Shown here: positions 1-64,000 of the stretch, one piece after another
Numbering within the stretch: the first letter of the stretch is position 1
Layout: each line of letters opens with the position of its first letter
From: Flavobacterium piscisymbiosum
GTDB taxonomy: Bacteria > Bacteroidota > Bacteroidia > Flavobacteriales > Flavobacteriaceae
Length of the DNA stretch: 64,000 bases
Assembly (NCBI RefSeq): GCF_020905295.1
Contig: NZ_JAJJMM010000001.1
Location: 6,421,861 to 6,485,860 of the forward strand
Reading direction: 5' to 3'
Notes under the pieces: model-generated
Told to the model about the DNA's origin: nothing
What the model saw: only the letters and a program-made list of their open reading frames with translations
The model's database searches: none
Position numbers and translations under genes: made by a program

Positions 1-30
1 GCCTCCAGCTTTAGCTGGAGGTTTTTTTTT
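1..30 (+). terminator. hairpin followed by T-run
   Basis: CCTCCAGC and GCTGGAGG form a short stem followed directly by ten T residues, which is the form of an intrinsic terminator for a gene lying left of the window. The same sequence recurs with one mismatch, inverted, at 106-125, so it is also one arm of a dispersed repeat. Confidence 0.6.
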
Positions 31-41
31 GATCCATACCA

Positions 42-83
42 GGCTTTAGCCAAATTTTAGACATTTTAAATTTGGCTAAAGCC
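42..83. repeat. perfect 16-bp inverted repeat, GGCTTTAGCC family
   Basis: Bases 42-57 (GGCTTTAGCCAAATTT) are exactly complementary to 68-83. It is nested inside the outer pair 1-20 / 106-125, so the whole 1-125 stretch can fold into a double hairpin. Related GGCTTTAGCC sequence reappears near 8889. No gene is visible before 259. Confidence 0.7.
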
Positions 84-258
84 ATTTATATATTCTATAT
101 CTAAACTCCAGCTAAAGCCGGAGGCTATTCAAAAAAAATGTCTCACACCATGGTACGGTTTTATTTTCTGTTTTGTTTTTTTTCACAAAGTCACAAAAAT
201 GCTCGCATTTAATAATAATAAAAATGTATTTTTGCTCCCGAAACAACGAAATCAAATC

Positions 259-636
259 TTGAAGAAGTTTATTATCATAGTACTTTCCTGTATGCTTCTG
301 GTGCCATCCTTTGGCAGTTTCTTTGTTTATACCTCTTTCAAATTAAATCAGGATGAAATTTCGAAAACCATTTGTGTACAACGCAAAATGCTTTTTAATT
401 CCTGTAACGGTCGATGTGAACTTCAAAAAAGTTTAAAAAAATACGCCGACAACGAAAAGAAAATGCAAAACAATCTAAAAGAAAAAGTAGAGATTGTTTA
501 CATTCAAAATACAATTACAAACGAATTCAAATTAGTGAGTCCAATAGAATCTAAAGCAAAACTTTTTGCTGTTTTAGATCAAAAACCTATTGCTGTTGCG
601 ACAACTACTTTTCGTCCTCCATCCTATTTTATATAA
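259..636 (+). CDS. small membrane-anchored C-x9-CNGRC protein, copy A
   Basis: This 125-residue protein has one N-terminal hydrophobic segment (about 3-25) and then a polar, lysine-rich, probably periplasmic domain. A conserved C-x9-C-NGR-C cluster sits at about 39-53, and the C-terminus is FRPPSYFI. I do not recognise a named family. The cysteine cluster suggests metal binding or a disulfide. An ATG at 199 would add 20 residues, but the paralogue at 4331-4708 starts at the matching TTG and is exactly the same length, and both have a similar AAACAACGAAA sequence just upstream, so I choose the TTG at 259. It is first in the apparent copper-handling gene set and is about three-quarters identical to the second copy by eye. 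Seen: motif and duplication. Inferred: a role in metal handling. Confidence 0.75.
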   Translation: MKKFIIIVLSCMLLVPSFGSFFVYTSFKLNQDEISKTICVQRKMLFNSCNGRCELQKSLKKYADNEKKMQNNLKEKVEIVYIQNTITNEFKLVSPIESKAKLFAVLDQKPIAVATTTFRPPSYFI

Positions 637-743
637 TTTTTAAAATCAAATTTCAATTGTATTGAGATGATTTTTCGTTGTTCATAAAACAACGAAACAG
701 TGCTTACGCACATTTTAAATTTAAATTATATAAAATTCATAAA

Positions 744-1547
744 ATGAAAAATACTTTATACAAAGCATTTGCTATTGTTGCAATTGCTGTATCACTAGTT
801 TCATGTTCAAACGACGATAACAACGAAACAACTTCAAGAAACGGAAATATTACTTTAAAATTCGACAATGCTTTTGGCGCCAACGACCTAATTTTAAACA
901 CACAAGGCAACACCACTTCAAACAACGAAGTACTAAAAATTAGTCTTGTAAAATATATTGTTAGCAACGTTGTACTTACAAAAGCTGACGGAACTACTTT
1001 TACCTACCCTAAAAGCAAAAGCTATTTTATCGCAGACGAATCTACTGCTGCCGGACAACAGTTTAAACTAACAGATATTCCTGCAGGAGATTACGTAAAA
1101 GTAAAATTTGGCATTGGAGTCGACGAAGAACAATGGAAATTAGGCGCGGCCGGACAAGGCGATTTTTTGGCTCAGGCAGATGATGCAGGAATGCTGTGGT
1201 CATGGGCTGCAGGATATAAATTCTTTGCTCTCGAAGGAACTTTTACCTCTGCAACTGTTACCACACCAACTCCTTTTATGATTCACACCGGAAAAACCGG
1301 AACCGACTATAATTATACCGAAGTAACCGTAGACCTGCCAACAAAAGCTTTGGTTCGCGATAACATCACTCCTGCCGTTCATATTATTACAGATCTTTCT
1401 AAAATTATCGACGGCAAAAACAAAATCAAACTTTCTGATAACAACGCAGGCGGAATGGGTGCCATGATTATGGGCGGAGCCAACTTACTGTTGATTACGC
1501 AAAACATCAGCGCTATGTTTAAAGTAGATCACGTACACAACGACTAA
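744..1547 (+). CDS. MbnP family copper-binding lipoprotein
   Basis: A 267-residue lipoprotein: hydrophobic signal then LVSC with the lipid cysteine at residue 21. The hallmark is the MLWSWAAGYKFFALEG block at about 150-165, the W-x-W-x-x-GY-x-F-x-x-x-E signature of the MbnP family (also called the MXAN_0976 family). A histidine lies in FMIHTG at about 181. Characterised members bind copper in the periplasm after a partner di-haem enzyme (MbnH) oxidises a tryptophan to kynurenine. That partner type is encoded next at 1823. The ATG at 744 is preferred over an upstream TTG because it gives a clean lipoprotein signal. No methanobactin biosynthesis genes (mbnA/B/C) are present. Copper as the metal is inferred from the family. 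Confidence 0.88.
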   Translation: MKNTLYKAFAIVAIAVSLVSCSNDDNNETTSRNGNITLKFDNAFGANDLILNTQGNTTSNNEVLKISLVKYIVSNVVLTKADGTTFTYPKSKSYFIADESTAAGQQFKLTDIPAGDYVKVKFGIGVDEEQWKLGAAGQGDFLAQADDAGMLWSWAAGYKFFALEGTFTSATVTTPTPFMIHTGKTGTDYNYTEVTVDLPTKALVRDNITPAVHIITDLSKIIDGKNKIKLSDNNAGGMGAMIMGGANLLLITQNISAMFKVDHVHND

Positions 1548-1591
1548 ATTTATTTTAAGGAGCACAAAAATTTCGGTTCACCAGAAATAAC

Positions 1592-1662
1592 GTCCCGCTA
1601 TCCACTATATCTTTTTTGTCCGCCGCGGCGGACAAAAAAGGATATCGCTCCTATCGGGGCTA
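1592..1662 (-). repeat. TAGCCCCGAT-family dispersed repeat with 28-bp perfect palindrome
   Basis: Read on the minus strand it begins TAGCCCCGATAGGAGCGATA and ends near AGCGGGAC, the conserved ends seen again at 3174-3316, 15588-15733 and 58218-58292. Its core 1612-1639 is a perfect palindrome centred on CCGCGG. An outer inverted repeat (1561-1574 with 1668-1680) encloses it, so the MbnP/MbnH intergenic region can form a large cruciform or RNA hairpin. Confidence 0.75.
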
Positions 1663-1822
1663 AACGAGAAATTTTGTGCTTCTAATAAACCAAAGAGCAA
1701 CACACAAAGAAATTTTAATGCCATTGTAATTTGTGCAAATTCGTGCAATTGCTTCGCCTGTTCGCTAACGCTCGAGCCGTGGCAAAAAAATAAATCGGAT
1801 TGTTCTTTATAAATAAAAAATC

Positions 1823-2863
1823 ATGCTGAAAATAAAATATTTTCTATGGCTGATGATTCCGTTGTTATGGAGTTGCTCTAGTGAGGAAGATGAATATGTA
1901 AATATTCCGTTGGAATTTACTGTTCCGTCAAACTTTCCTGCTTTAGCGTACAATATTGCACTGAATCCGCCAACAGAAAAAGGCTTTGAACTGGGCAAAA
2001 AACTATTCTACGATGGGCGTTTAGCGTCTGATGGAGTAGTTTCCTGCGGGTTTTGCCACATACAAGCCAACGCTTTTACGCATCACGGACACACAGTAAG
2101 TCATGGCGTAGATAATGCCCAAGGAACAAGAAACACGCCATCGATTCAGAATCTGGCGTATCAAACTACATTTATGTACGACGGAGCTGCAGATCATTTG
2201 GACTTGCAGCCTATAATTCCGTTGACGAGCATTATCGAAATGAACGGAAATTTGAACGCTATTTTGAAAATGATGAAAGCCGACAAAGAATATCAAAAAT
2301 TATTTGGGCTAGCTTTTGACGATGGCGCCATTACAACCGAAAATATGCTAAAAGCACTTTCGCAATTTATGGTGATGGTAGTTTCCTCCAATTCAAAATT
2401 TGACAAATACCGACGTAATGAAACAGGCGGAACTTTAACATCAGACGAGTTGGCGGGTTACGATTTGTTTAAATCAAAATGCGCTTCTTGCCACGCAACC
2501 GATTTACAAACCGACAATTCGTTTAGAAATAATGGTTTGGCTGTAAACCCAATGGTAAATGATGTTGGTCGTTATAAAGTTACAGAACTGGCGAGTGATT
2601 ATTACAAATTTAAAGTGCCAAGTTTGCGTAATGTAGAGGTTTCAGGACCTTATATGCACGACGGAAGATTTGGAACTCTCGAAGGTGTTTTGGATCATTA
2701 TGCAAGCGGTATAGAAAACTCGGCAACGCTGGATCCTATATTAAAACAGAATGGAAAATTTGGAATTTCGCTTTCTGATACGGATAAAAAACAAATCATA
2801 GCTTTCCTGAAAACGTTGACGGATAATGAATATTTAAAAGATAAACGTTTCTCTGAATATTAA
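1823..2863 (+). CDS. MbnH-like di-haem cytochrome c peroxidase family lipoprotein
   Basis: A 346-residue protein of the bacterial di-haem peroxidase / MauG superfamily. A lipoprotein signal ends at Cys18 (LLWSC). Two c-haem sites are visible: CGFCH at 75-79 and CASCH at 220-224. The typical PSLRN segment and a YMHDGRFGTLEGVLDHY stretch occur near 270-290. It is about the usual length for MbnH and follows the MbnP gene, matching the known MbnP/MbnH pairing (MXAN_0976/0977 families) in which the di-haem enzyme oxidises a tryptophan of MbnP. The 275-bp gap before it holds a large palindromic repeat, so it may be transcribed separately or with attenuation. A simple hydrogen peroxide-reducing role is possible, but the neighbour argues for the MbnH role. 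Confidence 0.88.
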   Translation: MLKIKYFLWLMIPLLWSCSSEEDEYVNIPLEFTVPSNFPALAYNIALNPPTEKGFELGKKLFYDGRLASDGVVSCGFCHIQANAFTHHGHTVSHGVDNAQGTRNTPSIQNLAYQTTFMYDGAADHLDLQPIIPLTSIIEMNGNLNAILKMMKADKEYQKLFGLAFDDGAITTENMLKALSQFMVMVVSSNSKFDKYRRNETGGTLTSDELAGYDLFKSKCASCHATDLQTDNSFRNNGLAVNPMVNDVGRYKVTELASDYYKFKVPSLRNVEVSGPYMHDGRFGTLEGVLDHYASGIENSATLDPILKQNGKFGISLSDTDKKQIIAFLKTLTDNEYLKDKRFSEY

Positions 2864-3016
2864 CACGTTTGTGTAAATTATTTCTAACACATAGAAACAT
2901 AGATTAAAATTTAAAAGAAGGCGTTTCACTTATTTAAAATACACATAGCTTACTATGTAGAAAAAAACAGATTTCAATAAAATAGGTGAGCATTTTGATG
3001 AAGTATATCACCAAAG

Positions 3017-3118
3017 TTGTCATTTCGACGGAGGAGAAATCTTCGCGAGAAGCTCGACAAAAATTGAATTCTCGTCGCAGAGTTACTTACGGAGATTTCT
3101 CCTCCGTCGAAATGACAA
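3017..3118. repeat. perfect 26-bp inverted repeat, GTCATTTCGAC family
   Basis: Bases 3017-3042 (TTGTCATTTCGACGGAGG and on) are the exact reverse complement of 3093-3118, with a 50-bp loop that is itself partly self-complementary. A related but diverged unit (CTCCGTCAGGATGACAA) lies near 22399-22415. Confidence 0.8.
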
Positions 3119-3173
3119 GATTGTGTTATCAAGAATGTCAAAAAAACAAAATACATAATGAAAACCGGAGTCC

Positions 3174-3316
3174 TAGCCCCGATTGCAGTGGAAAGCCTTT
3201 TTGAAAAAAGACCTAATTTTTCTTGGGTTTATAAAGCGACCAGCGGAAGCTTTATAAAAACATAGAAACATGGGATTTTGAGAAAAGCTTGAAACGAAAA
3301 GCGGGATCAGCTTCTA
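3174..3316 (+). repeat. TAGCCCCGAT-family dispersed repeat
   Basis: Starts TAGCCCCGATTGCAGTGGAA and ends near GAAACGAAAAGCGGGATCAG. The same two ends, with a different middle, occur at 15588-15733 (same orientation) and 58218-58292 (opposite orientation). It lies just upstream of the barrel gene at 3329. Confidence 0.75.
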
Positions 3317-3328
3317 AAAATAATAAGA

Positions 3329-4294
3329 ATGAAAATGAGAAAAATAATAGTAATGTTGACGCTTTTGGCTGGATTTTCGGCCTTTAGTTTTACCGTAAAA
3401 GATAGTATTTCGGGCTTTACGTTTCAGCGTTTGGCGATGATGGAAGATTTTGATTGTGATGCCTGCGGATGTTCTGCAAGTGGCGGAAGCATGGGTTTTG
3501 GTTCTATGCTGAACAATAATTTTGTGGGTTTAAGATATATGAAACAAAGTTACACGAGCCGCGACGGAATCTTCGCCAATTCGCCGTGGATAGATGAAAA
3601 TTTTAATACGATTCAGGCTTGGGCAAGAATTCCGGTAACAGAGAAAATTCAGATTTCGGCATTGGTTCCGTATCATTTTAACGAAAGAGCTTTGACGGCC
3701 GGAACTGAAAATATTGAAGGTTTGGGAGATATTACCGTGATGGCTTTGTACACGGTTTTTGAAACGAAAAAAGACAGTACGTTTTTTACGCACAAGGTAA
3801 ATTTGGGTGGTGGTGTAAAACTTCCGACAGGAAAATTTACTGAAGCCAATAATTTAGGAAGCGTTAATCAGAGTTTTCAGTTAGGAACCGGAAGCTGGGA
3901 TTTTCCTATAGTTTCTGAATATGTGGTGAAACATAAAAATTTGGGATTAAACACAACGCTGAATTACATTTTTAAAACTGAAAACAGTAAAAACTATCAA
4001 TACGGCGATCAGTTTAATTATGCAGGAACGTTCTTTTATTTGTTCGATTTAAAATCGGTTCAAATTGTTCCACAGGCTGGTTTGGCTGGTGAAGTTTACC
4101 AGACTAACAAACAGCATAATTTGGATTTACCCAATACGGCGGGTGATATTTTGTTTAGCAAATTTGGCATTGAAGCCGGAAAAGATAAATTTTCGGTTGG
4201 GTTAAACGTTATGCTGCCTATTAGCCAAAACTTATCAAGCGGTAATATGGAGGCGAATTACAGATGGAGTGTAAATTTGAATTATACCCTTTAA
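3329..4294 (+). CDS. outer-membrane beta-barrel transporter-like protein with CDACGC motif
   Basis: A 321-residue protein with an N-terminal signal (MLTLLAGFSAFSF) followed at about 42-53 by DFDCDACGCSASGG, a cluster of three cysteines exposed right after the signal. The rest alternates polar and aromatic residues in barrel style and ends in YRWSVNLNYTL, typical of outer-membrane strands. It resembles the Phenol_MetA_deg / transporter-like barrels found in flavobacteria, but the substrate cannot be read from sequence. A second ATG six bases downstream is an equally good start. It lies between the MbnH-like gene and the second small cysteine protein (36-bp gap), so it belongs to the same metal-related set. 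The CDACGC cluster could bind copper; that is inference. Confidence 0.72.
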   Translation: MKMRKIIVMLTLLAGFSAFSFTVKDSISGFTFQRLAMMEDFDCDACGCSASGGSMGFGSMLNNNFVGLRYMKQSYTSRDGIFANSPWIDENFNTIQAWARIPVTEKIQISALVPYHFNERALTAGTENIEGLGDITVMALYTVFETKKDSTFFTHKVNLGGGVKLPTGKFTEANNLGSVNQSFQLGTGSWDFPIVSEYVVKHKNLGLNTTLNYIFKTENSKNYQYGDQFNYAGTFFYLFDLKSVQIVPQAGLAGEVYQTNKQHNLDLPNTAGDILFSKFGIEAGKDKFSVGLNVMLPISQNLSSGNMEANYRWSVNLNYTL

Positions 4295-4330
4295 TTTTTT
4301 AAACCAGAATAAAAACAACGAAAACAAGCT

Positions 4331-4708
4331 TTGAGAAAAATCATTATCATATTTCTTTCCTTTATGCTTTTGATGCCATCGTTTGGCAGTTTCTGCGTTT
4401 ATACCACATTCAAATTAAACCAGGAAGAAATTTCGAAAACCATTTGTGTACAGCGCAAAATGATTTTTAATTCTTGTAATGGTCGTTGTGAGCTTCAAAA
4501 AAGCCTTAAGAAATACGCTGACAACGAAAAGAAAATGCATGATAATCTGAAAGAAAAAGTAGAAGTAATTTATATTCAGAATATTTCGTTGAGTAATTTC
4601 AAATTAGTCGCACCAATAACATCGCGAAAAGCCATTTTTGCTTATTCCGATAAAAAACCAATTTCGGTTTCGAATGCTACTTTTCGTCCTCCCTCTTATT
4701 TGATATAG
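4331..4708 (+). CDS. small membrane-anchored C-x9-CNGRC protein, copy B
   Basis: A 125-residue paralogue of the protein at 259-636, aligning end to end without gaps. It is identical through most of EISKTICVQRKM and FNSCNGRCELQKSLKKYADN. It starts at TTG: the frame has a stop at 4310 and no upstream ATG, which also settles the start of copy A. It has an N-terminal membrane segment, the C-x9-C-x3-C cluster and an FRPPSYLI end, plus one extra cysteine (SFCVYT) near residue 22. Only 36 bp separate it from the barrel gene upstream and about 93 bp from the TonB-dependent receptor downstream, so it is probably in that operon. Family name unknown to me. Confidence 0.78.
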   Translation: MRKIIIIFLSFMLLMPSFGSFCVYTTFKLNQEEISKTICVQRKMIFNSCNGRCELQKSLKKYADNEKKMHDNLKEKVEVIYIQNISLSNFKLVAPITSRKAIFAYSDKKPISVSNATFRPPSYLI

Positions 4709-4801
4709 ATTTAAGTTCCGCTTTTCAATTCTTTTGAAGGGCTTTTACTCGTATTCTACCAAGAGAATATCGGTTACTTTTTAAAATTTATATCATTTAA
4801 A

Positions 4802-6961
4802 ATGAAGAAAATATACCTCATCCTATTACTTATAGGACAATGTGTCGCAGCTCAAAATCAAACAGAAAAAGACACAACAAAATCTCAGGAACTGGAAAAT
4901 GTTTTTATAACAGCCAATCGTACAGCCACTTTACGAAAAGAAACTCCAGTTGCTATAAGCAAAATAACTGCCAAAACTATTAATGAAACCAAAGCTACGG
5001 CGGTTTACGAAATCATCAATAAAACACCCGGAGTATTGATGGTAAATTTAGGAAATGAACAGCACATGATGTCGATTCGTCAGCCTATGACTACCAATGC
5101 TTATTATTTATATCTGGAAGATGGTTTGCCAATTCGCCCCATGGGAATTTTTAATCACAATGCTTTACTTGAAATTAACCAGTTTAATTTGCAAAGTATC
5201 GAAGTTGTAAAAGGCCCTGTTTCTTCGCTATACGGACCTGAAGCGGTTGGTGGAACTATCAATTTAATTTCGCTAAAACCGCCGGTTGATCCGGAATTTA
5301 AATTTGGTGTTCAGGCTGATAATTATGGTTACAGAAGATTTCAGGCTGCCGGAGGAGCAACGATCGGGAAAATTGGTTTTCATATTGCCGGAATTTCGAG
5401 TTTGCAGGAAAATGGCTGGATGACCTATTCTGATTATAATAAAGACAATCTGAATGCGAGAATTGATTATAACATCTCCTCTTCGACCCGCTTGATCAGT
5501 AATACGATGTATGGAAAATATTATTCGGACATGAGCGGAACGGTTAATGAAGATTCTTTCAACAATAGAACGTATCAAAGTACTTCTAATTTTACCTATA
5601 GAAAATCTGACGCTTTACGAACAAGATTAACACTGGAACATGATTGGAACAGTAATTCGAGCAGTTATATTACAGGATATTTAAGAGACAATAAATTAGG
5701 TCAAAATCCTTCGTACGGAATCAGATGGAGCCCAACTGTGAATCCTACAACGGCAAAAGGAGAAGTAAATTCTAATAACTTTAAAAGTTACGGCGCCATT
5801 GCACAACATACTCAAAAGTTCGATTTTTTGAATACAAAATTGGTTGCCGGAGCTTTATATGATTATTCTCCAGTAACCTATTGGTCGTATGTTATTGATC
5901 TAAAAGCCAATCTAAATCCCGGAGAAGTTGGTAAACAAACCGTAGATTCTTATGAAATCATTGCACAACATCCGGACTCAAAACTGGCAGATTATAATGC
6001 AGACATTTATAATGCTGCAGGTTATGCACAAGTAAGTTTTAATCCCATCGAAAAACTGATTATTACGGTTGGCGGGCGTTATGACAATATGAAAGTGAAT
6101 TACAATAATGCTCTTGACAATTCTACCGGAAGTAAGCTTTATGATAAAGTAACTTTTAAAGCTGGTGCCAATTACAATCCAGTTGAGTTTGCCGGATTTT
6201 ACGGCAATTATTCTCAAGGTTTTGCGCCTCCGGGAATCACCTCTATTTTTAGAACCAAACCTGGAACCGGCGGAACAACTGGCGTTCCTGCTGATTTTTA
6301 TTATAATCTGGAACCTGCCACTTTCGATAATTACGAAATTGGCGGATGGCTTTCTTTCTTTCAAAATAAATTAAATTTTGATTATGCTTTGTATTATATG
6401 GAAGGTAAAAATGAGTTGCTAAACATTAAACTCGCTGATAATTCAACAGATTATCGTTCGGCTGGAGAAACGCATCATAAAGGAATTGAGTTTGGCGCTT
6501 CTTACCGACCTTCAAAACAATTCAACATTCGTCTTGGCGGAACTTATGCACAACATACTTATATCGATTTTAAACTTTCGGACAAACCAAGCGATCCTGT
6601 TCAGGATTTAAACGGAAAAGAAATGCCGGCAGCACCCAAATGGTCCGGAAATTCTGAGGTAAGTTATTACCCCAACTGGCTCCCGAATCTGAGAACTTCG
6701 GTAGAATGGCAACTTGTTGGAAGTTATTATCAGGATCAGATAAATACCGTAAAATATAGCGGTTATAATATATTCAACGCCAGAGTTGGTTATCAATGGA
6801 AAAAAATTGAAGTGTACGGAAACGTGCTTAATCTAACGGATAAATTGTACGCTTATAATGTTTCCCGAGCCAATACCGCAAACGCTCAACCCACTTATAC
6901 CGCAGCCGCACCAAGAACTTTTGTGTTTGGTATACAGTACAATTTTTCATTAAAAAAATAA
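4802..6961 (+). CDS. TonB-dependent receptor
   Basis: A 719-residue outer-membrane receptor for active uptake of a metal or metal complex. A signal peptide (about 1-18, cut near VAAQ) is followed by the plug domain (about 35-150), with IEVVKGPVSSLYGPEAVGGT the classic plug signature. A 22-strand barrel then ends in FVFGIQYNFSLKK. There is no N-terminal carboxypeptidase-regulatory extension and no SusD partner, so it is a metal/siderophore-type receptor rather than a glycan one. A methionine/histidine-rich stretch in the plug (HMMSIRQPM and PMGIFNHN, about 85-120) would suit copper. It follows the MbnP/MbnH genes and precedes a PepSY protein. Substrate is inferred. Confidence 0.9.
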   Translation: MKKIYLILLLIGQCVAAQNQTEKDTTKSQELENVFITANRTATLRKETPVAISKITAKTINETKATAVYEIINKTPGVLMVNLGNEQHMMSIRQPMTTNAYYLYLEDGLPIRPMGIFNHNALLEINQFNLQSIEVVKGPVSSLYGPEAVGGTINLISLKPPVDPEFKFGVQADNYGYRRFQAAGGATIGKIGFHIAGISSLQENGWMTYSDYNKDNLNARIDYNISSSTRLISNTMYGKYYSDMSGTVNEDSFNNRTYQSTSNFTYRKSDALRTRLTLEHDWNSNSSSYITGYLRDNKLGQNPSYGIRWSPTVNPTTAKGEVNSNNFKSYGAIAQHTQKFDFLNTKLVAGALYDYSPVTYWSYVIDLKANLNPGEVGKQTVDSYEIIAQHPDSKLADYNADIYNAAGYAQVSFNPIEKLIITVGGRYDNMKVNYNNALDNSTGSKLYDKVTFKAGANYNPVEFAGFYGNYSQGFAPPGITSIFRTKPGTGGTTGVPADFYYNLEPATFDNYEIGGWLSFFQNKLNFDYALYYMEGKNELLNIKLADNSTDYRSAGETHHKGIEFGASYRPSKQFNIRLGGTYAQHTYIDFKLSDKPSDPVQDLNGKEMPAAPKWSGNSEVSYYPNWLPNLRTSVEWQLVGSYYQDQINTVKYSGYNIFNARVGYQWKKIEVYGNVLNLTDKLYAYNVSRANTANAQPTYTAAAPRTFVFGIQYNFSLKK

Positions 6962-7120
6962 GTTTTTTGCCACAGCTTAAAGATTAAAAAAGTTTTTTTT
7001 ACCATTAAGAGATTAAGAAAGTTAGGCTTAATGAATCTTAATATCTTAATGGTTCAAATTTTAAAATTCCTTAATTTTTTAAATCCTTTTAAACTATGGC
7101 AAATCATAAAAACTCAAAAT

Positions 7121-8719
7121 ATGAGCAAAGAAATAAATAAGGATAAAAAGTCTAGAAAAAAGGATTCAAAGTTTGTCAAGAAAATCAAACAGCACATGTA
7201 CAAATGGCATCGTGCGATTGGGTTAGTAACCATTATTCCGGTGATATTCTGGACGCTTTCAGGATTGATGCATCCGTTTATGGCACATTTTTTTAAACCT
7301 GAAATCGCACATGACAAACTCGAAGCGCAAGTAATTGATAAGACGCAATTGCACTTTTCGATTCAGGAAGTTCTAGAGAAAAATGAACTAACGCAATTCA
7401 AAAATTTCAGAGTTGTTTCGTTCAACAATAAAACCTATTATCAGCTGAAAACTATAATTGGTGAATTGTGGTATTTTGATGCTTCGACCGCTGAAAAACT
7501 GGAAAACGGAGATCAAAAATATGCCGAATGGCTTTCGCGTTATTTTCTGGACGATCAAAAAAGTGCCGTAAAAAATAGTGAAGTTGTAACCGAATTTACT
7601 TCGCAATACAAATATGTCAATCGTTATTTACCGGTGTACAAGTTGAGTTTCGATCGTCCGGATGCTATGCAGGTTTATGTAGAAACATCTTCGTCTAAAT
7701 TGGCAACTTATAACCCAACGTCAAGACAAGCGTTTATCTGGTTTTTTGATACTTTTCATAACTGGTCGTTTATAGATGCGATTACAAACAACAGCATCCG
7801 AATCATTACGATGATTTTCTTATTGTCCATCATTGGCTTTTCTGCCTTGAGCGGAATTTTAATTTATGGCTTACTATGGAAACAATTTAAAAAAACAGAT
7901 AGTTTAGCGCCTAAAAAAGGTCTTAGAAAATACCATCGCCAAATAGGAATTTGGATTTCTCTTTTTACTTTAACATTTGCTTTTAGCGGAGCCTATCACG
8001 CCACAACAAAATGGAATCCGTACACTTTATCGCAAATGGTTTACGAACCAACTTTTGTAACCAAAGAAATTCCGGTGGCCAATAATAAGCTGGATCTAGA
8101 CTGGAGCCGTTTTCAAAACGCGAGTATTATTACTTTAAATGACACAACATATTTCCGTTGTGAATTGCTTGAAAAACAAAAATTCAAAAGATCGAAATCA
8201 GATTCTAATTCAAAATGGAATAAAAAAGACGATCCAAAATCTGAGGTAATTTACATTAATGCTGCGACCAATAAAGTTGTGCCAAATCTGGACTTTCGAT
8301 ATGCTGAATTTCTGGCTTATTATTTTACAGATGGCGCTCCTAAACTTGCTTGTTGCGAAATGGATCAAAGTTCAGATGAACCTCATGTTTCTTTAGAAAA
8401 CGTAAAATTATTAGATTCTAAACTCCTAATCGATTTTAGCAGTCGCGAATATGGTTTTGTCAACAAAAGATTGCCGGTCATAAAACTGGCTTATGACACA
8501 CCCGAAAAAACGACTTATTTTATCGAAACTTCGACTTCAAGGTTAGCTGCAGTAGTTAAAAATAGCGATATGGTCGAAGGTTACTCGTTTGCTATTCTCC
8601 ACAAATTTTTATTTATGGATTGGGCAGGAAAAAACATTCGGGATCTAACAATGGTTGTAGCCGCACTAACTATTTTGATTGTAAGTATTTTGGGATTTAT
8701 TTTGTTTTTGAAGAAATAG
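7121..8719 (+). CDS. PepSY-associated transmembrane protein
   Basis: A 532-residue inner-membrane protein of the PepSY_TM type often found next to TonB receptors for iron or copper. After a basic cytoplasmic start it has a first membrane helix preceded by YKWHRAIGL. Periplasmic PepSY-like stretches follow (FIETSTSRLAAVV is the second copy, resembling VETSSSKLATYN earlier). A second helix pair is preceded by RKYHRQIGIW, and the last helix is at the C-terminus. The paired histidines before helices resemble haem- or metal-reductase proteins of this group. An LACCEMD cysteine pair lies in a periplasmic loop. An upstream ATG at 7031 falls inside a TTAAGA repeat, so I take 7121. Probable role: reduction or release of the imported metal in the periplasm. 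Confidence 0.8.
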   Translation: MSKEINKDKKSRKKDSKFVKKIKQHMYKWHRAIGLVTIIPVIFWTLSGLMHPFMAHFFKPEIAHDKLEAQVIDKTQLHFSIQEVLEKNELTQFKNFRVVSFNNKTYYQLKTIIGELWYFDASTAEKLENGDQKYAEWLSRYFLDDQKSAVKNSEVVTEFTSQYKYVNRYLPVYKLSFDRPDAMQVYVETSSSKLATYNPTSRQAFIWFFDTFHNWSFIDAITNNSIRIITMIFLLSIIGFSALSGILIYGLLWKQFKKTDSLAPKKGLRKYHRQIGIWISLFTLTFAFSGAYHATTKWNPYTLSQMVYEPTFVTKEIPVANNKLDLDWSRFQNASIITLNDTTYFRCELLEKQKFKRSKSDSNSKWNKKDDPKSEVIYINAATNKVVPNLDFRYAEFLAYYFTDGAPKLACCEMDQSSDEPHVSLENVKLLDSKLLIDFSSREYGFVNKRLPVIKLAYDTPEKTTYFIETSTSRLAAVVKNSDMVEGYSFAILHKFLFMDWAGKNIRDLTMVVAALTILIVSILGFILFLKK

Positions 8720-9289
8720 TTTCAAAGATACTAAGGCGCTAAGTTGCTAAGGTTCTAAGTTTGACAACTTCTGTTGAATTTTTCTCAAAATTTCTCGCAA
8801 TCCTGATAGCTATCAGGAGCGAAGCTACAAAGTTGTTTTGCTTAGCCCCTAGCTTCAGCTAGGAGAATACGATTTAAATAGAAAAAAGGCTTTAGCCAAA
8901 CCCATAAAGTAGACTGCACCCAAAAGTTCAATGTCATTAAGTTAAGAAAAAATCTACAAAATTACTTAACCGTTTAATCAAGAAAGTAATTATAAAAATC
9001 CGTTTTTATCAGCGTTTTCGCTTTAGCGAATCAGTGAAATCAGCGTCTAATTTTGACGCGGATAAAACAGATTTACTTCGTAAAAACGCGGATAGAAACG
9101 GATTTGATTTGTAATAATTTTATTTTCTAAAAGCTTAACTTAATGACATTGAGCTTTAACTGGACGCTATTTAATCTTACTTTTTAAAATAAAACTTTGT
9201 GACTTCGCGAGATTAAATCTATAATTATTACTCACCTGTCAAACACAAACTATATTCTTTTCAACTTAGTAACTTAGCTTCTTAGCAAC
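8720..9289. other. 570-bp non-coding stretch with nested repeats
   Basis: No gene seen. From left to right: a CTAAG-type array (about 8728-8760), a CCTGATAGCTATCAGG palindrome (8802-8817), a GGCTTTAGCC unit near 8889, the 225-bp inverted-repeat element (8928-9152), and the complementary CTTAG array (about 9259-9291) running into the end of trmH. Confidence 0.7.
8928..9152. mobile_element. MITE-like element, copy 1, 19-bp terminal inverted repeats
   Basis: The left end TCAATGTCATTAAGTTAAG (8928-8946) is the exact reverse complement of 9134-9152. Inside, ATCCGTTTTTATCAGCG near the left and CGCGGATAGAAACGGAT near the right form a second inverted pair, so nearly the whole element can fold on itself. 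A second copy of the same length, very similar along its whole length, is at 12338-12561. No transposase is encoded, so it is non-autonomous if mobile. A target duplication is not evident. Confidence 0.7.
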
Positions 9290-9952
9290 TTATCTAGGAT
9301 TCTCTTCAAAATAACGCGCCTCAATTCGTTTAATATCTTTGATCGAATTTTTGGCCCAGGCCAAGCGTTTCTCCAAAATTTCTTCTTCGGATAAATGCCA
9401 GTTGATATCTGATTTTTGCAATCTATTCGTTAAGTTCTGAATGATGATCGCGGCAGAAACAGAAATATTCAGGCTTTCTGTAAAACCCACCATTGGGATT
9501 TTAAGAAAACCATCTGCTTTTTCGAGAATTTCTTCTGACAATCCGTCTCTTTCTGTTCCAAAAAATAAAGCACTTGGTTTTGTAATATCGAAATCCTCCA
9601 ACAAACAATCATTTTCATGAGGCGTTGTGGCAATAATTTGATATCCCTGATCTTTTAAAGTCGAAATACAATTGGTAACCGAATCGAACTGATTAATGTC
9701 TACCCATTTTTGGGCGCCCATTGCAATTTCTTTATCGATTTTTTTTCCGTAACGCTGTTCGATAACATTCAGTTCCTGAATCCCGAAAACTTCACAACTA
9801 CGCATAACAGCGCTTGTATTGTGCATCTGAAAAACATCTTCTACAACAACTGTGAAATGCTTTGTACGATTTCCGAGTACTTTTAAGAATTTTTCTTTGC
9901 GGTTATCGGTCAGTATATTTTCAAGGAAAGCGAGGTAATCTAAATCAATCAT
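9290..9952 (-). CDS. trmH: TrmH family tRNA/rRNA 2'-O-methyltransferase
   Basis: A 220-residue SPOUT-class RNA methyltransferase using S-adenosylmethionine. The three knot motifs are visible: NTSAVMRSCEVFG (about 45-58), FFGTERDGLSEE (about 130-141) and IPMVGFTESLNISVSAA (about 152-168). Length and motifs match TrmH, which methylates the 2'-O of G18 in tRNA, although the flavobacterial substrate could be another tRNA or rRNA position. Its 3' end lies in the CTTAG repeat array, with the stop at 9290. It is preceded by the sulfotransferase gene with a 72-bp gap on the same strand, so it may be read through from that operon or have its own promoter. Confidence 0.88.
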   Translation of the reverse strand: MIDLDYLAFLENILTDNRKEKFLKVLGNRTKHFTVVVEDVFQMHNTSAVMRSCEVFGIQELNVIEQRYGKKIDKEIAMGAQKWVDINQFDSVTNCISTLKDQGYQIIATTPHENDCLLEDFDITKPSALFFGTERDGLSEEILEKADGFLKIPMVGFTESLNISVSAAIIIQNLTNRLQKSDINWHLSEEEILEKRLAWAKNSIKDIKRIEARYFEENPR

Positions 9953-10024
9953 TTTATTCGTGTTTGCCGCAAAAATACACCATTATTAAAACAGAAAGAA
10001 ATTTCACCTCAATTTTCAACTGTC

Positions 10025-10984
10025 TTAATAGGCAACTAAACTATTATTCAGTTTTTCATGCAAAATGTTGAGTTTCGAAAAATCGATTTGCAAAGTTTCT
10101 TCTTTAAACTCATCTCCTGCAAAAACAGCATTTTCATTTTTAGAATGTCTTTTTAAACGATCGTATATTTTTTCTAATTCATCATTAGAATAATCCATCT
10201 TTATAAAGCCTATGAATTTTTCAATAACAGCTTTCATTCCGTCATTATAATTGAGCATTACAACGTTTTGATCTGCTTTGTAAAAATCAAGAAATCCCTG
10301 AAAATATTTCTCGAGAACTAATCCGCCATATTGCTGAAAACTTAAGTCATGAACTTCTTTTACCGAAATCCCAAAAATTTCAGAAGGCAATAGATTAGGA
10401 ACCATATGCATTCCCATCATTTTCTGATGTGATTTTAAAACTTCTGTTGGGTTTCTGTAAAGTAAAGCAAAAGGTATATCAGGAAAAATGGATCTTAAAT
10501 ACGAAGCCTTAAAAATATGCCACGCATCAAGTTTTATAATTAAATGCTGCTGTTCTGGAAATCTTTTTTGACCCAATAATTTTATTACTGATTTTAATAG
10601 CGACGTTTTTTTCTCCAAGCTAAAAAGGTCACTTCTCAAAATTTGATCGATAATTGGCGCTTCAGAAATCATTATATTTTCTGAAGAAGTTGCTAAAGAT
10701 TGGCTCAACATGGTAGAACCGCATCTGGACACGTGAAAAACCAAAGATTTTAATTCAACTGAAATCAGTTCATTAGACCATTCGATAAGATTTTCTACCG
10801 TACTTACTACTTTAAATTGCTTCGAATTATAAGCATGGCTTTTGCATTTTGCTATACTTTCATCAAAAAACGGATCGGCATATTTTAGATCTGCCAAATA
10901 AATCCATTCAAAATAAATCTCATTGTCTTTTTCTATTAATTTATAAGGAATCCAGTTGAAAAGTGGATGATTTAGATTTTCCAT
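10025..10984 (-). CDS. PAPS-dependent sulfotransferase family protein
   Basis: A 319-residue cytoplasmic protein with the sulfotransferase PAPS-binding pattern. The 5'-phosphosulfate loop SRCGSTML is at 86-93, followed by SEAP (107-110), and the 3'-phosphate region YRNPTEVLKSHQ is at 176-187. No signal peptide or membrane span. It ends a tight minus-strand operon of APS kinase (12223), Asp/Asn hydroxylase and this gene, with 9 bp between it and the hydroxylase. PAPS would therefore be supplied by the first gene. The acceptor is unknown: a hydroxylated peptide, a lipid or a small molecule are all possible. Sulfotransferase assignment is firm; the physiological reaction is not. Confidence 0.82.
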   Translation of the reverse strand: MENLNHPLFNWIPYKLIEKDNEIYFEWIYLADLKYADPFFDESIAKCKSHAYNSKQFKVVSTVENLIEWSNELISVELKSLVFHVSRCGSTMLSQSLATSSENIMISEAPIIDQILRSDLFSLEKKTSLLKSVIKLLGQKRFPEQQHLIIKLDAWHIFKASYLRSIFPDIPFALLYRNPTEVLKSHQKMMGMHMVPNLLPSEIFGISVKEVHDLSFQQYGGLVLEKYFQGFLDFYKADQNVVMLNYNDGMKAVIEKFIGFIKMDYSNDELEKIYDRLKRHSKNENAVFAGDEFKEETLQIDFSKLNILHEKLNNSLVAY

Positions 10985-10993
10985 TTTATGATT

Positions 10994-11677
10994 TTATTTT
11001 GATTGTAGATCTGCAATGATTTTAGCTCCGGTTTCTGACGGATTTCGGGAAAGCTCAGCAATAATCTGCTGTTTTACTTCATCTGAATATTGATTCTCCT
11101 TTGGTGATTCGTTTACATCAAAACCCATTTTAGTAAACAATTCGTCAGACCAATCGTTTCTAATACAATCGAGTGTAAAATGAATGCGTGGTTCGGTACC
11201 ATTGTTTTCTACGCTATGCGGAAGCTGAAAATTGGCATACCAACATTCTCCCATTTTCATAGGAACACGTTTTTTATCTACATAAAAAAATACATCATCG
11301 TTTGTTACAATAGGAATATGGATTCTAAAAAAACCATCTTCATAAGAGGTATCATTATCCACATGCTCTTTAATTTCGCTTTGAGGATCCAATCGAAGTA
11401 ATCTGACAGCTTCTTTTTCGCATTGAAACCAATCCATAATCGCTTTAAAATAATGACAGCGATCCAGTAAACTGGTATTTAGATATTCTTTGTTTGCAAA
11501 AGATGTAATATCATTTACTAAACCCGATTGCGACCTTAGAGAAACGCTTGTCCAGTTTCCTTCGTATCGATTGGTATTAAAATGTGGTGTCCATAAATCA
11601 TTTTCGCAGATCACAAGATCTTCTTGCAATTTATCTATTGAAAAAGAAACCGGAAGTTTACTTGAAGAAGGATTCAT
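10994..11677 (-). CDS. aspartyl/asparaginyl beta-hydroxylase domain protein (2OG-Fe(II))
   Basis: A 227-residue protein with the jelly-roll iron/2-oxoglutarate pattern of the Asp/Asn beta-hydroxylase family. The iron ligands appear as H105-x-D107 (EHVDND) and H154 (LPHSVEN), and R164 in EPRIHFTLD is the 2-oxoglutarate arginine. The downstream HFTLDCIRND matches the family. No signal or membrane anchor, so it works in the cytoplasm, unlike LpxO. It sits between APS kinase (18-bp gap) and a sulfotransferase (9-bp gap), suggesting it hydroxylates the molecule that is then sulfated. That coupling is inferred from gene order only. Confidence 0.82.
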   Translation of the reverse strand: MNPSSSKLPVSFSIDKLQEDLVICENDLWTPHFNTNRYEGNWTSVSLRSQSGLVNDITSFANKEYLNTSLLDRCHYFKAIMDWFQCEKEAVRLLRLDPQSEIKEHVDNDTSYEDGFFRIHIPIVTNDDVFFYVDKKRVPMKMGECWYANFQLPHSVENNGTEPRIHFTLDCIRNDWSDELFTKMGFDVNESPKENQYSDEVKQQIIAELSRNPSETGAKIIADLQSK

Positions 11678-11695
11678 ATACTGTAAAGAATTAAA

Positions 11696-12223
11696 TTATT
11701 CAGATAAATTTTTAATGATGAAATCATATAGTTTATTAGTAGAAAAAATCTCCGTTTCAAGATCTGTTTTTAAAACTAAATCTGCATTCGACGGAATTTC
11801 GAAAACATCGCTTATTCCGGTAAAATTGTTGATTTTATTACGATCGTGATCCGGCAGTAAAGCTTTTTGATACAATCCTTTTGGATCTCTTTTAATGAGA
11901 TTATTTATCGAACAATCTAAATATACGGTTCTGACAAACTCATAGGTTCTTAACTCGTTACGCAGATTTTCATAAGGATTAATGACTGACATTAAAACGA
12001 TTGTATTTTCTTTCACAAAGTTTTGTCCTACCTGAAACAAACGCTTGATATTTTCGCATCTGTCTTCTCTTGAAAATCCTAAATCACTGCAAATGGTTTT
12101 ACGATACACATCACCATCAACGATTTCGACTTTATAACTTTTATCTGCTAACAAATGACGAACATTTTGCGCTAATGTTGTTTTGCCTGAACCTGATAAT
12201 CCTGTAAACTGTATTAAAATCAT
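11696..12223 (-). CDS. cysC: adenylyl-sulfate (APS) kinase
   Basis: A 175-residue P-loop kinase that phosphorylates APS to PAPS. The Walker A loop GLSGSGKTT is at 8-16, DGDVYRK at about 36-42, and the APS-kinase segment GFSREDRCENIKR follows. The usual SPY/SPF site appears as INPYENLRNE, a variant that lacks the phosphoserine seen in some homologues. The DPKGLYQKA segment near 133-141 is the family lid. It is first in an operon with a hydroxylase and a sulfotransferase. There is no ATP sulfurylase or PAPS reductase here, so PAPS is likely made for sulfation rather than for sulfate reduction. APS must come from elsewhere in the genome. Confidence 0.92.
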   Translation of the reverse strand: MILIQFTGLSGSGKTTLAQNVRHLLADKSYKVEIVDGDVYRKTICSDLGFSREDRCENIKRLFQVGQNFVKENTIVLMSVINPYENLRNELRTYEFVRTVYLDCSINNLIKRDPKGLYQKALLPDHDRNKINNFTGISDVFEIPSNADLVLKTDLETEIFSTNKLYDFIIKNLSE

Positions 12224-12686
12224 TGAAAGTTTATTTTACTTTACGTCATAATAAAAATAAACATTTTGTAAGACCCTTACAATAAGTATAATTACGCTTT
12301 TTTCTGTGAAAAATCAAAGTTAAAATGTGCCTAAGGGCAATGTCATTAAGTTAAGGGGAAATCTACAAAATCACTTAACAGTTTAATTAGGAAAGTAATT
12401 AGGAAAATCCGTTTCTATCAGCGTTTTCGCTTTAGCGAATCAGTAAAATCAGCGTCTAATTTTGACGCGGATAAAACAGATTTACTTCGTAAAAACGCAG
12501 ATAAAAAACGGATTTTATTTGCAGTAATTTTATTTTCTAAAAGCTTAACTTAATGAAATTGGCCTAGGGTACGCTAAATTTATTTTAATTCTTTTTCTAC
12601 CCACATTTAGTGTCTAACGGCACAAAATATTGACTTTAATTTTTTTATTCCCATAAATCACTATTTTTATCCTTCAATTGAATAAG
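12224..12686. other. 463-bp divergent intergenic region
   Basis: The region lies between cysC (minus) and the sirtuin gene (plus), so promoters for both should be here. About half of it is the second 224-bp inverted-repeat element (12338-12561). No open frame with coding character is visible. Confidence 0.65.
12338..12561. mobile_element. MITE-like element, copy 2
   Basis: The left end CAATGTCATTAAGTTAAG (12338-12355) is the reverse complement of 12544-12561 with one mismatch. The interior matches copy 1 (8928-9152) nearly base for base, including GCGTTTTCGCTTTAGCGAAT and the paired ATCCGTTT / AAACGGAT arms. Imperfect complementarity continues a little outside (GTGCCTAAGGG / CCTAGGGTACGC). 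No coding capacity. Confidence 0.7.
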
Positions 12687-13388
12687 ATGAAAAAGAAATT
12701 GGTTATTTTGACCGGAGCCGGTATAAGTGCCGAAAGCGGTATTAAAACTTTTCGCGACAGCGATGGTTTATGGGAAGGACATGATGTGATGGAAGTAGCA
12801 ACACCAGAAGGCTGGAGAAAAAATCAGGAATTGGTTTTGGATTTTTACAATAAAAGACGTCAGCAGCTTAAAGAAGTTGAGCCCAATTTAGGTCATAAAA
12901 TTTTAGCCGAATTAGAGCAGGATTTCGATGTACATATTATTACCCAGAATGTAGATGATTTGCACGAACGTGCCGGAAGTACAAAAGTTTTGCATTTGCA
13001 TGGAGAATTATTAAAAGTACGAAGCACGCGAAATCGAGATTTAATTCTGGATTGGCCAGACGATTTATATACGGGCGATCTTGATGAAAACGGACATCAG
13101 CTGAGACCTCATATTGTTTGGTTTGGCGAAGATGTTCCGGCTCTGGAAGAAGCTATCGAAATTACAGAAACCGCAGATTATTTTGCCGTTATTGGCACTT
13201 CGTTACAAGTTTATCCTGCAGCTGGATTGATTTCGTATACGTATAGTATTACGCCAGTTTTTTATATTGATCCTAAACCAATTGCAATCCCGAATATCCA
13301 GAATAAAGTAGAAGTTATTGCCAAAGTTGCCTCTGAAGGTGTTGCGGAATTAAGAGAAAGATTATTTGAAATAGAAAAAATATCATGA
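12687..13388 (+). CDS. cobB: SIR2 family NAD-dependent protein deacylase
   Basis: A 233-residue sirtuin. It shows GAGISAESGIKTFRDSDGLW (NAD binding, about 10-29), QNVDDLHERAG (87-97), the catalytic His105 in HLHGEL, and GTSLQVYPAAGL near the C-terminus. Tyr54 and Arg57 in FYNKRR are the pair that marks class III sirtuins, which prefer succinyl- and malonyl-lysine. The zinc-binding cysteines of many sirtuins are absent (VRSTRN region), as in some bacterial short forms. I start at the ATG at 12687 rather than the TTG three codons earlier. The stop overlaps the next gene's start (ATGA), so the two are translationally coupled. Confidence 0.9.
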   Translation: MKKKLVILTGAGISAESGIKTFRDSDGLWEGHDVMEVATPEGWRKNQELVLDFYNKRRQQLKEVEPNLGHKILAELEQDFDVHIITQNVDDLHERAGSTKVLHLHGELLKVRSTRNRDLILDWPDDLYTGDLDENGHQLRPHIVWFGEDVPALEEAIEITETADYFAVIGTSLQVYPAAGLISYTYSITPVFYIDPKPIAIPNIQNKVEVIAKVASEGVAELRERLFEIEKIS

Positions 13389-14077
13389 TATTCGAAAGCT
13401 GGTTACAGCAATTATCGCAATTCAATTTATTGATACTTTTTATTTTCTTCCTAGCAGAAAATGCAATTCTTTTGTTTCTTTCGATAATGCTGGGAAAAAT
13501 AATCGAATACGAGAATACAACACTTGATAAAAAGGATCGAAAATGGATTTTTTCGACTCTTATTTGTAATACACTCATCACTCTTTTAGGGTATGAATTG
13601 TATCACTTTGGGATTATGAAAGTAGATTTTACGCCATCGCTTCTTTCCATAGTTTCAGATACTTTGCTATTGATTTTCATAATGGATTTCCTGATGTTTT
13701 GTTTTCATTATATGGTGCATAAATTAAAATGGTTTTATCCTATCCATCAACTGCATCATACTCATGTTGAGACTAGTGTTTACAGCTTATTTGTACTTAA
13801 TCCTATAGAAACTTTTGGATTTGGGATTATCTGGCTATTTTCAATCTCAATATTTGAATTTAATTTTATAAGCATTATAATTTACTTGGTTTTAAATCTT
13901 TTGTATGGAATATTTGGTCACTTAAAAACAGATATTTTTCCAGATTTCTGGTATAAAAATTATGCTACAAACTGGATATCTACAACAAAATTTCATGGAG
14001 ATCATCATAAAAATGAATCTCATAATTTTGGTTTCTATTTTAATATTTGGGACAAAATTTTCAAAACGATAATTTAA
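13385..14077 (+). CDS. sterol desaturase / fatty acid hydroxylase family membrane protein
   Basis: A 230-residue integral membrane protein with the eight-histidine di-iron pattern of the fatty acid hydroxylase superfamily: FHYMVH, HQLHHTH, a lone H in YGIFGHL and FHGDHH. About four hydrophobic helices are visible (about 12-34, 55-75, 85-105, 130-160). It would hydroxylate or desaturate a lipid in the inner membrane; the substrate cannot be told. Its start codon overlaps the sirtuin stop in ATGA, implying one mRNA. About 90 bp separate it from purB. It is shorter than many sterol desaturase family members but has all histidine boxes. Confidence 0.82.
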   Translation: MIFESWLQQLSQFNLLILFIFFLAENAILLFLSIMLGKIIEYENTTLDKKDRKWIFSTLICNTLITLLGYELYHFGIMKVDFTPSLLSIVSDTLLLIFIMDFLMFCFHYMVHKLKWFYPIHQLHHTHVETSVYSLFVLNPIETFGFGIIWLFSISIFEFNFISIIIYLVLNLLYGIFGHLKTDIFPDFWYKNYATNWISTTKFHGDHHKNESHNFGFYFNIWDKIFKTII

Positions 14078-14135
14078 TTTATTAGTTTCTCTCATAATAA
14101 CTCTTCGGTAATTTTCAGAAGTTTTAACAATAGCT

Positions 14136-14143
14136 TATATTTG
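14136..14143 (+). promoter_or_regulatory. TAnnTTTG -7 box ahead of purB
   Basis: TATATTTG matches the Bacteroidota -7 consensus and ends 24 bases before the chosen ATG at 14168. No clear TTTG -33 box is seen at the usual distance. Confidence 0.5.
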
Positions 14144-14167
14144 TGCCTTTCGAAAAACAACATAACA

Positions 14168-15514
14168 ATGACTACTTTAAACGAATTGAATGCTATATCA
14201 CCAATTGACGGACGATATAGAAGTAAAACCCTTTCATTAGCTCCATTTTTCTCTGAAGAAGCTCTAATAAAATACCGTGTATTAGTTGAAATTGAATACT
14301 TTATTGCCTTGTGCGAAGTTCCTTTGCCACAACTTGCAGGTGTAAACCCAAATTTATTTGACAGCTTACGCGATATCTACAAAAATTTCTCTACAGAAGA
14401 TGCTCTTTGGATAAAAGAAACTGAAAAAGTAACCAACCACGACGTAAAAGCGGTAGAATACTTTATCAAAGATGCTTTTGAAAAATTAGGCTTATCTCAA
14501 TACAAAGAGTTCATTCACTTTGGTCTAACTTCTCAGGATATTAATAATACTGCTATTCCGCTTTCTACAAAAGATGCGTTTGAGCAAGTTTATATGCCAT
14601 CATTAATTTCTTTAATTTCTAAATTGAAAGAATTAAGCGTAGAATGGAAGGATATTCCGATGTTGGCACGCACGCACGGACAACCGGCTTCTCCGACTCG
14701 TTTGGGTAAAGAGATTTTGGTATTTGTAGAACGTCTTGAAGAACAAATGCGTTTGTTATTTAATATTCCGTTTGCTGCTAAATTTGGTGGAGCAACTGGA
14801 AACTACAATGCACATCATGTTGCTTATCCACAAATCGACTGGAAAAAATTTGGTAATAAATTTGTTGAAACAGATCTTGGTTTACACCATTCTTTTCCAA
14901 CTACTCAAATAGAACATTACGATCATTTTGCTGCATTTTTTGATGCTCTAAAAAGAATCAATACAATCGTGATCGATTTGGATCGTGATATCTGGACGTA
15001 TGTTTCGATGGATTATTTTAAACAAAAAATCAAAGCGGGAGAAATTGGATCTTCGGCAATGCCACATAAAGTTAATCCTATTGATTTTGAAAACTCAGAA
15101 GGAAACTTAGGAATTGCAAATGCTATTTTTGAACATTTGGCAGCTAAACTGCCGGTATCAAGATTACAACGTGATTTGACTGACAGTACTGTTTTACGTA
15201 ATATTGGTGTGCCAATTGGTCATACTATTATTGCTTTTGAAGCTTCTCTAAAAGGTTTAAACAAATTACTTTTGAATGAAGGTAAATTTGCTGAAGATTT
15301 AGAGAAAAACTGGGCTGTTGTTGCTGAGGCTATTCAGACAATTTTACGTCGTGAGGCTTATCCAAACCCTTATGAAGCGTTGAAAGGTTTGACAAGAACA
15401 AATGAAGCTATTGATAAAAAAGCAATTCATAATTTTATTGCAACCCTTGAAGTTTCTGACGCTGTCAGAGCCGAATTAATGGCAATAACCCCTAGTAATT
15501 ACGTAGGAATTTAA
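14168..15514 (+). CDS. purB: adenylosuccinate lyase
   Basis: A 448-residue enzyme of the fumarase/aspartase superfamily. It splits adenylosuccinate to AMP and fumarate, and SAICAR to AICAR, in purine synthesis. Visible signatures: the N-terminal LNAISPIDGRY, the catalytic histidine region ARTHGQPASPTRLGKE, and the mobile loop GSSAMPHKVNPIDFEN with the catalytic serine. Length fits the long (E. coli-like) PurB type. The ATG at 14168 gives the conserved MTTLNELNAISP start and lies downstream of a TATATTTG -7 box; the frame upstream (14141) overlaps that box. A strong terminator follows. Confidence 0.96.
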   Translation: MTTLNELNAISPIDGRYRSKTLSLAPFFSEEALIKYRVLVEIEYFIALCEVPLPQLAGVNPNLFDSLRDIYKNFSTEDALWIKETEKVTNHDVKAVEYFIKDAFEKLGLSQYKEFIHFGLTSQDINNTAIPLSTKDAFEQVYMPSLISLISKLKELSVEWKDIPMLARTHGQPASPTRLGKEILVFVERLEEQMRLLFNIPFAAKFGGATGNYNAHHVAYPQIDWKKFGNKFVETDLGLHHSFPTTQIEHYDHFAAFFDALKRINTIVIDLDRDIWTYVSMDYFKQKIKAGEIGSSAMPHKVNPIDFENSEGNLGIANAIFEHLAAKLPVSRLQRDLTDSTVLRNIGVPIGHTIIAFEASLKGLNKLLLNEGKFAEDLEKNWAVVAEAIQTILRREAYPNPYEALKGLTRTNEAIDKKAIHNFIATLEVSDAVRAELMAITPSNYVGI

Positions 15515-15541
15515 AGAAAACTTAAAATATTTTCTCAAAAA

Positions 15542-15572
15542 AAGCTATCTTTATCGAGATAGCTTTTTTTTT
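15542..15572 (+). terminator. intrinsic terminator after purB
   Basis: AAGCTATCT (15542-15550) pairs with AGATAGCTT (15557-15565) and is followed by a run of T. It lies 28 bp after the purB stop. Confidence 0.85.
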
Positions 15573-15587
15573 ATTTAAACCGGGAAA

Positions 15588-15733
15588 TAGCCCAGATTGC
15601 AATGAAAAGCCTTTTGCGAAAAAAGCCATATTTTTTTGCAGGTACAGAGCGACCAACGGAAGCTCCTGGAACTGCTTAAAAAATAGGCATTTTGAGTAAA
15701 AGCTTGCAATGAAAAGCTGGATTAGCTCCTTAA
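15588..15733 (+). repeat. TAGCCCCGAT-family dispersed repeat
   Basis: Starts TAGCCCAGATTGCAATGAAA and ends near GAAAAGCTGGATTAGCTCC, with an internal GAGCGACCAACGGAAGCTCC that matches GCGACCAGCGGAAGC in the 3174-3316 copy. It fills the gap between the purB terminator and the antiporter gene. Confidence 0.7.
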
Positions 15734-15749
15734 TATAAAATACCACTTT

Positions 15750-17999
15750 ATGATTGCCTTAAGCGCCGCTGCAGAAACTACACACCACTTACAACCCCTT
15801 ATTAGCGACTTGGGATTAATCCTGATGACCGCCGGAATTGCCGTTTTGATATTTAAAAAAATGAAACAGCCTCTGGTTTTAGGATATTTAATTGCCGGAT
15901 TTTTAGCGGGAAACCACTTTGATTTTTTCCCTTCTATAACTGACATGAAAAGTGTAGAGGTTTGGGCTGAAATTGGGGTGATCTTTTTACTGTTTAGTCT
16001 GGGACTCGAATTTAGTTTTAAGAAGCTGATGAAAGTTGGAGGAACTTCTTCGATAACCGCCATCACTCAGATTTTATTTATGACGCTCATTGGTTATTGC
16101 GTTGGGCAATGGATGGGCTGGGGCAAGATGGATAGTATTTTTCTTGGTGCCACACTTTCGATTTCGTCAACAACCATTATTATTCGGGCATTTGATGAAT
16201 TGGGTGTTAAAGGAAAAAAGTTTGCCGGGATTGTATTTGGTGCTTTAATTGTCGAGGATATTGTTGCTATTTTGATGTTGGTTTTATTATCGACAATTGC
16301 GGTTAGCGATCAGGTTTCGGGAGGCGAATTATTACAATCGGTTTTAAAATTAATTTTCTTTTTGATCATATGGTTTTTGGGCGGAATTTTTATTATCCCA
16401 ACAATCCTAAAAAAAGCAAAACATTTGTTGACGGACGAAATGCTGCTGATTATTTCACTGGCACTTTGTTTAATGATGGTGATGTTTGCTGCAAATGTGG
16501 GCTTCTCGCCTGCTCTTGGGGCTTTTATCATGGGTTCTATTATTGCAGAAACTACTCAGGCAGAAAAAATCGAGCATTTGATTCAGCCTGTAAAAGATTT
16601 ATTTGGAGCGGTTTTCTTTGTATCTGTCGGGATGTTAATCAATCCGGAAACATTGGTTACTTATATGCTGCCGGTTGCGCTTATCACGCTGCTGACTATT
16701 TTTGGTAAAGCATTTAGTTCTTCTATTGGGGCTTTGTTATCAGGTCAGCCGCTTAAACAATCGGTGCAAACGGGTATGAGTTTGGCGCAAATTGGGGAAT
16801 TTTCTTTTATTATCGCGACTCTTGGTATGACACTTAAGGTAACGAGTGATTTTTTATATCCTATAATTGTGGCCGTTTCTGCTATTACCACTTTTACAAC
16901 TCCGTTTTTAATTAAATATTCTGATCCTTTTTCAGGATATCTGGAACAGAAACTTCCTAAAAAATGGATTAAAAATATCAACAGATATAGTGTCAATGCA
17001 CAAGCGATAAAATCTGTTAGTACGTGGCAAATTGTGCTTCGTGCCTCGATCACGCAAATCATTTTACACACTATAATTATTACGGCTATTATATTATTGT
17101 CGGCTAAATTTGTAGCGCCTTTAGTAGCTGATACCCGTTTTGGAAATACTTTGGCCGCATTGATTACATTGGTGATAATTGCTCCGTTTTTATGGGCACT
17201 TTCGTTGCGACGTGTAAAAGTTGCCGAAGTGGAAGAATTATGGGAAGAACGAAAATATCGCGGCGCACTTTTGATGCTGATTTTAATTCGAATGAGCCTT
17301 GGATTATTTTTTGTTGGATTTTTATTGAATATTTTCTTCTCGCCTTTGGTTGCTTTTGTTGCCCTGATCATTGCCATTGGAGCGTATCAACTGTTTCCTA
17401 AGAAATTAAACGAGCAGTATCATAAAATTGAAACTCATTTTTTAAAGAATTTAAACGATCGCGAAAACAAAAAAATAGACCGAAGATATGCCAATTTAAT
17501 GCCCTGGGATGGTCACATGTCTATTTTTGATATTGGTAAAGAATCTAATCTTGCGGGTAAAACTCTGGAAGAACTCCGCATTCGTGAAAACATGGGAATC
17601 AATATTGCTTTTATTCGTCGTGGTGAAATCACGATTCCTATTCCAACTAAAAATGAACGTTTGTTTCCGGGCGACGAGATTTGTGTTATTGGTACTGATG
17701 AACAAATTTCAGAATTCACCAAATATTTACAGAATGAGGTTGAAGCCGCTAACAACTCACAGGAATCTGATATTGTGCTGCGCCAGTTAGAGATTTCGAA
17801 TGACGATTTTATACAAAAAAGAATTGGTCAGTTTAGAGAAAAAACCGGCGGACTTGTTGTGGGAATTGAAAGAAATGGTAATCGAATTTTAAATCCGGAA
17901 TCGCATTTGACTTTAGAAAGAAATGATATTATCTGGGTTGTTGGAGATAAAAAACGAATGAACGAACTGATGAAGAAAAGCATTCACGTAGAGTTATAA
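15750..17999 (+). CDS. CPA2-type cation/proton antiporter with two TrkA-C domains
   Basis: A 749-residue inner-membrane protein. Residues about 15-400 form the 12-13-helix Na+/H+ exchanger fold of the KefB/KefC group (QPLVLGYLIAGFLAG; FGALIVEDIVAILML with the paired acidic residues; ALGAFIMGSIIAET). A second block of about four helices (about 435-560) follows, then two cytoplasmic TrkA-C-like domains (about 590-665 and 675-745, each ending in a GDEI/NDII-x-VxG segment). KefB/C instead carry a TrkA-N NAD-binding domain, which I do not see. Probable role: potassium or sodium/proton exchange for pH and ion balance, gated by a ligand on the C-terminal domains. Confidence 0.88.
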   Translation: MIALSAAAETTHHLQPLISDLGLILMTAGIAVLIFKKMKQPLVLGYLIAGFLAGNHFDFFPSITDMKSVEVWAEIGVIFLLFSLGLEFSFKKLMKVGGTSSITAITQILFMTLIGYCVGQWMGWGKMDSIFLGATLSISSTTIIIRAFDELGVKGKKFAGIVFGALIVEDIVAILMLVLLSTIAVSDQVSGGELLQSVLKLIFFLIIWFLGGIFIIPTILKKAKHLLTDEMLLIISLALCLMMVMFAANVGFSPALGAFIMGSIIAETTQAEKIEHLIQPVKDLFGAVFFVSVGMLINPETLVTYMLPVALITLLTIFGKAFSSSIGALLSGQPLKQSVQTGMSLAQIGEFSFIIATLGMTLKVTSDFLYPIIVAVSAITTFTTPFLIKYSDPFSGYLEQKLPKKWIKNINRYSVNAQAIKSVSTWQIVLRASITQIILHTIIITAIILLSAKFVAPLVADTRFGNTLAALITLVIIAPFLWALSLRRVKVAEVEELWEERKYRGALLMLILIRMSLGLFFVGFLLNIFFSPLVAFVALIIAIGAYQLFPKKLNEQYHKIETHFLKNLNDRENKKIDRRYANLMPWDGHMSIFDIGKESNLAGKTLEELRIRENMGINIAFIRRGEITIPIPTKNERLFPGDEICVIGTDEQISEFTKYLQNEVEAANNSQESDIVLRQLEISNDDFIQKRIGQFREKTGGLVVGIERNGNRILNPESHLTLERNDIIWVVGDKKRMNELMKKSIHVEL

Positions 18000-18002
18000 A
18001 CT

Positions 18003-18185
18003 AAAGGTTCTAAGGGGCTAAGATGCTAAGGTGCTGAGTTTTTTCTCAACAATCTTAGAATCTTAGCCCCTTAGTCTCTTAGCAACTTAAAACCTTATTT
18101 ATTAATATCTATTAAATAAGATGCTAAGTTCCTAAAATTTGACAAAGCTTAAAACTTAGTATCTTAGTAACTTAGCATCTTAGAG
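18003..18185. repeat. CTAAG-type period-8 array forming a hairpin
   Basis: CTAAGGGGCTAAGATGCTAAGG (about 18011 onward) is mirrored by CTTAGAATCTTAGCCCCTTAG and again by CTTAGTATCTTAGTAACTTAG. The units repeat about every 8 bp and the arms are complementary, between the convergent antiporter and peroxiredoxin genes. It may act as a bidirectional terminator. Confidence 0.65.
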
Positions 18186-18187
18186 AC

Positions 18188-18826
18188 TTATTTATTCGGT
18201 TGCGGTGTTAGGCGCAAATAAGGTTTGATAGCTGTATGCCCTTTTGGGAATTTTGCCGGAATATCACTATCCGGAACAGCAGGCGTAATTACAACATCTT
18301 GTCCGTCTTTCCAGTTTGCCGGAGTGGCTACGCTATAATCTGCTGTAAGTTGCAAACTATCGATAACACGCAATAATTCATCAAAATTTCTTCCTGTTGA
18401 AGCTGGATAAGTCAAGGTTAACTTTATCTTTTTATCCGGACCAATAACAAAAACAGAACGTACTGTAAATTTCTCGCTTGCATTTGGGTGCAGCATATCA
18501 TATAGAGTTGCTATCTTTTTATCCTCGTCGGCAATGATCGGAAAATTAACGGTTGTATTTTGGGTTTCGTTAATGTCTTTAATCCACAATTTGTGAGACT
18601 CTAAACCATCAACGCTCAGCGCTATAACTTTTGTATTTCTCTTTTTAAATTCAGGAACATAATTGGCAACTGTCCCTAATTCAGTTGTACACACAGGGGT
18701 AAAATCTGCAGGATGCGAAAATAAAACACCCCATGAATCGCCTAACCATTCATGAAAATTAATTGGGCCTTCGGTTGTTTCTGCATGAAAATCTGGAGCA
18801 ATATCTCCTAATCTTAATGTTGACAT
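18188..18826 (-). CDS. peroxiredoxin (1-Cys, Prx6 type)
   Basis: A 212-residue thiol peroxidase reducing hydrogen peroxide and organic peroxides. The catalytic loop HPADFTPVCTTELG puts the peroxidatic cysteine at residue 46. The long C-terminal part with TYPASTGRNFDELLRVIDSLQ and the WKDGQDVVITPAV segment is characteristic of the Prx6/AhpC-TSA long subfamily. No second catalytic cysteine is seen in the C-terminal half, so it is the 1-Cys kind. No signal peptide, so cytoplasmic. It stands alone between a repeat-rich terminator region and the AEC transporter gene (111-bp gap). Confidence 0.92.
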   Translation of the reverse strand: MSTLRLGDIAPDFHAETTEGPINFHEWLGDSWGVLFSHPADFTPVCTTELGTVANYVPEFKKRNTKVIALSVDGLESHKLWIKDINETQNTTVNFPIIADEDKKIATLYDMLHPNASEKFTVRSVFVIGPDKKIKLTLTYPASTGRNFDELLRVIDSLQLTADYSVATPANWKDGQDVVITPAVPDSDIPAKFPKGHTAIKPYLRLTPQPNK

Positions 18827-18937
18827 AATTATATTTTTTTAGTTCATCTAAAATTAGTCAAAAAAGGCATAAGGAAAACACGAATTTTTTAAAAAAAAGT
18901 TAAAATTCTATTTTTCCTATCTAGTTAATATTTATAA

Positions 18938-19849
18938 CTAAATAAAACTTACCACAAAGTACCAAATAGCAAGGGTTACAAAGGAAATTGGAATTCCGAA
19001 ACCAATCATCATACTGCTTAATTTTGGTTTTAAACCATAGGTCGAAGCTAAAATTGCACCTGTAATCATGGGTGCCATCGCCATTTCCATAATGGTTATT
19101 TTTATGGCTTCAGAATGTTGGTTGAAAACAAAAACATACAGAACCAAGATGATAGATGGAGTCACAATAAGCCTAAAGAAAAGTCCAAGTCTAAGAAATC
19201 GCCAATGCTGGCTTTTTCGATCAAAAGTAAGTTGCAATCCTACCGAAAGTAAAGCAAGAGGAGTTACCAAACTTCCTATTTTTAATAAAACAGTCTGAAG
19301 ATTTAAATCTAAATCATATTGAAATACATTCATTAAACAAGCCACCACAAAAGTAATAAAGGGCGGAAAAAAGATGATTTTTTTGAAAATACTAAAAGCA
19401 TCCGGACTTCCTTTTGAATAAAAAGCGGCTACAAAAACACCTAAAGTTGAAACCACTACAAAAGTTCCCGGCTGATCGACAAGAATAGCAGTTTCTAAAC
19501 CTTTTTTGCCAAATAAAGCTTCAATAATAGGATAGCCAAGAAAAGAGGAATTGCTTAATCCTGCCGTCAGAATCAAACAGCCAATGAGTTTATTAGACCA
19601 GCCTTTTCTTTTTCCTAAAAAATGAAAAAACACAAAAGCCAGTAGAAAACTAATCCAGCCTGAGGCTATTGGGAATAACAATTCATTACTCCATTTTATT
19701 TTAGGAATATGATATAAGGTAATTGCCGGTAAACAGATATAAATTACAATTTTATTTAAAACCTTATAAATATGGGTTGGAAATTGCTTTATATGCTGCA
19801 AGACCAAACCCAGGGCTAGAAAGAAAAATATAAGGATAAAATTGTTCAT
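18938..19849 (-). CDS. AEC family transporter (auxin efflux carrier type)
   Basis: A 303-residue hydrophobic protein with about ten membrane helices in two five-helix halves. It has the AEC landmarks: ICLPAITLYHIPK in the first half (helix break) and LVTPLALLSVGLQL plus MAMAPMITGAILASTYGL in the second. Family members export or exchange small organic acids such as malate or other anions. The substrate is not predictable here. It starts 44 bp downstream of the neighbouring serine hydrolase gene on the same strand, so the two could share a transcript. Confidence 0.85.
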   Translation of the reverse strand: MNNFILIFFFLALGLVLQHIKQFPTHIYKVLNKIVIYICLPAITLYHIPKIKWSNELLFPIASGWISFLLAFVFFHFLGKRKGWSNKLIGCLILTAGLSNSSFLGYPIIEALFGKKGLETAILVDQPGTFVVVSTLGVFVAAFYSKGSPDAFSIFKKIIFFPPFITFVVACLMNVFQYDLDLNLQTVLLKIGSLVTPLALLSVGLQLTFDRKSQHWRFLRLGLFFRLIVTPSIILVLYVFVFNQHSEAIKITIMEMAMAPMITGAILASTYGLKPKLSSMMIGFGIPISFVTLAIWYFVVSFI

Positions 19850-19893
19850 GGCGCAAAAGTATCAAAAATAAGAATTTAAGGATCTAAAATGTT

Positions 19894-20976
19894 TTAACTA
19901 CCATAATCCTTTTTCAATTTTCTCATTAATAATCGCACTCCGTTTACTGTAGATTCATTAAAAGAATTGGTAAAAATAATATAACCTATAAAGTTTCTTC
20001 TATCAATGGCAGCAATTGTATAATACGTTCCAGCGGTTCCGGAATGTGTTGAAAAATCTTTATTATCCTCATAACTGTTAAACCATCCTAAAGAATATCC
20101 TTCAATTCCTTTATAAATAAAATGATAAGTACTTGCTTTTAAATAATTATCGTGCCCCTGAAGCCCTCTAATATTAAGCTGAATAAATTTAATATAATCG
20201 GTAAGTTTGATATTAATATCACCTGCAGGTTCTGTGTAATCTAAATGATAATCTGTATTTGAAGGAACTGGAATTAATTTATTGTTTTCGAATAAATGTC
20301 CCCAGGTATCTTTCGCAATTTGATTTTCTGGCCAAGAGAGCTTCACATCTAGTTTTAAATCTTTATTAAATACCTGATCTATTAATTGCTCCCAACTTTT
20401 TCCGGTTACTTTTTCGAGCATCATAGTCGCTAAAGTATAACCTGCATTAGAATAGATATATTTATGTTCCGAATCAATTTTGGCCGGATCCAAGGTTAAT
20501 ACAAATTTGCCAAACTGATTTCTCTTTTCCTGATGCGTTCCTTTAAAATCAGGAACTGCAGGATCATTTTCTCCCTGAAAAGACTGAATTCTGGCTTGAT
20601 GAGATACTAGTTCTTCAAGCGTTATATTGTAATAGTCGGTTTTTGAGGTTTTCTTTAAATCCGGAAAAAGATCAAAGAATTTAGTACTCCACTTTAGCTT
20701 ACCTTTTTCAACATATTTGGCAATTACAAAAGCTGTCATCGCCTTGGTATTTGAACCAATATGAAATCGATCATTTAAAGTCGCAGCGTCTTTTAAATCA
20801 ACCGAATGTACCCCTAATGCATTTGTTTCTAAAATTTTATCGCCAGAAACTACAGCATAGCTCAGTTCCGGAATAGCGTTCGATACCCTAATTGAATCTG
20901 CATATTGCTCATGATTTTGTGCAAACATGCAAGCAGACAATGTATAGAAAAAAATAAATATGATTTTAAATTTCAT
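19894..20976 (-). CDS. serine hydrolase, beta-lactamase class C / PBP4-like
   Basis: A 360-residue exported protein (signal ending near CMFAQ) of the class C beta-lactamase / D-alanyl esterase fold. SNTK at 75-78 is the S-x-x-K nucleophile motif, YSNAGY gives the Y-x-N motif, and HSGTAGT near the C-terminus replaces the KTG box. This HSG variant is typical of esterases and peptidases of the family rather than of true resistance enzymes. It likely acts in the periplasm on a D-amino-acid peptide or ester. Gene order next to an AEC transporter gives no further clue. Confidence 0.85.
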   Translation of the reverse strand: MKFKIIFIFFYTLSACMFAQNHEQYADSIRVSNAIPELSYAVVSGDKILETNALGVHSVDLKDAATLNDRFHIGSNTKAMTAFVIAKYVEKGKLKWSTKFFDLFPDLKKTSKTDYYNITLEELVSHQARIQSFQGENDPAVPDFKGTHQEKRNQFGKFVLTLDPAKIDSEHKYIYSNAGYTLATMMLEKVTGKSWEQLIDQVFNKDLKLDVKLSWPENQIAKDTWGHLFENNKLIPVPSNTDYHLDYTEPAGDINIKLTDYIKFIQLNIRGLQGHDNYLKASTYHFIYKGIEGYSLGWFNSYEDNKDFSTHSGTAGTYYTIAAIDRRNFIGYIIFTNSFNESTVNGVRLLMRKLKKDYGS

Positions 20977-21129
20977 CTAAATAAATTGAAAGTGTTACTA
21001 ATCAAATACAAATCTAATATTTATAAAAAAGCAGTGTGTTTAGAAATCATTTTATTTTAAGACACTGCCACTGTTTTATAGAAAAATTAATTTTTCGTTA
21101 AAATCTTTTTTTGTTACCGTAAACCTAAC

Positions 21130-21137
21130 TACATTTG
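21130..21137 (+). promoter_or_regulatory. TAnnTTTG -7 box ahead of Rrf2 gene
   Basis: TACATTTG matches the -7 consensus; a TTTG at 21110-21113 gives a 16-bp spacing, slightly short. The box overlaps the first bases of the putative operator, which suits repression. Confidence 0.55.
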
Positions 21138-21155
21138 TAATATATTTTATTACAG
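21136..21155 (+). promoter_or_regulatory. putative Rrf2 operator 1
   Basis: TGTAATATATTTTATTACAG is an inverted repeat (TGTAAT...ATTACA) ending one base before the ATG of the Rrf2-type regulator. A 16/20 match lies ahead of the next gene at 21586-21605. Confidence 0.6.
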
Positions 21156-21156
21156 T

Positions 21157-21564
21157 ATGATTTCAGGTAAATTTGCCATAACGATTCACATTCTTACTTT
21201 GCTCACAAAATTCCCAAATGATTATTTGTCATCTGAGTATATTGCAGGAAGCATAAATTTGAACCCTGTTTTGGTTCGAAAGGAAATTGCGAATCTAAAA
21301 GCCAATCATATTGTAGAAAGTAAAGAAGGAAAAAATGGCGGTACAAAACTATCTGTTGATCCTTCGAAAATCACATTAAAAGAAATTTTTGAAATGACTT
21401 TTGAATCCATTGGTTTAGGTTATGCAAAAAATCAGCCCAATCCGGATTGTCCGGTTGGTAAAAAAATCAATCAAAATTTAAGTGCTTTATATGCTGATAT
21501 GAATCAAAAAGTGAGTTTACAATTAGAAGGAATCTCTCTGGAAGATTTTTCTAATCAATTCTAA
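21157..21564 (+). CDS. Rrf2 family transcriptional regulator
   Basis: A 135-residue winged-helix regulator. The helix-turn-helix spans about 25-50 (SSEYIAGSINLNPVLVRKEI), followed by the wing with GKNGGTKLS, as in Rrf2 proteins. A single cysteine (NPDCPVGKK, about 92) replaces the three-cysteine Fe-S cluster of IscR/NsrR, so it is the YwnA-like, cluster-free kind that may sense redox or a ligand. Its own promoter carries a TGTAAT-N-ATTACA operator, and a near copy precedes the following NAD(P)-binding gene 57 bp downstream. This implies autoregulation and control of that gene, the same arrangement as ywnA/ywnB in Bacillus. Confidence 0.88.
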   Translation: MISGKFAITIHILTLLTKFPNDYLSSEYIAGSINLNPVLVRKEIANLKANHIVESKEGKNGGTKLSVDPSKITLKEIFEMTFESIGLGYAKNQPNPDCPVGKKINQNLSALYADMNQKVSLQLEGISLEDFSNQF

Positions 21565-21585
21565 AAGTATTTTTTTACCTTAAAC

Positions 21586-21605
21586 TGTAACATTTTTTAT
21601 TACTA
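21586..21605 (+). promoter_or_regulatory. putative Rrf2 operator 2
   Basis: TGTAACATTTTTTATTACTA matches operator 1 at 16 of 20 positions and lies 17-36 bases before the start of the NAD(P)-binding oxidoreductase gene. Confidence 0.55.
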
Positions 21606-21621
21606 ATAAAATTTATATATT

Positions 21622-22263
21622 ATGAAAATCGCAATTATTGGAGCTACAGGATTTGTAGGCTCAGCCATTTTAAACGAATTAGCAAGCAGAAATCAAGACA
21701 TTACTGCCATTGCAAGAACCCCAAAAGACACATCAGATGCAACCTGGAAAAGTGCAGATATTTTTAACGTTGATGCGTTGGCAGAAATCTTAAAAGGACA
21801 CGATGCAGTTATCAACGCTTATAATCCGGGATGGACGAATCCTAATATTTACGATGATTTTATTGCCGGATCTAAAGCAATTCAGGAAGCGGTAAAAAAA
21901 TCGGATGTGAAACGTTTTATCACGATTGGTGGCGGCGGAAGTTTGTTTGTTGCCCCAGGTTTACAAGCAGTAGACACTCCTGATTTTCCTAAAGAATATT
22001 ACGCTGGAGCAACTGCAGCAAGAGATTATTTAAATATTTTGAAAGAAGAAAAAGAATTGGATTGGGCATTTTTCAGCCCTGCTTTCGAAATGCATCAGGG
22101 AATTACAACCGGAAGAACCGGAAAATACCGTTTAGGTCTGGACAATCCTGTTTTTAACGAAGAACAAAGAAGTATTCTTTCTGTAGAAGATTTAGCAGTT
22201 GTTATTGCAGATGAAGCTGAAAATGCAAAACATCATCAGGTTCGTTTTACTGCGGCTTATTAA
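21622..22263 (+). CDS. NAD(P)H-binding oxidoreductase (atypical SDR, YwnB-like)
   Basis: A 213-residue Rossmann protein starting MKIAIIGATGFVGSAIL, the G-x-x-G-x-x-G dinucleotide loop of atypical short-chain dehydrogenases. It lacks an obvious Y-x-x-x-K active site, as in the NAD(P)-binding (PF13460-type) group that includes YwnB and flavin-reductase-like proteins. Other conserved pieces are GGGGSLF (about 108-114) and DWAFFSPAFEM. It lies 57 bp after an Rrf2 regulator and has a copy of that regulator's operator in front, so it is probably induced by whatever the regulator senses. The reaction is unknown; a stress or quinone/flavin role is plausible. Confidence 0.82.
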   Translation: MKIAIIGATGFVGSAILNELASRNQDITAIARTPKDTSDATWKSADIFNVDALAEILKGHDAVINAYNPGWTNPNIYDDFIAGSKAIQEAVKKSDVKRFITIGGGGSLFVAPGLQAVDTPDFPKEYYAGATAARDYLNILKEEKELDWAFFSPAFEMHQGITTGRTGKYRLGLDNPVFNEEQRSILSVEDLAVVIADEAENAKHHQVRFTAAY

Positions 22264-22539
22264 ACACAATTTTCACGAATTTTCACGAATTATATAGTAA
22301 ACACCACACTATAAGTATGGTATATCATCCCGAGTAGCTCGATAAAGATTAGAGATTTTGATTGTGTACCGAAGCTTCGGGATTGGGGAGATCCTTTCTC
22401 CGTCAGGATGACAAAAATGCGATAAAAAATTAGTGTTAATTAGTGAAATTCGTGTTCTATTCACAAAACAGTTTCAAAGAAAATCCTTTTTTGAAACTGT
22501 TTTTGTTTTCTGTACTTTTACAGTACCAAAAAACATACT

Positions 22540-23634
22540 TTGTCAAGTTCAAAAAAACAATCCAGCAGCTTACAAGAAAAAGCCGGAATTTCACCTCCTG
22601 AAATCACGAATGTTGCTGCTATTCATCAAATTAAAAAAAACAGAAGACAACAACCCTCTTCTACTGAATTGATTGATGGAATTTTAAACAAAAATATTAC
22701 CTCACTTAGCCGCGCTATAACTTTGGTCGAAAGCACCAATCCTGAACATGCTGCAAAAGCAAACGAAGTTATTAATGGTTGTTTACCTTATGCCAACAAA
22801 TCGATCCGAATAGGTATTACTGGAGTTCCCGGTGTTGGAAAAAGTACTTTTATTGAAGCTTTTGGAAGTTATTTGACTCAATTAGGCAAAAAAGTAGCTG
22901 TGTTAGCAGTTGATCCCAGCAGTTCGCTTTCGCACGGAAGTATTTTGGGAGATAAAACTCGTATGGAAGAGCTTGTAAAAGATGAAAATGCTTTTATCAG
23001 ACCAAGTGCTTCGGGAGATACTTTGGGCGGAGTTGCCCGAAAAACAAGAGAATCGATTATTTTATGCGAAGCCGCAGGTTTTGACACTATTATTATTGAA
23101 ACAGTAGGTGTCGGGCAAAGCGAAACCGCCGTACACAGTATGGTAGATTTCTTTTTACTTTTAAAGATTTCCGGTGCCGGCGATGAACTTCAGGGTATCA
23201 AACGCGGTATCATGGAAATGGCCGATGCCATCGTCATCAACAAAGCTGATGGTGATAACATTAAAAAAGCGAATCAGGCGAAACTGGAATTCAACAGGGC
23301 TTTGCATTTATTTCCTCCAAAAAAATCAAACTGGCAACCAAAAGTTACAACGTGCAGCGCCATTACAAAAGATGGTATTTCAGAAATTTGGGATACGATT
23401 TCGAGTTATTTTGAACAAACAAATGAATCGGGCTTCTTTCCTGAAAAACGTAAAGAACAAAATCATTTTTGGATGATGGAAACCATAAATGAACAACTCA
23501 AACTGAACTTCTATAATCAGCCTGAAATCATTTCACAACTAGAACAAAACAAAAAAGCAGTGCAAAATGATGAAATATCACCTTTTGCAGCTGCTCAGAG
23601 TTTACTTAAATTATATTTTAAAGATACTAAGTGA
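22540..23634 (+). CDS. meaB: methylmalonyl-CoA mutase-associated GTPase MeaB
   Basis: A 364-residue G3E-type P-loop GTPase that guards loading and repair of the adenosylcobalamin enzyme methylmalonyl-CoA mutase. Walker A GVPGVGKST, the metal-binding stretch VDPSSSLSHGSILGDKTRM, ETVGVGQSE and the NKADGDN base-recognition motif are all present. No ATG occurs before residue 140, so the start must be non-ATG; the TTG at 22540 gives the family's SSSKKQS-type polar N-terminus. The mutase genes are not in this window. The 3' end (KDTK-stop) runs into a CTAAG repeat array. Confidence 0.92.
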   Translation: MSSSKKQSSSLQEKAGISPPEITNVAAIHQIKKNRRQQPSSTELIDGILNKNITSLSRAITLVESTNPEHAAKANEVINGCLPYANKSIRIGITGVPGVGKSTFIEAFGSYLTQLGKKVAVLAVDPSSSLSHGSILGDKTRMEELVKDENAFIRPSASGDTLGGVARKTRESIILCEAAGFDTIIIETVGVGQSETAVHSMVDFFLLLKISGAGDELQGIKRGIMEMADAIVINKADGDNIKKANQAKLEFNRALHLFPPKKSNWQPKVTTCSAITKDGISEIWDTISSYFEQTNESGFFPEKRKEQNHFWMMETINEQLKLNFYNQPEIISQLEQNKKAVQNDEISPFAAAQSLLKLYFKDTK

Positions 23635-23708
23635 CTAAGGCTCTAAGTTGCTAAGATTTCTTCTTTAAAGTAAATAACTTAGAACCTTAGTAACTTAGCT
23701 ACTTAGAA
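23622..23708. repeat. CTAAG-type array between convergent genes
   Basis: ACTAAGTGACTAAGGCTCTAAGTTGCTAAG (over 20 bases, so positions 23629 onward) faces ACTTAGAACCTTAGTAACTTAG to form a hairpin. The last codons of meaB and of the LtaS-like gene lie inside the arms. Confidence 0.65.
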
Positions 23709-25639
23709 CCTTTTCTTAACTTGTATTTATTCTCTTTATATAAATTTCCTGCTGTAATTACATGCGCCAAAGCATCTTTTGCTAATTCTTCATTTAATTT
23801 CACCGGAACTAAAGTCGTATCATTTTTGATTTCAAATTGCAAAGGTTTCAAATTGGGCTGCATGATGACAACCTGATTTTCTACACGGAATGCATTGATA
23901 TCGTTAAACTGCATGATTGATCTTCCTTCTGTTTTTGGATCTAATTTATTTAGATTTCTTCCTACCATTGGTGTTTCAAACGAAAGTCCTAAATAACTTA
24001 ATAACGTTGGCGGAATATCAATCTGACTGGCTAATTTGCTGTACGAAGTTCCTTTTGGAACTCCAGGTCCTATAATCAGAGCCGGAATGTGAAACTTATT
24101 AATTGGCACTAGATTTTTTCCGTATGTTCTGGTATTATGATCCGCAATTACAATGAAAATAGTGTTTTTAAAATAAGGCTCTTTTTTCGCCATTTCGAAG
24201 AATTTCCCAATAGAGAAATCGGCGTATTTCATGGCATTGTTTACCGTTGCAGGTTTTGCATCATAAGGCTTGATTCTTCCCGCAGGATATTCAAAAGGTT
24301 CATGATTTGAAGTCGAGAACATTAATGAAAAGAATGGTTTATCTCCTTTTGCTTTAAAGTAATTGTTGGCTTTGGTAACCAAATCTTCATCAGAATAACC
24401 CCAGGTTCCTTTAAAAGCATATTTGTTTCCATCAGAATCAAAATCTTCCTGATCTACAATATCCTGAAAACCATTTCCGTTGAAAAACGAAGCCATATTG
24501 TCAAAATTCGCCATTCCGCCATAAATAAAACTGGTGTCATATCCTTTTTGTTTTAACGCTTCTGCCAAAGTAAAAAATCCTTGTTGCGAGTTTCCTAACT
24601 TCACTACACTTTCTGATGGCGAAGGTAAAAATCCGGTTACAACTGCTTCGATTCCACGAACGCTTCTTGTTCCTGTGCAATATAAATTGGTAAACAATAA
24701 ACCTTCTTTCGATAATTTATCAAATTCAGGAGTTAATGGTTTTCCTCCTAAAATTCCAACATATTCAGCGCCTAAACTTTCTTGTAAAAAGATTACCAAA
24801 TTGTACGGTTGCTGCAAAACGGTATCCGGTTGTTGTACATGCAAAAACGGAATTTCGGCATCAGTAAAATCATTTGGTCCGGCAATCATGTATTTTTTTA
24901 CACGTGCAATTGCTTCGGCTTCATCCATTTTACCGTACATCTTCGTGTTTCCTTCATTTTTAATCGAATAAGCTGCAAAAGCTACCGTATAAAATGAATT
25001 TAATCCAAGAGTATTTGTCAATTGATCTGTTGAGAAAACAGCGTTACTGGCATTGATTGGACGTTTTGAAGTAAGACTTGAACGCGCTCCAAAAAATAAC
25101 AAAAATGCTACTAATGGAAAAAGCATTAGTTTGAATTTGTATTCTGTACTTGTAGTATAGAAATATTTTTTCCCTTTTTTGAATGCAAAATAGATCACAA
25201 CTCCTAAAATTATAAAAGTCACAATAATAGAAGTCATATAACTTTTAAGAAGCATTCCTACGACTTCTTTAGGATAAATCAGGTAATCTAAGAAAATCTT
25301 ATTCGGGCGTGTGTCGTATTGTTTTACAAAATCAGGCGAAGCCAATTCTACAAAAAGAATTAGGAAAAGGAATAAAAAGCTATAAATTACCAAAAACTTA
25401 TTGGTGAATTTCAATGCTTTATTCGGTAGAAAAGTAATTAAAACAGCCGGCAGAAATGATAAATAACACAATAATATCAAATCCATTCGAAGACCGATTG
25501 GAAAGATGTACCAGAAATTTGGCGTTTCTACTACTCTGTCTTTAAATATAAAAAATAAAAAGATTCGGCTTAAAGTAGTAATTAGCAATCCGATTGCTAT
25601 GAAATTAAAAATGGGTTTTAAAAAACTTAATTTTTTCAT
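23699..25639 (-). CDS. LTA synthase-like phosphoglycerol transferase / sulfatase-fold protein
   Basis: A 646-residue membrane protein. Five N-terminal helices (about 1-180) are followed by a periplasmic alkaline-phosphatase-fold domain of the LtaS / sulfatase family. Visible sites: NLVIFLQESLGAEY (metal-binding Glu), CTGTRSVRGIEA with the catalytic threonine, IYGGMANFDNM and IADHNTRTYG (metal-binding Asp-His). In Gram-negative Bacteroidota it cannot make lipoteichoic acid. Likely roles are phosphoglycerol or phosphoethanolamine transfer to envelope glycans or lipids, or phospholipid headgroup cleavage. Its C-terminus is encoded within the CTTAG repeat arm. Confidence 0.85.
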   Translation of the reverse strand: MKKLSFLKPIFNFIAIGLLITTLSRIFLFFIFKDRVVETPNFWYIFPIGLRMDLILLCYLSFLPAVLITFLPNKALKFTNKFLVIYSFLFLFLILFVELASPDFVKQYDTRPNKIFLDYLIYPKEVVGMLLKSYMTSIIVTFIILGVVIYFAFKKGKKYFYTTSTEYKFKLMLFPLVAFLLFFGARSSLTSKRPINASNAVFSTDQLTNTLGLNSFYTVAFAAYSIKNEGNTKMYGKMDEAEAIARVKKYMIAGPNDFTDAEIPFLHVQQPDTVLQQPYNLVIFLQESLGAEYVGILGGKPLTPEFDKLSKEGLLFTNLYCTGTRSVRGIEAVVTGFLPSPSESVVKLGNSQQGFFTLAEALKQKGYDTSFIYGGMANFDNMASFFNGNGFQDIVDQEDFDSDGNKYAFKGTWGYSDEDLVTKANNYFKAKGDKPFFSLMFSTSNHEPFEYPAGRIKPYDAKPATVNNAMKYADFSIGKFFEMAKKEPYFKNTIFIVIADHNTRTYGKNLVPINKFHIPALIIGPGVPKGTSYSKLASQIDIPPTLLSYLGLSFETPMVGRNLNKLDPKTEGRSIMQFNDINAFRVENQVVIMQPNLKPLQFEIKNDTTLVPVKLNEELAKDALAHVITAGNLYKENKYKLRKGSK

Positions 25640-25772
25640 TTGATGATTGAAATTATTTTTTGGTAAAAACAGAGATGTAAATTTAAAAAGTATTTTTAAT
25701 CACTTTATTTAATCTCGGCAAAGGTGCAGAGTCGCAAAGTTTTATTAAAATAATTTAGAAGGATAACACTCT

Positions 25773-26000
25773 TTACTCTTCGTAACGTTGTATTTCTCTG
25801 TCGTAAAACTCATTCGCCAAAACAATTAAACCTTCCATTTCGGCATTTAATTCTGCTTCATCAAGATCTTCTGCTTCTTCCATAAATTCAACCTCATCAT
25901 CTTTTAAGTTGATGATAAATCTTGGATAATCAAGGTGAATGATAAAAATATCATCTGCGAAATCAGTATTATCTCCGAGTAAAAATTTAGGTAATTCCAT
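25773..26000 (-). CDS. small acidic conserved hypothetical protein
   Basis: A 75-residue soluble protein, very acidic in its second half (EVEFMEEAEDLDEAELNAEM), with no cysteine, signal or membrane span. It begins MELPKFLLGDNTDFADDIFI, which reads like an ordered beta-rich start followed by a helical tail. I do not recognise a family with certainty; small proteins like this are common in flavobacteria. It stands alone: 132 bp from the LtaS-like gene end and 533 bp from the next gene. Coding is supported by a good ATG, the regular amino acid make-up and the lack of any overlapping gene. Confidence 0.65.
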   Translation of the reverse strand: MELPKFLLGDNTDFADDIFIIHLDYPRFIINLKDDEVEFMEEAEDLDEAELNAEMEGLIVLANEFYDREIQRYEE

Positions 26001-26533
26001 ATATTATTTATTTTTTGTTTTTATTATTTCTTTTGCCACAGATTACACAGATTAAAATGATTATTTAAAATAATCTTTGGCTTTTTTTTATTGTTTTTAA
26101 TCTTCCAAATTTAACTATTTGAAAGTGAATTTTGGATTAATTTTTTTGTGAGGTAATGAAAGCGAATGTAACGGAAAATTGCTGCAGAAGTTCATCCTGC
26201 CAAAAATTCGATCCAGACTCGTTTCACCTATAATTCAGCACATTATCTACAACTACTATTAATGTCTACCCATCCTTAATATAGTAGGATATACTAATCT
26301 TAAATTACACGAAAACTCTTTAGTGTATTGCTTTAAGTTCACTACTACTTGTTTTTTAGTCGGCAAAGATAATCAGAAGCTTTGGATTCTTTCATATTAT
26401 TAAAAAACATAAGCAAACATTAAGTGAATTTTGGCCAACCCTAATATTATATAACAATTTCGAAAAATTATATAACAAGTCAAAAAGGCCTCTATTTTAC
26501 TTTTACACTATTAATAATTCAAAAATATTAGCC
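26001..26533. other. 533-bp gene-free region with 21-bp-spaced direct repeats
   Basis: No protein gene seen on either strand. A CCACAGATTACACAGATTAAAA unit (over 20 bases, starts about 26037) belongs to the CAGATT repeat class. The 26150-26380 part has no repeat I recognise and could hold an RNA, but I see no known RNA signature. Near the right end are two ATTATATAACAA repeats (26446 and 26467) that probably belong to the next gene's promoter. Confidence 0.5.
26446..26478 (+). promoter_or_regulatory. tandem ATTATATAACAA repeats, 21-bp spacing
   Basis: ATTATATAACAA occurs at 26446-26457 and again at 26467-26478. Two copies on the same face of the helix, 55-88 bases before a start codon, look like an activator site. 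Confidence 0.45.
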
Positions 26534-27049
26534 ATGAAAAAATTACAAATGTTATGCTTATGTGCCTTCGCTTTTTTATACGCCAACAAAACTTTCGCTC
26601 AGGACAGTGAAATCCAGAATTATGATCAGGGTTTTAGATTAGGCTTTGGTGTAAATGGAGGAATACCAACTGATAATGATTACAGATGGTCACTTGGTGG
26701 AGATGTTCGTTTGCAATATGATTTGACAAAGAAAGCATCTTTGACTTTAACTACAGGTTTTACAAACTTGTTTATGAAAGATCAAAATGGAGTTGAAGTA
26801 AAAGATCTTGGATTTATCCCGGCAAAAGCTGGTTTTAAAGCCTTTGTATGGGAAGATCAATTTTATGTTATGGGAGAAGTTGGTGCAGGTTTTGCCGTTA
26901 CAAACGATTATAACCAAACTACTTTTTTATGGGCGCCAGGGATTGGATACGCCAACAAATACATTGACATTAGTGTCCGTTATGAGGACTACGATAAATT
27001 TAATACCAATCAGGTGGCTTTACGTTTAGCCTATGGTTTTAAATTATAA
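26534..27049 (+). CDS. outer-membrane beta-barrel protein, unknown function
   Basis: A 171-residue exported protein. The signal MKKLQMLCLCAFAFLYANKTFAQ ends in the usual FAQ cleavage site (23 residues, given here as MKKLQM...FAQ). The mature part has alternating strands (FRLGFGVNGGIPT, WSLGGDVRLQYDL, VALRLAYGFKL at the end) with a terminal aromatic/leucine pattern of small barrels. It resembles porin-family OmpA-like eight-strand barrels; no binding motif is visible. It is monocistronic: a strong terminator (27086-27122) follows. Two direct repeats 21 bp apart precede it, so it may be a target of the neighbouring two-component system. Confidence 0.7.
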   Translation: MKKLQMLCLCAFAFLYANKTFAQDSEIQNYDQGFRLGFGVNGGIPTDNDYRWSLGGDVRLQYDLTKKASLTLTTGFTNLFMKDQNGVEVKDLGFIPAKAGFKAFVWEDQFYVMGEVGAGFAVTNDYNQTTFLWAPGIGYANKYIDISVRYEDYDKFNTNQVALRLAYGFKL

Positions 27050-27085
27050 AAGTTAAGGTTTATTTTATTTTTTTGTTTTTGGTAT

Positions 27086-27122
27086 AAACCCGAGAGATCG
27101 CATAGTCTCTCGGGTTTTGTAT
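27086..27122 (+). terminator. intrinsic terminator
   Basis: AAACCCGAGAGA (27086-27097) pairs perfectly with TCTCTCGGGTTT (27106-27117), followed by TTGTATTTTT. It ends the barrel gene at 26534-27049. Confidence 0.9.
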
Positions 27123-27128
27123 TTTTAT

Positions 27129-27158
27129 ACCATTGGTCAAAACAAAAGTACCATTAGT
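27129..27158 (+). promoter_or_regulatory. LytTR-type direct repeat box A
   Basis: ACCATTGGT (27129-27137) and ACCATTAGT (27150-27158) lie exactly 21 bp apart. Each fits the LytTR half-site pattern [TA][AC][CA]GTTN[AG][TG] at 8 of 9 positions. The box is 60 bases ahead of the barrel gene start at 27218. Confidence 0.6.
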
Positions 27159-27217
27159 CAAATGATTTTTTATGATTGATTGAGAACGCGGTAATTCGCA
27201 GAAAAATTAATCCAATC

Positions 27218-28153
27218 ATGAAAAAAACATTTTTTTATCTCTCGCAACTTTTTCTTTTTTTAATGGTGACCATTACGGCAAGGTCACAATCTGGAATCTC
27301 AGGTGAATTCAAAGTCGATTACGTTCCTTTTTCTAAATACGTGCGACCAATAGACAGTACAAAAACAAATGCCGAGAGTAATTTTAAAAGAGCTCAAATA
27401 GCTTTTGAAGTACCACTTTCTTTAGAAATGGATAAATACAATCATCCTAAACTCTGGTCTGTTTTTCTTAATGGAAGTTATGCCAGAATGGAAAACAAAA
27501 ATTATGAAATTCAGGATCTTCCAATAGAATTTCAGGGCGGTTTCCCAACTGAATTATTGAACGCGCAAATAGGCGTGAAACATTTACGCTCTATTTCTCC
27601 TTCCTGGTCTTTATTGATTATGGCTTCTGTTGGTGTTTATACAGATATGGTCGAGATTAATAAAGATGATGTCCTAATTCAGGGAGGTGTTCTTTTTATC
27701 AAACAATTCAATCCTAATCTGGCTTTGGGTATAGGGCCAGTTTTAACCAATAGTTTTGGTGTGCCAATGGTACTTCCGGGAATTTATTTTAATTGGGAAT
27801 CCAGAGGGGCTGTACATTTTAAAATTACTTTTCCGGAAGGTGCAGAAGTTGGTTACCGAATGTCTGATACTTTCGATTTGAAAGCGGTTGTAGAACTAAG
27901 CGGAATGACGGCAGAAACCAAAATTGGCAATAAATCTTCGCTATTGGGATATCAACAAATTATTGCAGGTTTACGACCTCAGCTAAAATTTGGCGAACAC
28001 TGGACATTAGAACCTACCGCAGGAACAACTCTTGTTCGTAATTTCTCGACTACTAATAGAAAAATCAAAGATATTTTTAAAGAAAAAGATATTGCAGATC
28101 CTAAATTTACGACCACTTTTTATGGAGCAATAGCTCTAAAATGGAAATTTTAA
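27218..28153 (+). CDS. outer-membrane beta-barrel protein (DUF6268-like)
   Basis: A 311-residue exported protein with a signal ending near ITARSQ. It shows long alternating strands and a final YGAIALKWKF typical of an outer-membrane terminal strand. The pattern resembles the DUF6268 barrels of Bacteroidota (for example LGYQQIIAGLRPQLKF near 247-262), though I cannot confirm the family. I choose the ATG at 27218, since the upstream frame start (27176) lies in the promoter region. Two LytTR-like half-sites 21 bp apart precede it, and the LytTR regulator gene is its convergent neighbour, so it is a likely direct target. Function unknown. Confidence 0.72.
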   Translation: MKKTFFYLSQLFLFLMVTITARSQSGISGEFKVDYVPFSKYVRPIDSTKTNAESNFKRAQIAFEVPLSLEMDKYNHPKLWSVFLNGSYARMENKNYEIQDLPIEFQGGFPTELLNAQIGVKHLRSISPSWSLLIMASVGVYTDMVEINKDDVLIQGGVLFIKQFNPNLALGIGPVLTNSFGVPMVLPGIYFNWESRGAVHFKITFPEGAEVGYRMSDTFDLKAVVELSGMTAETKIGNKSSLLGYQQIIAGLRPQLKFGEHWTLEPTAGTTLVRNFSTTNRKIKDIFKEKDIADPKFTTTFYGAIALKWKF

Positions 28154-28167
28154 AACTATCTGCTTAA

Positions 28168-28335
28168 CCCGTTGGTGTAATGCATAAAAATTTAATTAAA
28201 CACATAGAAACATAGATTTTATGTGTTTGAAAAAAGTAAACAAAAAAGAAACCCGTTTCTCACACATAGTCCCGATCCCGAAACTTCTGGACGGGATTAT
28301 GTTTCTATGTGTTAAAATAATTACACCCAACGGGT
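28168..28335. mobile_element. 168-bp inverted-repeat element flanked by 11-bp direct repeats
   Basis: TATCTGCTTAA occurs at 28157-28167 and 28336-28346. Between them, AACCCGTTGGTGTAAT at the left is mirrored by ATTACACCCAACGGGTT at the right (one extra base). ACACATAGAAACATA and its complement form inner arms. The direct repeats look like a target duplication from insertion; the right copy encodes the last codons of the LytTR gene. Confidence 0.6.
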
Positions 28336-29048
28336 TATCTGCTTAATAAGTTTTTATAGACTACCTCTTTCAGTAACTCCTCACGGCGTGTTCTTGAAAT
28401 AGGTAGTTCTTGTCCTTTTATAAACAATCTCCCACCAGAAACAGAATCGATATGGGTAATGTTTACCAAAAAAGATTTATGAATTCTGAAGAAAATATCC
28501 TTTGGCAATGTTTCTTCTAATGAAATCATGGTTTGATGTATTACAATAACTTTATCCTTAAAATGAAGTTTAGCATAATTTTGCATTCCTTCGATATATA
28601 AGATGTCGATCCAGGAAATCTTCTGAAATCCTTCTTCCTGACGCACATATAAAAATGGATCTAATTGATTTTTTTTCGAAGAATGAAGCATTTCATACCA
28701 TTGTTTTGCTTTTAATGAAGCCTGATAAAAACGCTGAAACGTAATAGGTTTCAACAAATAATCAACAACCTGAAGACGATATCCATCTAGTGCATGCTCC
28801 GAATACGCAGTTGTAAAAACAACCAAAGGCGGATTATCCAATGATTCTAAAAACTCTAATCCGGAGAGATAAGGCATATTGATATCCAGAAATAACAAAT
28901 CAACATCCTTTTCCTGAATGTACGAAGTAGCTTCTAATGCCGAAGCACAAGTACCAATAACTTCGAGAAAATCAATTTTAGAAACAAAATCTACAATTCC
29001 GTTTCTTGCTATTGGTTCATCGTCGATAACGAGGCATTTCATTTTCAT
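28335..29048 (-). CDS. LytTR family response regulator
   Basis: A 237-residue two-component response regulator. The receiver domain (1-120) has the acidic pair DDE at 9-11, phospho-acceptor D55 in FLDINMP, the TTAYSEHAL switch and the K in LLKP. The LytTR DNA-binding domain follows (about 140-235) with KLHFKDKVIVIHQTM, RIHKSFLVNI and ISRTRREEL. LytTR proteins bind two direct repeats about 21 bp apart, and such repeats lie ahead of the flanking barrel genes (27129-27158; 31035-31064). The histidine kinase gene is just upstream on the same strand. Its last codons lie in the 11-bp direct repeat that borders an insertion-like element. Confidence 0.93.
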   Translation of the reverse strand: MKMKCLVIDDEPIARNGIVDFVSKIDFLEVIGTCASALEATSYIQEKDVDLLFLDINMPYLSGLEFLESLDNPPLVVFTTAYSEHALDGYRLQVVDYLLKPITFQRFYQASLKAKQWYEMLHSSKKNQLDPFLYVRQEEGFQKISWIDILYIEGMQNYAKLHFKDKVIVIHQTMISLEETLPKDIFFRIHKSFLVNITHIDSVSGGRLFIKGQELPISRTRREELLKEVVYKNLLSR

Positions 29049-29202
29049 AAATTTAAAATTTTGTTTCAGGTTTTCTTTGTTTCAGGTTTCTGTGTATTGC
29101 CAAAAAAAGTTTCTCGCAGATTTTTGCAGATTAAGCAGATTTATTCTTTCCTCTTTCTTCTTTCCTCTTTCCTCTTATCTTACACTCTCCAACAAAAAAA
29201 TT

Positions 29203-30252
29203 CTATTTCAATTCTAAAACTACTGTACCTGTAAAATCAAAATCGGTTTTATTGATATTCAACTGATGTTTTTCAGGATACTGAATCGCTAGTCTTTTCT
29301 TTACGTTTTCAAGTCCTAACCCCTGACTTTTAGATGGTATTTTGTATTGTTCTGTATGTGAGTTTTCTATTTTAAAATGCAATTGGCTTTTTGATTGTTC
29401 ACACGATAAATGCACATAACCTTTTTGGTTAGGAAGTCTTGAAACATGTTTAAAAGCATTTTCTATCAGCGGAACCAAAAGCAACGGCACAATTTGAAGC
29501 TGTCCGTCTTCGATATTCCATTTGCTTTTTACTTCTAATTCATTTCCCCAACGGGTTTCTTCAACGGCAATTAAATCTTTTAGGTATTTGATCTCAAGAT
29601 GTAATGGCACATATTCCTTATTACATTCATACAATTGATAACGTAAAATATCCGAAAACTGAACTAATAACACAGATGCCAGTTTTACATCGCTTTGCAT
29701 CAAAATATGAATATGATTCAGGACATTAAACATCAAATGCGGATTGATCTGATCTTGTAAAATCTTAATTTGTGCTTCAAGATGAACTTGCTGTAATTGT
29801 GCGTGGTCTTTTTCGATCACGCTATGTTCCTGATAAAAACGAAGTCCGCAAGCCGTACCATTTATTAAAATGGCCGCCGGAATACTACCCCAAAATCTTG
29901 CCCATAAAAACTGAATCGAGTTGAGATGATCTTCGCCATGATATAACCTGCCTCGTGATCCTATATCTGAAAAAACAGTATAAATTAATGCCAGACAAAA
30001 TGACAAAAGCAATACAACAATAACGCTTTGCACTGCAAACCAATTCATTTTGTTTTTTCGTAATGCTTTAGGCAATATTACATCGCTCAAAAAATGCGCT
30101 AAGAAAGTAGAACACAATAAAACCAAAACGGCCTGTGTAGTGGCCGACCAAAAACTGTACTCTTCTATCATTTGCGCCCAAATAGTCATCCCCAGCAGAG
30201 ACCAAAAGAAGACTAAAAATATCCAATGCCTGTTTTTATGTATTGTAATCAT
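29203..30252 (-). CDS. LytS/YehU-type sensor histidine kinase
   Basis: A 349-residue membrane kinase. Four hydrophobic helices (about 10-135) are followed by the His_kinase segment with LQDQINPHLMFNVLNHIHIL (phospho-histidine in NPH) and an ATPase domain with LLVPLIENAFKH and GLGLENVKKRL. It lacks a periplasmic sensing domain, so it senses at or in the membrane. I take the ATG at 30252; a TTG 14 codons upstream is possible. A 154-bp CT-rich gap separates it from the response regulator, with which it forms a cognate pair. The partner barrel genes on both sides suggest it controls outer-membrane composition. Confidence 0.92.
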   Translation of the reverse strand: MITIHKNRHWIFLVFFWSLLGMTIWAQMIEEYSFWSATTQAVLVLLCSTFLAHFLSDVILPKALRKNKMNWFAVQSVIVVLLLSFCLALIYTVFSDIGSRGRLYHGEDHLNSIQFLWARFWGSIPAAILINGTACGLRFYQEHSVIEKDHAQLQQVHLEAQIKILQDQINPHLMFNVLNHIHILMQSDVKLASVLLVQFSDILRYQLYECNKEYVPLHLEIKYLKDLIAVEETRWGNELEVKSKWNIEDGQLQIVPLLLVPLIENAFKHVSRLPNQKGYVHLSCEQSKSQLHFKIENSHTEQYKIPSKSQGLGLENVKKRLAIQYPEKHQLNINKTDFDFTGTVVLELK

Positions 30253-30317
30253 TAAAAAAAAGAAATAAGTAATTTGTAAGAAATACGAAATCAAAATTAA
30301 CCCTATATTTTCTAAAC

Positions 30318-30353
30318 AAGCAGCAAAGAACCAAAAAAGATTCTTTGCTGCTT
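30318..30353 (-). terminator. hairpin terminator after barrel gene
   Basis: AAGCAGCAAAGAA (30318-30330) pairs perfectly with TTCTTTGCTGCTT (30341-30353). It lies between the stop of the minus-strand barrel gene (30379) and the start of the kinase gene, with T-rich sequence on the minus-strand exit side. Confidence 0.7.
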
Positions 30354-30378
30354 AGGGTTAAAAGATAAAGTGATAAAC

Positions 30379-30969
30379 TTATAGAAAGAAGTAGCCAACA
30401 CTAACATTAAACGAATTAGGTTTAGAACTGAATTGTTTACTAACATTATTTAATCCGCCCTGGTAAATGAAATCAACAGTAAATTTCCACATTTCGATTC
30501 CGGCACCAACCTGATATCCAATATTGGATTTATCAAATTTCTTATACGAATCTTTTAATTGATTTAACGATGAAAAATTTTCATCGAGCACATAAGAATA
30601 TACTCCTCCTCCAAAAACTCTCACATTCAGAGCAGAAAGATCAATTACTTTGTACCCAATAACCAAAGGAATATCGATACTTTTCCATTTTGCATTTTTA
30701 GATCCTGTTCCGGAAGTTTTTTCAATTTTAGAGGATTTCTTGCTATACAATATTTCATTCTGAATATAGAATCTTTTAAAATCAAATCGCGCCATAGCAC
30801 CTCCAAAATATCCGAAAGCATGTTTAGAACTAAAGCCATCTGAAACCGGTAATTCAGAATAATTAGATCCTCCTTTTATTCCTACATGAATAGGAAGCGG
30901 AGATTGCGCATTTATTTTAGAAGCTAATCCTAATAAGAAAATTGTAGTCAACAATAATAATTTGTTCAT
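30379..30969 (-). CDS. porin-family outer-membrane beta-barrel protein (PorT-like fold)
   Basis: A 196-residue exported barrel protein. The signal MNKLLLLTTIFLLGLASKINAQ runs to residue 22 (cleavage after NAQ). The mature domain has HVGIKGGSNYSELPV, FGYFGGAMARFDF, the repeated Tyr/Phe strands and a terminal FNVSVGYFFL. This is the PF13568-like outer-membrane barrel of Bacteroidota. The ATG at 30969 is preferred over an upstream frame start because it gives the signal peptide. It has a perfect TAGGTTTG -7 box, no -33 box, and two LytTR-like half-sites 21 bp apart just upstream, a layout that fits activation by the adjacent regulator. Confidence 0.8.
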   Translation of the reverse strand: MNKLLLLTTIFLLGLASKINAQSPLPIHVGIKGGSNYSELPVSDGFSSKHAFGYFGGAMARFDFKRFYIQNEILYSKKSSKIEKTSGTGSKNAKWKSIDIPLVIGYKVIDLSALNVRVFGGGVYSYVLDENFSSLNQLKDSYKKFDKSNIGYQVGAGIEMWKFTVDFIYQGGLNNVSKQFSSKPNSFNVSVGYFFL

Positions 30970-31004
30970 GATAATAGTTTTTATTAATTTGATGCAAAGG
31001 AGCA

Positions 31005-31012
31005 CAAACCTA
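31005..31012 (-). promoter_or_regulatory. TAGGTTTG -7 box of barrel gene
   Basis: On the minus strand TAGGTTTG is a perfect TAnnTTTG match 36 bases before the ATG at 30969. No TTTG -33 element is found; the LytTR half-sites lie upstream instead. Confidence 0.65.
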
Positions 31013-31034
31013 AAACGCTATTAAAATTAGTTTG

Positions 31035-31064
31035 ATGAACTACATTGATGTTTTGACCAACGGA
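31035..31064 (-). promoter_or_regulatory. LytTR-type direct repeat box B
   Basis: Minus strand: TCCGTTGGT (31064-31056) fits the LytTR half-site at 9 of 9 positions and GTAGTTCAT (31043-31035) at 7 of 9; the spacing is exactly 21 bp. TTGGTCAAAAC is shared with box A at 27133. Confidence 0.65.
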
Positions 31065-31204
31065 TTATTTTGAGTTTTTTTTCGCCACGAATTTCACATA
31101 TTAGCACGAATAATTATAAAATCCCGGTGGAAAAATTAACCGTAAAATTCACGAAGCAATGCGAAAAGATTGAAAATTCGTGGCAAAAAAATCATCTAAT
31201 TAAC

Positions 31205-32995
31205 TCATTTTCTAATTGGCACATTTTCTACATACTTCTTATCCGTCAACGTTTTCATAAAAACAATAAGCTGCTTTTTCTCTTTATCAGATAAGTTCAA
31301 TTTGTCCTCAGGTAATGTTTGATTCGGAACATCGAATCCTAAACCTAATCCTCCGCCCTGATCATAAAAATCAATTACTTCTTCGAGCGTTTTATAAACA
31401 CCATTGTGCATATAAGGCGCGGTAAATTCTATATTTCTTATTGTTGGTGTTTTAAACGAATTTTTATGAATGGCTGCTTGCGTGATGACAAACTTTCCTA
31501 AATCGCCGTCGAGCTTTTTAGCTTTATTGGGAGTTCCCAGAATTTCACTTTCAGATCTGTCGAAATTTGGCGGAACAGTTCCGTTGGTTAGCGGAATAAA
31601 ATGGCAAGTCGCACATTTGGCTTTGCCTGTAAATAAATTAAAACCAGCTTTTTCATCTTCGGTAAAGGTTGTTTTATTTTGCATGTATTCATCAAACTTA
31701 GAATCGTAATGACTTAACGAACGAATATAAGATGCCAAAGCATTTTTGATCGCAAATTCATTTATTTCTCCTTTCGGGAAAGCCTTTTTAAAATCCTTTA
31801 CATAATTTGCATTCTTCTGAATCGCCAAAGCCGATTGCTCTAAAGAGCCGTGCATTTCGTTTTCATTTTTAATAACTGCAATGGCCTGATCTTCGAGATA
31901 ACTTACTCTCGAATCGGCAAAAAACACACGCTGAAAAGCAATATTGGTTAAAGTTGGTGTATTACGCTGAATCATCAATTTTCCGTCTAATGCAACCGCC
32001 GTTTCTAAACCATCTGTAAAAGCTTTTTCGGCATGATGACATGAGGCACACGAACGTGTATTATTTCCCGATAAAACAGGATCATTGAATAACTTTTTAC
32101 CCAAAGCAATTTTTTCCGGCGTTGTTTGATAATCGGGGAAACCTGAGAATGCTTCAGGATCAAAAGCATCTTTATCGAATAAAGTTTGTGCCGTAACTTT
32201 CAAACCTCTTTGTTCTTTCATTACTGGAATTCCCAATTCGGCTTGTGTTTTGTAAAGTCCTTTACTTAACGGATTCAAAATTTCTTTGATAAAATCTGCC
32301 CTGTCAAAAGCATTAAAATTGGTATTTACCTTTAAATATTTCTTTCCTTTTTCCAGAATTTCAAGTACCTGTTTTCCATTCGAAACTGATTCGTTCTCCA
32401 GATAAACCCGATAATATTTTTCGATAGTTGCTAAAGCTACAGAAGCTTCAGGAAGTGAATTCAGTACTACCGGAGAATCAAAACCTGTAATTCCCAGGGT
32501 AATAATTCGGTAAACTTCAAGTCGCATCGCATCAAAAACATGGGCATCAGTTAGTTCATTAGATCGGGAAACTTTTTCTAACCGAATTAAATTTGCAGAT
32601 AAAACACCCAATTCCTGAAGCAGTTCTTTTTTACCCTCTTTATTGTATTTCGGGAAAACCAATTCCTCGATAACCTGAAAACCTTCTGGCGAAACCGTTA
32701 CTTTATCATTTTCTTCAAATTCAGGTATTGCAGGTCCGTTGATCGATTTAGAAACCGCCGGCGAATAATACTCGCTGATCATTTCGACCTTTTTATAACT
32801 TTTATGCGCTTCCAGAAATTGTCGCTGAATTTGAGCTTCGGTAGAATCCGCTTGTACAGAGTATTTCAGTTTGGCTACTTTTTCGACCAACAAAGTAATA
32901 TCAGACTGAAACAGTTCATTTATTTCCTGATGTTTGCTTTTTTTCTCACAAGCCACAAACACCACCAGGAAGAACAAACAATATATTTTTTTCAT
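31205..32995 (-). CDS. di-haem cytochrome c peroxidase with imelysin-like N-terminal domain
   Basis: A 596-residue lipoprotein (lipid Cys16 in VACE). Residues about 25-250 form a helical domain with NGPAIPEFE and GFQVIEELVF (105-114), which resembles the imelysin/EfeO GxHxxE region but with Gln for His. Residues about 285-590 are the di-haem peroxidase, with CASCH at 316-320 and CATCH at 461-465, plus TPTLTNIAF and APYMHNGVYKTLEEVIDFY. The fusion makes it much longer than the 346-residue enzyme at 1823. It acts in the periplasm as a peroxidase or a MauG-like oxidase. It follows the PhoX-like lipoprotein gene by 95 bp on the same strand, likely one operon. Confidence 0.85.
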   Translation of the reverse strand: MKKIYCLFFLVVFVACEKKSKHQEINELFQSDITLLVEKVAKLKYSVQADSTEAQIQRQFLEAHKSYKKVEMISEYYSPAVSKSINGPAIPEFEENDKVTVSPEGFQVIEELVFPKYNKEGKKELLQELGVLSANLIRLEKVSRSNELTDAHVFDAMRLEVYRIITLGITGFDSPVVLNSLPEASVALATIEKYYRVYLENESVSNGKQVLEILEKGKKYLKVNTNFNAFDRADFIKEILNPLSKGLYKTQAELGIPVMKEQRGLKVTAQTLFDKDAFDPEAFSGFPDYQTTPEKIALGKKLFNDPVLSGNNTRSCASCHHAEKAFTDGLETAVALDGKLMIQRNTPTLTNIAFQRVFFADSRVSYLEDQAIAVIKNENEMHGSLEQSALAIQKNANYVKDFKKAFPKGEINEFAIKNALASYIRSLSHYDSKFDEYMQNKTTFTEDEKAGFNLFTGKAKCATCHFIPLTNGTVPPNFDRSESEILGTPNKAKKLDGDLGKFVITQAAIHKNSFKTPTIRNIEFTAPYMHNGVYKTLEEVIDFYDQGGGLGLGFDVPNQTLPEDKLNLSDKEKKQLIVFMKTLTDKKYVENVPIRK

Positions 32996-33029
32996 GATTT
33001 AATAAAAATTAAAAGAGGAATATTCAGAA

Positions 33030-33074
33030 AAACAGAAACCACTACCTCAAATAGAGATAGTGGATGACTGTTTT
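33030..33074 (-). terminator. hairpin between PhoX-like and di-haem peroxidase genes
   Basis: CCACTACCTC (33039-33048) pairs with GAGATAGTGG (33054-33063) with one mismatch; AAAACAG and CTGTTTT extend the stem. It may partly terminate the upstream gene or adjust expression within the operon. Confidence 0.35.
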
Positions 33075-33090
33075 GTAATGATTTAAAAAT

Positions 33091-34548
33091 TTATCTCGCC
33101 AAACCTTTTATAACCACAATTTGACTTGCCTGATTTTCTTTCGGGCGATTTGTTCCTCCGTCAGGGCTTAAATATTTTTCTCCTGTCCAGGTATGTGGCT
33201 GAACACTTAACATGAAAGTATCAGCAATACCAACCTGATCAGATACATCGATCAAAGCACCATATTCCCAATCTCCAAATTTAGAAGTTCCGCCTACGTT
33301 ATATTTCGCAGCATCTGTAGCAGTACGACGGTGATCTAATTCTACCACAACTTTCAACGCTTTTGTAGCAATATTGTATTGATAGATATATGCATCGTGA
33401 GTTTCGTCTCCGTATCCGTTAGCATCTTCCTGAACGTAAACATAGTTTTTAGTTACACAAATATTATCCGGATTTTGGAATTTACCAGCAATTCCAGAGC
33501 GGTTATCTCCGTCAAGAATAACCTCAAGAGTTCCTTTTAATGGGTCAGCAGCATCAAGATTTAATTTGTAAACTCTACCGTATTTCGTTCTTGAACCATC
33601 GGCATTTGTTCCAGTTGTAGCTTGTCCTGTTACGTTAAAATACAATTCACGATCTGCAGCGTCGCCACCTTTGCGATAATCTAAATCTTCTACACGACCA
33701 AATTTAATTGCTTTTAAAGTATTTACTGATGCATTGATTTGCGCACCCGTAAGCGTTGTATGATTGTCGATTTTCACAAAAGAAACAGGATATGTTTTAC
33801 TTACTTCCATATCTTTTTCTCTTTGGTTGTCATCATTTCTTTTTAGCATATACAAAGAACCATTGGTTAAATCACCCACAGCATTCGATACATACATAAA
33901 AACCTGACCTCCGTAAGTTCCTGAATCGTCATCACCAATTACAACTACTGTTTTCCCTTTATAAGCAGATGTACGCAATGGCAAAGCATTCTCAGCACTT
34001 AAACGGCCAAATCCAGACAGTTCTTTAGATACAGATGCAGAACCTACACTTCCGTAAGGATCTAATGCATGCGTGCGGGATTCTTCTCCAGATTCTCCAC
34101 AAGTTAAATAAACCGGTCCAAAACCATGTTCTTCTTTTGTCGCCATAGTTGCGCCACACAATCTCCATGTTCCTCCGCTAGAGTTTAGCAAATATTCTCC
34201 TTTTGTAGGTTTAAATGTTTTATCAAGTGTAATTCTCGAAACAGCAAAGTTGTCTTCGTTGTTTACTAAAAAAGTAAAAGTTCCATCAGTGTTTTTCAAT
34301 AAACCAGAACCATCTGCAGAACCTCCAAAAACAAATTTCGGACTGTCCGGAAATACATCATCTGAACTAAAAAGAGAATAAATTTTCAGACTCTCAAAAC
34401 CTGCCTGCGCCTTCAATAAACTTGGCGTTACAGATTGATCCTTCAATACAACACTCGTTGGTGTTTCAGTTTCGTCTTTAGAGTCGTTATTGTTACAAGA
34501 TGTAATCAACGAACCTAAAATAACAAGGGGTAGAATAATTCTTTTCAT
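33091..34548 (-). CDS. PhoX-like (DUF839) lipoprotein, probable beta-propeller
   Basis: A 485-residue lipoprotein (lipid cysteine in LITSCNNND). The body has repeated blade-like strands with GGTWRLCGATMATKEEHGFG, TCGESGEESRTHALDPYGSV, VVIGDDDSGTYGGQVFMYVS and GRVEDLDYRKGG. These recall the calcium/iron phosphatase PhoX and DUF839 proteins. The metal-site cysteine and acidic residues look plausible, but I cannot confirm phosphatase activity. It is the first gene of a pair with the imelysin-like di-haem peroxidase. A shared periplasmic role in phosphate or iron handling is possible but is inference. Confidence 0.68.
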   Translation of the reverse strand: MKRIILPLVILGSLITSCNNNDSKDETETPTSVVLKDQSVTPSLLKAQAGFESLKIYSLFSSDDVFPDSPKFVFGGSADGSGLLKNTDGTFTFLVNNEDNFAVSRITLDKTFKPTKGEYLLNSSGGTWRLCGATMATKEEHGFGPVYLTCGESGEESRTHALDPYGSVGSASVSKELSGFGRLSAENALPLRTSAYKGKTVVVIGDDDSGTYGGQVFMYVSNAVGDLTNGSLYMLKRNDDNQREKDMEVSKTYPVSFVKIDNHTTLTGAQINASVNTLKAIKFGRVEDLDYRKGGDAADRELYFNVTGQATTGTNADGSRTKYGRVYKLNLDAADPLKGTLEVILDGDNRSGIAGKFQNPDNICVTKNYVYVQEDANGYGDETHDAYIYQYNIATKALKVVVELDHRRTATDAAKYNVGGTSKFGDWEYGALIDVSDQVGIADTFMLSVQPHTWTGEKYLSPDGGTNRPKENQASQIVVIKGLAR

Positions 34549-34741
34549 TTAGCTAAAAATTGGTTTTATTTTTTTTACAAAGTAAATCCCTACTCTTTAA
34601 CTTAAAATGATTTTCATATTATCAAAAAAATAAGACTGAGCTAAAAAAACCAGATAATTCACAAAAAAATTAACATTAAATTAGTAATTCAAAACACAGG
34701 TAAACTTATAGTAACATTCAGCCAAAAAAAAGAGCCTTACT

Positions 34742-35623
34742 TTAAGACTCGTTTTCTAATTGTTGTTTATAAATCCCTATATTCTCCTGAATATTTTCAG
34801 GTAGTTCGGGTTCTTTAATATCTGTATGCTTCTCCATAGTGTCCCAAATAATCTGGGCTACAATATATCTGGCCATTTCTTTATCATCAGCAGGAACAAT
34901 ATACCACGGAGCATCTTTGGTCGAAGTCTTATTTATAGCCTCTTCATAATATTCCTGATATTCATCCCAATGCTCGCGTTCTTTCAAATCTCCTACCGAA
35001 AATTTCCAGTTGTGTTTTTCTTTCTCCAATCGTCGTAATAACCTTTGTCGTTGTTCCTCTTTACTTAGATGCAAATAAAATTTCAGAACAATAATTCCGT
35101 TTTGCGAAATATGCTTTTCAAAATTATTAATTTGCTCAATTCTATTTTTCCAAAAATCCTTCGGAATATCTTCTACGCTCTCAATTCCAGGCAAATTTTC
35201 AGCTAAAATAAATTCAGGATGCACACGCGTAACCAAAACATTCTCGTAATGCGTACGATTAAAAATTGCATATTTCCCCTTTTCAGGCAAAGCCATATAA
35301 TGTCTCCATAAATAATCATGCTCTAACTCTGAAGAAGTTGGCGTTTTAAAACTATGTACTACAACACCACGCGGATTAAACTCTTTAAAAACCTCACGAA
35401 TCAAACTATCCTTGCCCGAAGTATCCATGCCTTGCAAACAAATCAAAACGCCGTATCTATTATGAGCATACATTGTATCTTGCTGTTTGCTTAATTTAGA
35501 TTGCACCTTATCCAGTTTTTCTATCTTTTCATCATCATCTCCCTTTACCTTCAACAAAGTCGGAATCTTTGATAATTTTATTTTATCTGTAACTTTAAAA
35601 TCCTTCGGGTCTATCGATTTCAT
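34742..35623 (-). CDS. polyphosphate kinase 2 family protein
   Basis: A 293-residue PPK2-family enzyme that transfers phosphate between polyphosphate and nucleotides. The Walker A loop CLQGMDTSGKDSLIR (about 63-77), FKTPTSSELEHDYLWRHY, the NRTHYENVLVTRVHPE Walker B region and the lid KFYLHLSKEEQRQRLLRR are all visible. Its single-domain length matches class I or III PPK2 (ADP or AMP phosphorylating); the class cannot be fixed by eye. Gene spacing: 193 bp of AT-rich DNA to the PhoX-like gene, so probably monocistronic. Cytoplasmic. Confidence 0.92.
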   Translation of the reverse strand: MKSIDPKDFKVTDKIKLSKIPTLLKVKGDDDEKIEKLDKVQSKLSKQQDTMYAHNRYGVLICLQGMDTSGKDSLIREVFKEFNPRGVVVHSFKTPTSSELEHDYLWRHYMALPEKGKYAIFNRTHYENVLVTRVHPEFILAENLPGIESVEDIPKDFWKNRIEQINNFEKHISQNGIIVLKFYLHLSKEEQRQRLLRRLEKEKHNWKFSVGDLKEREHWDEYQEYYEEAINKTSTKDAPWYIVPADDKEMARYIVAQIIWDTMEKHTDIKEPELPENIQENIGIYKQQLENES

Positions 35624-35875
35624 ACTATTTTCATTTTTTGTATTATAAATATACTAATTTTACGAATCCCGATAGCTATCGAGACTGCTCATTGCAATAC
35701 TTTTTCGATAAATTGTTTTTTTACAAGCCACAATAAGAGCTTATCCCGATACGTCGGGAGTCGCTTTGTTCTGTTAGTAAAAAACACAATTTCTCTTCAA
35801 AGTATTTATCCCGAAGCTTCGGGACTATCAGGGCTAGGTTTTGGTTTTCAAAATAAATTTTCCTTTAATAAAGAA
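35624..35875. repeat. palindrome-rich intergenic repeats
   Basis: Three GC-rich palindromes in a row: CCCGATAGCTATCGAG (about 35667), CCCGATACGTCGGG (about 35745) and CCCGAAGCTTCGGG (about 35810). Fragments resembling the TAGCCCCGAT family (minus strand, ending near 35836) surround them. No gene. Confidence 0.55.
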
Positions 35876-36478
35876 ATGCAACGATTCAATATTTACATAA
35901 AATCAAAAAAGTTTCATTGGAGTACTACTTTAATTATATTTACATTAATACTTTCTTTATATATAATATCAGTTATCAAACAGAATTATTTTGCTCCGGA
36001 AAAAGAATTGTTCGATGAAATAATCTTAAAATCAATGCTTGGACTTTTCATCCTTGGATTTATTTTAAAAACAATTGGATTGACAAAATTTAAAGCAATC
36101 AATGGTAAGTTTAGTGGTTTCCTGGAATTTTATAAAGATTATATTATTATAGATCAGGAGAAATTTAAAATTGACGAAATCACATCAATTGAGATTTCAA
36201 ATAATGATTATTATGGGAAATTAGACAGATATACAGGTTTTGGACCTTCATTATCAAATGGTATTAATAATCAAATAGTAATAAGACTTAATTCAGAAAT
36301 GACAAAATCTTATAACTTTGAATTGTACAACGAATACGATATGGAAAAAGTCGAAGAAGAACTCTTCTATTATTACTCTAAAGGAAAGATAGACTTTTTC
36401 GAACTTGCCAAAATATTAAAAATAAAAAGTAAAACAGAAATAGAAGAATTTAGAAATCAAATAAGTCTTCTAAAATAA
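35876..36478 (+). CDS. two-helix membrane protein, unknown function
   Basis: A 200-residue protein with two hydrophobic helices near the N-terminus (about 17-37 and 52-70). A cytoplasmic domain follows, with beta-rich PH-like content (FLEFYKDYIIIDQEKFKIDEITSIEIS), and a short helical end rich in Glu and Lys. Such a fold is seen in bacterial PH-domain membrane proteins, but no specific family is recognised. It is 8 bp upstream of the next gene, and a third follows within 5 bp, so all three form an operon. Base composition is slightly more AT-rich by eye than that of the core genes. Function unknown. Confidence 0.7.
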   Translation: MQRFNIYIKSKKFHWSTTLIIFTLILSLYIISVIKQNYFAPEKELFDEIILKSMLGLFILGFILKTIGLTKFKAINGKFSGFLEFYKDYIIIDQEKFKIDEITSIEISNNDYYGKLDRYTGFGPSLSNGINNQIVIRLNSEMTKSYNFELYNEYDMEKVEEELFYYYSKGKIDFFELAKILKIKSKTEIEEFRNQISLLK

Positions 36479-36486
36479 AACATTTC

Positions 36487-37323
36487 ATGGAAAAATTCAC
36501 ATTAGAAATATTATTTCAAATCATAGGTATCGGTTCAGCATCAGGATTATTTTATAACAACGATGCACTTTATATTATTGGCGATAACAGCGGATTTTTA
36601 TACGAATATAATATGCAGAATCAGCAATTAAACCAACACGCCTTAATTGATAATCCGTCGCAAAATATTCCGAAAAATCTAAAACCCGATTTTGAATCGA
36701 TCACGCATCATAATGATACCTTATATGTATTTGGTTCCGGTTCTACCGAAAACCGAAACAAAATGATCGAGTTTGATCTTAAAAACAAAACCATTCTTCA
36801 AAAGAATAATCTCGTTGATTTATACGGTTTAATGCAAAGTTTTGGCGAAATAAAACCGGAAGATTTTAATCTCGAAGGCGCAATCTTCGATGGTGAAAAC
36901 TGGTATTTATTCAATCGCGGAAACGGAGTTTCGAACAAAAACACCATTTTTACCATTCATGCTAAAAGTTTGGGAGAAGAATTTGCTTTGGTTGCTACCA
37001 ATTATAAACTGCCGAAAATAAAAGGCGTTCGCTCCAGTTTTACCGATGCTATTTTGGTCGAAGACAAAATCTATTTCCTTTCTACCGCCGAAGACACCAA
37101 ATCAACTTACGATGACGGAGAAATCCTGGGAAGTTTCATTGGCCGAATCGACCTTAAAACCATGAAAATAGATTTTACTCAAAAAATAACATCAACCAAT
37201 AAATTCGAAGGTTTGACTTTTTATAAAAAAGAAAATAACAAAATAGAGTTTTTATTGTGCGAGGATAATGATACTGAATTATTAGAAACTAAGATTTTTA
37301 AGTTGGTTTTGCCGGTTAAGTAA
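36487..37323 (+). CDS. hypothetical protein, probable beta-propeller (DUF6929-like)
   Basis: A 278-residue soluble protein without a signal peptide. It has repeated strand-turn units (ALYIIGDNSGFLYEYN, TLYVFGSGSTENRNKMIEF, YLFNRGNGVSNKNTIFTI, KIYFLSTAEDTKS, FIGRIDLKTMKIDFT), spaced like propeller blades. This resembles the DUF6929 group of flavobacterial proteins, which I name with low certainty. No catalytic pattern is visible. It is the middle gene of a tight three-gene operon, 8 bp after a membrane protein and 5 bp before a small anchored protein. Confidence 0.7.
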   Translation: MEKFTLEILFQIIGIGSASGLFYNNDALYIIGDNSGFLYEYNMQNQQLNQHALIDNPSQNIPKNLKPDFESITHHNDTLYVFGSGSTENRNKMIEFDLKNKTILQKNNLVDLYGLMQSFGEIKPEDFNLEGAIFDGENWYLFNRGNGVSNKNTIFTIHAKSLGEEFALVATNYKLPKIKGVRSSFTDAILVEDKIYFLSTAEDTKSTYDDGEILGSFIGRIDLKTMKIDFTQKITSTNKFEGLTFYKKENNKIEFLLCEDNDTELLETKIFKLVLPVK

Positions 37324-37328
37324 ATTTC

Positions 37329-37850
37329 ATGAGAAAAACAATTCTTTCTTTGTTAGTACTTATCATTCTTTTGAGTGTTGGTTATGGATTTTATAATTTT
37401 AAAATAAACAAAACTGAAATAAAAAGCTCTACAACATTCAATCTTAAAGATTTAGATTCAAATACAAAAAAAGGGTATTTCATACGGGCAAAAGATTTAG
37501 ATCCAAAGACATTTATTACACTTCTAAAAGAGAAATACAATAAAGATTCGAAATTGAATTTTGTAACAATGATAGGAGATTTTCCTGATAATTGGGTAAA
37601 ACCGAATGATATTGAGTATTTGATATCAATTATGCATTCTAAGGAAAAATGTTGTGGATATATGAGTACATTTTCCTCTTTTATTTCAAGTGAAAGTGGT
37701 GAAGTTGGAGGTTTTGCAATAATTTTTCTAAACTCCTATATTTCGAAAACAGAAATTAATATGGGATTGAATTGCAATCCGAAAACAAATGAAGAATCTA
37801 TTAGGAAAATAGAAAAGTGGCATCAACAAACTACAACGAATAAAAATTAA
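37329..37850 (+). CDS. small membrane-anchored protein, unknown function
   Basis: A 173-residue protein with a single N-terminal hydrophobic segment (about 4-24, ILSLLVLIILLSVGYGF) and a soluble domain that contains a CC pair (KEKCCGYMS) and a third cysteine (GLNCNPK). It may be exported and anchored. No family recognised. Position: last gene of the operon beginning at 35876, only 5 bp after the propeller-like gene. The next gene, an ECF sigma factor, is 249 bp away beyond a palindromic repeat. Confidence 0.65.
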   Translation: MRKTILSLLVLIILLSVGYGFYNFKINKTEIKSSTTFNLKDLDSNTKKGYFIRAKDLDPKTFITLLKEKYNKDSKLNFVTMIGDFPDNWVKPNDIEYLISIMHSKEKCCGYMSTFSSFISSESGEVGGFAIIFLNSYISKTEINMGLNCNPKTNEESIRKIEKWHQQTTTNKN

Positions 37851-37895
37851 ACATATTTTATCTCAAGATTGAGCATATACTCACACCAAAATTCC

Positions 37896-37982
37896 GTAGA
37901 GACGCACAGCAGTGCGTCTCCCGCAACGAATATCCGCAATAAAAAACATAATGGACGAAGACGCACTGCTGTGCGCCTCTAC
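37896..37982. repeat. 24-bp inverted repeat, GTAGAGACGCAC family
   Basis: GTAGAGACGCACAGCAGTGC (37896 onward) and its complement ending GCCTCTAC (37959-37982) pair with one mismatch around a 39-bp loop. It lies between the three-gene operon and the sigma factor. Confidence 0.7.
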
Positions 37983-38099
37983 AAAAAACCTTTGTACCTT
38001 TATACCTTTTGAAACTTTGAACCTTTAAAAAAATTTTTTTTTAACCTCCGTCCCAACCTTTTTATCTTTTTAACCCTCTTTAGTATAAAGACAACAATT

Positions 38100-38636
38100 G
38101 TGATAAACGAAACGCTAATTTCTAACTGCAAAAAAATGAACCGCGATGCGCAGCGTCAGGTTTATGAGCATATGGCTCCAAAATTGTATCGCCTCTGCAA
38201 ACGATACCTCAAAAAGGAAGAAGAAATAGAAGAAGCTATGGCTGACGCTTTCTATACCATATTTACAAAACTGGAACAACTAAAAGAAGTTCTGGCTTTT
38301 GAGGCTTGGGCGCGCAAAATAACCGTAAATCATTGTTTGGCAACGATCAAGAAAAACATCAATTTTAATATGTATCTTGATGATGTCAAATTGCTTTCGC
38401 AACCTTTTACGGATGAGATTAATACATTAGAAGAAGAAGATTTACTCAATTTACTCAACCATATTCCAGACGGCTGCAAAACTGTTTTTAATCTTTTTGT
38501 TATCGAAGGTTTCGGACACAAAGAAATAGCCGCAATGCTAAACATTTCTGAAGGCACATCAAAATCACAATTGAATGCCGCTAAAACGAAACTAAAGGAA
38601 TTAGTAAACAAATTGTATTACCAAAAAGTAAAATAG
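38100..38636 (+). CDS. ECF RNA polymerase sigma factor
   Basis: A 178-residue sigma-70 family factor with regions 2 and 4 only. Region 2 reads RLCKRYLKKEEEIEEAMADAFYTIFTKL with AFEAWARKITVNHCL; region 4 reads GCKTVFNLFVIEGFGHKEIAAML followed by the helix-turn-helix NISEGTSKSQLNAAK. The start is GTG at 38100; it gives the usual short polar N-terminus. The next gene begins two bases after the stop and encodes a membrane protein with a sigma-binding-like N-terminus, which is probably its anti-sigma factor. It lacks the FecR partner usual for TonB-coupled systems. Confidence 0.92.
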   Translation: MINETLISNCKKMNRDAQRQVYEHMAPKLYRLCKRYLKKEEEIEEAMADAFYTIFTKLEQLKEVLAFEAWARKITVNHCLATIKKNINFNMYLDDVKLLSQPFTDEINTLEEEDLLNLLNHIPDGCKTVFNLFVIEGFGHKEIAAMLNISEGTSKSQLNAAKTKLKELVNKLYYQKVK

Positions 38637-38638
38637 TC

Positions 38639-39580
38639 ATGGACAATCAGGATAAAATATTCAATAAATTTAAAGAAGCCGCAGAAAACTCGGAACAAAA
38701 GGATTTTCCCGGAATGGACAAAGTCTGGGCGCGCGTTGAAGATAAACTCGATAAAAAAGAAGATAAAAAAGCAATCGCATTATGGAAAAAAATTGCCATC
38801 GCAGCTTCTCTTTTATTACTTATTTCGATAGGATCTCAGTTTATAAAATCAGATAAAACAACAATTCAGAATTCTACAATTGTTAATAAAGAAAAGATAG
38901 AACAAAACATTTTAGAAAAAAATGAAAGTGTTGTTTCTTCAGAATCACCTCTCGTTCCAAAACCCGAAGCGGTTAAAATTTTAGACAAGCCAATTATCAG
39001 CGAAAACAATGCAACAGAAACAACCGTTTATGTTACTGAAGCTGTGGGAGCAGGAAGCGCAGATGCTATTATTATCGAAGAACCTGCCAACGCACCAGTA
39101 CAAGCTGATTATGCTATAGAAGAAGATAATAATGATTTGAAAGACAAAGCAGCTCAAAATTCAGATTATTCCAGAACTGTAGAAAGAGAATCCGCTAAAG
39201 TTGCTTTTGCTGATAAACAATCTCAAATGACTAAAAAAAGTGCTCCGCTAATTGTTCTCAACGGAAATGCAATAGCCCACAGCGACGATCAAAAAAGAGA
39301 CAAAATGATGCAGGCAGAACTTTCTAATTTACAACCGGAAAATGTAGATTCACTAGTTGTTCTGGATGCTCCATTATATATTATTGACGGAATTTATTAT
39401 TCTGAAAATGATTTATTCGGCAAAAACCCCACAAGTCCTTATGCTCCTTTGAATAAACAGGAAATAAAAACCATAACTGTTCTTCAGGATCTTGAAGCTA
39501 CATCAAAATATGGTGAAAAAGGTAAAAAAGGAGTTGTCATTATTACTACTAAAACAGGTAAGCCAACTCCTAAAAACTAA
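38639..39580 (+). CDS. membrane anti-sigma-like protein with TonB-plug-like C-terminal domain
   Basis: A 313-residue single-span protein. The cytoplasmic part (1-48) has MDKVWARVEDKLDKK, similar to anti-sigma N-termini that bind the sigma factor. One helix follows at 49-69, then a low-complexity periplasmic stretch. The C-terminal 65 residues (from LYIIDGIYYSEND to GVVIITTKTG) contain IKTITVLQDLEATSKYGEKG, the plug motif of SusC-like receptors, but no barrel. It starts 2 bp after the sigma gene. Inferred role: holds the sigma factor and senses an envelope partner through the plug-like domain. That architecture is unusual. Confidence 0.75.
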   Translation: MDNQDKIFNKFKEAAENSEQKDFPGMDKVWARVEDKLDKKEDKKAIALWKKIAIAASLLLLISIGSQFIKSDKTTIQNSTIVNKEKIEQNILEKNESVVSSESPLVPKPEAVKILDKPIISENNATETTVYVTEAVGAGSADAIIIEEPANAPVQADYAIEEDNNDLKDKAAQNSDYSRTVERESAKVAFADKQSQMTKKSAPLIVLNGNAIAHSDDQKRDKMMQAELSNLQPENVDSLVVLDAPLYIIDGIYYSENDLFGKNPTSPYAPLNKQEIKTITVLQDLEATSKYGEKGKKGVVIITTKTGKPTPKN

Positions 39581-39660
39581 AAGAAAAAATCTAAAAATTC
39601 TTTGTCAAAGTCCAGCGCTTTGACAAAGATAAAAACCATCATTTACTTAAAATTATCATC

Positions 39661-39981
39661 ATGAAAAACGTAAAACTTATTTCATTAGCATTTTCTATGC
39701 TTATATGTTTCGTAGTAAAAGCACAGGAAAAAACAACTACAAAAGATACATTGCGCTCCATTTTAAACAATAAAATAATAATCTGTGCACCATCGAGGCC
39801 TCTTCTTAATGAGCCACTAACAATTCTGGATGGAATTGTAATAGATGCCAAGAAGTTTTCTAAAGTAAATCCTAATGACATTGAAAGCATTAAAGTTCTA
39901 AAAGGTATTGATGCTACTGCTCTTTACGGAAACAAAGCTATAAATGGAGCTATTGTTATTACATCAAAAAGAAAGGATTAA
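39661..39981 (+). CDS. small exported protein with stand-alone TonB-plug-like motif
   Basis: A 106-residue protein with a signal peptide ending near VVKAQ (about residue 22). The short mature domain's last 50 residues read ILDGIVIDAKKFSKVNPNDI, then ESIKVLKGIDATALYGNKA and NGAIVITSKRK. This is the plug signature seen in SusC receptors and in the tail of the preceding membrane protein. It is too short for any barrel. It follows the anti-sigma-like gene by 80 bp and may be its diffusible partner or a competitor. Function unknown; domain resemblance is clear. Confidence 0.7.
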   Translation: MKNVKLISLAFSMLICFVVKAQEKTTTKDTLRSILNNKIIICAPSRPLLNEPLTILDGIVIDAKKFSKVNPNDIESIKVLKGIDATALYGNKAINGAIVITSKRKD

Positions 39982-40123
39982 ACATTTTATTTTCGTCAAT
40001 TTCATTCGAATTTAATATTGATTTATTAACAAAATTATTTTTACATTTGACCTCCTTTTGAAAATTCTTCAAAATTTATTCAGATAAAAAATATTTACAT
40101 AAATCAATATCAAACAAAATTTC

Positions 40124-40711
40124 ATGAACCCACTTTTAAATCAGAATCTATTTCTTGTAAAAGAACATATCGGAATGTTTAAAGCCGCTAACAACTATGA
40201 TATTTATAATCCGGAAAGCAATGAAATTATAATGAACTGCCGCGAAAATAATCTTGGCTTTTTTACCAAAATGTTACGCTTTACAGATTATAAAAGAATG
40301 ACTCCTTTTGATATTGAAATTACGACAGCTTCAGGCGAAAAAATAATTTCGGTAAAACGTGGTATCGCATGGTTACGTTCGACTGTTGAAGTTTTTGACG
40401 AAAAAGATCGTTTAGTGGGAACATTTAAACAAAAAATATTTTCGATTGGAGGAAAATTTGAAATTCTGGATAAAAACGAAAGAACTGCCGCAACGCTTCA
40501 GGGAAAATGGACCGGATGGGATTTTAAATTCAGTCACGAAAACAAACAATTGGCTCAGGTAAGTAAAAAATGGGCAGGAATGGGTAAAGAGTTTTTTACC
40601 AGCGCTGATAATTATGTACTGCAAATCGAGGAAACTGTTGCACCTGACAGCCCTTTAAGACAATTAATCCTTGCCGCTGTCATGTGTATAGACATGGTAC
40701 TAAAGGAATAG
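40124..40711 (+). CDS. phospholipid scramblase-related protein (LURP-one fold)
   Basis: A 195-residue protein with the beta-barrel/central helix pattern of the scramblase-related (tubby-like) superfamily. Visible are NPLLNQNLFLVKEHIGMF, RMTPFDIEITTASGEKI, VKRGIAWLRSTVEVFDE, a GTFKQKIFSIGGKFEILD strand pair and the C-terminal hydrophobic helix LRQLILAAVMCIDMVL. The fold binds membranes or lipids; scramblase activity in bacteria is unproven. No signal peptide. It lies alone with 142 and 114 bp on either side. Confidence 0.82.
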   Translation: MNPLLNQNLFLVKEHIGMFKAANNYDIYNPESNEIIMNCRENNLGFFTKMLRFTDYKRMTPFDIEITTASGEKIISVKRGIAWLRSTVEVFDEKDRLVGTFKQKIFSIGGKFEILDKNERTAATLQGKWTGWDFKFSHENKQLAQVSKKWAGMGKEFFTSADNYVLQIEETVAPDSPLRQLILAAVMCIDMVLKE

Positions 40712-40825
40712 ATAAAAGTTGTTAAACTTAGATTAAGAAAATAGCTGAAAGCATCATTTTAGGAAGCAAAAACTGTATTTTTGTGTTACTAAAATGATGC
40801 TTTTTGCATTTCTAAAAAATAAATC

Positions 40826-41542
40826 ATGACAGACTTAAAAAATAAAAATGCCTTAATTACAGGTGCAGGAAAAGGAATTGGAAAAGCAATTGCGGTTGCA
40901 CTTGCCAAAGAAGGAGTAAACGTAATTTTAGTTTCAAGAACTCAGGCAGATGTTGATCAATTGGCTGCTGAAACTGCTGCATTAGGCGTAAAATCCCTGG
41001 CTTTATCTGCTGACGTTTCGGATATTAATTCTATCAATAGTGCTGTAGAAAAAGCTTTTGCAGAATTTAAAACCATAGACATTTTAATCAATAATGCAGG
41101 AATCGCTGCTTTTGGAAATTTCATGACATTGGAACCAGCTGCCTGGGAAAAAATTATTCAGGTCAACTTAATGGGAACGTATTATACAACCCGCGCTGTT
41201 TTACCTAATATGATCGAAAGACAAACTGGTGATATTATCAATATTTCGTCGACAGCAGGATTAAACGGAAATGCATTGACAAGTGCTTACAGCGCATCAA
41301 AATTTGCCGTTTTAGGATTGACTGATTCTTTGATGCAGGAAGTTCGTAAACACAACATACGCGTTACAGCTTTAACACCAAGTACCGTTGCCACCGATTT
41401 GGCTTTAGATTTAAAACTTACAGACGGAAATCCGGATAAAGTAATGCAATCTGAAGATGTAGCCGAATTAATTATCGCTCAGCTGAAATTAAGCCGTCGC
41501 GTTTTCATCAAAAACAGCAGTATTTGGTCTACTAATCCTTAA
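40826..41542 (+). CDS. short-chain dehydrogenase/reductase (FabG-like)
   Basis: A 238-residue classical [15 protein letters not shown] is the NADP-binding loop (about 13-24), NNAG follows at about 89-92, and the active site Ser-Tyr-Lys is seen in [20 protein letters not shown] followed by K. It matches 3-oxoacyl-ACP reductase-like enzymes, but the true fabG is usually in a fatty-acid cluster, so this could act on another ketone or alcohol. The final [11 protein letters not shown] is typical of flavobacterial members. Not in an operon: 108 bp of ATTCCAA repeats follow. Confidence 0.88.
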
Positions 41543-41544
41543 AA

Positions 41545-41648
41545 AAATCAATAAATTCCAATTCCGAAACTTCGGGATAAATTCCAAATTCCAACTGCTA
41601 TTTAAATTGGAATTTGGAATTTTAAAAATTGGAATTTTAAAAAAAATA
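41545..41648. repeat. ATTCCAA-type inverted array with CCGAAACTTCGGG core
   Basis: ATTCCAATTCCG, ATTCCAAATTCCAAC and their complements TTGGAATTTGGAATT alternate on the two sides of a CCGAAACTTCGGG hairpin. It fills the space between the SDR gene and the next gene. Confidence 0.55.
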
Positions 41649-41650
41649 AA

Positions 41651-42160
41651 ATGGAACAATATTTAAGACAATTAATATCAATAGAATTCACAGATAAAAA
41701 AGAACTTTTTACTGGCTTTCTTATCGATTATTCTGATGACTGGATTTTACTGCGAAACAATCCTGAAGATTTTATACTGGATGGATTTGTGATTTTGAAG
41801 AACAAAAATATCGAAGTCATTCACAGAGATCAGGATCTTGCATTTACCGAAAAAGTAATTCGCTTAAAAGGTCTAAAAACAAATGCTGAAGATATTATCC
41901 CGATTCGTGATTTAAGTTCGATTTTGAATTATGTAAATAACAAATACGGTATTTTTCAGATTTCGAAAAAATCGGCGAAATCAGCTTATCTAGGTAAATT
42001 AATAGAATTAAACGACGAGGAACTAACTATTGATTTTTTAGACATAAAAGGTCAGTTTGGTGGTGAATTGAGTTTTAATCCGCAAAAAATAAGAGTTATC
42101 GAGTTTGATACGGATTATATCAATTCGTTGAAGTTGGTGATTCCGGAAGATCAGAAATAG
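41651..42160 (+). CDS. hypothetical protein, unknown function
   Basis: A 169-residue soluble protein with repeated beta-rich segments (RQLISIEFTDKKELFTGFLI, DDWILLRNN, KLIELNDEELTIDFLDIKGQ) suggestive of two Sm/SH3-like halves. No family recognised and no signal or membrane span. It ends with the codons for YINSLKLVIPEDQK, and a second, near-identical copy of that ending (YINPLKFVIPEDQK plus stop) lies at 42796-42840, after the next gene. The lipoprotein gene begins 3 bp after the stop, so the two are coupled. Confidence 0.7.
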   Translation: MEQYLRQLISIEFTDKKELFTGFLIDYSDDWILLRNNPEDFILDGFVILKNKNIEVIHRDQDLAFTEKVIRLKGLKTNAEDIIPIRDLSSILNYVNNKYGIFQISKKSAKSAYLGKLIELNDEELTIDFLDIKGQFGGELSFNPQKIRVIEFDTDYINSLKLVIPEDQK

Positions 42161-42163
42161 AGT

Positions 42164-42781
42164 ATGTATAAAACTATCCTGTTATTCGCTGCTTTTCTTT
42201 TGATTTCATGCTCGCAAAAAAATAAATCCGAGAATCCAATAATCGAAAAATCAAAAAAAGATTCTGTTTCGGTTAAACTTCAAGACAAAACTTCTCAAGG
42301 AGAAAAAACAAATAAACTCTTGATTGGTAAAAAAATTGAAGGCGACTTTGATGGTGACGGAAAAAATGAATTTGCCTTTGTTACAAAAACAAAAGAAGGT
42401 GAAGGAAATCCTATTGAGGACGGAACTCCTGACGAATACACTATTTCATTCAGCAATCCTGTACTAAAACCCATTATTATTGGTTGCTGTGAAGCTCAGC
42501 TTATTAATGAAGGAGATTTAAACCAAGATGGAAAAGATGATTTTTCAATCTTTCAGGCGCCTATGAACGGATGTACTTATTCGATGACAACCTATTCTTT
42601 ACAAAATTCAAATTGGAAACAAATTATAGAATCCTTTTTAATTTCAACTGGCTGTGATGGATTTACAGCTGAAGATTTACAAAACACCATTTTTATTGAA
42701 AACAAAACAGTTTATAAAATGGAAAGGGATCCTAATGACGAAAGTTTAAAATTGACCCGAAAGAAAATTGAATTGAAATAA
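42164..42781 (+). CDS. lipoprotein with FG-GAP/EF-hand-like DxDxDG motifs
   Basis: A 205-residue lipoprotein (lipid cysteine at about 16 in LLISCSQ). Two calcium-loop-like motifs, GDFDGDGKNEFAFV (about 61-74) and GDLNQDGKDDFSIF (about 119-132), recall integrin FG-GAP or dockerin repeats. Two cysteine-containing stretches (GCCEAQ and GCTYSM / TGCDGF) may form disulfides. A similar lipoprotein with one such motif is at 59833. It follows the 41651 gene by 3 bp. Function unknown; surface or periplasmic. Confidence 0.72.
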   Translation: MYKTILLFAAFLLISCSQKNKSENPIIEKSKKDSVSVKLQDKTSQGEKTNKLLIGKKIEGDFDGDGKNEFAFVTKTKEGEGNPIEDGTPDEYTISFSNPVLKPIIIGCCEAQLINEGDLNQDGKDDFSIFQAPMNGCTYSMTTYSLQNSNWKQIIESFLISTGCDGFTAEDLQNTIFIENKTVYKMERDPNDESLKLTRKKIELK

Positions 42782-42795
42782 AGCACGTATATCTT

Positions 42796-42840
42796 TATAT
42801 TAATCCTTTGAAATTTGTAATTCCGGAAGATCAGAAATAG
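42796..42840 (+). pseudogene. duplicated 3' fragment of the 41651-42160 gene
   Basis: TATATTAATCCTTTGAAATT onward encodes YINPLKFVIPEDQK and a stop, matching 12 of 14 residues of the real gene's C-terminus (YINSLKLVIPEDQK) and 21 identical bases at the end (ATTCCGGAAGATCAGAAATA plus G). No start codon or upstream match remains, so it is a leftover of a tandem duplication or a recombination scar. Confidence 0.65.
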
Positions 42841-42905
42841 AATTTATTCTAAATACAACTAACGTTTTAACTTTGTCAAAGTTTAAAACTTTGACAAAAT
42901 TCTAT

Positions 42906-42946
42906 AAAACAGAAAAGCCCTTTTGTACAAAGGGCTTTTCTGTTTT
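42906..42946. terminator. bidirectional terminator
   Basis: AAAACAGAAAAGCCCTTT (42906-42923) pairs perfectly with 42929-42946 around a 5-base loop, with A/T runs at both edges. It separates the plus-strand lipoprotein gene from the convergent mtaB gene. A second hairpin (CTTTGTCAAAG / CTTTGACAAAG, about 42874-42899) precedes it. Confidence 0.88.
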
Positions 42947-43003
42947 ATTAGTCTGGTTGCTTCTTTCCTGGCAATGACAAACTTTGCGCACAAACTATAT
43001 ATT

Positions 43004-44338
43004 TTATGCTTCTGCCAATTTATTTAAAAATTCTAAACGAACACTTCCGTCTTCGTCGATTTTTGTCAGGTTAATTTCTTGTAATGTATTTACCAATTCC
43101 GGGTTCCATGGTGTTTTTACTTTTACGTAGTTTTCGGTAAAACCGTGAATATATCCTTCTTTATTTTCACTTTCGAACAAAACCGTTCTGTTAGATCCTA
43201 ATTGACTTTCGTAGAAAGCACGACGTTTTTTAACGGATAATCCGCGTAGCATTTTGCTTCGTTTTGCTCTTACGTTTGCAGGAACAACACCAAGCATATT
43301 TGCAGCTTCTGTATTGTCTCTTTCTGAATACGTGAATACGTGTAAGTAAGAAATATCCATTTCGTTAAGAAAATGATACGTTTCTAAGAAATGCTCATCG
43401 GTTTCACCAGGGAAACCTACAATGACGTCAACACCAATACAAGCGTGTGGCATTACTTCACGAATTTTGTTTACTCGTTCTGTATAGACTTCACGTAAAT
43501 AACGACGTTTCATTAATTTTAAAATATCATTACTTCCTGATTGCAACGGAATATGAAAATGAGGTACAAAAGTTCTGCTTTTAGAAACAAATTCTATCGT
43601 TTCATTTTTCAATAAATTAGGTTCTATTGATGAAATTCTCAAACGTTCGATTCCTTCAACTTTATCCAGAGCCTGCACTAAATCAAGAAAAGTATGTTCG
43701 TGTTTTTTGTTCCCGAATTCTCCTTTTCCGTAATCACCGATATTTACTCCGGTTAAAACAATTTCTTTGATATTTTGAGCCGAAATCTCTTTAGCATTTT
43801 GTAATACATTTTCTAAAGCATCACTTCTCGAAATTCCTCTTGCTAACGGAATTGTACAATAGGTACATTTATAATCGCAACCATCCTGAACTTTCAGGAA
43901 AGCACGAGTTCTGTCTCCAATAGAATAACTACCGACATAAAAATCAGCTTCGGCAATTTCGCATGAGTGAACCTCACCCATGTCATTTTTACTCAAATCA
44001 TTAATATAATCGGTAATTTTAAATTTTTCGGTAGCACCAAGAACCAAATCAACGCCATCAACAGCCGCTAATTCTTCCGGTTTTAATTGTGCGTAGCAGC
44101 CTACTGCCGCAACAAAAGCTTTATCGTTAAGTTTCATTGCTTTTTTTACGACCTGCTTAAATTGCTTATCAGCATTCTCAGTAACTGAGCAAGTATTGAT
44201 AACATAAATGTCTGCTATTTCTTCAAAATCAACGCGATCAAAACCTTCGTCATTAAAGTTTCTGGCGATTGTAGAAGTTTCTGAAAAATTCAGTTTGCAA
44301 CCAAGCGTATAAAAGGCAACTTTTTTTCTGTTTTCCAT
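43004..44338 (-). CDS. mtaB: tRNA t6A37 methylthiotransferase MtaB
   Basis: A 444-residue radical SAM enzyme that adds a methylthio group to t6A at tRNA position 37 (ms2t6A). The N-terminal UPF0004 domain holds the first cluster's cysteines (TLGCKLN, INTCSVTE, VGCYAQ). The radical SAM motif is CDYKCTYC (about 153-160), and the C-terminal TRAM domain follows. MtaB rather than MiaB is favoured by GCKLNFSETSTIARNF and the spacing of the cysteines. The ATG at 44338 gives the usual short leader MENRKKVAFYTLGCK. It stands alone after the bidirectional terminator. Confidence 0.93.
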   Translation of the reverse strand: MENRKKVAFYTLGCKLNFSETSTIARNFNDEGFDRVDFEEIADIYVINTCSVTENADKQFKQVVKKAMKLNDKAFVAAVGCYAQLKPEELAAVDGVDLVLGATEKFKITDYINDLSKNDMGEVHSCEIAEADFYVGSYSIGDRTRAFLKVQDGCDYKCTYCTIPLARGISRSDALENVLQNAKEISAQNIKEIVLTGVNIGDYGKGEFGNKKHEHTFLDLVQALDKVEGIERLRISSIEPNLLKNETIEFVSKSRTFVPHFHIPLQSGSNDILKLMKRRYLREVYTERVNKIREVMPHACIGVDVIVGFPGETDEHFLETYHFLNEMDISYLHVFTYSERDNTEAANMLGVVPANVRAKRSKMLRGLSVKKRRAFYESQLGSNRTVLFESENKEGYIHGFTENYVKVKTPWNPELVNTLQEINLTKIDEDGSVRLEFLNKLAEA

Positions 44339-44842
44339 GGGAATAAACTACGTTTTAAGTAGTAAGATATTATATTTACATCTCTTTTAAAGAGTTTGCA
44401 AATTTACGTACAATATTCTTTAAAATAAAATCAATAATACACTATATATCAATATTTTGAAGCAAACCAATATTTAGTCTGTTCTAAAAAACTATATCGT
44501 AAACCACACAAACAAGGAATAAAATTTATTTGCAATAAAAGCAACTCATGATTTCAATAAGAATAAAATGACAAAATTATCGATTAAATGCAAATATCAT
44601 CGATTAAATACATTTTTTTGTATATTAAATTCAAATTTTCTTACATTTAACTTTGTTTAATTCGTTCATTAAAAGTAATTTCACTTTCTATAAAACTAGT
44701 AAGAAAAAATTATATTATTTAAACAATAATTTGCACATAACAATTTTGATTTTCCCTCGTTATGTTGTTGTTTTGTTGTTATAAAAAATGGGAAGGCCGA
44801 AAACCAGAAAGAGTAGGCAAAAATTATAAATTAAAACTCCAT
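44339..44842. other. 504-bp AT-rich gap with ATCGATTAAAT direct repeats
   Basis: Divergent region between mtaB and an exported protein gene. The only structure I see is ATCGATTAAATGCAAAT (44579) and ATCGATTAAATACATTT (44599), 20 bp apart, which could be an operator. The stretch is otherwise very AT-rich with no coding pattern. Confidence 0.5.
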
Positions 44843-45361
44843 ATGAAAGCATTTTTACCCACAATCTGCTTGATGTTCTTAACCATTTTTAGCTCGCAAG
44901 CGCAAACTGCTGCTCCAGCTGCTAATCCATTTCCATCTATTAGTACATTGACAACTTGGGCGAGCTTAAATTCTCAATCTCAATTTGATATTGCAATTCG
45001 TGCGGTTGGATTTAAATTTGAAGTAAAAGAACCGGGTGAAGGCTCAACAGCTTACACTTATATTCGCAAAGTAACTGTAAATGAAGTAAATTATACAGAT
45101 AGAATTGTTTACAGAATTACTAGTAATAATTCAGCAAGTATTATTTCGTTAGTAACAGCTTCTACAGATTTAGTAAGCTTGTACACACCACAATTGTCGA
45201 CTTTTAAGAACAACAATTGTAAAACTGAGATGTCTAAAGACAAAAACACTACTTGTACTTGTTACGAAAGTGCCAATTTTGCAATCGATCTTTGCGACGA
45301 GCGTGTAAAACTTACAATGGGTGACGGAAATAAATATTTTGTTTCTGTAGCTAAAAAATAA
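44843..45361 (+). CDS. small exported protein, unknown function
   Basis: A 172-residue protein whose signal ends in SSQAQ (about 1-21). A proline/alanine-rich linker precedes a compact domain with PSISTLTTWASLNSQSQFDI and a C-terminal cysteine set (NNCKTEMS, TTCTCYES, DLCDERVK). The four cysteines suggest two disulfides. I start at the ATG at 44843, which gives a clean signal peptide; the longer frame from 44762 has none. No family recognised. It is followed by a hairpin at 45400-45446 and flanked upstream by ATCGATTAAAT repeats. Confidence 0.7.
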   Translation: MKAFLPTICLMFLTIFSSQAQTAAPAANPFPSISTLTTWASLNSQSQFDIAIRAVGFKFEVKEPGEGSTAYTYIRKVTVNEVNYTDRIVYRITSNNSASIISLVTASTDLVSLYTPQLSTFKNNNCKTEMSKDKNTTCTCYESANFAIDLCDERVKLTMGDGNKYFVSVAKK

Positions 45362-45399
45362 TTTCTAAGATAAGTATTAGAAAAACTACGAGCTGTTTT

Positions 45400-45446
45400 C
45401 CAAATCTTTGTGAATCTTAAATGAGATTAAGTTTACAAAGATTTGG
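45400..45446. terminator. hairpin between convergent genes
   Basis: CCAAATCTTTG (45400-45410) is complementary to CAAAGATTTGG (45436-45446), and the inner parts AATCTTAA / GATTAAG also pair. It lies between the exported protein gene and the acetyltransferase gene end. Confidence 0.55.
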
Positions 45447-45463
45447 AACGCATTTCTTAGGTT

Positions 45464-45991
45464 TTATAAGTTTGGATTTTTTAATTCGTACCAAACTTCC
45501 AATTCTTCTTCATATTCAAAAGAATTTACGTACTGCAAACCAAGCTTTTCTAAAATTCTTCTCGAGTTTTCATTTCCCGCATCGGCGTAAGCGTAAATCG
45601 CATCTACTTTCATTACGTTAAAACCGTGATCTATAAAAGCTTTTCCAGCTTCGGTTGCGTATCCTTTTCCCCAATGTTTTTCGATAAAACGATATCCTAT
45701 TTCATAAAAATCTTTATGATTGTTGATTTCATTGGTAATAAATTTTATTCCTGACCAGCCTATAAACTCATTCGTTTCTTTTAAGATCACGGCCAAACGA
45801 CCAGTTCCGAAAGCTGCATATTGCTGTTGAATATTTTTTATCTGATCCAGACTTTCGCTAATGTGTTTTACTGGTTTATTTCCAACAAAAAGATGAACAT
45901 TAGGATTAGAATCCAATTCAAACATTCCATCAACATCCGTGAGAAATAATTCCCTTAAAAGCAATCGTTCTGTTTCTATTGGCTCTTTCAT
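45464..45991 (-). CDS. GNAT family N-acetyltransferase (RimJ/RimL-like)
   Basis: A 175-residue acetyl-CoA-dependent acetyltransferase. It begins EPIETERLLLRELFLTDVDG, the RimJ/RimL-type start. It has the acetyl-CoA loop in GYRFIEKHWGKGYATEAGKA (about 110-130, Q/R-x-x-G-x-G/A region) and AYADAGNENSRRILEKLGL near the end. Substrates in this group are protein N-termini, amines or antibiotics; here unknown. It ends 102 bp from the convergent gene and starts 12 bp after the stop of the HAD gene upstream on the same strand, so the two are co-transcribed. Confidence 0.88.
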   Translation of the reverse strand: MKEPIETERLLLRELFLTDVDGMFELDSNPNVHLFVGNKPVKHISESLDQIKNIQQQYAAFGTGRLAVILKETNEFIGWSGIKFITNEINNHKDFYEIGYRFIEKHWGKGYATEAGKAFIDHGFNVMKVDAIYAYADAGNENSRRILEKLGLQYVNSFEYEEELEVWYELKNPNL

Positions 45992-46003
45992 CTAAAAAAT
46001 AAT

Positions 46004-46807
46004 TTAGTTTAAAATATAGCGTTTTACCACTTCAGCAACTCCATCATTATTATTTGATGCTACAATAACATCTGCTCTGTCACGTAATTCAGGCGTTACA
46101 TTATCAACCCAAACTCCAAGTCCGGCGTATTCAATCATTGTTAAATCATTTCCTGCGTTTCCTACGGCAATAATTTCACTTTGATGGATGTTTAGCTTTT
46201 CAGCCAAAAGTTTTAAACTCGCTGCTTTATCAATTCCGTTTTGAGCTGCTTCCAGGAAAAAAGGTTTCGACATTGCAACACTTAAATGTGGCATTGCCAG
46301 TTTTAAATCTCCTTCAACTTCTTTAAGATAAGAAGGCTCTGCCAATAAAATACATTTTACTGCAGGTTTGGTAACCGCTGCTTTAAAATCAGATACTTTA
46401 TTATGTGGTAATCCCGTGATTTCTTTTTCGATGTCGATGTACTCAGAATCTGTTTCGCTAACAATTTCACCATCAATATAGGTAATAATATGCGTTTTCA
46501 TTTTTACACTATAATCGTACAAATCATGAATTTGTTCCGGCGTTAAACATTGTTCAAACAACACCAGATCATCTTTTACAGTACTAATTACAGCACCATT
46601 AAATGATATAATATAAGAGTCGTACAAATCAAGCTGCAATTCTTTAGCGTAAGCTGTCATGGCAGATGTTGGTCTGCCTGAAGCCAAAACTAAATGAACG
46701 CCTTTTGCCTGCGCTTCAAGAAGTACTTTTTTATTTAGGTCCGAAATTTTATGATCGTCTGTCAACAAGGTATCATCCATGTCGAGCACTAGCATTTTAT
46801 ATTGCAT
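46004..46807 (-). CDS. Cof-type HAD-IIB family phosphatase
   Basis: A 267-residue HAD hydrolase with LDMDDTLLTDD (nucleophile Asp at about 9), LVLASGRPTSAM (motif II), the lysine of motif III in GIDKAASLKLL, and AVGNAGNDLTMIEYAGLGV (motif IV). The cap domain is of C2B type between motifs II and III, as in YidA/Cof sugar-phosphate and flavin-nucleotide phosphatases. Substrate not predictable. Transcribed with the acetyltransferase. Upstream is a CAGTTTT-type repeat hairpin (about 46811-46890). Confidence 0.9.
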   Translation of the reverse strand: MQYKMLVLDMDDTLLTDDHKISDLNKKVLLEAQAKGVHLVLASGRPTSAMTAYAKELQLDLYDSYIISFNGAVISTVKDDLVLFEQCLTPEQIHDLYDYSVKMKTHIITYIDGEIVSETDSEYIDIEKEITGLPHNKVSDFKAAVTKPAVKCILLAEPSYLKEVEGDLKLAMPHLSVAMSKPFFLEAAQNGIDKAASLKLLAEKLNIHQSEIIAVGNAGNDLTMIEYAGLGVWVDNVTPELRDRADVIVASNNNDGVAEVVKRYILN

Positions 46808-46810
46808 TAT

Positions 46811-46890
46811 TTCTTAGTTTTCAGTTATTAGTCACAGTATACAGTCTCAGTTTTCAGTGCTCACTGAGACTGAAAACTGAGACTATTTAC
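46811..46890. repeat. CAGTTTT/CAGTCTC-type inverted array
   Basis: TTAGTTTTCAGTTATTAGTC and CAGTCTCAGTTTTCAGTG are mirrored by CACTGAGACTGAAAACTGAG. The same class occurs at 47965-48030 and 58140-58172. Confidence 0.6.
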
Positions 46891-46894
46891 TTAT

Positions 46895-47113
46895 CTAAAG
46901 ACTCATTCTGAATTCCTCGATAACCGGATTTGCTTTTGCAAAATCGGTTTCCTGAATAAATACCTCAACGGCTAAATCAGATTGTCCAAAACCACCTAAA
47001 CGAGCGGACTGAATATTATCTTTTTTTGTTGTTTCTACTCCTGCTTCTTCTAATCTTTCTTGTAAAGCAAGTGCTAGAACTTCGCTTCCTGAATATACTT
47101 TCATTAATCCCAT
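46895..47113 (-). CDS. DUF2007 domain protein (putative signal-transducing)
   Basis: A 72-residue soluble protein matching the short DUF2007 fold: MKVYSGSEVLALALQERLEE at the start, a middle loop with glycines (SARLGGFGQSDLAVEV) and VFIQETDFAKANPVIEEF at the end. The domain resembles the PII/ACT ferredoxin-like fold and is called putative signal transducing, but its biochemical role is not established. It starts at the second or first methionine (MGLMKV). It lies 28 bp downstream of the alpha/beta hydrolase gene on the same strand. Confidence 0.8.
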   Translation of the reverse strand: MGLMKVYSGSEVLALALQERLEEAGVETTKKDNIQSARLGGFGQSDLAVEVFIQETDFAKANPVIEEFRMSL

Positions 47114-47141
47114 AACATTCTATTTTTATTATTTTTTATTT

Positions 47142-47957
47142 CTACTGTAATATTATTTTTAGCTGATTCTGAAAATCACTGTTTTCATTCATACCAATAT
47201 GTTCCTGATCTTTTAGCGGATAAAAATGCCCGTTACTTTTTAAAAGCTGACTTAAACGAACTGAATTTTCATAAGGAATCAATTGATCCTTCATTCCATG
47301 AAAAATGTAAACTGGAACTTTAATTTTTGGCAGATATTCATACGTTTCCAAACTAAACTTTTTTAAGAAATCCGGAAAAAACGGCACTCTTTTACTAGAT
47401 AATTCTGTAAAACTAAAATAAGGCGATTGCAGTATCAAAGCTTTAGGATGATTCTCATAAGCTAAAATAGTTGCAAGTCCGGAACCAATTGAATAACCCG
47501 CAATAATAATTTTATTTTCCGGATATCGTTTCGTTAGTGTTTTATAAACAACAGAAACATCTTTATTCAATTGTTCTTCGTTCTCAATTTCACCTTCACT
47601 TTTACCAAAACTTCTATAATCTAAAATAAAAATATCATATCCTAAACGCGTATAAATTTTCGCGATCTTTCCCCAAGTTTCTAATGTTCCGGCATTTCCA
47701 TGAAGATAAAAAACTAACCCTTTAGAATTTTCAGCTTTAAATAATAATCCGTTTAATTTTATACCATCAAAAGACGTGATATTTATTTCTTCAAATTTCT
47801 GCTGATAATCAAATTGATAATCTTTTGAAAGTTGAGCACTTTGGAAAACCATTCCAACCTGATTGAAATAAACGTAGGAAACAATGACTACATAAATAAC
47901 AACAAAAAATGCCAGAAGCACAATTGTTAAAAATTTAAGTGTTTTCAGCATCTCCAT
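47142..47957 (-). CDS. membrane-anchored alpha/beta hydrolase (ABHD13/BEM46-like)
   Basis: A 271-residue protein with an N-terminal membrane helix (about 7-29). A serine hydrolase domain follows: oxyanion HGNAGTLETW, nucleophile elbow GYSIGSG (about 153-159), the acid in HGMKDQLIP and the histidine in DQEHIGMN. This is the BEM46/ABHD13 group, whose substrates are largely unknown (lipid or thioester hydrolases). The N-terminal helix places the domain on one face of the inner membrane. It is preceded by a CAGTTTT repeat hairpin and followed closely by the DUF2007 gene. Confidence 0.85.
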   Translation of the reverse strand: MEMLKTLKFLTIVLLAFFVVIYVVIVSYVYFNQVGMVFQSAQLSKDYQFDYQQKFEEINITSFDGIKLNGLLFKAENSKGLVFYLHGNAGTLETWGKIAKIYTRLGYDIFILDYRSFGKSEGEIENEEQLNKDVSVVYKTLTKRYPENKIIIAGYSIGSGLATILAYENHPKALILQSPYFSFTELSSKRVPFFPDFLKKFSLETYEYLPKIKVPVYIFHGMKDQLIPYENSVRLSQLLKSNGHFYPLKDQEHIGMNENSDFQNQLKIILQ

Positions 47958-47964
47958 AGATTAT

Positions 47965-48030
47965 TTTTTAGTTTTCAGTCTCAGTTTCAGTTTTCAATAT
48001 TAGACTGAAAACTGAAACTGAAAACTGCGA
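47965..48030. repeat. CAGTTTT-type inverted array
   Basis: TTAGTTTTCAGTCTCAGTTT and its complement around 48003-48029 make a long hairpin between the truncated helicase gene and the alpha/beta hydrolase gene. Confidence 0.65.
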
Positions 48031-48035
48031 CTTTC

Positions 48036-48701
48036 TTACTCTTCTTCCTGAATATCATCTTCTTCCTCATCAAGCTCCTCTTCACCTTCTTCATCCATAT
48101 CAAATAAATAAGGCTCCAACATCATTTTATCGGCCAGAATTTCGATACGTTCTGTCAATGTTTCAGCAAAAATAAGACGCTGCGTTTTGGTAATACTGTT
48201 AGAAATACGCATGATTTTAGTTTCGTGACGTAATTTCAGCATTGGATCAGCATCATCGATAATAAACATTTTCAGGCGGTTTACATTATAACCTGCGGTT
48301 GTAAACATATCGCTTAATTTATTGGGTGTACCAATTAAAACATCTATTCCTGTCGAAATATAGTTTTTATCATAATCTGTATCACCTTTGTCATGTACAC
48401 CATAAACTTCAAGATTAGAATATTTCCCGTACTTCTCAAAAAGTGCTTCCATTTCTAATACTTTGGCTTTGTCTTCAACAAAAATCAAAGCACGTGGTGA
48501 TTCTTCGTTATGACCTGACAATTGCTGAATAACATTCAAAACAATAGTTGTCGATTTTCCGCTTCCTGCCGGAGAAAGAATAATGCAATCTGCACCACTT
48601 TTTATAGTCGAAAAAGTTTCCTGCTGCAAAACATTTGCTTCTGTTAAACCATTTTCAACTAATGCGTCTTGTAATTTTTCGTTTATTTTTTTTAGTTTCA
48701 T
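48036..48701 (-). CDS. DEAD/DEAH-box helicase N-terminal domain protein (no helicase C domain)
   Basis: A 221-residue protein carrying only the first RecA-like domain. Motif Q region LQQETF, Walker A SPAGSGKST (43-51), motif Ib GTPNKL (124-129) and Walker B IIDDADPML (147-155, DDAD rather than DEAD) are present. The usual SAT motif is not obvious. The C-terminal RecA domain is missing and replaced by about 20 strongly acidic residues. The coding frame is clean, so it is not a recent truncation. It could bind ATP and RNA or act as a regulator. It lies 51 bp downstream of the NtrC-type gene. Confidence 0.78.
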   Translation of the reverse strand: MKLKKINEKLQDALVENGLTEANVLQQETFSTIKSGADCIILSPAGSGKSTTIVLNVIQQLSGHNEESPRALIFVEDKAKVLEMEALFEKYGKYSNLEVYGVHDKGDTDYDKNYISTGIDVLIGTPNKLSDMFTTAGYNVNRLKMFIIDDADPMLKLRHETKIMRISNSITKTQRLIFAETLTERIEILADKMMLEPYLFDMDEEGEEELDEEEDDIQEEE

Positions 48702-48752
48702 CTTCTAATTTTAGAATTTAGATTTTAGATTTCAGATTGAAAAATAAAATCA

Positions 48753-49916
48753 TTATTTGCTTGCAAACATTTTTACATCGGTTTCAGAAATTTCGTTTCC
48801 TCCTAAAATGATCAATCTTTCGACTACATTTCGAAGTTCGCGGATATTCCCTGTCCAATCGTATTCCTGCAATAATTGTATGGCTTGCGCCGAAAATACT
48901 TTAACCACGTTTCCTTGTTCCGATGCAATTTTAGCAGCAAAATGTCTGATCAAAGCCGGAATATCGTCACGTCTTTCGTTCAATGGCGGAACTTTAATTA
49001 AAATCACAGCCAAACGATGGTATAAATCTTCACGGAAACGACCTTCAGCAATTTCGGTTTTTAAATCTTTATTGGTTGCAGCCACAACACGAACATCGAC
49101 TTTTATATCTTTTTCGGCTCCTACTCTGGTAATCATACTTTCCTGTAAAGCACGCAAAACTTTGGCTTGCGCCGAAAGACTCATATCTCCAATTTCATCC
49201 AGGAAAATAGTCCCTTTGTCAGCCGCTTCAAATTTTCCTGCACGATCTTTTACTGCCGATGTAAAAGCACCTTTTACGTGACCAAACAATTCACTTTCGA
49301 TCAATTCACTTGGTATTGCGGCACAGTTTACTTCTATTAAAGGAAAATTAGCACGTTCGCTTTTTTCATGTAATTGATGCGCTACTAATTCCTTTCCGGT
49401 TCCGTTTGGTCCCGTGATCAAAACTCTCGCTTCGGTTTGCGCTACTTTATCAATCATTAATTTAATATGACTGATGGCTTCGCTCTCCCCTATCATTTCG
49501 TAGTTTTTACTAACCTTTTTCTTTAAGATTTTATTCTCAACTACAAGTTGTTTTTTATCCAAAGCATTACGAACCGTATTCAATAAACGATTTAAATCCG
49601 GTGGTTTTGAGATATAATCAAAAGCTCCTAAACGCATGGTATGAATCGCGGTTTCCATATCGCCGTGGCCAGAAATCATCACCATTGGGATTTCAGGTTT
49701 AATTTTTTTAGCTTCTTCCAAAACCTCAACACCGTCCATTTTTGGCATTTTGATATCGCACAAAACCAAATCGTAATCGTTGTTTTTTATTTTCTCAAGA
49801 CCCGCAACTCCATCTTCTGCTTCATCTACCTGATAGGTATCATTCTCTTCTGATAAAATCTTTACCAAAACTCTTCTGATCGATGCTTCGTCTTCTATAA
49901 TTAGTATTTTACTCAT
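48753..49916 (-). CDS. sigma-54-type response regulator lacking a Fis HTH
   Basis: A 387-residue NtrC-like protein. Receiver domain 1-120 with phospho-acceptor D54 (LVLCDIKMP). AAA+ domain about 140-375 with Walker A GPNGTGKE (169-176), GAFTSA at 216-221 in place of the usual GAFTGA, Walker B FLDEIGD (238-244) and arginine-finger region REDLYHRL. The protein ends about where the helix-turn-helix linker would begin (EISETDVKMFASK), so it cannot bind an enhancer itself. Sigma-54 activation may depend on a partner, or it acts without DNA binding. It has CTAAG repeats upstream (49922-50017). Confidence 0.9.
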   Translation of the reverse strand: MSKILIIEDEASIRRVLVKILSEENDTYQVDEAEDGVAGLEKIKNNDYDLVLCDIKMPKMDGVEVLEEAKKIKPEIPMVMISGHGDMETAIHTMRLGAFDYISKPPDLNRLLNTVRNALDKKQLVVENKILKKKVSKNYEMIGESEAISHIKLMIDKVAQTEARVLITGPNGTGKELVAHQLHEKSERANFPLIEVNCAAIPSELIESELFGHVKGAFTSAVKDRAGKFEAADKGTIFLDEIGDMSLSAQAKVLRALQESMITRVGAEKDIKVDVRVVAATNKDLKTEIAEGRFREDLYHRLAVILIKVPPLNERRDDIPALIRHFAAKIASEQGNVVKVFSAQAIQLLQEYDWTGNIRELRNVVERLIILGGNEISETDVKMFASK

Positions 49917-49921
49917 TTTTT

Positions 49922-50017
49922 TTGAGGTTCTAAGGTTCTGAGTTGCTAAGGCTCTAAGGTTTTTATTTATAAAGCTAAGAAAACTTAGCTTCTTAGTATC
50001 TTAGAACCTTAGCAACT
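49922..50017. repeat. CTAAG-type array
   Basis: GGTTCTAAGGTTCTGAGTTG (49924 onward) with CTAAGGCTCTAAGG is faced by CTTAGCTTCTTAGTATCTTA to form a hairpin, between the NtrC-type gene and the ABC permease gene. Confidence 0.65.
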
Positions 50018-50025
50018 TTTAAAAG

Positions 50026-51342
50026 TTAATATTTAAGCCATCTATACAATTCTTTCCAGGTTGGTTTCTTGCCATACATTAAAATACCAATTCGGTAAAT
50101 TTTGGCGGCGAACCAAACCACAAGGAAAAACGTAGCAAACAATAATGATACCGAAATTGCGATTTGCCACCACGGCACTCCAAACGGAAGTCGCATTAAC
50201 ATAACAATTGGCGAAGTTAACGGAATCATTGAAAACACGACGGCAATTGTTCCGTGGGGATCATTTACAACCGTAAAAAATCCGATATAAACACTTAAAA
50301 TTAGTGGCATTAAAATAGGCAAAAGAAATTGCTGAGAATCGGTTTGATTGTCAACTGCTGCTCCAATTGCTGCATAAAATGAACTATATAAAAAATATCC
50401 TCCAATAAAATAAATGATAAAACCTATTATGATACTGGCAATAGGTAAATTCCATAATTCGCTAATATACATTTGAGCACTTCCTGACATTTCGTTTTGT
50501 GCTGACTGCATCAGTTCAGGTGAAATTTTTGCTGTTGGCCCAACATTTACGCCAAAAAAAGCCGAAGCTGCAAACATCAAACTCAACCCAATTATCGCCC
50601 AAATCATAAATTGTAATAATCCCGCAAGCGAAGTTCCGATGATTTTACCAATCATCAACTGGAATGGTTTTACCGATGAAATAATGATTTCTATAATTCG
50701 GTTTGTTTTTTCTTCGATTACACTGCGCATGACCATGTTTCCGTAAATGATAATGAACATCATAATCAAATAACCAAATGCTCCGCCAATCCCGATTTTA
50801 ATTTCATTTAATCCTTTCAAACTTTCTTCTCCCGAAGCTTTTATCAAATGAATATTAACTGAAGATTGTGCCTTTTGAATGGCTAATGTATCGAGTTTTG
50901 CTGTTTCCAGATTTATCTTTGTAATTTTTTCCCCAATAACATCCTGTGTTTTTTCGATAAAAGAAATACTGGGACTATTGTTCGAAATAAATTCAATTTT
51001 ACTTTCTAAATCTTTTAAATTATTTGTTTTTGGAATAATAATTAAACCATCAAAACTTTCATTCGTAATACTATCTTTAAGCGCTTTTGTATCTATTTCG
51101 GACAGATTTAGATATTTAAAGGCTGCTTGTTTTTTGTTCTGTTTTACAAAATCATTCGCAAACAAACCTGTTTCGTCATGAATAGCAATTTTTTTTGTTT
51201 CAGCTTTCATCGAACTCAAATAACCAATAAATCCTGCGATTGCAACAAACAACAACGGACTTAAAAAAGTCATGACAACAAAAGACTTATTGCGAACTTT
51301 TGCAATGAATTCTCTTTTAATAATTAATGAAATTATGCTCAT
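50026..51342 (-). CDS. ABC-2 type transporter permease (NatB-like)
   Basis: A 438-residue membrane protein with one N-terminal helix, a large extracytoplasmic domain (about 45-180), then five or six helices (about 185-420). The motif VMRSVIEEKTNRIIEIIISSVKPFQLMIGKII is typical of NatB/ABC-2 permeases (only its centre, EEKTNRIIEI, is given as the key). It works with the ATPase encoded just upstream at 51415-52341 (72-bp gap with TTTTAGA repeats), as an exporter of sodium, drugs or another cation. The substrate cannot be fixed. Confidence 0.88.
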   Translation of the reverse strand: MSIISLIIKREFIAKVRNKSFVVMTFLSPLLFVAIAGFIGYLSSMKAETKKIAIHDETGLFANDFVKQNKKQAAFKYLNLSEIDTKALKDSITNESFDGLIIIPKTNNLKDLESKIEFISNNSPSISFIEKTQDVIGEKITKINLETAKLDTLAIQKAQSSVNIHLIKASGEESLKGLNEIKIGIGGAFGYLIMMFIIIYGNMVMRSVIEEKTNRIIEIIISSVKPFQLMIGKIIGTSLAGLLQFMIWAIIGLSLMFAASAFFGVNVGPTAKISPELMQSAQNEMSGSAQMYISELWNLPIASIIIGFIIYFIGGYFLYSSFYAAIGAAVDNQTDSQQFLLPILMPLILSVYIGFFTVVNDPHGTIAVVFSMIPLTSPIVMLMRLPFGVPWWQIAISVSLLFATFFLVVWFAAKIYRIGILMYGKKPTWKELYRWLKY

Positions 51343-51414
51343 TTTTTTATTTTAGATTTTAGATTGTTGACTTTAGATTTTAGACTTCAGGTTTTTCACT
51401 CTGAAATCTGAAAT

Positions 51415-52341
51415 CTAAACTTTTTCAGTAACTGTCTGAATAAAAATATCGTTTACACTTGGTATTTTTTCTACAAAATGGGTTACTTGTCCGCGTTGTG
51501 TAAGGATATTTAATAACTCATTTGGAGTCGAATTTCCTATCTGGATATCCAATTTCAAATCATCATTCAGGGATTTAAAACTTGCCGGCGAAACCGTAAA
51601 CTTTTGCGTGATATCGTACATCAAACCTTCAACATTACTGGTCAAAATTCCGACTTCAAAACTATTGGTTCTAAACTGACGTTTGACATCGCTTAGTTTT
51701 CCTTCGATTAATTTATTCGATTTATGAATTAAAGCAATATGATCGCAAAGCTCCTCAACGCTTTCCATACGGTGTGTCGAAAAAATAATGGTTGCACCTT
51801 GTTCTTTTAATGCCAAAATTTCATCCTTGATCACATTTGCATTTACGGGATCAAATCCGGAAAAAGGCTCATCAAAAATCAGCAATTTTGGTTTATGCAA
51901 TACGCAAACTACAAACTGAATTTTTTGTGCCATTCCTTTAGAAAGTTCCTGGATTTTTTTATTCCACCAACCCTGAATTCCCAAACGATCAAACCAATAT
52001 TCAAGCTGCGCTTTTGCTTCGGCTTTACTAAGTCCTTTCATTTGTGCCAGATACAAACATTGCTCACCTACTTTCATAGAAGTATACAACCCTCTTTCTT
52101 CAGGAAGATAACCAATAGTCTGCACATGTTTTGGCTGTAATTTTTCTCCATCTAAAATTATTTCGCCACTATCCGGCAAAGTAATTTGATTGATGATTCG
52201 TATAAGGGAAGTTTTGCCGGCTCCATTTGGACCTAATAGCCCATAAATACTACCTTTTGGTACATTTAATGAAACTTCGTTAAGCGCTACATAATCGCCG
52301 TATTGTTTTACGACTTTATGTACTTCGAGTAAGTTGCTCAT
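51415..52341 (-). CDS. ABC transporter ATP-binding protein (NatA-like)
   Basis: A 308-residue ABC ATPase. Walker A GPNGAGKTSL (about 36-45), the signature LSKGMAQK (about 138-145), Walker B LLIFDEPFSG and the H-loop STHRME are present. A C-terminal extension of about 90 residues matches the NatA/DUF4162 tail that follows the ATPase domain in exporters paired with NatB. It precedes the NatB-like permease on the same strand and should form the working complex with it at the inner membrane. Confidence 0.93.
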   Translation of the reverse strand: MSNLLEVHKVVKQYGDYVALNEVSLNVPKGSIYGLLGPNGAGKTSLIRIINQITLPDSGEIILDGEKLQPKHVQTIGYLPEERGLYTSMKVGEQCLYLAQMKGLSKAEAKAQLEYWFDRLGIQGWWNKKIQELSKGMAQKIQFVVCVLHKPKLLIFDEPFSGFDPVNANVIKDEILALKEQGATIIFSTHRMESVEELCDHIALIHKSNKLIEGKLSDVKRQFRTNSFEVGILTSNVEGLMYDITQKFTVSPASFKSLNDDLKLDIQIGNSTPNELLNILTQRGQVTHFVEKIPSVNDIFIQTVTEKV

Positions 52342-52432
52342 GCTATATTTAAGATTTTCTGCTTTGGTTTGACCATTGTGGCATTAAGAATGTAAAAGTA
52401 AATAATTACTAACGAAATTTTGTATTATTAGC

Positions 52433-52468
52433 AAAAAAACCCATTCTATAATTTAGTATAGAATGGGT
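52433..52468 (-). terminator. intrinsic terminator after dnaJ
   Basis: ACCCATTCTATA (52439-52450) pairs perfectly with TATAGAATGGGT (52457-52468). On the minus strand it is followed by a run of seven T (52433-52439). It ends the grpE-dnaJ operon. Confidence 0.9.
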
Positions 52469-52503
52469 CTTAAATTTATTTACTTTTTTAGAAAAAGCTG
52501 AGT

Positions 52504-53616
52504 TTATGAAAACATATCTTTTACTTTCTCAAAAAATGATTTTTCTGATTTTTCAGGACTTGGAATAAAATGATCGTCGTTTAAAGCATTTTCAAAAAAT
52601 TGTTTTTGCTCTTTATTCAACGTTTTTGGCGTCCAAACATTTACGTGAACTAGTAAATCACCACTTCCGTAACCGTTTATACTCGGAATACCTTTTCCTT
52701 TTAATCTCAGGATTTTTCCGGATTGAATTCCTTCTTCCAGTTTAATACGAACTTTTCCGTTGATAGCTTCAATATCTTTAGAAACTCCTAAGACTGCTTC
52801 CGGGAAACTGATATATAAATCGAAATGAACATTCTCACCTTCACGTTTCAGGAATTCGTGCTCCAGTTCTTCGATAGCTACAATTAAGTCTCCCGGAATA
52901 CTATTTCCCGGAGCATCGTTTCCTTTATTAGAAACTTTCAATTGCATACCATCTACAACTCCAGCAGGAATTTTGATTGATACTGTTTCATCTTCCTGAA
53001 CCATTCCCTGAGCATCTGCTTCAGAAGGTCTTTTATCTAAAATCTGACCAGAACCGCCACAAGTAGGACAAGTTGACGCAGATTGCATTCTTCCTAAAAT
53101 AGTATTGGTTACACGCATTACCTGCCCCTGACCGTTACAAGTCGAACACGTTTTGTATGTTACTCCTTTAGCCTGAACTTTACGTTTTACTTTTACTTTT
53201 TTCTCAACACCATTTGCAATTTCTTCTAAAGTAAGTTTTACTTTAATTCGAAGATTGCTTCCTTTAGCACGACGAGGGCCACCGCCTCCGCCTCCACCGA
53301 AACCACCAAATCCTCCACCAAAAATATCACCAAACTGGCTGAAAATGTCATCCATATTCATACCACCGTGGCCACCGCCAAATCCGCCGGAACCATCAAA
53401 TGCCTGGTGTCCGTATTGGTCGTATTTCGCTTTTTTGTTAGGATCGCTTAAAACTTCATACGCTTCTGCAGCTAATTTAAAGTTTTCTTCTGCCTCTTTG
53501 TCGCCTGGATTTTTATCCGGGTGATATTTCAATGCACTTTTTCGGTAAGCTTTTTTAATTTCGGCAGCATCAGCATTTTTTGAAATGCCTAGTATTTCGT
53601 AAAAATCTTTTTTCAT
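52504..53616 (-). CDS. dnaJ: molecular chaperone DnaJ
   Basis: A 370-residue Hsp40. The J domain (1-70) has HPD at about 31-33, followed by a Gly/Phe-rich stretch (about 74-115). The zinc domain has only two CxxCxGxG motifs (CSTCNGQG and CPTCGGSG) instead of four, so at most one zinc site. The substrate-binding and dimer domains follow (ILRLKGKGIPSINGYGSGDL). The two-motif form is regular for flavobacteria. It works with DnaK and the GrpE exchange factor encoded just upstream (81-bp gap). Protein folding in the cytoplasm, heat-shock response. Confidence 0.95.
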   Translation of the reverse strand: MKKDFYEILGISKNADAAEIKKAYRKSALKYHPDKNPGDKEAEENFKLAAEAYEVLSDPNKKAKYDQYGHQAFDGSGGFGGGHGGMNMDDIFSQFGDIFGGGFGGFGGGGGGGPRRAKGSNLRIKVKLTLEEIANGVEKKVKVKRKVQAKGVTYKTCSTCNGQGQVMRVTNTILGRMQSASTCPTCGGSGQILDKRPSEADAQGMVQEDETVSIKIPAGVVDGMQLKVSNKGNDAPGNSIPGDLIVAIEELEHEFLKREGENVHFDLYISFPEAVLGVSKDIEAINGKVRIKLEEGIQSGKILRLKGKGIPSINGYGSGDLLVHVNVWTPKTLNKEQKQFFENALNDDHFIPSPEKSEKSFFEKVKDMFS

Positions 53617-53697
53617 AATTTAGGTTAAATTGCAAATCAAACAATTCCAAATTCCAATACGTTAAAAATTGACCTTCAGAATATTTGTCCGTATTTT

Positions 53698-54276
53698 TTA
53701 GTTTCCGATAACAACTTTAGGGAAACGAATAATTTTGTCTCCTAATTTGTACCCTTTTTCAATAACATCAACAATTTTCCCTTTTAATTTCTCAGACGGA
53801 GCCGGAATTTGGGTAATTGCCTCAGCAAAATCAGCATTAAAAGCATCACCTGCTCTTACTTCAACTTGCTCTAAACCTTTAGAAACCAAAGTACTTTTCA
53901 ATTTTTCATGAATTAACTCCACTCCTTTTTTCAAATTCTCATCTTCAGATTTGTTGATCTCTACAGTTGCTCTGTCAAAATCATCCAAAACAGGAAGCAT
54001 TGCTAACAAAACATCCTGATTTGCCGTTTTAAACAAATCGATACGTTCTTTTGAAGTTCTTTTTTTATAATTTTCAAATTCAGCAAATAATCTCAAGAAT
54101 TTATCTTTTTCTTTTGCCAAGTCTTGAGCCAATTGCTCTTCAACACTTAATTCTTCAACAATTAATTGTTCACCGTTTGCATTGTTCTCTAACGTTGCAT
54201 CATCTAATTCCTGATCGAACTCTGTATTTTCCGTAGTCATATCACTTTTATTTTTAAAAATATTCTTAAACTTCAT
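53698..54276 (-). CDS. grpE: nucleotide exchange factor GrpE
   Basis: A 192-residue GrpE that drives ADP release from DnaK. The long N-terminal helix region is acidic (LSVEEQLAQDLAKEKDKFLR) with FAEFENYKKRTSKER. The C-terminal beta domain ends GYKLGDKIIRFPKVVIGN, the family signature. A second start (MTTENTE, 12 codons in) is possible. The promoter is clear: TTTG-N21-TACTTTTG at 54300-54332 on the minus strand, about 24 bp ahead of the first ATG. It begins the grpE-dnaJ operon. Confidence 0.94.
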   Translation of the reverse strand: MKFKNIFKNKSDMTTENTEFDQELDDATLENNANGEQLIVEELSVEEQLAQDLAKEKDKFLRLFAEFENYKKRTSKERIDLFKTANQDVLLAMLPVLDDFDRATVEINKSEDENLKKGVELIHEKLKSTLVSKGLEQVEVRAGDAFNADFAEAITQIPAPSEKLKGKIVDVIEKGYKLGDKIIRFPKVVIGN

Positions 54277-54299
54277 TTTTTATTCTTTCTGTTGGATTG

Positions 54300-54332
54300 C
54301 AAAAGTACTGCCAAATCTTATAAAATGTCAAA
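54300..54332 (-). promoter_or_regulatory. grpE-dnaJ promoter (TTTG-N21-TACTTTTG)
   Basis: On the minus strand TTTG (54332-54329) and TACTTTTG (54307-54300) stand 21 bp apart, an exact match to the Bacteroidota sigma-A promoter. The transcript should start about 54293, ahead of the ATG at 54276. Confidence 0.8.
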
Positions 54333-54536
54333 TTGTCACTTTATTGCAACTGAGCCATTTAAAAAACGAAAATTACCAATTAAAATTTAATACAATTTTA
54401 AGACTATTACGTTTTAGTTTATAGTAAATTTGAGTTCCAAAATTGGAAATTTAAATTATCACCAATCAAAATTGAATTTAAGGGTTAGCCTCGGCTTTAT
54501 AAATAATTATTAATTCAACTTTACCTTATATTAAAA

Positions 54537-54570
54537 AAAGCTTCGCCTATTTCAGACGAAGCTTTTTTTT
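54537..54570. terminator. intrinsic terminator-like hairpin
   Basis: AAAGCTTCG (54537-54545) pairs with CGAAGCTTT (54557-54565) followed by T-run on the plus side and preceded by A-run (T-run on minus), so it can work in both directions. It may end transcripts of the minus-strand tRNA. Between it and the tRNA (54590-54850) are GCAAAGCTTTG and ACAAAG-rich inverted repeats, with no gene. Confidence 0.65.
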
Positions 54571-54861
54571 ATGCTTTTTTGAGAAAGAAAAATTTACCGC
54601 AGAGAACACAAAGGTTTTTCTGCAGAGATCACTAAGATTTAAGTTGTGTTTACACAATCTAAGTCCGCAAAGCTTTGTGAACTTTGTGTTTTTACTAAAC
54701 TTACAATTTAAAAACTTTGTGTTCTCTGTGGTAATTTTTTTTCCTTTTAACTTTTATAAAAAATAAAAGTTCGCAAAGCTTTGTATTGATTTAGCTTTGC
54801 GAACTTTATTATACTTAGATAATAATCTTTGCGCTCTTTACGGTAAAAAATAATTTAATTG

Positions 54862-54932
54862 CACGGGCGGAGGGATTCGAACCCCCATCAACGGTTTTGG
54901 AGACCGCTATTCTACCCTTGAACTACGCCCGT
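54862..54932 (-). tRNA. tRNA-Trp (CCA)
   Basis: On the minus strand ACGGGCG pairs with CGCCCGT as the acceptor stem, the anticodon stem GCGGT/ACCGT encloses CTCCAAA with anticodon CCA, and GGGGGTTCGAATCCCTC forms the T arm. Discriminator G; the CCA end is not encoded. A TTAATTTG sequence 14 bp upstream may be its -7 box. Confidence 0.95.
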
Positions 54933-55261
54933 AACTTAAGGTCGGCAAATTAAAAGTTTTTTTTCTTCTCCGGCAACTATTTCAGGCAGAGATTTTAAAA
55001 GAAAATCCTTTAAATCCGTGCCATTTGAAGCAAAAACCTTTACTTCAAACAGTTAACCTCTATTTTTTTATTTCACGCAGATTTTAAAAAGATTTGAGCA
55101 GATTAATGCAGATTTATTTTATATGATCAAATTAAATCTGCTCGAATCTGCAACCCGAGCGACAGCGAACAGGCGAAGCAAATCTGCGTGAAACAAAAAT
55201 CTAAATAATCCTTTTATCTCGATAGCTATCGAGTGGCTAAAAAACTTTGCTTTTAAAAATA
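54933..55261. other. 329-bp gap with CAGATT-type repeats
   Basis: Contains TTTCACGCAGATTTTAAAAA (about 55072) facing AAATCTGCGTGAAAC (about 55180), with inner AGATTTGAGCAGATT / AATCTGCTCGAATCT arms, and a CTCGATAGCTATCGAG palindrome (55218-55233). No gene seen. Confidence 0.6.
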
Positions 55262-56689
55262 TTAAGCCAATAAAGCGTTTTTCAATCCTTCAAAATCTAC
55301 AGAAATCTGCTCTCCTGAAACCAGATTCTTAAGCGAGTACAAATTCGAAGCAATTTCCTGATCGCCTGCAATTACTGCAAACGGAATCAAGCGCTTATCT
55401 GCATATTGAAACTGTTTCCCCACTTTTACATTATCAGGATACAATTCTACTTTTATATTTTCTTTTCTCAATTTCTGGATCGCCTGCGACGCGTATAAAG
55501 CTTCAGCATCTCCGTAATTGATAAACAATGCTTTTGATGTCGCTGCAACAGTTTCCGGGAACAATTGTAATTCTTCCAGAACCAAATAAATTCGGTCTAA
55601 ACCAAAAGAAATTCCAACGCCGCTCATATTTTTTAAACCAAAAATACCCGTTAAGTCATCGTATCTTCCGCCACCGCCAATAGAACCCATCGAAACAGTT
55701 TTTGGAGCCGCAACTTCAAAAATTGCTCCCGTATAATAATTCAATCCACGGGCAAGAGTTACATCAAGATCTAAAGTTGCTGTCGCCAAACCTAAAGTTG
55801 CCACATTGTCACAAATAAATTTCAGTTCCTCTACTCCTTTCATTCCTTCCTCAGATTCAGCTAATAAATCTGAAAGCTGAGCAATTTTATCTGAAAATGA
55901 TCCTGTAAAACTAAAAAGCGGCTGTACTTTAACCAAAGCTTTTTCATCAATACCTTTTTCGATCATTTCCTTTTTCACACCATCTTCACCAATTTTATCC
56001 AGTTTATCAAGAGCTACTGTAAAATCGATCAATTTATCAGATGCTCCAATAACTTCGGCAATCCCGGATAATATTTTACGGTTATTGATTTTAATTATAA
56101 CACCTTCTAATCCTAAAGATGTAAAAACAGTATCATATAACTGAACCAATTCTACTTCCTGCCATAATGATTTTGAACCAACCACATCGGCATCACATTG
56201 ATAAAATTCTCTGTAACGTCCTCTTTGCGGTCTGTCAGCTCTCCAAACCGGTTGAATTTGATATCTTTTAAAAGGAAATTCAATTTCGTTTTGGTGCTGT
56301 ACCACATATCTCGCAAACGGAACCGTTAAGTCGTAACGCAAAGCTTTCTCCGAAATTTTTCCGGTAAATTTATTCAGTTCAATTCTCTGATTCAAATCTA
56401 TTGTTTCGGCAGAATTAGTTTGCAATGCTTCAATAGATTCCGGTAATTCAATTTTATTTTTATTGAAGAAAAAATTACCTGAATTCAATATTTTAAAAAT
56501 CAAACGATCTCCTTCTTCTCCGTATTTCCCCATTAAGGTATCTGAATTTTCAAACGAAGGAGTTTCGATTGGCTGAAAACCAAATTTCTCGAAATTATTT
56601 TTTATAGTCTGAATAATATATTGACGTTTTGACACCTCTGCAGGCGAAAAATCTCTTGTTCCTTGTGGGATGCTTGGTTTTGAAGCCAT
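55262..56689 (-). CDS. hisS: histidine-tRNA ligase
   Basis: A 475-residue class II aminoacyl-tRNA synthetase charging tRNA-His. Motif 1 region IPQGTRDFSP and FGFQPIETPSFEN; motif 2 LRYDLTVPFARYV and the QIQPVWRADRPQRGRYREFYQCD segment; histidine motifs LDLDVTLARGLNYYTGAIFE and GSIGGGGRYDDL; motif 3 GISFGLDRIY. The C-terminal anticodon-binding domain is about 385-470. It is somewhat longer than the E. coli enzyme, with an insertion near 75-110 as in Bacteroidota. It stands alone, with TTTTAGA repeats upstream. Confidence 0.96.
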   Translation of the reverse strand: MASKPSIPQGTRDFSPAEVSKRQYIIQTIKNNFEKFGFQPIETPSFENSDTLMGKYGEEGDRLIFKILNSGNFFFNKNKIELPESIEALQTNSAETIDLNQRIELNKFTGKISEKALRYDLTVPFARYVVQHQNEIEFPFKRYQIQPVWRADRPQRGRYREFYQCDADVVGSKSLWQEVELVQLYDTVFTSLGLEGVIIKINNRKILSGIAEVIGASDKLIDFTVALDKLDKIGEDGVKKEMIEKGIDEKALVKVQPLFSFTGSFSDKIAQLSDLLAESEEGMKGVEELKFICDNVATLGLATATLDLDVTLARGLNYYTGAIFEVAAPKTVSMGSIGGGGRYDDLTGIFGLKNMSGVGISFGLDRIYLVLEELQLFPETVAATSKALFINYGDAEALYASQAIQKLRKENIKVELYPDNVKVGKQFQYADKRLIPFAVIAGDQEIASNLYSLKNLVSGEQISVDFEGLKNALLA

Positions 56690-56694
56690 TTTTC

Positions 56695-56725
56695 TGATTT
56701 TAGATTTTTAGATTTTAGATTTTAG
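56695..56725. repeat. TTTTAGA-type simple array
   Basis: Tandem ATTTTAGATTTTTAGATTTT with related arrays at 48714-48740 and 51350-51415, the last facing its complement GAAATCTGAAATCTAAA. Confidence 0.55.
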
Positions 56726-56891
56726 ATTATTTTCTAATCTTACCTCATAAACTCTTTTACATTAATTATATTGGGATTATAGATTTACTATTAATCACAA
56801 ATCGACTGCAAATATCTTATTTTTTAAAATAAATAATGCCAGTTCGAAAACAAACTTGTAACAAAAAACGTATTTTCGTGACAAATTGGTC

Positions 56892-58136
56892 ATGATGCTA
56901 AAATTATTTAAAGAAAATATCCGAATTGCTTTTGGTTCTATCAAAACACAATTATTGCGTACTATTCTTACCGTATTAATTATCGCTATCGGGATTACCG
57001 CTTTGGTGGGAATCTTAACCGTTGTAACAGCACTGGAAAACACCATTTCGACCAATTTTGCTTCTATGGGAGCCAATACTTTCAACATTAACCAATACGA
57101 AAACAACCTTAAAAACCGAGGAAGTAATGAACGTGAAATTGTAAACCCAATTATTTCGTACCCTGAAGCCGTTGCTTTCAAAAACAAATACAAATATCCT
57201 TTTACCGAAACCTCATTATCATTTACAGCCACCAGAACGGCAGAAGTTAAATATTTAGACAAAAAAACCGATCCGGAAATTCAGATTTTAGGTGTCGACG
57301 AACATTTTATCTCTAACTCTGGTTTAGAAATAAGCCTGGGCCGAAGTTTCAACCAATTTGATATCGATAATAATACCTATTCCTGCGTTGTAGGATCTGA
57401 TTTCGAAAAAGGATTATTAAAAGATGTAAATCCTCTAGACAAAATAATTTCGATTCGTGGCGCGCGTTTTAAAGTTATTGGCGTACTAAAAGAAAAAGGA
57501 TCAACGTTTGGCAACAGTCAGGATTTACGTGTTTTAATTCCAATTCAGGTGGCACGTTCTTTATTTACTGCCCCAAATATCAATTATACAATGAGCGTAA
57601 TGGTGGCTAAAAAAGAATTACTGGACGAAGCCATCGATAATGCAACAAGCACCATGCGACGCGTACGAAAATTAAGCCCAACGCGCGACAACAATTTCGG
57701 AATTGGCCGTAGCGATGATTTAATCAATCGTATTTTGGGCATCACAAAATATTTAGGCTGGGCATCCTGGATCATCAGCGTAATTACCATCTTAGGATCT
57801 TCAATCGCTTTAATGAATATCATGATCGTTTCGGTTACAGAGCGTACACGCGAAATAGGCGTACGTAAAGCTTTAGGAGCAAAAAGATCAACAGTTGCTT
57901 TTCAGTTTTTTATCGAAACTTTACTGATTGGACAAATCGGGGGCTTGATTGGTATTATAATCGGAATACTTTTAGGGTTTGCCATTGCAACTGCCATGAG
58001 TTTTGCATTCGTGATTCCGTGGGTAGCCATTTTTGCAGCATTTGCAACCAGTTTTACCGTTGCGATTGTTTCGGGTTTATATCCTGCTATAAAAGCCTCA
58101 AAACTAGATCCTATCGAAGCTTTGCGTTACGAATAA
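56892..58136 (+). CDS. ABC transporter permease (MacB/FtsX type)
   Basis: A 415-residue MacB-like permease. It has an N-terminal helix (about 17-39), a large periplasmic domain (about 45-270), and three C-terminal helices of the FtsX domain. VTERTREIGVRKALGAKRSTVAFQFFIETLLIG (key part ERTREIGVRKALGA) and KASKLDPIEALRYE at the end are family signatures. The start is ATG at 56892 or 56895; the frame's TTG at 56886 is less likely. Its ATPase and membrane-fusion partners are not next to it. It would export lipids, peptides or drugs with a partner ATPase elsewhere. Confidence 0.88.
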   Translation: MMLKLFKENIRIAFGSIKTQLLRTILTVLIIAIGITALVGILTVVTALENTISTNFASMGANTFNINQYENNLKNRGSNEREIVNPIISYPEAVAFKNKYKYPFTETSLSFTATRTAEVKYLDKKTDPEIQILGVDEHFISNSGLEISLGRSFNQFDIDNNTYSCVVGSDFEKGLLKDVNPLDKIISIRGARFKVIGVLKEKGSTFGNSQDLRVLIPIQVARSLFTAPNINYTMSVMVAKKELLDEAIDNATSTMRRVRKLSPTRDNNFGIGRSDDLINRILGITKYLGWASWIISVITILGSSIALMNIMIVSVTERTREIGVRKALGAKRSTVAFQFFIETLLIGQIGGLIGIIIGILLGFAIATAMSFAFVIPWVAIFAAFATSFTVAIVSGLYPAIKASKLDPIEALRYE

Positions 58137-58139
58137 TTT

Positions 58140-58172
58140 TTTAGTTTTCAGACGCAGTTTTCAGTTTTCGGT
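58140..58172. repeat. CAGTTTT-type array
   Basis: TAGTTTTCAGACGCAGTTTT followed by CAGTTTTCGG, a one-sided example of the class seen at 46811 and 47965. Confidence 0.5.
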
Positions 58173-58217
58173 TTCTTAAATATTTGAAGCAGAAATCAAT
58201 CATTCAAAAGACCATTT

Positions 58218-58292
58218 GTCCCGCTTTTCATTTCAATCTTTTATTTTTTTAAAGAAAAAAAATAAAAGGATTTCCACTGCAATCGGGGCTAG
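58218..58292 (-). repeat. TAGCCCCGAT-family dispersed repeat, inverted copy
   Basis: On the minus strand it starts CTAGCCCCGATTGCAGTGGA and ends near GAAATGAAAAGCGGGAC. Both ends match the 3174-3316 copy, but the middle is a different A/T-rich hairpin. Confidence 0.72.
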
Positions 58293-58333
58293 ATTAGAAG
58301 TTTCATTTTTTTAAGATCTTTTGCAAATGAGGT

Positions 58334-58858
58334 TTACAAAGTTTCATCATTGCGTTTTTTATCAAAATGTGCTTTAATATTTTTGGCTATCATTGGGAAA
58401 TCACTTTTAAAACACAATCCTAATCTAAAACTATCAGATGGCGCGGTAGGCCTATACTGATTTTCTTCGTGAAGTCTATATACTATTTCCGGGATCGTAT
58501 TTTCAAATTGCAACGCTATAACATGATTATTTCCTCTTGAAATACTACCTTCAGGAACCCATCCGTTCCATAAAGAATGAATAAGTTTACATTTTTGAAA
58601 AACATATTCTTCAGGATTATTTTTATTAAAAACACAATCAAAAATTTCAAATAACGGTAAAGCATCAGGGGCGCGAAATGTAGCCAGTAGCATTTCATTT
58701 TCAGCTTTATCCCAATTTATAAAATCGTAATAAAAATTACTTTTTAATCGGTTTTCAAAACGTTTTTCAACAAGTTCTTTAACACATTTAATTGCTGTGG
58801 TCGAAAAATAAGCATCAATTTCAATATAACTTCGTTCTGTATTAATGTGATCTTCCAT
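58334..58858 (-). CDS. hypothetical protein, unknown function
   Basis: A 174-residue soluble protein. The middle holds GWVPEGSISRGNNHVIALQF and YRPTAPSDSFRLGLCF, which look like a compact alpha/beta domain. There are two cysteines in the middle and two more near the ends, but no signal or membrane span. I do not recognise a family. The stop lies 25 bp from the prmC start region on the same strand (prmC ends at 58884, this gene begins at 58858), so it is downstream of prmC and likely co-transcribed. Function unknown. Confidence 0.65.
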   Translation of the reverse strand: MEDHINTERSYIEIDAYFSTTAIKCVKELVEKRFENRLKSNFYYDFINWDKAENEMLLATFRAPDALPLFEIFDCVFNKNNPEEYVFQKCKLIHSLWNGWVPEGSISRGNNHVIALQFENTIPEIVYRLHEENQYRPTAPSDSFRLGLCFKSDFPMIAKNIKAHFDKKRNDETL

Positions 58859-58883
58859 CTTAGGATTTAACTATATAAAACAT

Positions 58884-59750
58884 TTACAAAGTTTTCGAAA
58901 CCTTACCAAAAATCATTCGGTCATTATCATAAATATCTTTTCGCAATTCGATGTTTTCAAAATTCATTTTTTCTAATAAATCTTTCATTTCACAACCAAG
59001 ATACTGATTGATTTCAAAATACAATTGCCCGTTTTCTAACAGATTATTTTGTGCCAATGCGGCTATTTTTCGATAAAAAACCAAAGCATCATTATCCTCG
59101 ACAAAAAGCGCCAAATGCGGTTCATAATCCAGAACATTCTTCTTGATTTCTTCTTTTTCTAAATTACGTACATACGGCGGATTCGACACTATAATATCAA
59201 AATTACATTTCAATTCTTCTGCATTTAAAACATCCTGAAGAATAAAAGTAACATCTGTTTTATTGTTTGCAGCATTTCGCTTCGCTGTTTCTATCGCTTT
59301 TTTCGAAATATCCATAGCATAAACCCGAGCGTTCGGAATATTTTTTGCCAATGAAATGGCAATACAACCACTCCCGGTTCCTATATCAAGAATTTTAATT
59401 GTTTTAGCTTTATCAACTTTAGAATTCTCATTGATAATCCACTCAACTAATTCTTCTGTTTCAGGTCTCGGGATCAAAACATTTTCATTGACTTCGAAAT
59501 CTAATCCGTAAAAATTAGTTTTCCCTAACAAATACTGAATCGGGACTTCCTTTTTTAATTGCGCTAATAATGAATCCCAGACAACAAAATCACTTTCAGA
59601 AAAAGTAAGTTCGTGATTCAATGCCAGATCTATTTGTCGCAATTTATGTTTGTCTTCCAGAATTAAATAAAAAAAACTCTCCGCTTCATAAGCGTCATAA
59701 AAAGGTGATAATTCTTTTATAAATTGAGTACGATACTGTTTGATTCTCAT
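58884..59750 (-). CDS. prmC: peptide chain release factor N5-glutamine methyltransferase
   Basis: A 288-residue SAM-dependent enzyme that methylates the GGQ glutamine of RF1 and RF2. The class I methyltransferase motif ILDIGTGSGCIAISLAKNIP (about 125-145) and the active-site NPPYV (about 195-199) identify it. PIQYLLGKTNFYGLDFEVNE and VLIPRPETEELVEW are further PrmC signatures. Length is normal. It precedes the unknown gene 58334-58858 (25-bp gap). Cytoplasmic, supporting translation termination. Confidence 0.95.
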   Translation of the reverse strand: MRIKQYRTQFIKELSPFYDAYEAESFFYLILEDKHKLRQIDLALNHELTFSESDFVVWDSLLAQLKKEVPIQYLLGKTNFYGLDFEVNENVLIPRPETEELVEWIINENSKVDKAKTIKILDIGTGSGCIAISLAKNIPNARVYAMDISKKAIETAKRNAANNKTDVTFILQDVLNAEELKCNFDIIVSNPPYVRNLEKEEIKKNVLDYEPHLALFVEDNDALVFYRKIAALAQNNLLENGQLYFEINQYLGCEMKDLLEKMNFENIELRKDIYDNDRMIFGKVSKTL

Positions 59751-59832
59751 TTTGAGTTATATATTTTTAATGCCTCAATTTTTAAGCAAATATTTTAATC
59801 TATTTTTTCAACAATCAATTTAGTTTACGATT

Positions 59833-60642
59833 CTAGCAATCAAACTGAATTGCTAACTCCGAAACTTTTTTTACCGGTTCCTCATTTTCTGCCTTCGAAG
59901 AAAGAAATAACATTACGCGTGTTTCCTCATAATCTCTGTTAGCACCAAAAATAAAATCCAGTTTACCATCATTATCAATATCTCCGGCAAAAAGCAATTC
60001 AACAAAAGTATCATTGAAAGTCTCTACTTGCAAAAGCAATTTTTCAGGGCCGTTATTTGTTTTCAAAAACAACTTATAGTTTTCTACTTTTTTATAAATT
60101 TCCTCTTTATTATCATCTAAAATTCTTTTTTCAGTCGAAATCACTTTTCCTTCAGCTCTAAAAACATAATCAGCATTTTCGAATTTCAAAGTTACTTTTT
60201 CGCCTGGCCAAATTTTATTTTTAGTCAATTTCAAAGACTTTATTTTTCCCAACTTCAATTTCGGATAATCCATAAACAAAATCGATTTATTTTTAGAAAC
60301 AATTGATCTGATAGAATCTCCAACACATTCATCATATCCTTTTTCGATCGTAAAATCAGTTTTTCCTAAATAATAAGATCCATTTTGCTCGAATAAATCA
60401 ATCCAGTCTTTATTCAAGGAATTAGCTGGGTTCTGCCTCTGATCATCTCTGTAACCATCTGGCAACAAAATTTCAAAATCGTTTTTAACATCTTCCTCTA
60501 CAACAACTTCGTCATTTACAGCAGAGTCTTTAACAACCTGATTCTTAACAGGAGTTTGGGCTCCTTGAATTTTTATTACTTTATCGTCTTTGCAGGAAAA
60601 CAAAATCGAGAACAACAAAAACGGAAGTATTATTTTTTTCAT
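59833..60642 (-). CDS. lipoprotein with FG-GAP-like motif
   Basis: A 269-residue lipoprotein (lipid cysteine in ILFSCKDDK, about 17). An acidic N-terminal stretch (VVKDSAVNDEVVVEEDVKND) precedes strands, and near the C-terminus GDIDNDGKLDFIFGANRDYE is a calcium-binding FG-GAP/EF-like loop, comparable to the one in the 42164 lipoprotein. No catalytic motif. It stands alone between prmC and the divergent ribD gene. Function unknown. Confidence 0.72.
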   Translation of the reverse strand: MKKIILPFLLFSILFSCKDDKVIKIQGAQTPVKNQVVKDSAVNDEVVVEEDVKNDFEILLPDGYRDDQRQNPANSLNKDWIDLFEQNGSYYLGKTDFTIEKGYDECVGDSIRSIVSKNKSILFMDYPKLKLGKIKSLKLTKNKIWPGEKVTLKFENADYVFRAEGKVISTEKRILDDNKEEIYKKVENYKLFLKTNNGPEKLLLQVETFNDTFVELLFAGDIDNDGKLDFIFGANRDYEETRVMLFLSSKAENEEPVKKVSELAIQFDC

Positions 60643-60879
60643 AGTACGCTTATAGGTTTTTCAACATCCACACTGGGCAAGAACTATGCCCCGAATTTCC
60701 TACGGAGACATTTAAATATTCGAAAACTGATTTTTTTATACTCTTCACGATTATATTCAATAAAAATCTCATCATATAATTCTACCTATTATATTGATGT
60801 ACGATACTTATAAAAGTAAAATAGTTTTTTGATAGTTGCATAACTATAATGAGAACTATAACCTCTAAACAAAAATAAC

Positions 60880-60887
60880 TACTTTTG
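60880..60887 (+). promoter_or_regulatory. TACTTTTG -7 box, ribD
   Basis: TACTTTTG fits TAnnTTTG and ends only 4 bases before the GTG start of ribD at 60892. If used, the transcript would start at or next to the start codon (leaderless). No -33 TTTG at the normal distance. Confidence 0.5.
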
Positions 60888-60891
60888 TACT

Positions 60892-61941
60892 GTGAATATA
60901 CATGAAAAATACATAAAACGTTGCATTAAATTAGCAAAAAATGGCTTTGGAACAACATATCCAAATCCTATGGTGGGAAGCGTAATTGTCTATGAAAACC
61001 AAATCATTGGAGAAGGATGGCATAAAAAAGCAGGTGAACCACATGCCGAAGTAAATGCCATTCGATCTGTAAAAGACAAATCATTATTAAAAAAAGCTAC
61101 TATTTACGTAAGCCTCGAACCTTGCAGTCATTTTGGCAAAACACCTCCGTGCTGCGATTTGATCATAGAACATCAAATCCCTAATGTAGTTGTTGGAACC
61201 GTTGACCCTAACGAAAAAGTAGCAGGAAACGGCATCAAAAAATTAATTGCCGCCGGAGCCAATGTAACCGTTGGGATATTAGAAAACGAATGCAACGAAC
61301 TAAACAAACGCTTTTTTACTTTTCATCAGGAAAAAAGACCTTATATAATATTGAAATGGGCCGAAAGCCAGGATGGTTTTCTATCTCCCGAAAAAGAAAT
61401 TGATCAGGATCGAAAACCCGTTTGGATTACCAATACATATTCAAGACAATTGGTTCATAAATGGCGCAGCGAAGAACAAGCTATTTTAGTAGGAACACAA
61501 ACCGTCATCGATGACAATCCGAAATTAAACACCAGAGACTGGGCAGGAAATAATCCGGTAAGAGTTGTTCTGGATCAAAATAATCGCATTGCAAAAGACA
61601 GTTTTGTTTTTGACAACAGCGTAAAAACAATTGTATTTACAAAATCTGAAACCAACCTTTCAGCAGAAAACACTAACTTTGAAGTAATCGATTTTAATCA
61701 AAATATAATTCCGCAGATTTTAGCCGTTTTGTATCAAAATCAAATTCAGTCTATCATTATTGAAGGCGGATTACAAACTTTACAATCTTTTATAGATCAA
61801 AACATTTGGAATGAAGCCCGAATTTTTATCGGCAACACTTCTTTTGGAAAAGGAACTAAAGCACCACTTATTCAAAAGAAAAACCCAATTAAAACCTACA
61901 TTCAGAACGACGAACTACTAAACATTAGAAATCATGATTGA
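60892..61941 (+). CDS. ribD: bifunctional riboflavin deaminase/reductase RibD
   Basis: A 349-residue enzyme for steps 2 and 3 of riboflavin synthesis. The N-terminal deaminase domain has HAEVNA (51-56) and PCSHFGKTPPCC (77-88), the zinc ligands. The C-terminal reductase domain (about 150-345) has LKWAESQDGFLS, EEQAILVGTQTVIDDNPKLN and IIIEGGLQTLQSF. The start is GTG at 60892, which gives the conserved MNIHEKYIKRCIKLAKNG leader of the family; there is no upstream ATG. Its stop overlaps the next gene by 8 bp, so the HAD gene is co-translated. Confidence 0.95.
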   Translation: MNIHEKYIKRCIKLAKNGFGTTYPNPMVGSVIVYENQIIGEGWHKKAGEPHAEVNAIRSVKDKSLLKKATIYVSLEPCSHFGKTPPCCDLIIEHQIPNVVVGTVDPNEKVAGNGIKKLIAAGANVTVGILENECNELNKRFFTFHQEKRPYIILKWAESQDGFLSPEKEIDQDRKPVWITNTYSRQLVHKWRSEEQAILVGTQTVIDDNPKLNTRDWAGNNPVRVVLDQNNRIAKDSFVFDNSVKTIVFTKSETNLSAENTNFEVIDFNQNIIPQILAVLYQNQIQSIIIEGGLQTLQSFIDQNIWNEARIFIGNTSFGKGTKAPLIQKKNPIKTYIQNDELLNIRNHD

Positions 61942-62536
61942 TACTATAATTTTTGATTTTGGAGATATTTTTATCAATTTAGATAAACAAGCGACCATTT
62001 CAGGATTGCAGCAATTGGGCATGACAGAATGGAATGAAGAATTGGATCGTTTGAATCTTTTATTCGAAACCGGAGATATATCGCATGATGATTTTGTGGC
62101 AGGTTTTCAAAAAGAATTACCAAATGCTTCGATAGAAGAAATTCTAAAAGCCTGGAATGCAGTTCTGGCAGATTTCCCTTTGTATCGATTAGAGTTTTTA
62201 CAAATGCTTTCAAAAAAATACCGTTTGTTTTTATTGAGCAATACAGATTCTATTCATATTGCCACTTTCGAAAACAAAAGCGGCATTTCATTTTATAGCG
62301 ATTTCTACCAATGTTTCGAAAAAGTTTATTTCTCTTTTGAAATCGGAAAACGAAAACCAAATCCCGAAGCTTATCTGTATATTATTAACAAACACGAACT
62401 ATCACCAAAACGTACTTTGTTTGTAGATGATAAAAAAGAAAACACAGATGCAGCAGCAGCTTTAGGTCTGCATGTTTGGAATTTACAGGTTGGCAAGGAA
62501 GATGTCGTTGATTTATTTGATAAAAAAATATTGTAG
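61934..62536 (+). CDS. HAD family phosphatase (IA, YjjG/YihX-like)
   Basis: A 200-residue HAD hydrolase: IIFDFGDIFINLD (here the second motif I acid is replaced, DFGD for DxD), LFLLSNTDSIH (motif II), the lysine in KRKPNPEAY and FVDDKKENTDAAAALG (motif IV). The alpha-helical cap (about 20-85) marks subfamily IA. It overlaps ribD by 8 bp. A riboflavin-pathway phosphatase is needed after the RibD step, and HAD enzymes do it in other bacteria, so this is a good candidate for 5-amino-6-ribitylamino-uracil phosphate dephosphorylation. That is inference from gene overlap. Confidence 0.85.
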   Translation: MIDTIIFDFGDIFINLDKQATISGLQQLGMTEWNEELDRLNLLFETGDISHDDFVAGFQKELPNASIEEILKAWNAVLADFPLYRLEFLQMLSKKYRLFLLSNTDSIHIATFENKSGISFYSDFYQCFEKVYFSFEIGKRKPNPEAYLYIINKHELSPKRTLFVDDKKENTDAAAALGLHVWNLQVGKEDVVDLFDKKIL

Positions 62537-62546
62537 CTCATATTTT

Positions 62547-62711
62547 GCCACAGATTAAAAGATTAAAATGTTTTTTTTATACAGATTCTACAGATTTGAG
62601 CAGATTTAAATTTGATTATAATCTGCGTAGATCAGCTTAAATCTTTTTAAATCTGCGTGAAAAACTCGCCACAGTTAAGAAAGAAATCATTTTAATCTTT
62701 TAATCTGTGGC
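62547..62711. repeat. 24-bp perfect inverted repeat, ACAGATT class
   Basis: GCCACAGATTAAAAGATTAA (62547 onward) is exactly complementary to 62688-62711. The interior carries CAGATTTGAGCAGATTT / AAATCTGCG arms, giving a nested hairpin between the HAD gene and YigZ. Confidence 0.75.
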
Positions 62712-62745
62712 GAAAAATAATTAAACATAATTTAGAAATTTACTT

Positions 62746-63378
62746 TTGGAATATAACGACACCTATAAAACCATAGCTTTTAAATCTGAAGAAATTCTTT
62801 TTAAGGAAAAAGGCAGCAAATTCTTTGGTTATGCTTTTCCTATAGAACATGAAGATGAAGTAAAACCCATTATCGAAACTTTAAAAAAACAGCATCCGCA
62901 CGCCGTACATTATTGTTATGCATACCAATTAGGCACAGCGCCAAAAATTTCGTATCGTGCCAATGATGATGGCGAACCAAGCAATACTGCCGGAGCACCA
63001 ATTTACGGACAAATACAATCTTTTGGACTAACGAACGTTCTTGTAGTGGTTGTTCGCATTTTTGGCGGAATAAAATTAGGTGTCGGCGGATTAATTGCCG
63101 CTTATAAAACGACAGCACAAATGACCCTTGAAGTTTGTGAGATTATCGAAAAAACGATTGATGTTCATTTTTTAATCTCTTTTGATTATAAAAACATGAA
63201 CAAAGTAATGCGGGTTATCAAAGAAAAAAAGTTGGAAATTACGTCTCAGGAAATGGAAATTGATGAAGTTTCAGGTTTACCTATTGGCAAAATTAAGACA
63301 AAAACACGCAAAAAAAATGCCGAATCAGTATTCGACATTTTTGATTTAATGTTTGAAATCGATATTAAAATTATATAA
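62746..63378 (+). CDS. YigZ/IMPACT family protein
   Basis: A 210-residue protein. The IMPACT N-terminal domain (about 5-120) contains KGSKFFGYAFPIEHEDEV, YRANDDGEPSNTAGAPIYGQ and FGGIKLGVGGLIAAY. A C-terminal DUF1949 ferredoxin-like domain follows (about 135-205). The family is linked to translation regulation but the bacterial role is unclear. The frame is open only back to a stop at 62728 and has no ATG, so the TTG at 62746 is the start by default. That TTG lies inside a TACTTTTG promoter-like box, which is odd. Confidence 0.85.
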   Translation: MEYNDTYKTIAFKSEEILFKEKGSKFFGYAFPIEHEDEVKPIIETLKKQHPHAVHYCYAYQLGTAPKISYRANDDGEPSNTAGAPIYGQIQSFGLTNVLVVVVRIFGGIKLGVGGLIAAYKTTAQMTLEVCEIIEKTIDVHFLISFDYKNMNKVMRVIKEKKLEITSQEMEIDEVSGLPIGKIKTKTRKKNAESVFDIFDLMFEIDIKII

Positions 63379-63409
63379 ATTGATATAAAAAGCTATCTCA
63401 TTTTAACAA

Positions 63410-63814
63410 TTATACAAGTGTTTTAAACAATTCTAAAATATAATCTGGAGGGGCAGTTGGACGACCCGATTTTAACGATATAAATACTAAAATAAACACA
63501 GCAGTTGTTAATAACTCATTCGCTTCATTATAAATCTCGCAGTCAAATTCAATCTTAACTGAGGATTGACTTTTGAAAGTCGTATGAATTGTAAGAAGCT
63601 CATCATAGCGTGCTGATTTTTTATAATTTATTTGCATCGAAACTATAGGCAAACCAATTCCGCTTTCTTCCATATTTTTATATGAAATCCCTTTGTTTCT
63701 AAGCCATTCCACGCGTCCTATCTCAAAATAAGGGACATAATTTCCGTGATAAACGACTCCCATTTGATCTGTTTCTGAGTAACGAACACGCACCTGCGTT
63801 TGATGATTTTTCAT
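63410..63814 (-). CDS. acyl-CoA thioesterase (YbgC-like hotdog)
   Basis: A 134-residue single-hotdog thioesterase. It begins with the YbgC pattern VRYSETDQMGVVYHGNYVPY (catalytic Asp in ETDQMG, about 17), then FEIGRVEWLR and a YDELLTIHT strand. The family hydrolyses short or hydroxyacyl-CoA esters; in some bacteria it is tied to the Tol-Pal system, which is not seen here. No signal peptide. The next gene upstream is only partly in the window. Confidence 0.9.
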   Translation of the reverse strand: MKNHQTQVRVRYSETDQMGVVYHGNYVPYFEIGRVEWLRNKGISYKNMEESGIGLPIVSMQINYKKSARYDELLTIHTTFKSQSSVKIEFDCEIYNEANELLTTAVFILVFISLKSGRPTAPPDYILELFKTLV

Positions 63815-63921
63815 TAGTTATATATTAAAAAAATTTAAATTCCAAAAGTTCTCTTACAACTTTTTTTTATAAAATTAGAGGGCAAAATATTTTTTTTTAC
63901 AGAAATTTGTTCACATATTTG

Positions 63922-64000
63922 TTATCCCGAAATACGGAATAAAATTGCTCCTTTTTTATTAGGAGAATCTTTATCAATAATAAAAAATTTATCTGAATCT
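63922..64000 (-). CDS. C-terminal end of an unidentified gene
   Basis: On the minus strand an open frame of 25 codons enters from the right edge and stops at TAA (63922-63924). Its translation ends FFIIDKDSPNKKGAILFRI-SG, which reads like a normal protein C-terminus. The start is outside the window and the family is not recognisable from 25 residues. Alternatively it is non-coding. Confidence 0.45.
   Translation of the reverse strand, partial: DSDKFFIIDKDSPNKKGAILFRISG

Follow-up and report, generated by a model that had tools for sequence, protein, structure and literature searches.

Two separable gene modules for putative metal uptake and an MbnH-dependent tryptophan in Flavobacterium piscisymbiosum

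MbnP and MbnH are proteins connected with copper, and the passage of copper across the outer membrane of Bacteroidota is, to our knowledge, largely an open matter. We analysed a window of 64,000 nucleotides from Flavobacterium piscisymbiosum in which genes for relatives of both proteins lie within a run of seven ORFs, all of them verified on the forward strand at or near the coordinates first assigned. Do these genes encode one complete import route, as an earlier note on this DNA had proposed, or several systems that happen to be neighbors?

Gene content and modular arrangement

The run starts with a small protein carrying three cysteines (3-Cys protein; positions 259 to 636, TTG start at 259, in-frame ATG at 199). 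Its paralogue at 4331 to 4708, also with three Cys, is 74% identical to it, in agreement with the duplicated cysteine proteins of the earlier note. Between the two copies are encoded an MbnP-family lipoprotein of 267 residues (744 to 1547), an MbnH-like di-haem lipoprotein of the MauG/CCP family of 346 residues (1823 to 2863), and an outer-membrane beta barrel (3329 to 4294). The second copy is followed by a TonB-dependent receptor (4802 to 6961) and a PepSY-TM inner-membrane protein (7031 to 8719; PF03929), both already recognized as such. Methanobactin genes had been described as absent. This holds for the MbnB marker, since the model TIGR04159 gave a single weak match in the whole genome, at 47.9 bits, far below its cut-off of 325.

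Judging from gene order in relatives, the seven genes form two separable modules, and each starts with a 3-Cys gene of its own: module A (3-Cys, MbnP, MbnH, and barrel) and module B (3-Cys, TonB receptor, and PepSY). The duplication of the 3-Cys protein is explained as one copy per module. In relatives, the slot behind secA is filled by A alone (L067, L068, and 15 named loci), by B alone (L086-L090), or by A and then B, as in the window. Named barrel loci with neither flank gene in view were classed as "elsewhere." One obligatory route of receptor, modified binder, and reductase would fit the shared strand and order of the genes. All seven were indeed found together in other Flavobacterium, in the window's order in 16 of the 80 named barrel loci, and this recurrence shows that the order is no chance arrangement. 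However, among 100 relatives, the barrel was present in 24 and the TonB receptor in 15, while both were found only in G000 and, weakly, in G083 (3.6 cooccurrences expected by chance). Since the modules also occur apart, each alone in the same slot, we rejected the single seven-gene pathway and regard an obligatory route as very improbable. What stands of the earlier interpretation is the MbnP/MbnH pair with its MbnH-dependent tryptophan, the joint occurrence of all seven genes in other Flavobacterium, and the lipoprotein signals suggestive of surface display.

Side by side with module A, one locus (L079) encodes SCO1, superoxide dismutase, and an E1-E2 ATPase. SCO1 is next to some related clusters and was also found among control ORFs (2 of 72).

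MbnP, MbnH, and the retention of W152 and H181

The product of 744 to 1547 contains WSWAAGY, in keeping with the W-x-W-x-x-GY signature noted before, and passes the Pfam MbnP model PF20243 (148.7 bits; gathering cut-off, 27). It scores below the MbnP equivalog TIGR04052 (42.4 bits; cut-off, 140). Used as a single query against the PDB, it gave a weak match to 7l6g (E = 0.042), ranked behind an unrelated signal-peptide match (E = 0.011), and a profile of seven MbnPs gave no match to PDB sequences. In the weak match, the W-x-W and H181 align with 7l6g, H181 lying opposite a His. The protein is not of the four-Cys type named in the 7l6g title, its sole Cys being C21 of the lipobox. The partner at 1823 to 2863 carries the two CxxCH motifs read from it before, both kept in 25 of 25 aligned relatives. 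It passes PF03150 (CCP_MauG; 164.7 bits) and scores below the MbnH equivalog TIGR04039 (221.3 bits; cut-off, 362.85), and among solved structures it is matched best by MbnH 6e1c (E = 2.3e-40). Our search of the literature on MbnP outside methanotrophs gave no useful lead, and a plasmid collection gave weak matches only (2 and 3).

Both proteins have a lipobox followed by the acidic residues of the Bacteroidota surface lipoprotein signal (LES): LVSC and then SNDDN in MbnP, WSC and then SSEED in MbnH. At least two acidic residues at positions +2 to +6 after the lipobox were present in 86 of 89 MbnPs and 67 of 73 MbnHs, compared with 69 of 198 among the remaining ORFs called in these loci (orthologues counted singly). 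These stretches resemble SDDFE and SDDDD, which sections of PMC5080379 give as signals for the export of lipoproteins, and they suggest surface display of MbnP and MbnH.

To compare MbnPs with and without MbnH, we used 158 ORFs of at least 235 residues, reduced to 126 by removal of duplicates. G404, whose MbnH has an internal deletion ("partial"), was placed in neither MbnH group, G431 (a frameshifted MAG contig) was excluded by the length filter, and L169 was counted with MbnH, its gene having been seen by tblastn. Among module-A MbnPs, W152 (codon at 1197 to 1199), the first Trp of the W-x-W, was kept in 102 of 102 with an adjacent MbnH and in 2 of 9 without. The corresponding values for H181 (codon at 1284 to 1286) were 102 of 102 and 3 of 9. 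Over all MbnPs with MbnH downstream, W152 was a Trp in 116 of 116, and the H181 position held 109 His and 7 Glu. W154, H213, and H265 were kept in all nine MbnPs without MbnH. The alignment of MbnPs also shows a C-terminal HVH (codons at 1530 to 1538), whose H263 and H265 were each present in 9 of 9 without MbnH and in 102 of 116 with it; H263 is no control in the module-A set or the 111-row set, because the rows were selected for having it. By this comparison of sequences, W152 and H181 depend on MbnH. W152 is likely the MbnH substrate, since it is kept with MbnH and mostly lost without it, unlike W154, H213, and H265, and H181 is its proposed partner in a metal site.

The association of W152 with MbnH had a Fisher P value of 1e-9 with relatedness ignored; a sign test corrected for the tree could draw on just 4 pairs that were independent and lay on supported branches, and its median P value was 0.125. 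By parsimony over 111 rows, MbnH changed 7 times and W152 changed 6 times, with no loss of W154, H213, H265, or Y117. Five of the nine genomes without an adjacent MbnH encode an MbnH-like protein elsewhere (44 to 48%). W152 was kept in two of these and lost in three, which led us to reject the rule that it survives wherever such a gene is present.

Could W152 and H181 simply have been lost as MbnP decayed after the loss of MbnH, without ever being a modification site? The MbnPs of L173, L297, L294, and L085 have long end branches, and M243 deviates in 5 of the 9 MbnPs without MbnH, so that some general relaxation is possible. Nevertheless, the reading frames of these MbnPs are open, and W154, H213, and H265 are retained throughout. 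Of 54 conserved columns, 38 deviate in none of the nine, and the 52 other than W152 and H181 deviate in at most 5. We therefore consider decay unlikely.

Barrel, 3-Cys family, and module B in a proposed uptake scheme

The model of the 3329 to 4294 product is a beta barrel which, in a fold test against 4rl8, a COG4313 channel that we take to be related to Pfam PF13557, is predicted to have that channel fold. Its CDACGC (residues 43 to 48; positions 3455 to 3472) was correctly seen before, although it does not come right after the signal peptide but some 20 to 25 residues beyond its likely end, as judged by eye. The motif is invariant in 48 aligned barrels, a set found partly through the CDACGC pattern, and C-x-x-C-[GN]-C occurs in 14 of 23 barrels beside 3-Cys genes across the phylum. 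Most barrel members carry CDxCGC.

The 3-Cys protein of module A has a hydrophobic N-terminal helix, C39, C49-x-G-x-C53, and PP close to the C terminus; its model is of low confidence (pLDDT 63, pTM 0.19). Neither copy has an accepted family in Pfam or NCBIfam, and the second gave one subthreshold TGF_beta match (17.9 bits; threshold, 27). Profile searches of 80 stretches, picked nonrandomly across families out of 3-Cys places, recovered 76 family genes in other Bacteroidota (none in L217, L236, L249, L255, and L260, two in L265). C-x4-13-C-x-G-x-C lies within the first 110 residues in 75 of these 76, and PP is present in 74. The invariance of the Cys motif in motif-chosen alignments is no evidence, because the selection used that motif. 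The family was present in 100 of 247 sampled Bacteroidota genomes, and it also heads TonB, MbnP, and barrel genes elsewhere in the phylum: the first gene downstream, examined in 69 cases, encoded a TonB receptor in 31, MbnP in 12, and the barrel in 11. AraC-type regulators adjoin 3-Cys genes in L078, L083, and L099.

The TonB receptor matches PF00593 and PF07715, and its plug reads QHMMSIRQPM...FNHN, confirming that it is rich in Met and His. NEQHxM...FNHN was present in 14 of 17 plug matches, the window's own counted, when 47 sequences were searched with the window's plug. OprC membership was rejected, as the plug lacks both CxxxM and any Cys; the sole Cys of the receptor, C14, is in its signal peptide. 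In the PepSY protein, H60, H81, H86, H243, H302, H323, H524, C441, and C442 are conserved in 25 of 25 orthologues more than 50% identical.

Which metal would these modules carry? Import of another metal or complex (iron, zinc, nickel, or a metallophore), with an MbnH redox chemistry unrelated to copper, would fit the families scoring best against the receptor, namely, siderophore and haemin receptors (every one below its cut-off), the PepSY proteins that are usual partners of siderophore receptors, and the AraC-type regulators mentioned above. Against this reading are the copper link of MbnP and MbnH, the SCO1 genes adjoining some related clusters, and the thiol and Met/His motifs. The analogy with MopE/CorA, as far as set out in part of PMC3912023, also argues for copper, and we hold another cargo to be fairly unlikely.

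Our preferred explanation, to which we give somewhat better than even chances, is that the two modules are neighboring but separable systems for the uptake of metal, with copper as the most likely cargo. Copper itself, kynurenine, surface location, a thiol relay, and the direction of flow are the parts of it that we infer. In module A, MbnP would be a surface lipoprotein whose W152 is oxidized by MbnH, probably to kynurenine, and a copper site would be built in part from the altered residue and H181. The barrel, with its fold like that of COG4313, would serve as a channel that works passively in the outer membrane; the thiols of its CDxCGc motif could take copper from MbnP, and the 3-Cys protein, anchored in the membrane, could pass the metal onward in the periplasm. 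In module B, the TonB receptor would import copper or a complexed metal by its QHxM/FNHN ligands, PepSY would act as the redox partner in the inner membrane, and the 3-Cys protein of this module would be a carrier as in module A.

A wider scheme is conceivable, though we rate it somewhat below an even chance: across Bacteroidota, a small 3-Cys membrane protein would serve exchangeable outer-membrane modules for metal (copper), either a TonB receptor with PepSY or a surface MbnP, modified by MbnH, together with a COG4313-like channel that bears thiols and may be independent of TonB, the first Trp of the module-A W-x-W and H181 being the MbnH-made site. Our comparison suggests the unclassified 3-Cys family and the thiol-motif channel as recurring parts of metal uptake in this phylum. 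Naming W152 and its partner H181 as the residues released by MbnH loss opens the idea of tryptophan modification to a direct test in a genus that is readily handled in the laboratory.

Comparison with known systems

The window's genes resemble those for 7l6g and 6e1c, presumably MbnP and MbnH of Methylosinus trichosporium, in being paired, in the aligned W-x-W and following His (a weak match), and in a di-haem partner nearest 6e1c. They differ in lying below both NCBI equivalog cut-offs, in having the lipobox Cys alone where 7l6g is titled four-Cys, and in an operon with an added barrel and 3-Cys protein and no MbnB above cut-off. MbnP/MbnH pairs are also found near TonB receptors, according to a portion of PMC3621798, and the Methylosinus pair is speculated, in an excerpt of PMC9601215, to help methanobactin to mature or copper to be released.

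CorA/CorB and MopE/SACCP of methanotrophs are alike in that a surface copper binder is encoded beside a di-haem peroxidase gene, as parts of PMC3912023 describe; the surface location of the window's MbnP is predicted. In CorA, kynurenine 62, H64, and H114 surround the copper, and the kynurenine takes the first place in a W-x-H pair (same parts of PMC3912023), just as the window's candidate is the first Trp of its W-x-W. The relevant passage of the 2013 survey (PMC3621798) reports no marked sequence similarity of MbnP to MopE or CorA. Those sections of PMC3912023 place CorB and the peroxidase of M. alcaliphilum mainly in the periplasm and, among methanotrophs, only SACCP on the surface, and report that an M. 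alcaliphilum peroxidase mutant grew faster; these findings count against our preferred explanation. OprC of Pseudomonas resembles the receptor of module B in its dependence on TonB and in the Met/His residues of its plug; it binds copper through a CxxxM of the plug and an HxM of the barrel (PMC8610252, in part), while the window's receptor has QHxM in its plug.

Two modules in one chromosomal slot

The window forms the final 64 kb of contig 1 in a 6.49-Mb genome, and its ORF calls revealed seven consecutive genes on the + strand. Module A comprises a small protein with three cysteines (3-Cys; 259-636), MbnP (744-1547; PF20243, 148.7 bits), MbnH (1823-2863; CCP_MauG, 164.7 bits) and a predicted outer-membrane barrel (3329-4294); module B comprises a second 3-Cys copy (4331-4708), a TonB receptor (4802-6961) and a PepSY protein (7031-8719). 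Since MbnP and MbnH both score below the NCBI equivalog cut-offs, they are divergent members of their families. The nearest solved di-haem protein to the window MbnH was MbnH 6e1c (E = 2.3e-40). MbnP 7l6g matched the window MbnP only weakly (E = 0.042), in an alignment placing GMLWSWAAGYKF opposite GMAWNWQAGRRF and FMIHTGKTG opposite WMVHVGSTG. Inverted-repeat elements were seen by eye between genes, at about 1608-1645 and 3019-3116.

The earlier note expected the seven genes to co-occur in other flavobacterial genomes. Among 100 relatives, the barrel was present in 24 and the receptor (E 1e-60) in 15, and both were found together only in the window's genome and, weakly, in one other (G083). 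The two modules were also separate from each other in the fetched stretches. The cluster is flanked upstream by secA (PF07517) and downstream by an ORF that we take to be an rRNA methylase. Between these two markers, the slot holds A alone in L067 and L068, B alone in L086 to L090, and A then B in the window. Among 80 named loci, the best of 360 found with the barrel profile, where the closest named relatives of the window barrel come from Flavobacterium, all seven genes stood in order in 16 (both flank genes in view in 13), and 15 carried module A alone between both flank genes. In another 30, module A was present but both flank genes were out of view, and the remainder were variants or contig ends. 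The 3-Cys pairs were 70 to 85% identical in 16 of 17 tandem loci, and 46% in L161. Read most simply, a 3-Cys gene of its own comes with each module, and the duplicate is a sign that two modules are present.

Locus L164 has neither receptor nor PepSY gene: after module A there is just a lone second 3-Cys gene, which may be left over from module B. In L128, L129 (which starts inside the first pair), L135, L138, L139, L144 and L310, two different pairs share an operon (MbnP-MbnH-MbnP-MbnH-barrel). A second MbnP/MbnH pair occurs in the window's genome (L082, G000:C1:5617001-5637000); it has no barrel and is accompanied by a YtkA-like protein, two 3-Cys genes and a 670-residue ORF lacking a Pfam match.

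The 3-Cys family across Bacteroidota

A 30-row profile had matches (E 1e-4) in 100 of the 247 Bacteroidota genomes sampled, and 76 family genes were recovered from 75 of the 80 stretches chosen for fetching. The motif C-x4-13-C-x-G-x-C lies within the first 110 residues in 75 of them, and further on in the last, which has a longer start; 74 end with PP. Products of the first gene downstream (n = 69) included a TonB plug (31), MbnP (12), YtkA (7) and Phenol_MetA_deg (6), and 11 of the 69 were barrels by our own barrel profile. Those of the second (n = 55) included CCP_MauG (12), TonB receptors (11), PepSY (5) and SCO1 (4). TonB, MbnP, CCP_MauG and PepSY were not among the first 25 families, of 144, listed for 72 ORFs outside the operons; SCO1 was, with 2. 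All 15 MbnPs in 3-Cys operons had MbnH alongside and W-x-W, and 11 had the barrel. Distant barrels after 3-Cys genes in L187, L230, L231, L241 and L245 begin with a GRPDGHAPIxVMGDHxH-like sequence, with Met/His in place of the CDxCGC thiols.

Tryptophan W152 and the presence of MbnH

MbnP was found in 153 of 398 genomes of the genus (E 1e-45) and MbnH in 146 (E 1e-98), and in certain module A loci lacking MbnH the barrel directly follows MbnP. We compared 126 distinct MbnPs, 116 with MbnH downstream, 9 without and 1 with a partial gene, numbering residues from the start at 744. W152, the first Trp of W-x-W, was conserved in 116/116 MbnPs with MbnH versus 2/9 without, where it was replaced by G, S, S, L, P and, twice, M (both adjoining a two-residue insertion). 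Within module A (102 with MbnH, 9 without, picked by having H263), 54 columns were at least 95% conserved in MbnPs with MbnH, and 38 of these showed no deviation in the 9 without. Deviations were highest at W152 (7/9), followed by H181, its proposed partner (6/9), and M243 (5/9), while W154, H213, H263 and H265 were kept in 9/9 of this H263-picked set. The pattern was looser beyond module A: across all 116 MbnPs with MbnH, W154 was invariant, position 181 held a histidine in 109 and a glutamate in the other 7, H213 was H in 103, and H263 and H265 were H in 102 each.

The association gave a Fisher P of 1e-9 with relatives treated as independent. When the W152 and H181 regions were left out of the tree, MbnH changed state 7 times, W152 6 times and H181 5 times; in four independent pairs on supported branches, a number that cannot reach 0.05, W152 followed MbnH in 3.6 on average and never went against it. 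Contig edges do not account for the absence of adjacent MbnH in G494 (one contig), G011, G563, G371 or F. zepuense L173; L171, L172 and L183 derive from binned metagenomes. An MbnH-like gene (44 to 48%) is present elsewhere in the genome in five of the nine (G026, G340/L171, G341/L172, G371 and G563), with W152 kept in two and lost in three. In the other four (G011, G342/L173, G343/L183 and G494), all matches elsewhere are weaker or partial, and W152 is lost in every one. From these sequence comparisons, W152 is likely the substrate of MbnH, and H181 likely part of the site that MbnH makes. In L295 (G404), MbnH is internally deleted around the second haem site, through either fresh decay or assembly error, and MbnP still has W-x-W.

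Probable copper capture, likely protein location and known systems

Given the MbnP/MbnH families, the thiol and Met/His motifs and the neighbors of module A in L079 (SCO1, superoxide dismutase and E1-E2 ATPase), both modules most likely serve copper capture, as judged from family membership and neighbor genes. Module A would rely on a channel and on a surface protein that has been modified, module B on a TonB receptor working with PepSY. A passage of a 2013 survey noted that close MbnP homologs had not, at that time, been linked to copper by any data (PMC3621798), and part of a 2022 paper described the role of MbnP/MbnH as unknown, speculating that the pair assists copper release or the maturation of methanobactin (PMC9601215). 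Our search for these clusters within a limited collection of papers found none.

Searched against the window itself, 3 earlier loci and 43 large downstream genes (47 sequences in all), the window plug aligned with 17, of which 14 share NEQHxM and FNHN, which differ from the CxxxM-HxM motif given for OprC in an excerpt of PMC8610252. All 25 module B PepSY proteins keep an adjacent cysteine pair (C441-C442, window 8351-8356) and seven invariant histidines.

The lipobox Cys is followed by SNDDN in the window MbnP and SSEED in MbnH. Among proteins with a lipobox call, many of them close orthologs, at least two acidic residues at +2 to +6 occurred in 86 of 89 MbnPs and 67 of 73 MbnHs versus 69 of 198 other called ORFs of the same loci, 36 of these 69 sharing one sequence. 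Because such residues resemble the surface-export signals of Bacteroidota, which an extract of PMC5080379 gives as SDDFE in F. johnsoniae and SDDDD in B. fragilis, MbnP and MbnH are likely displayed on the surface, as are MopE, SACCP and CorA. For CorB and the peroxidase of M. alcaliphilum, PMC3912023 reports a mainly periplasmic location. The same paper gives Kyn62, H64 and then H114 in CorA, where the kynurenine opens an aromatic-x-ligand pair, as W152 does in the window MbnP.
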